DNA of 38,612 bases from Chloroflexota bacterium (lineage in GTDB: Bacteria; Chloroflexota; Dehalococcoidia; Lucifugimonadales; JACQTT01). Positions 1-38,612 of this stretch are shown here, one piece after another. Where the stretch lies: positions 1 to 38,612 of the forward strand of contig JACQTT010000083.1 in the NCBI GenBank assembly GCA_016210665.1, given 5' to 3'. Both the position numbers and the translations under genes were made by a program. Position 1 is the first letter of the stretch. Each line of letters begins with the position of its first letter. The notes beneath the pieces were generated by a model. It had not been told where the DNA came from. It worked only from the letters and a program-made list of their open reading frames with translations, and searched no databases.

Positions 1-519
1 AGACATAAAGGGATCATAGCCCAGCAGGCGCACCTGAAATCCCTGAGCCCTGCGAGCCACCTCCGATCCCACCCGGCCCAATCCCACGATGCCAAGGGTT
101 TTCCCTCGAACCTCTACCCCCGTAAAGGCGCTGCGGCGCCATTGCCCCTGTTTAAGGGAGACGTTTGCCTGGGGGATATTGCGATTCAGGGAGAGCAGAA
201 GGGCAATAGTGTGCTCAGCGGCGGCGATGATGTTGCCTGTCGGAGAGAAAACTACGGCGATACCCTTGCTAGTGGCTGCTTCCACATCTATGTTATCCAC
301 ACCCACCCCGGCTCGCCCCACTACCTGCAAGCTACGACCCGCCTCCAGGACCTCTCGATTAACCTTAGTCTCGCTTCGCACTATCAGGGCATCGTAGTCG
401 CCAATGATAGAGAGAAGCTCAGGTTGCTTAATGCCAAACTTGGTATCTACCTCTGCTTCGGCCCGGAGCAGCTCTACACCTGCATTATCTATGGGATCAG
501 AAACCAGAACGCGAGGCAT
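1..519 (-). CDS. serA: D-3-phosphoglycerate dehydrogenase, N-terminal part (3' end outside window)
   Basis: Reverse-strand translation from the ATG at 519 reads MPRVLVSDPIDNAGVELL...VVGRAGVGVDNIDVEAATSKGIAVVFSPTGNIIAAAEHTIALLLSLNRNIPQA...GKTLGIVGLGRVGSEVARRAQGF, typical SerA with the NAD-binding G-x-G-x-x-G. Not in the ORF track because it is open at the edge. Confidence 0.93.
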   Translation of the reverse strand, partial: MPRVLVSDPIDNAGVELLRAEAEVDTKFGIKQPELLSIIGDYDALIVRSETKVNREVLEAGRSLQVVGRAGVGVDNIDVEAATSKGIAVVFSPTGNIIAAAEHTIALLLSLNRNIPQANVSLKQGQWRRSAFTGVEVRGKTLGIVGLGRVGSEVARRAQGFQVRLLGYDPFMS

Positions 520-528
520 TAGTCCCTC

Positions 529-1638
529 TCACCTGCCGACTGCCGAGGGCTGAAAGCCTACCTTGGGCAGAGTTGCCTTAAGGCCGTCTAGCACCTGCTG
601 GATGTCATCGTATTCACAGTAACCCATGTGGCCTATGCGGAAGATCTTACCTTCCAGGCTCTGCTGGCCTCCCGCCATAACAACCCCACGCTGCTCATCC
701 ATTAGCTTTAGTAGCTGCTTGGCGTCCACTCCCTGGGGTATTTTTACGGCGGTTACCGTGTTAGATGCGACCTCCTCCCTTGGGAATATGGAAAGACCTA
801 AGCTTTTTGCTCCATCCCTGACCATCTGGCCCATTCGGGCTTGGCGCTTGAAAATGTTGGGCATCCCCTCGGCTAGAATCCTATCTAGTGCCACATCTAA
901 CCCATAATAGACCGAGACAGCGGGAGTCCAGGGGGTCTGGCCACGTTCATAGTAGTTTTTGGCCCTTTTCATATCAAAATAGTAGCGGGGTATTTTGGAT
1001 TGAGAGTAGGCCTTCCAGGCCTGTTCGCTGAAGCTGACGAAGGCCAGGCCGGGAGGAGTCATCCAGCCCTTTTGAGATCCGGTGACTACCACATCGCAGC
1101 GCCATTCGTCCACCGGCAGGGGGATAGAGCCTATGCTGCTGACGGCATCCACCAGGAGCAACTTGTCGAACTCCCCTTTAACCACTCCGGAGATGGCCTC
1201 CAGGTCATTGGTTACCCCCGTGGAGGTCTCGTTATGGGTAACCAGGACCGCCTTGATTTCGGGGTTATTTCTTAGAGCCTGCCGGATCTGGTCAGGGTCC
1301 GCCGCGGTACCCCAAGGAAAATCTAGCTTTATTACCTGGGCACCGTAAATCTGAGCACATTCTGCGAAACGATCGCCAAAATACCCAATGCTAACCACGA
1401 GAACCTTGTCCCCCGGAGAGAGGGTATTAACCACGGCCGCTTCCAGGCCACCGGTGCCAGAAGTGGTCAAGATTAGCAGGTCATTTTTGGTTTCAAATAT
1501 CTTCTTCAGTCGCTCGGTAATCTTAACGCTAAGCTCCTTAAACTCGGGACCCCTGTGGTTGATCATAGAATGCCCCATGGCCTCCAGAACGTCATCAGGA
1601 CAAGGAGTGGGGCCGGGAATACGCAGGTTCACCTTCAA
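529..1638 (-). CDS. Class V aminotransferase (serine-pyruvate / alanine-glyoxylate aminotransferase-like)
   Basis: TTSGTGGLEAAVVN, LVDAVSSIG and the PLP lysine context VTGSQKGWMTPPGLAF. Sits directly after serA. Confidence 0.9.
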   Translation of the reverse strand: MKVNLRIPGPTPCPDDVLEAMGHSMINHRGPEFKELSVKITERLKKIFETKNDLLILTTSGTGGLEAAVVNTLSPGDKVLVVSIGYFGDRFAECAQIYGAQVIKLDFPWGTAADPDQIRQALRNNPEIKAVLVTHNETSTGVTNDLEAISGVVKGEFDKLLLVDAVSSIGSIPLPVDEWRCDVVVTGSQKGWMTPPGLAFVSFSEQAWKAYSQSKIPRYYFDMKRAKNYYERGQTPWTPAVSVYYGLDVALDRILAEGMPNIFKRQARMGQMVRDGAKSLGLSIFPREEVASNTVTAVKIPQGVDAKQLLKLMDEQRGVVMAGGQQSLEGKIFRIGHMGYCEYDDIQQVLDGLKATLPKVGFQPSAVGR

Positions 1639-1761
1639 ACCTCCTAAGAATTCTCAACGTGCTTCTTTTGTGAATTTTACCACATCTACTTCAACAAGGT
1701 GTAAGGCCGCCAAACTGGCTTTTTATCTAAAGCTTACCCTTGTCCCAAGGAGTTAGATGTA

Positions 1762-2982
1762 TCAAAGGATGCGTGCTAAGTACTCCTCCTGAGAAACGAT
1801 TCTAAGGGAACGGCGTTTGCCTACTCTAAATTCACCAGGTTCTAGGACGATATAGTCGCCTGCTATTTTCTTTCCGTCCTTTTCTACTGCTCCCTCACCC
1901 ATAAGTCTTTTGGCATCGCTAATGCTCTTGGCCAGCTTAGTATCAACGAGGATTTGGCTGAGCCGTTTTTTCTCTGAATTTGCAAGAGATGGCAAAGGAT
2001 ATGTCATCACCTCATCTGGCTCTTCTTTTCTCTGTACTACACGTTCAAATTGGGATTCGGCTCGTGCTGACGCTTCAAAGTTGTGGAACTGGGTCACCAG
2101 CTCTCGGGCCAGACGCTTCTTAAGCTCCATGGGATTTACAGATCCATTGTCCATATCCTGCCGCATACTTGCCAACTCCTGGTTAGGCACGTCTGTGAGC
2201 AGCTCGAAGTAGTCCATGATCAGGCTGTCTGGAAGGGACATAGTCTTGCCGTAGATCTCGTAAGGCGGCTCGTCTATTCCTATGTAGTTGCCTAGGCTCT
2301 TGCTCATCTTCTGCACTCCGTCGGTCCCTGGGAGAAGGGGCATAAGGAAGCACTGCTGAGGGCGCTGGCCCATCATACCCTGGAGCTCCCTTCCCACCAG
2401 CAGGTTGAATTTCTGGTCTGTGCCCCCGAACTCTACATCCGACTGTATGGCAACCGAGTCGTATGCCTGTAGAAGGGGATACAATAACTCGGTGATGGCA
2501 ATGGGTCTCTGGGCCTTGAAGCGGGTGGCGAAGTCCTCCCGGGCCAAAAACTGGGCTACGGTAAATCTACTGGTAAGTCGAAAGACATCGGCCAGATTGA
2601 AGTTGCCGAACCACTCGCTCTGGCGGCGCAACTCGGTCTTCTCTGGGTCCACGACCTTGAAGAACTGCCGGAGGTAGGTCTGGGCATTGCGCTCCACCTC
2701 CTCATGGGAGAGCATCTTGCGGGTGGCGGACTGGCCGCTGGGGTCGCCGATCTGGGCGGTCCAGTCTCCCACTATGAGGATAACCTGGTGACCCAACTCC
2801 TGAAGCTGGCGTAGCTTCCTTAGCCCTACTACGTGTCCCAGGTGGATATCCGGACTGCTGGGGTCGAACCCCATCTTGAGGCGTAGAGGCTTCCCTTCTT
2901 GTAGAAGGTGAGTGAACTCCTCTTCTACAATGATTTCGGAGACGCCTCGTCGAACTATCTTGCTGAGCGACTTCTCGTCCAT
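1762..2982 (-). CDS. tyrS: Tyrosyl-tRNA synthetase; start probably at 2982 (MDEKSLSK...) rather than the ORF-track start at 3012
   Basis: FDPSSPDIHLGH (HIGH motif), KMSKSLGNYIG (KMSKS motif), C-terminal S4-like domain. The internal ATG at 2982 lies just past the ribF stop. Confidence 0.95.
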   Translation of the reverse strand: MDEKSLSKIVRRGVSEIIVEEEFTHLLQEGKPLRLKMGFDPSSPDIHLGHVVGLRKLRQLQELGHQVILIVGDWTAQIGDPSGQSATRKMLSHEEVERNAQTYLRQFFKVVDPEKTELRRQSEWFGNFNLADVFRLTSRFTVAQFLAREDFATRFKAQRPIAITELLYPLLQAYDSVAIQSDVEFGGTDQKFNLLVGRELQGMMGQRPQQCFLMPLLPGTDGVQKMSKSLGNYIGIDEPPYEIYGKTMSLPDSLIMDYFELLTDVPNQELASMRQDMDNGSVNPMELKKRLARELVTQFHNFEASARAESQFERVVQRKEEPDEVMTYPLPSLANSEKKRLSQILVDTKLAKSISDAKRLMGEGAVEKDGKKIAGDYIVLEPGEFRVGKRRSLRIVSQEEYLARIL

Positions 2983-2986
2983 GGCT

Positions 2987-3931
2987 CTACTGTTTGGATA
3001 CCCTTCGGTCAACTTCTCTCAGGATTCTCCTGGTCTGGCTCACGTCTATGGCTATCTGCTCTCTCAGGGCTTCTATTGAATTGAAAGCTAATTCACCCCT
3101 AAGGCGTCTAGCAAACTCAAGGCGGATATCCTGGTCGTATAAATCGCCTTGAAAGTCCAGGATATAGGCTTCGACAGTTCGTTCCCCAGGGCCGAAGGTA
3201 GGCCTGACACCGATGCTTGTAGCCGACTCGCGTCTCGTGCCGTTGATATAGGCCCAGGTGGCATATATTCCGTCTCCAGGGATGGCCCTTTCCGATGGCA
3301 CCTCCAGATTAGCTGTGGGAAATCCGAGTTGCCTTCCTCGACCCTCTCCAGAGCGAACCCTGCCTGTAAGCGCAAAATTACGCCCCAAGAGCTTAGAGAC
3401 GGTGACAACGTCACCCTCAACCAGGGTGCCTTTTATGATTGTGCTACTTACTGACAGATTACCCAAAGCTAGATGGGGTACAACGTGAACCGTAAATCCC
3501 ATCTCATTTCCCAGGGTAGTAAGCACCTGAACGTCTCCCTCTCTCTGATGGCCCATGGCGAAGTCGGGGCCCATGACCAGACCCTTCATCCCCAGATATT
3601 TTTGAAGCAGAGACACGAACTCTCTGGCCTTCAAGAAGGACAGGGGCAAATCAAATCTGATGGGAACCACCAGGTCCACGCCGGTTTCTTTTAGAAGCTG
3701 TAGTCGCTCCTCCACACTGCAAATGTAAACGATCTTCGTATCAGGCCGGAGGACTGTAAGAGGGTGGTTGTAAAAGGTAACCACGCCAGCGAGAAGATTA
3801 TGCTTTCGAGCCTCGCTCTTGACCTGTTCCAAGAGGTGGCGATGCCCCAAATGCACACCGTCGAAGACGCCCACAGTGAGGACAGTATCCCGATGGGGAT
3901 TAGACTGGGAAAGATCTCCGTGAACGCTCAT
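2987..3931 (-). CDS. ribF: Bifunctional riboflavin kinase / FAD synthetase
   Basis: TVGVFDGVHLGHRHLL and GRGRQLGFPTANLEVP motifs. Confidence 0.95.
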   Translation of the reverse strand: MSVHGDLSQSNPHRDTVLTVGVFDGVHLGHRHLLEQVKSEARKHNLLAGVVTFYNHPLTVLRPDTKIVYICSVEERLQLLKETGVDLVVPIRFDLPLSFLKAREFVSLLQKYLGMKGLVMGPDFAMGHQREGDVQVLTTLGNEMGFTVHVVPHLALGNLSVSSTIIKGTLVEGDVVTVSKLLGRNFALTGRVRSGEGRGRQLGFPTANLEVPSERAIPGDGIYATWAYINGTRRESATSIGVRPTFGPGERTVEAYILDFQGDLYDQDIRLEFARRLRGELAFNSIEALREQIAIDVSQTRRILREVDRRVSKQ

Positions 3932-4262
3932 CTCGGTGAAACTAAAGCGGACTTATTCTCTAATGAATACGTAAGCTATTGTAGTCAGGATACTATCACT
4001 CCCTTTATATAGCGTCAAGGGAAGTGGGCAAGACAGCAGACCTGTGTGACTGGTAGCTGCCTGCAACTCCTGACGGCCGTGGCAGGACTTCGCATCTTGA
4101 TGCTGGGGGTAATTTCAAGGTTTAGGTAGATAGGCTGCAGGCGATTCTATTACTAGATGTGGAACAATTAGGAGTAGGAGCTTTGGACTTGACTTGCGTG
4201 GATACCCATATATTATGTTATATAAATAATTAATTGGCGCTTTTAACGCGGGAGCATATTGA

Positions 4263-5537
4263 ATGGTGGATTTACCCAAAGTAAAAGATGTTGAAAAAAC
4301 AAAGACCTGGCAGGAGATAGACCTACGGATCCTTCTGACCAAGGGAGCTCGTTCTTTGGGAGCAGGTAGCCCAACAGACGCCGGCCTGTCCAGGATATCT
4401 ACTACCTCCGTAGCCAATCCCATTGTCCTGGCTGGAGGAGTTCCCGACCCGGCCACTTTGCCTGTTGATGACCTGCTTAAAGCGATTGGCCACGTTCTGA
4501 CTACCCATCCAGATGAGTCCCTGCGGTATGGAGGAGTTCACGGTTTTGACGGACTCCGCACCGCCCTGGCTGAGCGTCAGAGCAGGATAGAGGGGATTCC
4601 CCTGGTCCCCGAAAACTTCCTCATAGACAACGGCAGCGCTGGCGGCATAGATACTATATGTGACGCCTTTGTTGAATCTGGAGACGTTGTGATAGTCGAG
4701 TCCCCCACATTTTCCGGGTCTTTGCGGACAATCAAGGGCCATATGGCCGAGATTGCGCCAGTACCTCTGGATGACCAGGGTATAATGGTTGACAGAGTCG
4801 CCGAAGTCATAAGACGGACTGAAAAATCAGGCAAACGTGTAAAGCTCGTGTACACGATTAGCGACTTTCATAATCCTACTGGGGTGACTATGTCTCCAGA
4901 GCGGCGTTCAAACCTAGTAAGCCTGTGTGCTGAGCACCATGCTCTTATTGTCGAAGACGCTGCCTATTCTGACATCTACTTCGGTAGCCAACCGCCTGTC
5001 TCCCTATACACCCTGGCAGAAGGACAGGGGATCTTTAAGGTGGGTACATTTAGCAAACCCATCGCCACTGGGCTACGAATAGGTTGGGTTCAAGGGAGGC
5101 CAGACTACATTGAGGCGCTGGCTCAGGTACGCTTCGACATGGGCAACAGCCCATTGCTTCAGATGGCGCTGGCCAAATACGTTGCCTCTGGGATGCTGAA
5201 TACCCACTTAGAAAAGGTTCGTCCCCTCTATGCAGAAAAGTGCGAGACGCTGTGTAAGTCTTTGCGTGATCACTGTGCACAATACATCAGATTCAGAAAG
5301 CCCGAAGGCGGCTTTTTCCTCTGGGTTGAGTGTGTTGGACCTCAAGCCCAGGATGTTGCTCGCGAGGCTATAGAAGAGGGGATATTCTTTCCTTTAGGCG
5401 CAGCCTTTTTCTTCGGCCGCGAAGCGGACGATACTTCTCACATCCGACTCTCCTTCAGCACGGCGACATTAAAGGAGCTGTCTGAAGTAGGCCCAAGACT
5501 GAGAGCCGCTTTCGACCGGGCTATCGGTGAGCGATGA
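4263..5537 (+). CDS. PLP-dependent aminotransferase, class I/II fold (2-aminoadipate / MocR-type aminotransferase domain)
   Basis: AGGVPDPATLPVD, LRYGGVHGFDGLRTALAER, SDFHNPTGVTMS, GTFSKPIATGLRIGW (PLP lysine). Confidence 0.88.
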   Translation: MVDLPKVKDVEKTKTWQEIDLRILLTKGARSLGAGSPTDAGLSRISTTSVANPIVLAGGVPDPATLPVDDLLKAIGHVLTTHPDESLRYGGVHGFDGLRTALAERQSRIEGIPLVPENFLIDNGSAGGIDTICDAFVESGDVVIVESPTFSGSLRTIKGHMAEIAPVPLDDQGIMVDRVAEVIRRTEKSGKRVKLVYTISDFHNPTGVTMSPERRSNLVSLCAEHHALIVEDAAYSDIYFGSQPPVSLYTLAEGQGIFKVGTFSKPIATGLRIGWVQGRPDYIEALAQVRFDMGNSPLLQMALAKYVASGMLNTHLEKVRPLYAEKCETLCKSLRDHCAQYIRFRKPEGGFFLWVECVGPQAQDVAREAIEEGIFFPLGAAFFFGREADDTSHIRLSFSTATLKELSEVGPRLRAAFDRAIGER

Positions 5538-5575
5538 CACCTACCATATGGCCACATGGGGTTAGCTCAGGTCAG

Positions 5576-5683
5576 CCTCTCCCGACTTGTCGGGAGAGGG
5601 ATGGCCATATTGCCCTGGCAGGTCCTCTCCGCCTGCCGAGGTTCGACGGGCAGGTCTTCCCCCTCTCCTTGCAGGAGAGGGGG
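5576..5683. repeat. Intergenic palindromic repeat cluster: two strong hairpins
   Basis: CCTCTCCCGAC-TT-GTCGGGAGAGG (5576-5599) and CCCCCTCTCCT-TGC-AGGAGAGGGGG (5659-5683), both perfect 11-bp arms. Confidence 0.75.
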
Positions 5684-5819
5684 CCAGGGGGTGAGGTATA
5701 TGCTCCCAGAGGGGAAGTGCTCTCTGCAATGAGGCATCTATTTTTGTAAAGAACCAAGGAGACACAACACAAAGTTCAGTCGCCAAATCAATCTACACTT
5801 ATATTAGGAGGAGGAAACC

Positions 5820-6125
5820 ATGTACGGCAGCATATTTCGGATGAAGGTAAAGCCAGGCCAGGAGCAGAAGGTAATTGACCTGTTTAACGAATGGGATAAG
5901 GTGGAAAGGCCCAAGGTCAAAGGGGCGATTGCCGGATATGTTATGAAACCCGATAGTAAGTCTGGCGAGCTTATAGGCGTAGCCGTATTCCAGGATAAGG
6001 CCAGCTACCGGGCCAACGCCGAAAGGCCAGAGCAGGACCGTTGGTTTCGAAAGATGCGGGAGCACCTCCAGGCCGACCCCCAATGGGAAGACGGAGAATA
6101 CCTGAGAAGCCAACTCCCTCGTTAA
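5820..6125 (+). CDS. Small antibiotic-biosynthesis-monooxygenase-like (ABM/dimeric alpha-beta barrel) protein
   Basis: 101 aa, MYGSIFRMKVKPGQEQKVIDLFNEWDK...GYVMKPDSKSGELIGVAVFQDKASYRANAERPEQDRWFRKMREHL. Good SD (aggaggagg) upstream. Confidence 0.7.
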   Translation: MYGSIFRMKVKPGQEQKVIDLFNEWDKVERPKVKGAIAGYVMKPDSKSGELIGVAVFQDKASYRANAERPEQDRWFRKMREHLQADPQWEDGEYLRSQLPR

Positions 6126-6270
6126 GCCAGCGCGTGCGGCCCGGCCATTCTGGTGGCCCCTGATAGATGTCCATGGTCGGCTGGTGGGCATCAATGCCAG
6201 CAAGGCTGTGCTATGATTGTCGCGCAATGGGCGATATTGAGGCGGTTTGTGAAGCGTCATACTGCAAAAG

Positions 6271-6293
6271 TGCAGCCTAATCAATAGTTAGGC
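6271..6293. repeat. Left attC-like half-site / inverted-repeat arm flanking the DUF262 gene
   Basis: TGCAGCCTAATCAATAGTTAGGC. GTTAGGC fits the integron core GTTRRRY; AATCAATAGTTAGGC matches the reverse complement of 8042-8056 at 13/15. Confidence 0.45.
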
Positions 6294-6313
6294 AGGTACA
6301 GGAACGATAGCGA

Positions 6314-8014
6314 ATGGAGTACATCCCAATTCGAGTTAGCGACATAATCCGGCAAGTCAATCATGACATCTATCTCCCGGCTATACAGCGAGAGTTGGTA
6401 TGGAGCACGGATCGTATTGAACGGCTGTTTGATTCAATCATGGCTGATTTTCCCATTGGCTCGTTTCTCTTTTGGCTATTGGAGGAAAAGAACAAGGACG
6501 AGTGGCCAGTCTACGAGTTCATTCGAGATTTCGACGGAGAGTCCCCGCACAATCCGCCTGCGAACATGGCCGGAATCACGAAGGACATCAAGCTCGTCTT
6601 GGATGGCCAACAGCGCATTGCTTCGCTTCTCATCGGACTTCGGGGAAAATACCGTTACTTTCACTATCGTTGGAGAGAGACCCGTCTCTACCTGAACCTG
6701 TTAAAGCCGGCCGTGCCCAATGAGGATAATCCCGAAGAGCTGACCTACGGCTTCGCATTTCGAGAAAGTGCCGATCCGGACCCCAAAACGCCGCAGCTTT
6801 GGTACTTGGTGGGGCGGATTCTGAACTTCAATGACGCCGAGGATGCTAAGTCGGACATGAAGGCGCAACTGGCGAAGTTGCCAGAAGACCAGCAGGAGAA
6901 TGCCAACAAGTTGATCGGTCGTTTGCACAACCGCATTCATACGACTCTCGTCGGGAACTACTATCAGGAGAATTCGCAGGATTACGACAAGGTATTGCAG
7001 ATCTTTGTGCGGGCGAATGCGGCAGGGAAGCCCCTCGAATCCTCTGACCTTTTGCTCGCAACCGCAACTGCCAAGTGGGACAAGCTTGATGCACGCAGTG
7101 AAATCCACGCCTTCACCGATTCACTCAACGAGATCGGCAATAGATACGGTTTTGGTAAGGACTTCGTACTGAAAGCATGTCTGTTCCTTAGTGAGAACCT
7201 GCCCATCCAATACAAAGTCAAGAATTTCACGAAGAAAAACCTTCTCATAATCGAGGGGAATTGGGAGAACATCAAGAAGTCTCTGTCAGCAACAGTGCGG
7301 CTTATCTCTCGTTTTGGCTTTAATGAAAAGAACGTCGTCGCTCCCTTGGCACTGCTACCGATCGCTTTCTACATCATGAAACGCGGCAACTCGTCATTTG
7401 ATACGTCCTCTAAGACCGAAGATGCCGTTTCTCAGGTTGCTATCCGCAGGTGGTTCGTCTTTGCAACCCTCAAGAACGCATTCGGCGGTTCATCTGACAC
7501 TACGTTGACCGGGTTGCGGGAAGAGTTGAGTGATTGCAGCCCGATAACGCCGTTCCCCGCTGATCGCCTCTATAAATCACTCGAAATCGAGCCACGACTC
7601 GGAGACACTGAAATCGACCGCATCCTGGGATTTGGCTACCAAGGCCGGTACACAAACCTAGTCTTGTCATTGCTATACCCTGACCGTGATTGGAGGAATG
7701 CGGTTTTCCATGAGGACCATATCTTCCCGAAGTCTGAGTTCCAGTTGGGGGCATTGCAGAAGCGAGGTTACGACGAGGCAAAGATTCAAGCCTATATATC
7801 GAAGTACAATATGCTCGCCAACCTTCAGTTGCTCACTGACTCAGAGAACCTCTCGAAGAACGCCAGACCTTTTGACGAGTGGATTAAGACGCGAGACGCT
7901 CCGTACCTTAAAAGGCACTTAATCCCCGATCTCCCCAGCCTCGGGTTCGACTCCTTTGAGGAGTTCTCGAGGGCACGTACGGAATTAATCAAGACATCGT
8001 TGAAGAGGATGTAG
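6314..8014 (+). CDS. DUF262 (ParB/Srx-like) + DUF1524/HNH-type nuclease protein, GmrSD-like (candidate defence protein)
   Basis: N-terminus YLPAIQRELVWSTDRIERLFDSIMADFPIGSFLFW and LVLDGQQRIASLL (DUF262 DGQQR motif). C-terminus FHEDHIFPKSEF...KYNMLANLQLLTDSENLSKNARPFDEWI (HNH-like DUF1524 pattern). Confidence 0.88.
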   Translation: MEYIPIRVSDIIRQVNHDIYLPAIQRELVWSTDRIERLFDSIMADFPIGSFLFWLLEEKNKDEWPVYEFIRDFDGESPHNPPANMAGITKDIKLVLDGQQRIASLLIGLRGKYRYFHYRWRETRLYLNLLKPAVPNEDNPEELTYGFAFRESADPDPKTPQLWYLVGRILNFNDAEDAKSDMKAQLAKLPEDQQENANKLIGRLHNRIHTTLVGNYYQENSQDYDKVLQIFVRANAAGKPLESSDLLLATATAKWDKLDARSEIHAFTDSLNEIGNRYGFGKDFVLKACLFLSENLPIQYKVKNFTKKNLLIIEGNWENIKKSLSATVRLISRFGFNEKNVVAPLALLPIAFYIMKRGNSSFDTSSKTEDAVSQVAIRRWFVFATLKNAFGGSSDTTLTGLREELSDCSPITPFPADRLYKSLEIEPRLGDTEIDRILGFGYQGRYTNLVLSLLYPDRDWRNAVFHEDHIFPKSEFQLGALQKRGYDEAKIQAYISKYNMLANLQLLTDSENLSKNARPFDEWIKTRDAPYLKRHLIPDLPSLGFDSFEEFSRARTELIKTSLKRM

Positions 8015-8041
8015 GTGTGGCAAAGTATGGCATGTTCCCGT

Positions 8042-8061
8042 GCCTAACAATCGATTGCAGC
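8042..8061. repeat. Right attC-like half-site / inverted-repeat arm flanking the DUF262 gene
   Basis: GCCTAACAATCGATTGCAGC, 28 nt after the DUF262 stop. GCCTAAC fits RYYYAAC; it is inverted relative to 6279-6293. Confidence 0.45.
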
Positions 8062-8091
8062 GCAGGAAAATTACGGAATGGGCTTGATTCT

Positions 8092-9417
8092 TCAACTGCT
8101 CATCTCGCCCTCCAGGCGGTTGAAGACCAACCCCGTGGGCAGCTTGGGGTAGAAGAAGGTGGCTTTAGGGGGCAGGCGGTTACCCTGGCCCACCACCTCC
8201 TCGAAAAGCTTCAGCGGCAGCGGCCTGAGAAGGATGGCCATCTGCTGCTCCCCCTTCTGAACGGCCCTTACGGCTTCAACGGCGTCGTGGACAAAGGCTA
8301 ACTTTGTGCCAGCCTCATGCTCCCCCAGGACGGGGTTTAAGACCCGCTGGTGCAGGAGCCATGTATCGCACCTCTCCAGTGGCGGGGCCTCGGGGCCAGG
8401 AACGTGGGCATTTTTCAGCGTGAGCAGATAGCCCTTTCCCTTTCCTGAGACCAGCATGAAGCAGCCAAAAACCACGTCCCCTTGTGCCCTTCCCTGCAAC
8501 CCCTCCTCCAGCGTAGCGGCGATCCCCTCCGCCGACAGAGCTGTTAGCTGCAGCTCTTCCCACTCAAAGCGTTCGTTCATAAGGGCGCTGAGGGCCTTCT
8601 CTTCATGGCTGTTCAGACCACCTACCAGCCTATGATAGGGAAAAATAAGAAGGCCTGGGTCGTTCATGGAGATGAGGGTCATCATTACGAAGTTAGCCGT
8701 CGAGGCATCCGATTTTATCGCTCCAGAGGCACGCTGAAGATTACGATAGTTCAAGGCCGTTTCGTACCGGTGGTGCCCGTCGGCCAGATAGACGGGCCGA
8801 TCTGACAGGGCCTCATGGATGCCCCTCAATATGTCCTGGTTCTGGATCACCCATACCCGGTAGATGACTCCATCGCTGGACGCTCCAGCGGCTAGGGAGG
8901 GTTTTGTTCTTGCGGCGCTGAGAAGATGGGTTAGCGCCCCTCCCGAGTCGCTATACAGGGCCATGATGGGGCTGATATTGGCATGGCACGCCTTCATTAG
9001 CTCCAGCCGGTCCTTCTTTGGCGCCGAGGTAGTGTACTCGTGGGGAACGATAACCCCCTTCTCAAACTCCTCCAGCTTCACGCACGCGGTTAGTCCTGTC
9101 CTGACCCTTACCCGACCTCGGAAGTTGAACTCCTCCTCGATCAGGTACATGGCAGACGGGACATCTGGCACCAAGACTCCCTTGGCAAGCCAGCCCTTGA
9201 AGGTGTCAGCGGCACGGGTGTACCTGTTATGTTGGAGGGTGTCATTAGGAAGCTGCTCCGTCAACTCAAGTCGAACCGAGTTGAACGGACTCTTCTGGTA
9301 TAGCTCTCTCTGCTGAGCAGGAGATATAACGTCATAAGGTGGGCAGAGTAGCCGACTCAACTCTCCCACTACTGAAGGGTTATAGCGATAACCTGAAAAG
9401 GGTCTGATATCAACCAT
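8092..9417 (-). CDS. DUF1015 family protein
   Basis: VDIRPFSGYRYNP...LCPPYDVISPAQQRELYQKSPFNSVRLEL, YLADGHHRYETALNYR, FPYHRLV: characteristic DUF1015 motifs. Confidence 0.9.
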   Translation of the reverse strand: MVDIRPFSGYRYNPSVVGELSRLLCPPYDVISPAQQRELYQKSPFNSVRLELTEQLPNDTLQHNRYTRAADTFKGWLAKGVLVPDVPSAMYLIEEEFNFRGRVRVRTGLTACVKLEEFEKGVIVPHEYTTSAPKKDRLELMKACHANISPIMALYSDSGGALTHLLSAARTKPSLAAGASSDGVIYRVWVIQNQDILRGIHEALSDRPVYLADGHHRYETALNYRNLQRASGAIKSDASTANFVMMTLISMNDPGLLIFPYHRLVGGLNSHEEKALSALMNERFEWEELQLTALSAEGIAATLEEGLQGRAQGDVVFGCFMLVSGKGKGYLLTLKNAHVPGPEAPPLERCDTWLLHQRVLNPVLGEHEAGTKLAFVHDAVEAVRAVQKGEQQMAILLRPLPLKLFEEVVGQGNRLPPKATFFYPKLPTGLVFNRLEGEMSS

Positions 9418-9701
9418 ATTCTCTGAGGAGATTTACTAGAGTTTTCCCGAGCACTCCTGCCCTCTTTAACTGTGGTAGAGTTAGGACGAGGCGTAGCCCT
9501 AAAAGGTCAACTTACCCTACAATATCTTATTTGCAGGAGGGTCTCAAGGGTTACCAAACCGTTGGGGAAAGTGATACAATGCACATGGTCAGTGGGGATT
9601 CCCACCTTTAGAGGCTTTAACGCCTCTTATCACATAGGTTGCCGAGTAAGGCTAGGTTTTATCTTTGAAAAGGCAAAACTATCTCAATATAGGAGAGCCA
9701 C

Positions 9702-11978
9702 ATGGTAACTTCTGTACCTAAGCGAAAGAACGATAAGTCCCGAAGTTCGGCGCTGGCCGGGCCTCCCGTTAATCCTGATTTTGCGAAGGCCCTGAACGAA
9801 TTAGTCACTGCTGCAAAGAAGGGACAGAGAACAAACAGCGAGTTCTTCAACCCAGAAGACAAGTGGCTGGTCGGCCACATGCGTATCTTCCAGGACCTTT
9901 CCCTTGGGGAGCGAGAGCGCCTACTTCACGAGTGGAGACAAATCTCCGAAGAAGCTAAAGAGGCCAATGCTGCAGGTAAGGCAGCCGTTCGGGCTGGGCC
10001 GGATGTGGTTCTTCGCCTGGACAGCAGTGGGATCGCCTCCTTTAGCCAGTTGGGGGTGGCGCGTCGGCCCGACCTCACGCAATACTTCATAGATGGCTTT
10101 GCCAGAAACCGCGACGCCATAGCTTTTAGCGAGGCTAATCAGGCCCTCTTCTCTGAAATTCTTCCCTATGTGACCAGGTTTATGAAACAGCACTTCGCTT
10201 CGGGAGACACTATTATTCAAACCGACCGGCAAATTGGAGACTCGCCGAAACGCTCATTCCATGCCCGTCAACTCTTATTTTGCTCTCATTATCTTCAGCT
10301 TCCCTATATGTGGCGCAGGCTAACCTTCGAGATTCCTGCGGCGGAACGCTCCAACGAGCCTGACATCCTGGAGGTCTCAATACCCCATTGGCTCGATGAC
10401 TTGGGTATCCCTGATAGTCTCAAGGGGCGCATCAGAGAAGCAGGTCTTATGCAGTTGGTCTTCAAAGCGCCTACCTTGGGTCTGTCGCTTCATCTGGGGT
10501 TTGACTATATGGGCGAACATAAGATGGGCCCCTTGACCATCGCCATGTTCAAGGTTAAGCAAGCTCAGGGCCTTGCAGTGCAGGCGGCGTTGAGCGTGGC
10601 ACGGGTCAGAACGCTGGATGGTACAAAGAAGAATACCGCCCTGGTTACCCTGGGGCCATCCCTCCATGGGAAGAGCACCCTTACAATAATGATCGAGGTA
10701 GAGAAAAGCGAACTCTCCAAACTCCTAGCCCTACCCGAAGATCCCGAGGAAGGGGTTTACCCTATGAACGACGATATAGTACTGCTGCAACGGCTGCCTA
10801 AGCCCGTTGAGGTAGTGCGAGACGGTAAGCATATACAGATTTTCTACTCGATCGATGGCACTGAGAACGACTTCTATGCGGTGCCCTTCGGACTCACTCG
10901 AGAGGATGATCCAATCACCTACGAAGTCGTAAGAGGTGCCGAAAATGCTGCCAACCCTCAGGAGACGCTGGAAAACACCCCATGCGATCCTACTTCAGGC
11001 AAGCCGGACTTTCTCAACAATCCCGTTCGTAACATGCGCATGGTCTTGCCTCGCTTGCGCCTTATCTCAAGAAAAGGATCTCAGCATGTGCTGCAAGGTA
11101 TCACCAAGACCGCGCTGGATAATTCGGTTCATGTTCCTATGGAAAACATAGACAGAGTATTCTGGCAAGGAGTAATGCGTCAAAATACCATTGTTCCGCC
11201 CCTCGTCCGTCTAACGCTGGAGCAATACGTTCGGGCCCTTATGTATGGGGAAGCCGTCCAGATGGGGGCTGCGGCTGGAGCCATTGGCAGACCATATGTG
11301 GAATACTTCTCAGACCCCTTCATTATCGGTTTGGAGGACGACAACGCTAGCCTGATGTACGCGATACTACAGCAGATAGCTCGCGGAGGTTTGGCGCAAG
11401 AGTATTACATGTTCAACACGGGGGGGGTCGGCGCAGATACAAATGAACAGGCGAGTGGCCCGCGATACAAGAAGATTCCGAGAGAGGTAACGCTCATGTT
11501 GCAGGAGGCGCTGCTTCGTGGAGCCATGAAATTCGACAATGACCCAGTATTGGGCATGGAAGTGGCTGTGGCCATAGTAGATGTGCACGGAAAAGAGGTG
11601 CTGGATATTCGCAAGGAATGGCTACCTAGAGAGATCTACGGTGAGCCGGAGTACGCTAAGCGCGTTCAAGAATTGAAGCGGAGACGATACTATGGCAAGC
11701 AGGCTGAGGACAAAGCAGGAATTCTTCGCTACACTAAGGTGACCGATGCGCTGTTTGACCTCAACGACATACCCACGCCTGACAATGAACGAGAGTTGGC
11801 GTGGCTTCTCTCATTCTTTTGGCACTTGGACCAGGCATATAACAGTCTGGAAGAGGTTGTGCTGCATAGTGGCGAGGGAAAGAGACCCTCTCCACAACAA
11901 CTCCGTGGGCTTCAGCAGAAATACAAAGGCGGACTTACAAAGGACTCGAACTACCAAAAGCTAGTCTCGGCGCATTGA
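9702..11978 (+). CDS. Divergent ATP-type phosphoenolpyruvate carboxykinase-fold protein (activity uncertain)
   Basis: By-eye alignment to E. coli PckA: DYMGEHKMG ~ WYGGEMKKG; GPSLHGKSTLT ~ GLSGTGKTTLS (P-loop at about 10653-10682); MNDDIV ~ IGDDEHGW; ENDFYAVPFGLTREDDPITYEVV ~ [30 protein letters not shown] ~ NTRVSYP; PPLVRLTLEQYVRALMYGE ~ PPVSRLTADQTQYHFLSG; YMFNTGGVG...DNDPVLGMEVA ~ YLVNTGWNG...PMFNLAIP. Confidence 0.75.
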   Translation: MVTSVPKRKNDKSRSSALAGPPVNPDFAKALNELVTAAKKGQRTNSEFFNPEDKWLVGHMRIFQDLSLGERERLLHEWRQISEEAKEANAAGKAAVRAGPDVVLRLDSSGIASFSQLGVARRPDLTQYFIDGFARNRDAIAFSEANQALFSEILPYVTRFMKQHFASGDTIIQTDRQIGDSPKRSFHARQLLFCSHYLQLPYMWRRLTFEIPAAERSNEPDILEVSIPHWLDDLGIPDSLKGRIREAGLMQLVFKAPTLGLSLHLGFDYMGEHKMGPLTIAMFKVKQAQGLAVQAALSVARVRTLDGTKKNTALVTLGPSLHGKSTLTIMIEVEKSELSKLLALPEDPEEGVYPMNDDIVLLQRLPKPVEVVRDGKHIQIFYSIDGTENDFYAVPFGLTREDDPITYEVVRGAENAANPQETLENTPCDPTSGKPDFLNNPVRNMRMVLPRLRLISRKGSQHVLQGITKTALDNSVHVPMENIDRVFWQGVMRQNTIVPPLVRLTLEQYVRALMYGEAVQMGAAAGAIGRPYVEYFSDPFIIGLEDDNASLMYAILQQIARGGLAQEYYMFNTGGVGADTNEQASGPRYKKIPREVTLMLQEALLRGAMKFDNDPVLGMEVAVAIVDVHGKEVLDIRKEWLPREIYGEPEYAKRVQELKRRRYYGKQAEDKAGILRYTKVTDALFDLNDIPTPDNERELAWLLSFFWHLDQAYNSLEEVVLHSGEGKRPSPQQLRGLQQKYKGGLTKDSNYQKLVSAH

Positions 11979-12089
11979 AGACCCTTGGAATTCACGTCCG
12001 GGCAGTAAGTTAGCTCCAACAAAGTCTCTTTGTGTTGTCATCTGGAGGCTCAGACAGACTAATACCTGCTTGCAACAATGGCGTCACGT

Positions 12090-12347
12090 TCAACCCCTCG
12101 TGGTGTGCCCTTCGGCAAGTCCGACGCAGTCGAGACTCTCGACATACGGTCGGAGCTCAGAACAGGCTGTCGAAGCATGAGAGAGTTTTGAGAGGGGCTT
12201 GTGTGCGCTGATTTATGGAACTAGTACGTAGTTCCGGAAATACCTGGACATTCCCACCCGCCCAACCAGGAGTGTCTTCTGGGGACACCCCAGACCCCGC
12301 CAAGGGGCTTCGCCCCTCACGAACCTACCGAGGGTGGGTGGGGGGAT
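12090..12347. repeat. Intergenic palindromic repeat cluster
   Basis: TCTGGGG-ACA-CCCCAGA (12278-12294); AGGGGC-TTC-GCCCCT (12303-12317); outer CCACCCGCCC...GGGTGGGTGG arms; degenerate CCCTTCGGCAAG...CTCAGAACAGGCTGTCGAAGCATGA block upstream. Confidence 0.65.
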
Positions 12348-12467
12348 GTTTAAAGATTTGGCTAACTAAGCACGAGGTACTAAATGCTCCTGAATGCCGA
12401 GGCTTACTCTCTATGGCAACTCTTGACTGATGGTTACAGTAAACGCCGCCTCGAGGGAGATTTACCC

Positions 12468-14010
<1,543 letters not shown>

Positions 14011-14018
<8 letters not shown>

Positions 14019-15846
14019 GCTTTAACCTCAATCCAGTTTCCGCGGTAAAGAGTTTTCGCAGTTGTTCGTTCCTGTCAAGGATCTCCTTTTCCATCTTATC
14101 AACTTCAGTATTCCCCTCCTCTTGAGATAGCAAAACCTCTTCCTGTGTCTTTAGTTCCCTGAGATAACGCTCCTCAAGCCGATGAAGACAATGCTTAAGA
14201 GAGAGCTCCCCATCTTTATGATTCATAGAGGGGAGGGATTTGCTGACAAGGTGTTTTAGATGAACTTGCAAATCCTCGTTTAAAGACCCTACCACCTCAT
14301 CATCTATTTTAGCGCATGTCAGCAGAAAGGCAAAGAGCTCACGGTTTTCGCTTCTATAAAAACATTCTGGAGTCAGGCCCACGGCAGAGCTTCTTAGTTC
14401 CGGGCGCTTTAGCATTAGGGACAGAGCATATTCTTCCAACGGGTCTCCCTGGTATTTAGCAAAGGGCGAAAGGCTAACCTCACGGGCTGCTTCCTTTCGA
14501 CTTCTTGTCCTGGCAGTAGCTTGGGGACGTCCTACGCTGGCCTCCAGAGTAGATACCGTCACTCCCAATACCTGAGCCAGCCTCTCAAAGTATCGCTCAA
14601 CGTCATAGGTGTTGTTCAAGCCGGCAATCAATGGGAAAAGAGCTTCTGTGGCCTGGGCCTTACCGCTACTGCTTCCCAGATCAAATCTGGAGGCGACGGC
14701 AGCAAAGAGATAGTCCAGCAAGGGTTGCGCCTCATCCAAAAGGCGTTTCCATTCCTGGGGACTCTCTCGAATCACCTCGTCTGGGTCCTTACCCGTAGGA
14801 AGGATGGCGATCTTCAGCGACAGCCCCTGCCTCGGTTGGAGAGTAACGACGCCTGACGCTCCCCTTTCCATACCTCTGCGTTCAAAGACCCGCCAGGAAG
14901 ACTCCAGGCTGCGAAGAGTAGCCTCCTGCCCGGCCGCATCGGAGTCCAGAGACAGGATAATATTACTGGCCAGGCTCTTGATCTGAGCCACCTGCTGATC
15001 GGTGAGGGCCGTGCCCATGGATGCTACCACGTTTCTAAAGCCGTATTGATGGGCTGCTATGACATCCATATAGCCCTCTACTACTACGATGGTATTCTCC
15101 TTTCGGATATGCTCTGTAGCCATGGGAAGGCCATATAAAATGCTTCCTTTGTCGAAGACGGGCGTTTTAGGTGAGTTAAGATACTTGGGTTGCGAGCCAT
15201 CCAGAGAGCGCGCCCCAAACCCCGCAATTTGTCCACGAGAGTCGTGTATGGGAAACATGAGTCTCCCACGAAAGAGATCTCGGGAAGTCCCCCCATCGCT
15301 ACGATAAAGCAGGCCGGCCTGTTCCATCTGTTTTTCGTCATAACCTAAAGAGGTCAGGTGTTTTCTTAGTGTGTCAACACCCCTGGAACTGAGTCCCAGA
15401 GAAAAAACAGAGACGGCCTCCAGGTTGACACCCCTGCCTTCCAAGTAGCTACGTGTCTCCTGTCCATCGGAAGAGATCAGCAGCTTGTGGTAAAACTGAG
15501 CAGCGGCATGGTTGATCTGATAAAACGGGCTGTTCTGCTCGTCTCGATGGCGCTCCTGCCAGGGGACACCATATTTCTGAGCCAGAAGTCTCAAAGCATC
15601 GCCAAACTCAAGCTTTTCCATCCTCATCACAAAGGCGATGGCATCGCCACCTGTGGCACAAGCCCCAAAACATCGCCAGTTCTGCCGCTCCGTAAAAACG
15701 ATAAAAGAGGGGGTCTTCTCGGTGTGGAACGGGCAGAGAGCCTTGAAATTACGCCCAGCCTTATTCAGGGATACATAAGAGGAAACAACCTCCACAATAT
15801 CCAAGCGAGCCTTAACATCATCAATAACTGACATTGGCGGCGTCAC
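14011..15846 (-). CDS. dnaG: DNA primase
   Basis: [30 protein letters not shown] zinc-binding region, [35 protein letters not shown] and [12 protein letters not shown]. Confidence 0.97.
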
Positions 15847-15885
15847 CTCGACTCTACTTCTCTGCGCGGTGAAATATGGTAATGC

Positions 15886-16986
15886 TTAGATAAGTCGGAA
15901 TCTGAGATTCTTGGCTATCCCGGGTCGTATATTCTCCGCCATTCGCGTGGCATATTGGTCGGTCATACCAGCTATGTGATCCACAACGGAACGTTCTGTA
16001 GTCTCCCATCCAGAGACATATGTCAGCGTCATATCCCGGGGATGACGGCAATAATGGTGATAAAGAAGACTTATCACCTCCCTGGCGATGTGACCCTCCT
16101 CTCCCTGAGAAGCCGGCAGATAAACTCGCTGGAAAAGGAACCCTCTTAGAATATCCACTGCTCTTCTTATCTTAGCGCTCATAGTGATAGAGGGTCTTGA
16201 TCCCTCATCTATAGGCACCTCTCCACTGGCTGGCCAAGAGCTCTCCACTATATCCGAGACCATTATGTTTATGCGTTGCGGATGACCAGATCCCAGAACC
16301 GTTACGGCCTCTTTGGGCAGGTCGTCTTCTGTGATCACTCCGGCGCGAAAAGCATCTGCCAGGTCGTGGTTGATGTAAGCAACAGCATCGGCGAGACGAC
16401 AAACCTGAGCCTCGAGGGTCAGAGAGTTGAGGCCATCGCCACCAAGAACACTACCCCGAGGCTTCGAATGGGCTACAATGCCTTGCCTTACCTCCTTTGT
16501 AAGGTTCAGGCCTTGTCCACCCCCTTCCAGATAATCTACCACACGCAGGCTTTGCAGGTTGTGGCGGAACCCACCAGGGTAAAGGATATCCAGCACCTCC
16601 TCGCCCAAGTGTCCAAAGGGAGTATGTCCCAGATCGTGCCCAAGAGCAATAGCCTCCGTCAGGTCCTCGTTTAGATTAAGAGCTCTAGATATGGTTCGGG
16701 CTATCTGGGCCACCTCCAGAGTGTGGGTAAGGCGGGTGACAAAGTGGTCACCTTCGGGGGCAATAAAGACCTGGGTCTTATGCTTTAGCCGCCTGAAGGC
16801 ATTAGTATGGAGAATGCTGTCCAGGTCTCGCTGGAACTCCGTGCTAAGGGGTAACGGTTCCTCGACAACCCTACGCCCTCTAGTGTCTCTGGATCGGATG
16901 GCAAAATGAGAAAGGGAACTTTCCCTCTCCTCTAGACGTTGGCGAATGATATCGGCAATCATGGCTTGTGATTTTCCCTGGGTCAT
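15886..16986 (-). CDS. dgt: Deoxyguanosinetriphosphate triphosphohydrolase-like HD-domain protein
   Basis: FRRLKHKTQVF, DHFVTRLTHTLEVAQIARTISRALNLNEDLTEAIALGHDLGHTPFGHLGE HD motifs. Confidence 0.93.
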   Translation of the reverse strand: MTQGKSQAMIADIIRQRLEERESSLSHFAIRSRDTRGRRVVEEPLPLSTEFQRDLDSILHTNAFRRLKHKTQVFIAPEGDHFVTRLTHTLEVAQIARTISRALNLNEDLTEAIALGHDLGHTPFGHLGEEVLDILYPGGFRHNLQSLRVVDYLEGGGQGLNLTKEVRQGIVAHSKPRGSVLGGDGLNSLTLEAQVCRLADAVAYINHDLADAFRAGVITEDDLPKEAVTVLGSGHPQRINIMVSDIVESSWPASGEVPIDEGSRPSITMSAKIRRAVDILRGFLFQRVYLPASQGEEGHIAREVISLLYHHYCRHPRDMTLTYVSGWETTERSVVDHIAGMTDQYATRMAENIRPGIAKNLRFRLI

Positions 16987-17236
16987 GTAAGTCTGTACTC
17001 TTCTTTAGGTTAACTGGGTCATGTGACCTTATAGGCACGATTCTCTACGGCAAATAGAAGTCTTGACTCCCTACCGACACAGGCCAGGGTTTGAGGGATG
17101 ACGGTCTGCCAGTAACCGTTGCTCAAACTTCTTTCCTTACCGGCATAAGCTCCGCCGTAGCCATACTGCTCTGTATTCTTAAACGGCGCCGCCAGACAAG
17201 ATCAGGCGAAGCCTGTCTTGCTCTACATAACCTCTA

Positions 17237-19987
17237 TCAGTCGCCAATGGCTAATACACCTCCATTGGCGGAGGAACGCAGAGCCGCCTGCGCAGCGGCA
17301 AGCCTAGCTATAGGAACGCGGTAGGGTGAACAACTGACGTAATCGAGGCCTACTGCATGGAAGAACTCAATGCTAGATGGGTCTCCTCCGTGCTCTCCGC
17401 AGATGCCTACTGTCAGGTTTGGGCGAGTCTGCTTGCCCAGTTTGTAGGCCATCTCCACCAGACGGCCTACCCCCTTTCTGTCCAACACCTTGAATGGATC
17501 TTCTGGAAGTATCTTGTCTTCCACATACTGCATCAAGAACTTGCCTTCGGCATCGTCGCGGCTGACGGCGAAGGTGGTTTGCGTAAGGTCATTGGTGCCA
17601 AAGCTGAAGAACTCGGCCGTCTCAGCAATTTCGTCAGCAGTGAGGGCTGCCCTTGGAGTCTCTATCATAGTTCCAATCTTGTAGCTGACCTTGTCAGCCT
17701 TCCCTTTTTGGATTTTTTCGATTGTCTCCTCCAGGAGCGCCCTCATCCGCCTCATTTCGTTTCTATGGCCCACTAGAGGAATCATTATTTCAGGATGCAC
17801 CTGTATCCCCTCGGCCATGACGTTGGAGGCCGCTGTCACAATGGCGCGCACCTGCATGGCATATATGTCCGGATAGATCAACCCCAAGCGACAACCGCGC
17901 AAGCCCAACATAGGATTGGCTTCACGCAGATCTCCTACTGAGGCTAGCATCTTTTCCTTTTCCCTCAGCGTCACTGGGGAACTTCCATTGCTCCGAAGTT
18001 CAACGACCTCGGTTAGCAGCTCTTCATAGCTCGGCAAGAATTCATGGAGAGGTGGATCCAGAAGGCGTATCACCACAGGCTTGTCCTTCATAGCTCTAAG
18101 GATACCCTCGAAGTCGCTTACCTGGAACCTGCTTAACTCGTCCAGGGTAGCGTGATATTCCTCTTTGACCAGCTTGTCATCTGGCCTTTGATTAGAAGCA
18201 TGGGCGGCCAGAATCATCGTACGCACCAGGGCGAGACGCTCCGGCTCAAAAAACATGTGCTCTGTCCTGCAAAGTCCAATGCCTTCAGCGCCAAAAGCGA
18301 TGGCTGTCTCGGCATCACGGGGATAGTCGGCATTGGCCCAAACGCCCAGTCTTCTCGTGCTATCTGCCCAACTCAGGAGGATAGCCAACTCTCTCTCCTC
18401 GGAGACATTTGGCAGAATAGTGGGCAGGGAACCCACGAAAACCTCTCCTGAAGAGCCGTCTATGCTTATCTCTTCATTCTCTTTTACTATCACATCACCG
18501 CGGCGCAGATAACCACCCTCGGGATTTACCTCAATACCCTCCGCTCCAGCAACACAGGGCTTTCCCAACCCCCTGGCAACGACCGCCGCATGGCTGGTAG
18601 CGCCGCCACGGCCGGTGAGTATGCCAGCGGCTACCAGCATGCCGTGCACGTCCTCGGCCTTGGTCTCGGGGCGCGCCAGGATCAAGCGAACCCCCTGTTT
18701 ACCTAACTCGGCGGCGGTATCGGCGCTGAATACTACTTTGCCAGTAGCGCCCCCTGGAGAAGCTCCCAGACCACGGCCCAAGAGCCTCCCTTCACTTTTC
18801 GCCCGCTCCTTAGCCCTTTCATCCAGCCTGGGCAGCAGCAACTGAGAGATCTGGTCAGGCGCCACCCTCAAGAGACCCTCTTCTTGAGTTATCAGCCCTT
18901 CTTGCACCATGTCCACCGCTATCTTTATGGCAGCCTTTGCGCTACGCTTGGCTGTGCGAGTCTGCAACATATAGAGCTTTCCCTGCTCCACGGTGAACTC
19001 AATATCCTGGGCATCACGATTATGGTGCTCCAGAAGGCCTGTAACCTGGAGCAACTCCCTATGAATGTCAGGCTTCTCCTTAGCCAGCTCGGCGATCTTG
19101 CGAGGAGTAGCGGTGCCTGCTACCACGTCCTCTCCCTGGGCTTTGGTTAGATACTCGCCGTATAAGGTCTTGTCGCCAGTAGAAGGGTCCCGGGTGAAGA
19201 GCACGCCAGTACAGCTGTTATCATCCAAATTCCCAAAGACCATAGCGACGACGCTGACTGCGGTGCCAAGATCGTGGGATATCTTATTGAAGTTACGATA
19301 GTCAATGGCGCGACGGGAGTTCCAGCTCTCAAACACAGCTCGAATAGCCTGATTAAGCTGTGTCATAGGATCGTCGGGAATATCAGCCCTGGCGTCCTTT
19401 TTTACCAGCAGCTTTAGCCTGGCAATAACCTCACGTAGGTCGTCTGGACTCAGCTCCGCCCCTGTTCCGACGCCGGCCTTACGCCGCTGTTCGTCCATGA
19501 CCACGTCTAACACATCACTTTTGACGTTCATCACCACGCTGCCGAACATCTGGATAAAGCGACGATAGATGTCCAATGCAAAGTGGCCGTTCCCGGTACG
19601 CCGCCCTATGCCATCAGCAATGCCCTCGTTTATTCCCAGATTGAGAATCGTGTCCATCATGCCTGGCATTGACACGGCGGCCCCGGAACGCACGGAGACC
19701 AGTAAAGGATTGTCCGGGTCGCCGAACTTGCGTCCTGAGGCCGTCTCCAACTCCTTCAAAGCCTCTAGCACCTGGCTCCACAGACCCTCCGGCAACCTCT
19801 TGTTGGAACGGTAGTAATCTAAGCATGCCTCAGTGGTAATGGTAAAGCCTGGCGGAACTGGGAGTCCCATGGCGGTCATCTCCGCCAACTGGGCGCCCTT
19901 ATTGCCCAGAAGATCCTTTCTACTACTGTCACCCCTCTGGAAAGAGAAAACCCATTGTCTTTGGCCAACGGATTTTTTCGACGTCAC
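17237..19987 (-). CDS. ppdK: Pyruvate, phosphate dikinase
   Basis: GNKGAQLAEMTAMGLPVPPGFTITTEAC, GGATSHAAVVARGLGKPCVAGAE (phospho-His), FGTNDLTQTTFAVSRDDA, C-terminal PEP-utilising TIM barrel. Confidence 0.97.
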   Translation of the reverse strand: MTSKKSVGQRQWVFSFQRGDSSRKDLLGNKGAQLAEMTAMGLPVPPGFTITTEACLDYYRSNKRLPEGLWSQVLEALKELETASGRKFGDPDNPLLVSVRSGAAVSMPGMMDTILNLGINEGIADGIGRRTGNGHFALDIYRRFIQMFGSVVMNVKSDVLDVVMDEQRRKAGVGTGAELSPDDLREVIARLKLLVKKDARADIPDDPMTQLNQAIRAVFESWNSRRAIDYRNFNKISHDLGTAVSVVAMVFGNLDDNSCTGVLFTRDPSTGDKTLYGEYLTKAQGEDVVAGTATPRKIAELAKEKPDIHRELLQVTGLLEHHNRDAQDIEFTVEQGKLYMLQTRTAKRSAKAAIKIAVDMVQEGLITQEEGLLRVAPDQISQLLLPRLDERAKERAKSEGRLLGRGLGASPGGATGKVVFSADTAAELGKQGVRLILARPETKAEDVHGMLVAAGILTGRGGATSHAAVVARGLGKPCVAGAEGIEVNPEGGYLRRGDVIVKENEEISIDGSSGEVFVGSLPTILPNVSEERELAILLSWADSTRRLGVWANADYPRDAETAIAFGAEGIGLCRTEHMFFEPERLALVRTMILAAHASNQRPDDKLVKEEYHATLDELSRFQVSDFEGILRAMKDKPVVIRLLDPPLHEFLPSYEELLTEVVELRSNGSSPVTLREKEKMLASVGDLREANPMLGLRGCRLGLIYPDIYAMQVRAIVTAASNVMAEGIQVHPEIMIPLVGHRNEMRRMRALLEETIEKIQKGKADKVSYKIGTMIETPRAALTADEIAETAEFFSFGTNDLTQTTFAVSRDDAEGKFLMQYVEDKILPEDPFKVLDRKGVGRLVEMAYKLGKQTRPNLTVGICGEHGGDPSSIEFFHAVGLDYVSCSPYRVPIARLAAAQAALRSSANGGVLAIGD

Positions 19988-20173
19988 TCAAGCACCTCCT
20001 ATTTTGGCGGAAATTAAGAAGACAAGGTCTTATCAAGGGGATGGAATGAAGAGGAGCTAAAGATTATTTGATAGATAGCCTACTGTCACCCCGTAGAGAT
20101 ACCAGCTCCTTATAGGAATCCAAAAACCTAAACTATTATATCAATAGTAACCGGGGTATGCATTATTAATCTA

Positions 20174-21451
20174 TTAGGCCCCTTGATTGTGGCTACCGAC
20201 AGGTCCAGGTGTCGTTGATTCCAGACGTCTCAGCCGAGGACTGGCCGTGGCAATTACCAGAGTGAAAGCTAGAACTATGACGCCACCCAGAGCTACGGCG
20301 TAGGGAGCACCGATAACACCAGCAATCGCCCCGGCAGCCATACCTCCTAGAGATGAGAGGCTCCAGGTCATGCCGTATAGGCCCATTATCCGCCCTCTCA
20401 GTTCATCGGGAACCCGTATCAGGATAATGGCCATTCCAGAAATCAGGTATGCGGCATTGAAGATACCTTTCACGAAGAGGAGAGCCAGAGAAATAAGATA
20501 CCAGTGGGAGAGGGCAAATAAGATGACAAAGGCTCCAGAAAGGATGGAGCCACCTATCAGAAACCATCCCTTCCTCCTGGACCGACTAAGGGCGGCCATC
20601 ATAAGGGTACCTGTGAAAGAACCCAAACCCGCTACACTCAGGAGAAAGCCCAAACCTTGAGCGCCAACGCCCAGGATATCCTCTGCGAAGATAGGCATCA
20701 ACTGGACATAACCCATGCCAAAGAGGCTGGTGAAGAAGGTGAGACCTAAGATAAGGACAAAGATGTTATTGTCTCGAATGAATTTGAGACCCGACTCAAT
20801 ATCATGGGTAATGGTTGTGGCAACTTTCCTATCAAGGGGAGGGACTTTTAGCATCGCTATGGGAAGCGCACCAACCAGGTGTGCTATAGAGCTGACGTAG
20901 AAGGCGGCAGGAGTCCCGAACTGAGCTATAAGCAGACCCCCCAGAGCCGTGGCTACAACTCGACTTACCTGCCAAATAGATACGTTCAATGCCACGGCGT
21001 TGTCCAAGTCCTTACGGTCCAAGAGGTGAGGAAAGATGGCATCGCGAGAGGGCTGGTCAAAGGCGCGCATGGCACCTGCATAGGATGCTACGGCCAAGAC
21101 ATGCCAAAACCGAACCGCCTGCCCAGCCGTTAAGAAGGCCAAAAGCAATACAGCAACACCAGAGGTAACCTGAGCAAATACTATTAATCGTCTACGATCT
21201 ATCTTGTCTGCAATCACACCCCCATACAGACCGAGGAGAATAGGGGGTAGAGAATAAACAAGGCCCAGGTAACCCAAATCAAGTGGCGAACCAGTGAGCT
21301 GATAGACCTGCCATCCTTGAGCTATCACCAGAATCATAGAGCCACTGATAGAAGTCAGGGTCCCTATCCAGTAAAGGCGGAACTGAGGATATTGAAAGGC
21401 GCTGAGGGTTGCGATGCCTCTGCTTATGAGAGCTTTGGATGCCTGCGACAA
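20174..21451 (-). CDS. MFS transporter (EntS/MFS_3-type)
   Basis: Multiple hydrophobic helices, GLYGGVIADKIDRRRLIV, RAFDQPSRDAIFPHLLDRKDLDNAVALN. Confidence 0.9.
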   Translation of the reverse strand: MSQASKALISRGIATLSAFQYPQFRLYWIGTLTSISGSMILVIAQGWQVYQLTGSPLDLGYLGLVYSLPPILLGLYGGVIADKIDRRRLIVFAQVTSGVAVLLLAFLTAGQAVRFWHVLAVASYAGAMRAFDQPSRDAIFPHLLDRKDLDNAVALNVSIWQVSRVVATALGGLLIAQFGTPAAFYVSSIAHLVGALPIAMLKVPPLDRKVATTITHDIESGLKFIRDNNIFVLILGLTFFTSLFGMGYVQLMPIFAEDILGVGAQGLGFLLSVAGLGSFTGTLMMAALSRSRRKGWFLIGGSILSGAFVILFALSHWYLISLALLFVKGIFNAAYLISGMAIILIRVPDELRGRIMGLYGMTWSLSSLGGMAAGAIAGVIGAPYAVALGGVIVLAFTLVIATASPRLRRLESTTPGPVGSHNQGA

Positions 21452-21753
21452 GGTTTACCTTCCATGGAAATCCTTATGTCTAATGTCAATGCAAAAAGAA
21501 CACTTGAACCGCTTGCTAAAGGGAAGGCGTGGGAGTTCATTCTGCATTTCGTGGAAAAACAGGTTAGCCCCTGGCGTAGCGCTTTTCAAAATGGTTAGTC
21601 CTAACGATTCGTCGTGGTCAATATACTAAATACAGACGTAACGTAGAGGACACGATAGCAAAATCTACCACAGTATGAGCCTCCCGAAGAGTCCAAGGAC
21701 TTTTCAAAGGTGTCGGCACAGTGGGAATCCTTTAGGTGAACGTATCTCCACGA

Positions 21754-23598
21754 CTATTCTACCGTAACCGACTTAGCCAAATTCCTCGGCTGGTCAACGT
21801 CGCAGCCCCGTTTAACTGCTATGTGGTAAGCCAGCAGCTGCATGGGCACCGCCGACAAAATAGGGTTAACTAAAGACGAAGCCCCAGGAATGTATATAAC
21901 GTAATCAGCCTTGCTAGCAATCTCTTTATCGCCCTCTGTGGCAACGGCAATCACAAGGGCGCCTCGGGTTTTGGCCTCGTTGATGTTATTAAGCATCTTC
22001 CCATATAGATGATCCTTCAGAGCCAGGGCTACTACAGGCATATTGCCATCTATAAGAGCGATGGGGCCGTGCTTCATCTCTCCCGCAGGATACCCCTCTG
22101 CATGGATATAGCTTATCTCCTTGAGCTTCAAAGCGCCTTCCATAGCAATGGGGTAGTTGATCCCTCTGCCGAGGTAGAGGAAGTTAGAGTATTTGAAGAA
22201 TTGCTGGGCGATCATTTCATAGATAGACTGGTCAGCCAAAATAGTGCCCAGCATCCGGGGCAGATGGGCCAACTCCTGAATAATCTGGGAAAGGCGCTCC
22301 TGGCTTAGACTGCGGCGTTTTATCCCCAGGTAGGAGGCTAGAAGATAGAGGGCTATTAGAGAGTTGGTAAAGGTCTTGCTGGCCGCTACTCCCAGCTCTA
22401 AGCCCGACCGCATATAGATTACTCCCTCGGCCAGGCGAGTAGCCTGGCTACCCTCGATGTTACAAATGGTGATAAGGCGGCCTCCCTTCCTGGAAGCCGC
22501 CTCCATAGCAGCCAGAGTATCAGCAGTCTCCCCTGACTGCCCCACAGAGACTACAAGAGTACGATTATTTAGAATCGGATCGCGATAGCGAAACTCCGAG
22601 GAGTTGTCTGCCTCGGCAGGAATCTTAGCCAGAGACTCTATCCACAAGCGGCCAATCATCGCAGCATTGAAACTGGTTCCCATGCCTATCAGCACGACCT
22701 TAGATATATCCTTCAACTCTGCATCGGAAAGAGGAATACCTTCCAACTCCACGCTGTCTGTATCGAAGGATATCCTTCCTCTGAGAGCGTTCATAACCGC
22801 CTCGGGCTGCTCGGAGATCTCCTTTAACATAAAGTGCTTGTAATGGCCTTTAGCAGCCGAAAGGGCGTCATAGGGCACAGAATGAGGTTCCTTATTGATG
22901 GATGCTCCATCTAAACGATGGTATTGGGCGTTGCCGTGGTCTAAGACCACCATCTCGCCGTCGGCCAGATATGTCACTCTACGGGTATGGGGCAACAGCG
23001 CAGGCAGATCGCTGGCCACAAGCATCTCCCCATCCCCGTACCCCACAACGATACCTCCGGCATTGCCCAAACGGAAGGAAAAAATCTTTCTCGGCTCAAT
23101 GATAGACATGGCGACGACAGCATGAGCACCCTGGATCTCAAAGGCCGTCCTTCCCAGAGCCTCTTCCATGGAAAATTTCTTGGCTAAGTAGGACTCGATG
23201 AGGTGCGGTATCACCTCGGTATCTGTCTGCGAAGAAAAGAGGTGCCCCTCCTGAATAAGCCTCTCTTTGAGGGGCATGTAGTTTTCTACGATACCATTGT
23301 GCACTACCACCACCTCTCCGCGGCAATCGGTATGAGGGTGAGCGTTGGATGCGGTAGGACTGCCGTGAGTAGCCCATCGGGTATGGCCTATGCCAACCGT
23401 CCCATCGGGTAAGATCCCCTCTAAGGAGGCAACCAGACCGTCTAGCTTCCCTGGGGCCCTTTTAATCGAAAATTGCCCTTGGGAGTCGAGGACTGCAATG
23501 CCGGCGCTATCATACCCTCTATACTCCAGCCTCTTCAGCCCTTCCAGGAGAATTGAAGCCACTGGCCTCTTCCCTGTGTATCCAATTATTCCGCACAC
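21754..23598 (-). CDS. glmS: Glutamine-fructose-6-phosphate aminotransferase (isomerizing)
   Basis: MCGIIGYTGKRPVASILLEGLKRLEYRGYDSAGIAV, GIGHTRWATHG, SVGQSGETADTLAAM, NLAKSVTVE C-terminus. Confidence 0.98.
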   Translation of the reverse strand: MCGIIGYTGKRPVASILLEGLKRLEYRGYDSAGIAVLDSQGQFSIKRAPGKLDGLVASLEGILPDGTVGIGHTRWATHGSPTASNAHPHTDCRGEVVVVHNGIVENYMPLKERLIQEGHLFSSQTDTEVIPHLIESYLAKKFSMEEALGRTAFEIQGAHAVVAMSIIEPRKIFSFRLGNAGGIVVGYGDGEMLVASDLPALLPHTRRVTYLADGEMVVLDHGNAQYHRLDGASINKEPHSVPYDALSAAKGHYKHFMLKEISEQPEAVMNALRGRISFDTDSVELEGIPLSDAELKDISKVVLIGMGTSFNAAMIGRLWIESLAKIPAEADNSSEFRYRDPILNNRTLVVSVGQSGETADTLAAMEAASRKGGRLITICNIEGSQATRLAEGVIYMRSGLELGVAASKTFTNSLIALYLLASYLGIKRRSLSQERLSQIIQELAHLPRMLGTILADQSIYEMIAQQFFKYSNFLYLGRGINYPIAMEGALKLKEISYIHAEGYPAGEMKHGPIALIDGNMPVVALALKDHLYGKMLNNINEAKTRGALVIAVATEGDKEIASKADYVIYIPGASSLVNPILSAVPMQLLAYHIAVKRGCDVDQPRNLAKSVTVE

Positions 23599-23599
23599 T

Positions 23600-24244
23600 C
23601 TAAGTCTCCTTGTGAAGCGAATATACCCCCCGATAACTCTCGGGCAAAAGGGCTGCGACTCGCTGCATCACCATCTTTGTCAGAGCCTCTAATTGAGACC
23701 GCTCCAACCTCCCCTCTATGGCAGGGAGTGAGAAAGGCTCTCCAATTCTAACAGTAATTTTACCCGTAGGAAATGCTACCCGCCACAAGGGGCCCATACG
23801 TTCTGTACCGGTGATGCCCACGGGCAGCAGGGTAGCCTGAGACCGGATAGCGAGAAGAGCTATTCCAGGAATGGCCTCCCTCATACGGCCTGGGCTCCTG
23901 GTTCCTTCTGGGAAGAAGGCTATAGCTTCATTTCGAGAAAGCATCCTTAGAGCCCAGCGAAAAGCCTGGATATCCGTGCCATCTCTCTTAAGAGGGAAGG
24001 CTCCGTAGTTACTCAAAAAGGCTGAAATCACAGGATTTACAAAAATTCCCTCCTTGGCTAAGAAGAATAACCTGCGGGGTATGCTGGCCCCCAGAAGAGG
24101 AGGGTCTATGTTACTCTGGTGATTAGCGACCACAATAAGGGGCCCTCGTGGAGGAACGCTCTCTCTACCTTCGACCGTCCAATGTGCGAAGGCCTGGAGT
24201 ACGGCTCGGACCATAGAGTTGCTAAGAGTATAGAAAAACTCCAT
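23600..24244 (-). CDS. plsC: 1-acyl-sn-glycerol-3-phosphate acyltransferase
   Basis: VVANHQSNIDPPLLG (HX4D) and FFPEGTRSPGRMREAIPGIALLA motifs. Confidence 0.9.
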   Translation of the reverse strand: MEFFYTLSNSMVRAVLQAFAHWTVEGRESVPPRGPLIVVANHQSNIDPPLLGASIPRRLFFLAKEGIFVNPVISAFLSNYGAFPLKRDGTDIQAFRWALRMLSRNEAIAFFPEGTRSPGRMREAIPGIALLAIRSQATLLPVGITGTERMGPLWRVAFPTGKITVRIGEPFSLPAIEGRLERSQLEALTKMVMQRVAALLPESYRGVYSLHKET

Positions 24245-24930
24245 TAACGACCCTCGATGAAAGCCATTATTCGATCCACTACCTCCTCTATCGTAAACCC
24301 CTCGGTGTCCAGAACATGGGCATCTGTAGCGGGTTTCAGAGGAGAATAGCGCCTCTCTGTGTCCATCCTATCTCTTCTGTTCAGCTCCTCCAGTACCGCA
24401 GCATAAGATACGGGGTGTCCCAGATTTTCTAGCTCTAGATAGCGTCGCCTGGCTCGCTCCTCTGGGGAGGCCATCAGAAATATCTTGAACTGGGCCTTGG
24501 GAAACACTACCGTGCCGATGTCCCTGCCGGCCATAACCATCTTTTCCCGCCGTGCCAGCCTTCGTTGTTCCTTAATCAATGCCCTTCGCACCCCAAGCAC
24601 CTTGGAGACGGGCGATACCCACTTTTCAACCTGGGTGTCTCTTAGCCTGCCGGTTACGTCCTCACCATTGACCAAGAGCCTCTCACCGTCACCGGGAACC
24701 GATATTATCTCCATTTTCAACTCTCTCACTAGCCTGGAAAGCTCCTCTTCGCTGGTCAAATCCACACCCTTTTTCAGCGCCATCCAGGTAGTAGCCCTGT
24801 ACATAGAGCCGGTATCCAGGAACTTATGCCTCAGCCTTTGAGCCAATATCCTGCCCACAGCGGTCTTCCCCGAAGCCGCTGGGCCGTCTATCGCTATGAC
24901 CCCAGTTAAACGCAAGAATAGTTCCTGCAC
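24244..24930 (-). CDS. cmk: Cytidylate kinase
   Basis: IAIDGPAASGKTAVGRILAQRL, FLDTGSMYRATTWMAL, MAGRDIGTVVFPKAQFKIFLMASPEERARRRY. Confidence 0.95.
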   Translation of the reverse strand: MQELFLRLTGVIAIDGPAASGKTAVGRILAQRLRHKFLDTGSMYRATTWMALKKGVDLTSEEELSRLVRELKMEIISVPGDGERLLVNGEDVTGRLRDTQVEKWVSPVSKVLGVRRALIKEQRRLARREKMVMAGRDIGTVVFPKAQFKIFLMASPEERARRRYLELENLGHPVSYAAVLEELNRRDRMDTERRYSPLKPATDAHVLDTEGFTIEEVVDRIMAFIEGR

Positions 24931-25040
24931 ATTATCCAGTAATCTCAGGGGAGGCGTGAAAATTATATAGCTTCCGCAAGCTGCTAGGCAAGGAACAAGG
25001 GAGGATTTGGCGGTGACGGATCTTAAGAGGGTCTTCCCTT

Positions 25041-25232
25041 TTACTTGGAGCTAGGCAGGCGAGGTTTCACTCTGCGCTCCAGTGTCGGGCGTGGTAGAAG
25101 AACCCTACGACCGCAGCCCTGGCACTTTATGCCGATGTCGGCTCCAAGGCGGACGACCTCCCACTCCAGGCTTCCGCAGGGATGTGCCTTCCTGAGACTA
25201 AGCACATCCCCTAGCCTTATGTTCATCACCAT
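25041..25232 (-). CDS. DUF951 family protein
   Basis: 63 aa, [52 protein letters not shown]; typical DUF951. Confidence 0.85.
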
Positions 25233-26062
25233 CCCCTGCCCTCCGCCTCAAGAACGCCGTTTATCCGCTTACACAATTCTTGGGCTACTCGCCTGGCCCC
25301 CTGGGCAAAGTTATGCTTTTCTCGTGAGGCATAGAGAACCTGGCGGGAGGCGTTAAAGAGGGCGTGGTGGCCGTCTTTCTCTATCCCGAAGGCCACTGCC
25401 TTCTCTAGCTCACCTCCCTGAGCTCCCAACCCAGGGATCAGAATGGGCATACCGGGACACGCGGAGCGCACCCACTTCAGCTCTTCCAGATAGGTGGCTC
25501 CTACCACCAGCCCTACGTTTCTACGGCTATTCCACTGGGCAGCCTGGAGAGCTACCCTTTGGAACAGGAGCATAGACGTGCCTGGTGTGGAAAGGGCCAG
25601 GTCCTGGAACTCTTTAGCCCCCGGGTTGGAGCTGCGACACCAGATAAAGATACCTCTATCCTCATAATCCAGGAAGGGTTCTAAGGACTCGCCGCCAGCA
25701 TAGGGGTTGACAGTGGCTGCATCGAAGCCCCAAAACTCAAAGAGGGCCTTGGCATATCCTTTGTTGGTGGAGGCGATATCCCCCCGCTTGCCGTCTCCTA
25801 AGATGATGACCCCAGGAGCTGTGACGCGGATATGCTCAATAGTGCTATAAAGGGCATGGAGTCCTTCAAAACCGAGGGCTTCGTAAAAAGCCAGGTTGGG
25901 CTTATAGGCGCTTACCAGGTCCCGTGTAGCATCCACAATGGCCCGATTGAACTGCAAAACGTCGGAAACGGGCATAAGGGAAGGATCAGGGTCCAGGCCT
26001 ACACAAAGAAGGCTCTTGCTTGTATGGCAGGCTGACTTTAGCTTCTCTAAGAAGGATGGCAA
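25226..26062 (-). CDS. pyrF: Orotidine 5'-phosphate decarboxylase
   Basis: [84 protein letters not shown]. Confidence 0.95.
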
Positions 26063-26168
26063 CAGATATCTCCCTACCCTTTATCGTTAGTTTACCCAGC
26101 CATCGCACTCCTGGCAAGTTGCCAAGGAAGAATTTGAATGTTAACGTAACTCATCAAGAGGAGGGATT

Positions 26169-26867
26169 TTGCGACTAAGCTCGTCTTTGACCAGGGCGAC
26201 CTTCATAAAGCGATTGAACCGTTTCGCAGCCTTGATGCGTGTTGAGGCACGAGAGTTGATGGCCCACGTGCCCAACTCGGGACGAATGAGAGAGCTATTG
26301 ATACCCAGTGCAACCATGTTTCTGACCCCCGTCAAACGCCCCAATAGAAAGACAGCCTATGACCTATCCCTGGTGGACCTGGGACATGTCCTGGTGTCCG
26401 CCGATGCGCGATTGCCTAATGGCCTGGTCCAGGAGGCCCTGGAGAGGGGCAAACTGGCCGAGTTTCAAGACTACACATCCATCCGCCGAGAGGTGTCTTA
26501 TGGGGAGAGTCGCCTCGACCTGCTTTTGGATGGGAGCAGGGGCACGTGCTATATAGAGGTGAAATCGGTGACACTGGTGGAGGGAGGTATTGGCCTCTTC
26601 CCCGATGCTCCCACCGCCAGGGGCCAGCGACACATGGACGCCCTCTCCCAGGCTGTGGCGAGGGGACATAGAGGAGCGGTAATCTTCGTCATTCAACGCC
26701 GGGATGCCCGCGGCATGATGCCTAACACCGCTGCGGACCCCGCCTTCTGCCAGAGGCTCCAGAGAGCCATCCAACAGGGGGTAGAGGCATACGCTTACAG
26801 ATGTCATGTCAGTCTGGAGGAGATATTCATTACAGAGAGGGTGCCTGTTGTCCTGGAGAAGAGATGA
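26169..26867 (+). CDS. sfsA: SfsA family DNA-binding/nuclease protein (TTG start)
   Basis: ATFIKRLNRFAALMRVEARELMAHVPNSGRMRELLIPSATMFL, RREVSYGESRLDLLL, CYIEVKSVTLVEGGIGLFPDAPTARGQRHMDAL. Confidence 0.93.
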   Translation: MRLSSSLTRATFIKRLNRFAALMRVEARELMAHVPNSGRMRELLIPSATMFLTPVKRPNRKTAYDLSLVDLGHVLVSADARLPNGLVQEALERGKLAEFQDYTSIRREVSYGESRLDLLLDGSRGTCYIEVKSVTLVEGGIGLFPDAPTARGQRHMDALSQAVARGHRGAVIFVIQRRDARGMMPNTAADPAFCQRLQRAIQQGVEAYAYRCHVSLEEIFITERVPVVLEKR

Positions 26868-26885
26868 TATGAGGTTCATCAGGCG

Positions 26886-27578
26886 ATGGTGAGTGTTACA
26901 TCGGGTATCTTGAGAGAGCAGCTCCTGATGGTATATCGGCGTATGCTGGAAAGATACGGGCCCCAGCACTGGTGGCCTGGGGAGAGCGCCTTTGAAATTA
27001 CTATCGGCGCTGTTCTTACCCAGGCGGCCTCCTGGGGAAACGTGGAGAAGGCCCTCTGTAACCTGAAGCAGGCGGGCGTATTTTCTCCGAAGGCATTACG
27101 AGAAATCCCAGATGAGGATCTGGCGCGTCTCATATATCCCTGTGGCTATTTCAACGCCAAGGCGAGAAAGCTCAAGTCCCTGGCCCATTACCTGGGAGAG
27201 CGATTCGATGACGACCTGGATGCCCTTACAGTTCTCGACACTGCCACTCTGAGAGGAGAGCTACTGGCGGTATATGGCATCGGAGAGGAGACTGCCGACG
27301 CTATTATGCTGTACGTCGCCCAGAAGCCCTCCTTTGTTATTGATACCTACACGCGGCGAATCGTGCAGCGCTTGGGCCTGGCCCCTCTAAAGGACACCTA
27401 CAGCCGTCACCAGGCCCTTTTTATGGACAATCTGCCCCAAGAGACCTCCCTTTTCAACGAATATCACGCCCTGCTGGATCGGCACGGGAAAGAGACCTGC
27501 CGCAAGAAGCCTCTATGCGAGGGGTGCTGTCTTCTGAATCTCTGCCCCACCGGAGGGGCCAAAGTCTCCTCACGCTGA
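26886..27578 (+). CDS. Endonuclease III-like HhH-GPD DNA glycosylase with [4Fe-4S] motif (catalytic Lys position not conserved)
   Basis: EITIGAVLTQAASWGNVEKAL, HhH VYGIGEETADAIMLYVAQKPSFVIDTYTRRIVQRLGL, C-terminal CRKKPLCEGCCLLNLCP. Confidence 0.88.
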   Translation: MVSVTSGILREQLLMVYRRMLERYGPQHWWPGESAFEITIGAVLTQAASWGNVEKALCNLKQAGVFSPKALREIPDEDLARLIYPCGYFNAKARKLKSLAHYLGERFDDDLDALTVLDTATLRGELLAVYGIGEETADAIMLYVAQKPSFVIDTYTRRIVQRLGLAPLKDTYSRHQALFMDNLPQETSLFNEYHALLDRHGKETCRKKPLCEGCCLLNLCPTGGAKVSSR

Positions 27579-27698
27579 CGCTAAGACCAGCATAAAGCCC
27601 TTGGGAGCACTTTTGTATGCCTGATTTGACGGGCCAGGGTGGTCATCGCAGCGATTGACCGCAGAACAAAATGATACGCTACCTGAAATATGGCTATA

Positions 27699-27727
27699 TT
27701 GACTTTTGAGATGGGCATGTTTATCCT
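27699..27727 (+). promoter_or_regulatory. Candidate sigma-70 promoter for the thi operon
   Basis: TTGACT (27699-27704), 17-nt spacer, TATCCT (27722-27727), placing transcription start just ahead of the TPP aptamer. Confidence 0.55.
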
Positions 27728-27744
27728 AGAGGCATAAAGAAAAA

Positions 27745-27846
<102 letters not shown>

Positions 27847-27851
27847 TGCTG

Positions 27852-27888
27852 ATACAGCCGCTGGCTCATCCAGCGGCTGTATATTTTG
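27852..27888 (+). terminator. Riboswitch expression-platform intrinsic terminator
   Basis: Perfect 13-bp hairpin ATACAGCCGCTGG-CTCAT-CCAGCGGCTGTAT followed by ATTTTG. Confidence 0.75.
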
Positions 27889-27932
27889 TAGAGAGATCCT
27901 TTGACAGCGCGTCTGCCGATAAGGAGAAGGCT

Positions 27933-28724
27933 ATGAACGATCCCTTAGTTATTGCCGGCAAGGAGTTCAGGTCCAGGCTCATTTTAGGCACTGGTAAGTA
28001 TCGCTCTATGGAGGAGATGGTCGAGGCTATTGAGGCCTCGGGGGCCGAGATAATTACCGTGGCTATCCGTCGCCTCGACCTCGATGACCCCTCCAAAAAG
28101 ACCCTTCTGGATTACATAGACTGGGACAGATATACCATGCTTCCAAACACAGCCGGCTGCCGTACAGTAGAGGAGTCCCTATTCACATCTCGCTTGGCCA
28201 GAGAGGTCACAGGCTCCAACTGGTTGAAACTTGAGGTAATCCCCGATCCCAACTACCTTCTTCCAGACCCCATAGGCACCTTTGAAGCCGCCCGCCGCCT
28301 TTTAGACGAGGGATTTGTAGTTCTTCCCTATATTCACGCCGACCCCATTTTGGCCAGGAAGCTGGAAGAGATCGGGTGCGCCACTGTCATGCCCCTGGGC
28401 TCGCCCATAGGCTCTGGTCAGGGGATCCTTACGGCCGACGAGATCAGGATAATCATATCCGAGGCCCATGTACCCGTAGTGGTGGACGCAGGATTAGGAG
28501 TGCCCTCAGAGGCGGCCATGGCTTTAGAGATGGGCGCCGATGCCGTACTGGTGAACACCGCCATAGCCCAGGCCAAAGATCCTGCCTTGATGGCCCAGGC
28601 CTTCCGCCAGGGGGTCGAGGCAGGGCGCAAAGCATACAACGCTGGACGCATACCTAGAAGGCAGCACGCCAGCGCCAGCAGCCCCCTTGAAGGCATAGCC
28701 CGCTCAACGGGGACCACAGGCTAG
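27933..28724 (+). CDS. thiG: Thiazole synthase; start moved to the ATG at 27933
   Basis: [95 protein letters not shown] aaggagaagg just upstream. Confidence 0.96.
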
Positions 28725-28731
28725 TCAAATT

Positions 28732-29382
28732 ATGGCCGCCTTTCCTGTTCCCTGCCTTTGCATGGTCACCGACCGCCATCATTACAGAGGTATATCCTTG
28801 GAAGAGGTGGTTTCCCTGGCTGTAGAAGGGGAGGTAAACCTGGTGCAGCTTCGAGAGAAAGACATGGCATCGGGGCGCTTGCTAAGGCTGGCGCACAGTC
28901 TAAAAAAGATTACGCAAGGCAAGGCTCTCCTCTTCGTAAATGACCGGGTGGATGTGGCCCTGGCCTGCGGTGCCGATGGAGTACAACTCGGTGAAGAGGC
29001 ATTACCCGTGTCGGCAGTCAGGCATCTGGCCGGAGAGGGATTGATCATTGGAAGGTCTGTCCACAGCGTTGAAGGGGCCGTTAAGGCCCAGGCAGAAGGT
29101 GCTGATTTTCTAATAGTGGGCACCGTATTCCTTTCTCCCTCCCATCCCATAGGGCGAGCCGCGGGCGTCGAGCTCCTCGCCTCGGTAGCCCAGCGGGTCA
29201 GCATACCCTTCCTGGCTATTGGAGGGATAAAGGAGGATAATATCCATCAGGTGATAGAGGCTGGAGCCTCTGGTGCCGCCATAATCAGCGCTATTTCAAC
29301 CAGCGATGACCCCCGGGCTACGACAAAGGCCCTGGTCCATGAGATGATACGGTCATGGTCAGGCATTAAGATAGCAGGATAG
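28732..29382 (+). CDS. thiE: Thiamine-phosphate synthase
   Basis: LVQLREKDMASGRLL, LFVNDRVDVALACGADGVQLGEEALPV, GTVFLSPSHP, IPFLAIGGIKEDNIHQVIEAGASGAAIISAI. Confidence 0.95.
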   Translation: MAAFPVPCLCMVTDRHHYRGISLEEVVSLAVEGEVNLVQLREKDMASGRLLRLAHSLKKITQGKALLFVNDRVDVALACGADGVQLGEEALPVSAVRHLAGEGLIIGRSVHSVEGAVKAQAEGADFLIVGTVFLSPSHPIGRAAGVELLASVAQRVSIPFLAIGGIKEDNIHQVIEAGASGAAIISAISTSDDPRATTKALVHEMIRSWSGIKIAG

Positions 29383-29388
29383 CAAGGT

Positions 29389-29592
29389 ATGATCGCTCTG
29401 ACGGTCAACGGCAAGAGACGAGAGCTGGAAGCGCCCATGAGCCTTATCAGCTACCTGCAGTCCCTGGGAGTAAGCCTAAAGTTTATCGCTGTGGCCTATA
29501 ACGGCACAGTGCTGCGGCGAGAGGAGTTCTCTAGCGTCATCCTAGGGGATGGTGACGTGCTAGAGATAGTACGCCCCGTAGGAGGCGGCTAA
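29389..29592 (+). CDS. thiS: Thiamine biosynthesis sulfur carrier protein
   Basis: 67 aa, beta-grasp pattern, GDGDVLEIVRPVGGG with the diagnostic C-terminal GG. Confidence 0.95.
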   Translation: MIALTVNGKRRELEAPMSLISYLQSLGVSLKFIAVAYNGTVLRREEFSSVILGDGDVLEIVRPVGGG

Positions 29593-29652
29593 GGTGACGC
29601 TAATCCAAGAGCCAAAGGATATCTTCTCCTCAGACAAAAGAAAGAAGGAAGA

Positions 29653-30282
29653 ATGCCAAACCCTTTTATAGAAATGTTTGCGGATGACAAGTTGGCTGAT
29701 AAAGTCAAAACTCGTTTGCCATACCTGTTTCAACTAGCAGAATTGGAGAGTTCAAGAGCAGGTAAAATCGGAATGGAGGTAGGCTCAGTTCGCGAGAGGA
29801 TAGTAATTGCTCTACTTATTTACAGATTTGGTGAACCAAATGTACAAACTGAAATTCCTATCACTGAGCCTGAAGTTGACGCAAGATTATACGGACAACC
29901 AATTTCAATAAAGACGATTACTAGCAAGAGTTTTGGTGGGGTAAAAATTATTTGGACCGTAGATGCACAGAAGGCCCTACAATTCCAAGAAAATTATTAT
30001 CCTCATTCTGATATGTTGCTTGTTCAAGTCAATTGGAATGGCATGGGAGGGTTTTATTACATCCCCATGCAGACTCAGCAGAGGCTGTTTAATAGAATAG
30101 GCAGACTAAATTATATTAAGCTTCCCAAACCAGGAACAAATCCCAGAGGTGTTGAAATTACTGGACAGGCGTTATCGAGTTTAGTAAAAGATACCGATTC
30201 TAAGAGTATTGTAATAAACTGGAACAGAACTAAAATAGATTTTGACCCACTTAAGAGATGGGTTGAGCTCTGGCGGGAGTAA
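29653..30282 (+). CDS. Putative type II restriction endonuclease (PD-(D/E)XK-like; ThaI-type relationship possible but unverified)
   Basis: MEVGSVRERIVIALLIYRFGEPNVQTEIPITEPEVDARLYGQPISIKTITSK gives a D-x(n)-S-I-K nuclease-like core. Stop is 3 nt before a DNA methyltransferase start; AT-richer than neighbours. Confidence 0.65.
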   Translation: MPNPFIEMFADDKLADKVKTRLPYLFQLAELESSRAGKIGMEVGSVRERIVIALLIYRFGEPNVQTEIPITEPEVDARLYGQPISIKTITSKSFGGVKIIWTVDAQKALQFQENYYPHSDMLLVQVNWNGMGGFYYIPMQTQQRLFNRIGRLNYIKLPKPGTNPRGVEITGQALSSLVKDTDSKSIVINWNRTKIDFDPLKRWVELWRE

Positions 30283-30285
30283 TAA

Positions 30286-31197
30286 ATGGCTTGGTCACAA
30301 CGACGACAGGGCACTAAAACCAGTGCCTTCGGCTCTCCTGGAAGAATCAACCACGACTCCACATCCTTCTACGCTAGCAGGTTATACGATGGATTGCCTA
30401 AGGAGAAGATAGTTAAGTACTTGGAAAACGCCATCCCTCCACAATCCTTAGATAGAATTTTCTGCAAAACGAGTGAGAGGATGGAGGAACTGCCGGATGA
30501 TAGTGTTCATCTGATGGTTACCTCACCGCCTTACAACGTAGGAAAAGTATATGACGAGAATCTCACTCTGGAAGGGTACAGGTCGTTTTTGAAGAGGGTA
30601 TGGCAAGAAGTTGAAAGGGTTCTTGTGCCCGGCGGAAGAGCGTGCATCAATATCGCAAATCTCGGCAGGAAGCCATATATTCCCCTGCACGCATTCATAG
30701 TCGAAGACATGCTCAATCTGGGGTTTCTTATGAGGGGTGAAATCATCTGGAATAAGGCATCCAGCGGCAGCCCTTCCACCGCCTGGGGTAGCTGGCTTTC
30801 CGCCAGAAATCCAACTCTGAGGGACGTTCACGAATACATCCTGGTCTTTTCCAAGGGGATGTTTACAAGAGGTACAATAGAGCGAAAAAACACCATGTCT
30901 AAAGAAGAGTTCCTGGAATTCACCAAAAGCGTATGGACCTTCTCGGCAGAGTCTGCAACCAAGATTGGGCATCCCGCACCTTTTCCTGTAGAGCTACCTT
31001 ACAGGTTGATTCAACTCTATACCTTTGAGGGCGAGGTGGTTCTGGATCCCTTCATAGGGAGTGGACAGATGGCATTGGCAGCAATGAAAACCAAACGCCA
31101 CTATGTGGGATATGATATAAGTCCTGAGTACGTGAGCTTGGCAGAAAAACGAATTCATAACTTTGTTTCAGCACCCCACAGCAACCCGTTGTTTTAG
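30286..31197 (+). CDS. Site-specific DNA methyltransferase, beta class (SPPY motif, probably N4-cytosine)
   Basis: Motif IV VTSPPYNVGKVY precedes motif I VVLDPFIGSGQMALAAMKTKRHYVGYDIS. Confidence 0.88.
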   Translation: MAWSQRRQGTKTSAFGSPGRINHDSTSFYASRLYDGLPKEKIVKYLENAIPPQSLDRIFCKTSERMEELPDDSVHLMVTSPPYNVGKVYDENLTLEGYRSFLKRVWQEVERVLVPGGRACINIANLGRKPYIPLHAFIVEDMLNLGFLMRGEIIWNKASSGSPSTAWGSWLSARNPTLRDVHEYILVFSKGMFTRGTIERKNTMSKEEFLEFTKSVWTFSAESATKIGHPAPFPVELPYRLIQLYTFEGEVVLDPFIGSGQMALAAMKTKRHYVGYDISPEYVSLAEKRIHNFVSAPHSNPLF

Positions 31198-31297
31198 TCT
31201 TCTGCAGAAACCTCTTGTAATCTCTCTACAAGCCTTTGGGGCTTAGCTGGATAGGGCTCGTTGGTTGTAGTATGGAAATCGGCTCACTACCAAGTAA

Positions 31298-31306
31298 TGC
31301 TATAAT
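31298..31306 (+). promoter_or_regulatory. Candidate extended -10 promoter element
   Basis: TGCTATAAT, about 150-180 nt upstream of the thioredoxin-like lipoprotein gene; no clear -35. Confidence 0.35.
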
Positions 31307-31489
31307 AGCTTAAATTATGCTAAGTAACTTCTCTTCCACTAATTCGCTGATCTGCACAGAAGCATTGCCCGTAACTTATTGTAGAAGACTGGCGTAAAGA
31401 GCTTGCAGGCCCCCATTGAGTACCACCTTATCTCGTAGTGTGAGAAGTAGAGTCGTTACGTGAGGATTCCGTGGACTGAAAGGCTGTTT

Positions 31490-32680
31490 ATGAATAGTCG
31501 CAGTAGGCTTGCCTTTATTGCCCTGGCGCTTGTAATAGGAGCGGTCATAGTCTCTCTTGGCGGTTGCCAAAAGACAGCCCCAACACCAGCGACCGAGAGC
31601 ACGCCGCCCACTCAAACCTCTCCGCCTGCCAGAACCACTAATGCCGGAGGGGATCCAAAGGCTCCTGAATTGCAGGGCATCGCCAGTTGGATAAACAGCG
31701 ACTCCTTGACCCTGTCGGGTCTGCATGGCAAGGTGGTGCTCATAGACTTCTGGACATATACGTGTGTGAACTGCATTCGTACCCTTCCATATCTTAAAGA
31801 GTGGCACCGCAAATATGCCGACAAAGGGCTACAGATAATTGGCGTCCACACCCCAGAGTTCGACTTCGAAAAGAATCGGGAGAATGTGGTTAACGCCATG
31901 AAGGAAAACGGTCTCCAATATCCCGTGGCCCAGGACAACGACTACAAGACGTGGAACGCCTTTCAAAACCGCTTCTGGCCGGCCAAGTATCTCATAGACA
32001 AGGATGGATTCATACGCTATCGTCACTTCGGCGAAGGCTATTACGACGAGACAGAGAGAAAGATAAGGGAGCTTCTGCAAGAGATCGGCGCCGACCTTAC
32101 GAGCATAACGCCTGGCCTGGATCCAGGCCCGACATTCGATCCCAGGGCGCGCTCTCAGGTTACCGAGACTCAACTTACTCGTGAGATTTACGGGGGATAC
32201 AAGAGAAACTACAGCTCCTCTGGTACATACGTTGCTCACAGAGAGTATTACGAGGGCCAGGATAGAAGCATATCCTATACAGACCCCGGAGAGCATCTGA
32301 ACCATTTCATCTATCTCCAGGGCTTGTGGAGAAATGGCTATGAGAGCCTGATCCACGCTCGGGAGACGGAAAACTTCGAGGACTACATTGCCTTAAAGTT
32401 CAATGCTACTAGCGTCAACGCAGTCATAAGCCCTGAAGAAACCTCTTCTCCCTTCCGGCTAATACTTACCATGGACGACAGGTCACTAAAAGACGAGGAG
32501 ATAGGAGACGATGTTCAATTTGACGAGTTTGGTCGGAGCTACGTCCTTATTACGGAACCTCGGATGTACATGTTAGTAAAACTACCGACTTATGCCAGGC
32601 ACGAACTAAAGCTAAGGGTCAACTCCAATGCCTTCGCCCTGTTCGCCTTCACCTTCGGCGCCTACTCTACAGGACCTTAG
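31490..32680 (+). CDS. Thioredoxin-like (TlpA/DipZ C-terminal type) lipoprotein; start likely the ATG at 31490
   Basis: Signal peptide with lipobox LGGCQ; redox motif [26 protein letters not shown]-terminal DipZ-like domain. Confidence 0.87.
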
Positions 32681-32817
32681 TAATAACAATGATTTCGATT
32701 CAGCGTAGCTTCTCCGCTACTCCTAGGAGTTTATTAACTGTGAGCCTAGTGTGGTGAATCAGGAAACAGGTGCAAAATGTCTTTCCTACGAAAATGTGTG
32801 CTCTGGAAGGTCGCTTT

Positions 32818-33092
32818 TGTCATTGCGAGGAGGCGGTAGCCGACGAAGTCCCGATGAAATCGGGAGAGGGGAGTTGCAACCCTGCCCGCTTGCCCCCAGA
32901 TTGCCACGCACCGATTGCATCAGGGCTCGCAATGACAATCTGGGACGGCCATTTTCATCTTTCCCAGTGCTGGATGCCAGCATGACAGTTTCTGAGTACC
33001 GATGTGTCGGAACGAAGAATCTGAAGAGGCGGCCTCCGCCCACCAGATTCTTCACGGAGTTTATCCTGAGGAACGAAGGGTTCAGCATGACA
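32818..33092. repeat. Cluster of degenerate MITE/REP-like intergenic repeats
   Basis: Terminal inverted repeats TGTCATTGCGAG (32818-32829) / CTCGCAATGACA (32926-32937); hairpin GAAGAATCTG...CAGATTCTTC (33014-33053) with inner GGCGG-CCT-CCGCC; direct CAGCATGACA at 32978-32987 and 33083-33092. Confidence 0.75.
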
Positions 33093-33171
33093 ACTCAGCA
33101 TTGCAGACTAAATGAGCGAATCTCTGACTCAGGACACTAGGGATGAATCCACATATCTACCAGGTTAGAGC

Positions 33172-34179
33172 ATGAAGGGTATCTTAATCATAGGCTGGCT
33201 TATCTTCCTAGTAATCATGCTAGGAGCCTGCTCGGCGGATAAACCTGACCTTCAAACTAGCGCCGAGGTTTTATCCAGGGATGTTTCTCAGACTAGCGAT
33301 CTGACGGGAATTCTTGCCACTACAGACCTGAGCGTCGGCACTCAAAGGGTATCCTTCCTGCTAACATCCCCTAGTGGCCTGATCAAGGTTCCCCAGTTGG
33401 AAGTTTCTGCTGTCTTCTATCCTGATGACAGCTCTTCAGGCTCGACACGCGCAACCAACAGAGCGCTCTTTTATCTCTGGCCTTATGCTACCCGGGGCAC
33501 CTACGTTACCCAGCTATCCCTTGACCAGCCGGGTGATTGGGAGCTGACGATTGAGGTTCCGAGGGAAGAGGGAGCGGTAGGACGAACCAGTATTCCCCTT
33601 CGAGTAAGAGAGAGGAGTGTAACTCCACCTATTGGATCCCGGGTGCCCTTGAGCAAGAACAAAACCCTGCACGATGTCGCCAATCTGAGGGAGCTTAGCA
33701 GTGCCTCTTCTCCAGACCCAGACATGTATAGGTTGACCATAGCCGAGGCTGTGGAAAGCCGCAAACCGTTGATGGTAGTCTTCTCTAGCCCTGCTTTCTG
33801 CACAACTCCCACCTGTGGGCCTCAACTAGAGGAGGTGCAGAGTTTGAAGGACCGATACAGGGATAGGGCTAGCTTTATTCACGTGGAGGTCTATGACAAC
33901 GTAGAGGAGGTTCAGGAACGAGGGCTGGGTAGCGGACGATATGCAAAGTCGGTCCTGGATTGGCACCTGCCAGATATCGAGTCATACCTGAACGAGTCAT
34001 GGGTTTTCGTAGTGGATGCCAACGGACGTCTCGCCGCCAAGTTTCAGGGGTTTGCCGCGGCGAAGGAGTTGGAGGAGGCCCTCGATGAAGTGCTGAGCAG
34101 TCCTTCTGCTAAAAGTGCTTCAATGCTGCAGGGAAGAGAACAACCTTGGTCAAACCCTTGGCAAAAGCAAGCTGGATAA
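33172..34179 (+). CDS. Lipoprotein with C-terminal thioredoxin-like domain (CX4C)
   Basis: Signal peptide with lipobox LGACS; VVFSSPAFCTTPTCGPQLEEVQSLKDRYRDRASFIHVEVYDNV. Confidence 0.75.
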   Translation: MKGILIIGWLIFLVIMLGACSADKPDLQTSAEVLSRDVSQTSDLTGILATTDLSVGTQRVSFLLTSPSGLIKVPQLEVSAVFYPDDSSSGSTRATNRALFYLWPYATRGTYVTQLSLDQPGDWELTIEVPREEGAVGRTSIPLRVRERSVTPPIGSRVPLSKNKTLHDVANLRELSSASSPDPDMYRLTIAEAVESRKPLMVVFSSPAFCTTPTCGPQLEEVQSLKDRYRDRASFIHVEVYDNVEEVQERGLGSGRYAKSVLDWHLPDIESYLNESWVFVVDANGRLAAKFQGFAAAKELEEALDEVLSSPSAKSASMLQGREQPWSNPWQKQAG

Positions 34180-34191
34180 TTGACAATAAGG

Positions 34192-36636
34192 CTACTCTTC
34201 CGACTCCTTTTCCGGTTGCTCTTTCCTTCCCCTTCTCGTGCCGAATTCTCTGGCCTTTCTCGACAGCTCCTTAAGACGTCGTTCTACCAAATAATGGACT
34301 GTGCCCTTTTCATAAGTGCCATCATCTTTTTGGGTACCAGCGGGCACTCCCGTTAGAATCTCTATGCCCTCGTCAATGGTGGATACCGCCCAAATATGAA
34401 ACTTGCCGTCTTTAACGGCCTTCACCACCTCTTCTTTTAGCACCAGGTTCTTCAGGTTGTCTCTAGGTATCATTACTCCTTGACTGCCCGTCAGCCCCTG
34501 AGCCTTGCAAACGTCGAAAAATCCCTCAATCTTTGCAGTAGCGCCGCCTATCGCCTGGACCTCTCCTGTCTGATTCACCGATCCGGTAACAGCGATACCC
34601 TGACTTATAGGTAGCCCCGAAAGGCTAGACAGAAGGACGTAGAGCTCAGTAGAGGAGGCGCTATCGCCGTCTATTTCACTGTAGGTCTGCTCAAAGCCTA
34701 TGCTTGCGGCCAGAGACAGTGGCCTGTCCTGACCGTACTTACCGTTAACATATCCGGTCAAAATTAGGAAGCCTTTATTGTGAATTCGGCCGCTCAATTG
34801 GGTCTCGCGTTCCACATTAACCACCTGCCCCCGACCTAGCGAAACTCGTGCGGTAATTCTACTTGGTTTCCCAAAGGCGTAATCTCCCAGGGAGATGACG
34901 CTAAGGCCATTTACCTGACCTGACGTCTCACCCTTCGTGTCGATGTGGATAATTCTGTCTTCAATGAACTCCTGGAGTTTCTCTTCCGTCAGGTTGGAGC
35001 GATAGATACGCTGGTCTATAGCCTTCTTCACATGCTTATCCAACACAAAGGAACTGGCTCCGTCCTGTCCCGCCCAGTAGTTTGCCTCGACGATAATATC
35101 TACTACATCCATAAAACGTGTGGTTAGCTTATCTTGGTGCTCGACTAGCTGGCTGGAGTAATCTATGACCTGAGCTACAGCACTCTTGTGGAAGGGTTTC
35201 AGACCTCCCTCACGGCACTGTCTTTCAACAAAGGAGGCGTATTTCAACATGTTCTCCGGCGTACGTTCCATGGAAAGGTCAAAGTCTGCTTTGACCTTGA
35301 AATACTTCCGGAAGTCCTCATCGTAGATCTGAAGCATCTGAAACAGTTGGGGGTTTCCTACCATGACAATCTTGGTGTCAATGGGAATAGGCTCTGGTCG
35401 CAGTGTTATCGTAGGAAAGGGGCTGTATTGCTCCCCGATATTCTCAATTTGGACTTGACGGCTTCTCAAGGCACGTTTAAGCGTATCCCAGGCAAGGGGA
35501 CTCGAGAGTAGGTCCCGTGCCTGTAATACTAAGTATCCTCCATTTGCCTTATGAATAGCTCCAGGCTTGATCATCGTCAGGTCTGTGACCATAGCTGCAA
35601 GACGAGGATGGTAGTCTATTCTTCCGAAGAGGTTGTAGTAAGTAGGACTGTATTCAAAAACTATGGGTGCTTCCTCGCAGGCGGTATTATCTACTAAAGG
35701 GTTGACACGGTATCTGATAAAGGGATCGACATCCGCGGGCGCAGGCAACATATTAAGAGTGCTGGGCTGGGACGGCTCTTCTTTAGCCTTGAACATATCT
35801 ACGTTCTCAACTATGTCCTGCTCCACTCCCTCCAAGTAGCCTATAACCTTGGCGTGGCGGGAATATTTTTCCTTCAGCTCGCGGATTAGAGGATCCACAG
35901 TAAAGCGAGCTACCTCTTTAGTGACGCCACGAGCACGCTGGACAGCCTCCTTGTCCAGTCGTCTCATATCAGTTAGCCTAAGGGCAATTAAGTGCTGTAA
36001 TCGCTCCCCCTTCTCTCTGAGCAGATTCCTTTCCTCTTCTTCTAGTTTGGCGTATTCTTCGCGACCAATAGGCTGGTCATCCTTCACCGGAATTGGCAAT
36101 ATGCCTGCCGGGGTCAGATTCAGAGCAAACCCCTCCTTGCGGGCCTCCGCTTCCAGCTCCTCGCCAATGGACTGCTTCTGGGACTCGATGTCCTGCACGG
36201 CCTCTGTGACCCGCCCCTGGTAGCTCTCGCCTTCGAAGGCTCTGGGAATCTCCCTTTTGCATGTCTCTATGAGTTCGCTCATATCCCGGACCAACTCTTG
36301 GGTCATGCCACAAGGAAGGCTTATGGCCATAGGCCTGGAAGGGTCAAGAAAATTGTATACGTAGCACCAGTCGGGAGGGACCGGTTTATCCCTTGCGGCA
36401 CGCTCCAGATATGCTTTCAGCGTTGTATTTCTCCCTGTACCCGTCAAGCCTGAGACGAAGACGTTAAACCCCGTCGCTCCTATGCCTAGGCCAAACTCCA
36501 AGGCGCTCACAGCCCGCTCCTGCCCTATGGTTCCTTCCAGAGGAGCCACCTCATTGGTGGTCTCAAATCCCAGGTCGTCGGGGTTGCACACTTTTCTGAG
36601 GAGATCTGAGGAAACCTCTAAGAAGTCTCTGCTCAT
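34192..36636 (-). CDS. ATP-binding Lon-like protease (AAA_32/LonB-type, substrate-independent AAA family)
   Basis: GFNVFVSGLTGTGRNTTLKAYLE, KANGGYLVLQARDLL, protease dyad region IDGDSASSTELYVLLSSLSGLPISQGIAVTGSVNQTGEVQAIGGATAKIEGFFDVC. Confidence 0.93.
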   Translation of the reverse strand: MSRDFLEVSSDLLRKVCNPDDLGFETTNEVAPLEGTIGQERAVSALEFGLGIGATGFNVFVSGLTGTGRNTTLKAYLERAARDKPVPPDWCYVYNFLDPSRPMAISLPCGMTQELVRDMSELIETCKREIPRAFEGESYQGRVTEAVQDIESQKQSIGEELEAEARKEGFALNLTPAGILPIPVKDDQPIGREEYAKLEEEERNLLREKGERLQHLIALRLTDMRRLDKEAVQRARGVTKEVARFTVDPLIRELKEKYSRHAKVIGYLEGVEQDIVENVDMFKAKEEPSQPSTLNMLPAPADVDPFIRYRVNPLVDNTACEEAPIVFEYSPTYYNLFGRIDYHPRLAAMVTDLTMIKPGAIHKANGGYLVLQARDLLSSPLAWDTLKRALRSRQVQIENIGEQYSPFPTITLRPEPIPIDTKIVMVGNPQLFQMLQIYDEDFRKYFKVKADFDLSMERTPENMLKYASFVERQCREGGLKPFHKSAVAQVIDYSSQLVEHQDKLTTRFMDVVDIIVEANYWAGQDGASSFVLDKHVKKAIDQRIYRSNLTEEKLQEFIEDRIIHIDTKGETSGQVNGLSVISLGDYAFGKPSRITARVSLGRGQVVNVERETQLSGRIHNKGFLILTGYVNGKYGQDRPLSLAASIGFEQTYSEIDGDSASSTELYVLLSSLSGLPISQGIAVTGSVNQTGEVQAIGGATAKIEGFFDVCKAQGLTGSQGVMIPRDNLKNLVLKEEVVKAVKDGKFHIWAVSTIDEGIEILTGVPAGTQKDDGTYEKGTVHYLVERRLKELSRKAREFGTRRGRKEQPEKESEE

Positions 36637-36831
36637 CTATTTACCCCCTTATATAGATTTGTGAACAGAATCGTTTCGAGACCAAAGGCCAATGTGTCAG
36701 ACCTAATCATAAAATCCCTGAGAATTCTATCTAAGATTGACACTTACCTTTGGGAATCGCTCACCTCGGAACGTACCGTTCAAGGGACCTTGAATATATC
36801 GCATGGGTGCATGAGTGCAGCTGACATAACC

Positions 36832-38612
36832 CTATTTCCCGCCCACGGCCTCTACCAGTATCTCCACCAGGTGCTTTGGTCTGTTGCCAGTAGAGTGTTC
36901 AATCTGCTGGCGACAGGATATACCCGAAGCCACCACATCAAACTCTCCCCCTTGGGAACGTATGGCCGGGAAGAGACGTCCCTCTCCTATGGCTAAGGAG
37001 ATATCATAGTGTTCCTTCTCATAGCCAAAGGAGCCGGCCATGCCACAACACCCAGAGTCAATCTCCTCTACTTGTAAACCGGGAATCAGCCTCAGCACTT
37101 GAATCGAAGGGGCCGTGCCCATCAAGGACTTCTGATGGCAGTGGCCGTGAAAGAGTACCTGACGGGCTATTTTCTTGAATTCCAAAGCCAGTTCATCCCT
37201 TGCGTAGAGCATTTGTAGAAACTCATCCATCAGATAAGTATTCTGAGCAACCACCTTCGCCTTCTCGTCACCCGGCAGGAGGTCTAGATAGTCGTCTCTG
37301 AGAGCCGAGATGCAGCTTGGCTCCAGCACAACTACCTTCACATTCTCTTTTACGAATTCGTAAAGCAGCTCTACGTTATGTCTAGCATTACCCTTTGCTT
37401 TTTCCAGCATCCCCTTGGAAATCATGGGACGGCCACAGCACCTCCCTTGGGGAAGCAACACCTGATAACCGAGACGCTCTAGTATTTTAGTGGCGGCCTG
37501 ACCCACAAGGGGATAGTTGTAGTTAGTAAAGGTATCAGGAAACAGAAGGATTTTGCCTTTGACTGAGGTACTCCCATTTCTATAGCTGCGAGCTCTGAAC
37601 CATTGCTCAAAGGTCTGCCCAGCGAAAGGGGGTAGAAGGCGACGCTGGTCAATGCCGAAGAACCTGTCAAGGATGCCCTTGCCTAGCCATGAGTTGATAG
37701 CCCATGTGGAGAAGGGGGCGAGGAAACAGCCCAGGCTATTTAAGGTAGCGATGTTGCCAAGGAGGCGATTCCTGAGAGGAAGGCCTTGGGCCTTATAGTA
37801 GTGGTTGAGAAACTCATGCTTAAGCTTGGCCATATCTACGTTAGATGGACACTCGGCCTTGCACGCCTTGCACTCGAGACATAAATCCAGTACGTCATAC
37901 AGCCTTTTGCCGGTCATCTCTTCCGGTGGCAAAACCCCCGAAAGAACGGCTCTTAGAGCATTGGCTCGGCCACGGGTAGAGTGCTCCTCTTCCCGGGTGA
38001 CCACGTAGGAGGGGCACATAGTGCCTTCCAGGGTCTTGCGGCAAGCCCCCATGCCATTGCAAAGCTCCACGGCACCGGCAAACCCACCGTCCATTGAAAA
38101 GTCCATTCCGGTCCTAACGTCTAAGGTGCGGTATTGTGGCCCATATCGAAGGTTCTCAGTCATGGGAGGGCAGTCTATGATCTTCCCAGGATTCATTATG
38201 CCATGGGGGTCGAAGGCTGCCTTTACCTCTCGAAAGGCGTTATATAGAGTGGTGCCGAACATCTTCTCATTCCAAACGCCTCGGACTATCCCATCTCCAT
38301 GCTCCCCGCTCATGGCTCCGCCAAACTCCAGCACCAGGTCGCTTACCTGGGCAGCTATAGACACCATCCTATCCAGTCCCTCTTGGAGCTTCAAGTTAAT
38401 CATAGGGCGAACGTGCATGCACCCCACGCTAGCGTGCCCGTAGTAGCTGGCGGCAGTACCGTGCTCACGCACAATCTGATCGAATCGCCGTAGATAGTCC
38501 GGGAGCCTTTCTGGAGCTACGGCTGTGTCCTCCACAAAAGGCAAAGGCTTGGTATCTCCCTTTATTCCCATGAGAAGCCCGAGCCCGGCCTGCCGAACTG
38601 ACCATACAGTGG
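36832..38612 (-). CDS. FAD-linked oxidase C-terminal / Fe-S oxidoreductase fusion (glycolate/D-lactate dehydrogenase-like), 5' end outside window
   Basis: Reverse-strand frame stays open to the edge (TVWSVRQAGLGLLMGIKGDTKPLPFVEDTAV). HASVGCMHVRP, SGEHGDG, 4Fe-4S CLECKACKAECPSNVDMAKLK, two CCG motifs (GRCCGRPM, SGCCGMAGSFGYEKEHYDIS). Confidence 0.93.
   Translation of the reverse strand, partial: TVWSVRQAGLGLLMGIKGDTKPLPFVEDTAVAPERLPDYLRRFDQIVREHGTAASYYGHASVGCMHVRPMINLKLQEGLDRMVSIAAQVSDLVLEFGGAMSGEHGDGIVRGVWNEKMFGTTLYNAFREVKAAFDPHGIMNPGKIIDCPPMTENLRYGPQYRTLDVRTGMDFSMDGGFAGAVELCNGMGACRKTLEGTMCPSYVVTREEEHSTRGRANALRAVLSGVLPPEEMTGKRLYDVLDLCLECKACKAECPSNVDMAKLKHEFLNHYYKAQGLPLRNRLLGNIATLNSLGCFLAPFSTWAINSWLGKGILDRFFGIDQRRLLPPFAGQTFEQWFRARSYRNGSTSVKGKILLFPDTFTNYNYPLVGQAATKILERLGYQVLLPQGRCCGRPMISKGMLEKAKGNARHNVELLYEFVKENVKVVVLEPSCISALRDDYLDLLPGDEKAKVVAQNTYLMDEFLQMLYARDELALEFKKIARQVLFHGHCHQKSLMGTAPSIQVLRLIPGLQVEEIDSGCCGMAGSFGYEKEHYDISLAIGEGRLFPAIRSQGGEFDVVASGISCRQQIEHSTGNRPKHLVEILVEAVGGK

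Follow-up and report, generated by a model that had tools for sequence, protein, structure and literature searches.

A probable single-cassette integron remnant behind an attI-like site in a Chloroflexota order with no detectable IntI

Cassettes that lack an integrase usually come to notice solely through clusters of attC sites, and little has been described of attI sites other than those of class 1 integrons (PMC9024848). Here we report that positions 6217–8061 of a 38,612-nucleotide Chloroflexota contig (the whole stretch of DNA analysed, hereafter referred to as the window) are very probably what remains of an integron unit that had a single cassette and no integrase of its own. The unit comprises an attI-like site, a single gene predicted to encode a BrxU/GmrSD-like type IV restriction enzyme and the 5′ half of an attC site. 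Copies of the left site stand before unrelated open reading frames (ORFs) at about a dozen other loci, one of them in the same genome. An attI and a 3′ segment that are conserved at many loci, in an order without detectable IntI, show where cassettes landed and can be used to search for single-cassette units overlooked by attC software. Furthermore, they raise a testable question about the integrase that loads such units and the spread of these pads, and the cargo in the window extends the known set of cassette-borne phage-defence genes by a type IV restriction enzyme.

Conserved attI-like site upstream of the gene

The features of the unit and its right border are as follows.

6217–6293, forward strand: attI-like site, with a conserved core at 6249–6293 and weaker conservation back to about 6217
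6262–6275, forward strand: hairpin CTGCA-AAAG-TGCAG within the attI-like site, read from the sequence; most copies carry the motif
6287–6293, forward strand: core GTTAGGC, which fits GTTRRRY; similarity between copies stops there and differing ORFs follow
6314–8014, forward strand: cassette ORF of 566 amino acids, predicted BrxU/GmrSD-like type IV restriction enzyme (Pfam, PADLOC, PDB and motifs)
8042–8061, forward strand: attC 5′ half, consisting of R″ (GCCTAAC), spacer and L″ (AATCGATTGCAGC), identified by position-specific scoring matrix (PSSM) rank and a 20-mer match
8062–8091, no strand: putative deletion point before the end of a DUF1015 gene, lacking both the attC 3′ half and the 3′ segment

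From position 6260 the left site reads TACTGCAAAAGTGCAGCCTAATCAATA|GTTAGGC, and the consensus of its copies is GTATAACnCTCCnnTTGGAGnGTTATACTGCAAAAGTGCAGCCTAATCAATA|GTTAGGC; about 20 bp of the upstream part present in most other copies are missing from the window copy. Recombination would have occurred between G6287 and T6288. A leave-one-out profile built from the 12 other loci, with the window excluded, recovered 6249–6292 at 40.5 bits (E=8.2e-12), and its next-best match in the window had E=0.63. Between loci, 75–100 bp of the left site are conserved. The window thus has a site ending in GTTRRRY upstream of its first cassette, assigned to attI by homology and position only. The left flank is thus a landing site of the attI-like type that has been conserved, and not what is left of a decayed attC.

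A promoter scan of the attI region gave no match, nor did an Rfam scan of 5500–8800. In viral contigs, the pattern search and a DUF262 search both came back empty. A 20-mer of the site had three matches in genome contigs, of which two, in Flavobacteriaceae and Pseudoalteromonas, seem fortuitous; the third lies on the contig of one of the sister loci (G028:C51). Further upstream, at 5560–5720, the window contains a palindrome-rich intergenic stretch (CTCCCGACTTGTCGGGAGAGG and following) that resembles intergenic repeats in relatives and on the contig of the second unit in the same genome.

Sister loci carry different genes behind the same site

With a sequence-only model of the left site, which had the window copy among its input, we obtained strong-to-moderate matches in seven of the 250 genomes of the order (G000, G013, G020, G028, G058, G165 and G024) and, within the same class, in G516 and more weakly in G724; across other families of the order and class, the ORF behind the copy differs. 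The second copy in the window's own genome, found by an own-genome search with the whole region, lies at C86:9828–9921 and is 73% identical. It represents the upstream part only, and behind it stand an unrelated ORF and then an attC.

In all 13 tabulated loci the similarity between copies stops at the core. An ORF starts 2–40 nt past it in 12 of the 13, the exception being G516, where the only ORF found starts 148 nt on. The products are unrelated: glyoxalase-like, DUF4145, phosphoribosyltransferase-like, GIY-YIG, HU-like, reprolysin-like and unknown proteins. Behind the ORF, five loci (G000b, G028b, G020a, G020b and G024) have an attC with both core ends, such as ACCCAAC...GTTAGGT in G000b, GCATAAC...GTTATGT in G028b and GCCTAAC...GTTGGGC in G020b, and three more (G028a, G058a and G058b) have a partial one. 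A home-made attC folding scan found the attC sites of G028b, G020b and G550 as well as ordinary palindromes, and missed some true sites; it served as support only. At the weaker match, G724:C291 (L171), the attI-like site lies at about 1492–1542 on the reverse strand, with a BrnT/BrnA-like toxin–antitoxin pair, judged by eye, behind it; its attC also seems to lack the 3′ core.

Moreover, a 3′ segment of about 130 bp is common to six loci at 77–92% identity, with a short match in G058b. This segment is what is left of the beginning of a TIR-domain gene, which reads RISYSEDGQEFAQELSARLRQAG in one frame of G165 and is frame-shifted in the others. It lies at 5531–5656 in L003, 6564–6688 in L028, 7526–7659 in L085 and 6998–7129 in L139, and on the reverse strand in L029 and L032, and is kept at the nucleotide level in at least four genera without an open frame. 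In G037 the segment stands behind an attC and the left site is absent.

In one relative (L132, G020:C56:1-20000), two attI-like sites about 5 kb apart face in opposite orientations, each with its own cassettes. An interspersed repeat of the type AAGCTCAGCAATACCTGC adjoins several units in relatives (L028–L032, L085, L086 and L139) while lying outside them. This repeat, which might bear on the spread of the units, was sought in the window and not found.

Likeness to attI sites beside true intI genes

True IntI was present in 42 of the 400 Chloroflexota genomes sampled, and we searched the left-site model across about 46 distinct intI loci. The seven best matches all lie around the 5′ end of intI, from 42 bp within the gene to 281 bp ahead of it, in divergent orientation, as attI does. 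With the profile hidden Markov model (HMM), the top five matches and six of the top ten fell in the attI region, which makes up about 6% of the strand-bases searched; the reversed profile placed one in ten there, and 40 column-shuffled profiles a mean of 0.65 in ten (maximum 3). The best match at an intI locus (L131, G264) reads TATGCCGCAGAGTGCGGCATAATTATAAGTTAGGC. Single comparisons of the site with intI-adjacent attI are weak, the best scoring 16.1 bits and the two best loci both belonging to G264, and it is therefore the positional enrichment that carries the attI argument.

These data bear on the possibility that the cassette entered a chromosomal secondary (attG-like) site and not a true attI. 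IntI can insert cassettes at non-att sites (attG is mentioned in PMC12444791), and intI is absent nearby. However, secondary sites are scattered and unconserved, whereas the window site is conserved between loci, resembles the attI position at intI loci and has counterparts with a conserved 3′ segment beyond the cassette. We thus regard insertion at a secondary site as unlikely.

Right flank: half of an attC site

Downstream of the gene, GCCTAACAATCGATTGCAGC (8042–8061) corresponds to the R″–L″ half of an attC. In a PSSM built from nine attC 5′ halves of other cassettes, position 8042 came first among 77,172 positions, scoring 16.1 bits where the runner-up scored 11.6. The closest attC-start 20-mer, that of G724, is identical to 8042–8061 at 17 of 20 positions (three mismatches), and 100 shuffles gave no match at that level. 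The original prediction had read both flanks as attC-like half-sites, which holds for the right flank but not for the left, where the attI-like site recurs at a dozen other loci.

The 3′ half is missing. The folding scan found no GTTRRRY partner with complementarity past about 8062, and the best match in the window to the conserved 3′ segment had E=1.8. The locus accordingly holds a 5′ half that is not foldable, in place of a complete attC (R″ L″ ... L′ R′). The end of the DUF1015 gene lies 30 bp past about 8062. A deletion would have taken the L′–R′ half and the 3′ segment; since both are missing, the cassette is probably locked in and no longer excisable. In a synteny comparison aimed at the precise empty site that the prediction had proposed, DUF1015 occurred in 31 of 59 genomes, and none of the 29 loci examined carries the window's neighbouring genes.

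The two flanks had also been read as those of a small transposable element, in which AATCAATAGTTAGGC / GCCTAACAATCGATT would be the terminal inverted repeats and TGCAGC a duplicated 6-bp target. The inverted similarity exists, AATCAATAGTTAGGC (6279–6293) agreeing at 13 of 15 positions with the reverse complement of GCCTAACAATCGATT (8042–8056), and TGCAGC does stand on either side, at 6271–6276 and 8056–8061. The direct repeat carries little weight, as the hexamer recurs at 7535 and 8549. Its left copy comes from the hairpin CTGCAAAAGTGCAG of the attI-like site, a hairpin found in most copies, and its right copy lies within the cassette's own attC half. The sister loci already contradict the transposable unit: their left sequence is constant and reaches tens of base pairs outside the supposed repeat, whereas their right ends vary with the cassette and are attC sites, so that no pair of inverted ends and duplication is common to the copies. 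The unit also lacks a transposase. A transposable element is thus a very improbable reading; that of a captured integron cassette, put forward in the same prediction, agrees with the single ORF, the short flanks and the R″–L″ half at the right end.

The cassette gene encodes a BrxU/GmrSD-like protein

The ORF runs from ATG at 6314 to a stop codon at 8012–8014. As predicted, GTTAGGC (6287–6293) and GCCTAAC (8042–8048) flank the ORF; the first stands 20 nt before the ATG and the second 27 nt after 8014. A G|TTRRRY boundary at 6287–6293, a single ORF and a short 5′ flank, as in a cassette, are thus present in the window and likewise at 12 of the 13 tabulated loci.

Pfam matched GmrSD_N to the ORF (4.8e-30) and reported only this N-terminal domain; PADLOC assigned it to HEC-05 (601.8 bits), and BrxU (PDB 7p9k) matched across residues 16–559 (E=1e-91). 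The protein has RLFDS (6422–6436) and DGQQR (6602–6616) in its DUF262 region and DHIFP (7715–7729) as a C-terminal HNH motif of the form DHI[YF]P, the counterparts of the BrxU motifs that have been assigned to nucleotide binding, hydrolysis and nuclease activity (PMC8565348). We therefore predict a BrxU/GmrSD-like type IV restriction enzyme, which is expected to cut modified phage DNA through DUF262 nucleotide hydrolysis and the HNH motif and would thus act in phage defence. BrxU itself (PDB 7P9K/7P9M, PMC8565348) likewise has RLFDS, DGQQR and an HNH motif, which reads DHIYP where the window protein has DHIFP; the window gene, by contrast, is alone in a cassette and not in a BREX island. The best plasmid homologue found, from Emticicia, is 54% identical, and a second DUF262 homologue in the window's own genome (G000:C87:12211–13854, L025) is 31% identical to the window protein. 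Phage-defence and restriction genes have been reported in cassettes (PMC9668308; also in works cited in PMC12444791), and cargo of this type is therefore to be expected.

That the flanking motifs are coincidental or regulatory (hairpins, a terminator) and that the DUF262 gene was acquired through ordinary horizontal transfer is hardly credible: DUF262 genes are common on plasmids (402 records) and the gene's GC content (0.506) is near the window mean (0.523), but the left (E=8e-12) and right (rank 1/77,172) sites both lie where a cassette predicts, no terminator-like or Rfam match was found, and the sister loci, where copies precede unrelated ORFs and then attC, already contradict it.

No IntI found in the order

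The prediction had described an integrase-free neighbourhood, and the absence extends further: none of the 250 genomes of the order, the window's own included, has an IntI (TIGR02249) above the cut-off. Across the phylum the same query matched 45 genomes, 42 of them above the curated cut-off; no control genome matched in the order-wide run. The own assembly is 74% complete, and for this reason absence from it alone is weak; absence across the order is stronger. No IntI remnants were found near the units at the tabulated loci. In the nearest relatives, the best IntI-like match (L034, G030) resembles a recombinase of the XerC/D type rather than IntI. One genome of the class, G550, does carry an intI; the start of an array lies on the 3′ side of this gene and looks different.

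Proposed mechanism

An IntI outside the present assembly, encoded elsewhere or lost long ago, would have joined a circular cassette carrying the BrxU-like type IV restriction gene to the attI at G6287|T6288. The unit would then be a landing pad, behind whose attI sister loci hold other genes, an attC and often the 3′ segment; in the window, both the 3′ segment and the attC 3′ half may later have been lost by deletion, and with them the ability to excise. We infer both the integration chemistry and when and how the integrase was lost. As no two loci hold the same cassette, each pad was loaded on its own. Pads lie scattered within a genome and resemble one another across families, and no terminal repeats were seen. 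It is possible, although on balance doubtful, that dispersed integrase-free integron shells (attI and 3′ segment) have spread among families of one Chloroflexota order, loaded and reloaded by integrases acting in trans, with some locked by attC truncation. An earlier paper has argued that cassettes lacking an integrase are used in trans (PMC9668308).

Comparison with known systems

The cassette reading of the original prediction is partly supported, being right in kind and corrected here in detail. The window unit works like an integron cassette insertion, but it is neither a complete integron, which has intI adjacent to attI, nor an In0, which has intI without attC, nor a default CALIN. CALINs, defined by default in IntegronFinder 2.0 as at least two attC sites without intI (PMC9024848), likewise hold attC-bearing cassettes with no nearby intI (PMC9024848, PMC8618304), and three routes to their formation have been proposed: integrase loss, off-target insertion and rearrangement (PMC8618304). 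By contrast, units of the window's kind usually have one cassette and retain a conserved attI-like site, accompanied at sister loci by a 3′ segment that is likewise conserved; the window itself, with half an attC, would not be reported by default attC software. Complete sedentary chromosomal integrons of other Chloroflexota (for example G264:C225, L131) likewise have an attI-position sequence ending in GTTAGGC, with a similar core and hairpin, whereas the window's units are scattered, lack intI and do not form one platform with an array. Class 1 integrons (5′-CS and 3′-CS), and the MITE-flanked class 1 integron cited in PMC8618304, similarly have conserved sequence on the attI side and on the 3′ side, with a variable cassette in between; unlike these, the present units have no intI in the 5′ part, an unrelated 3′ part (the TIR-gene remnant) and no terminal repeats that we could see. 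Integrase-less units being already known, the novel aspect is that these integrase-less integron units keep their attI.
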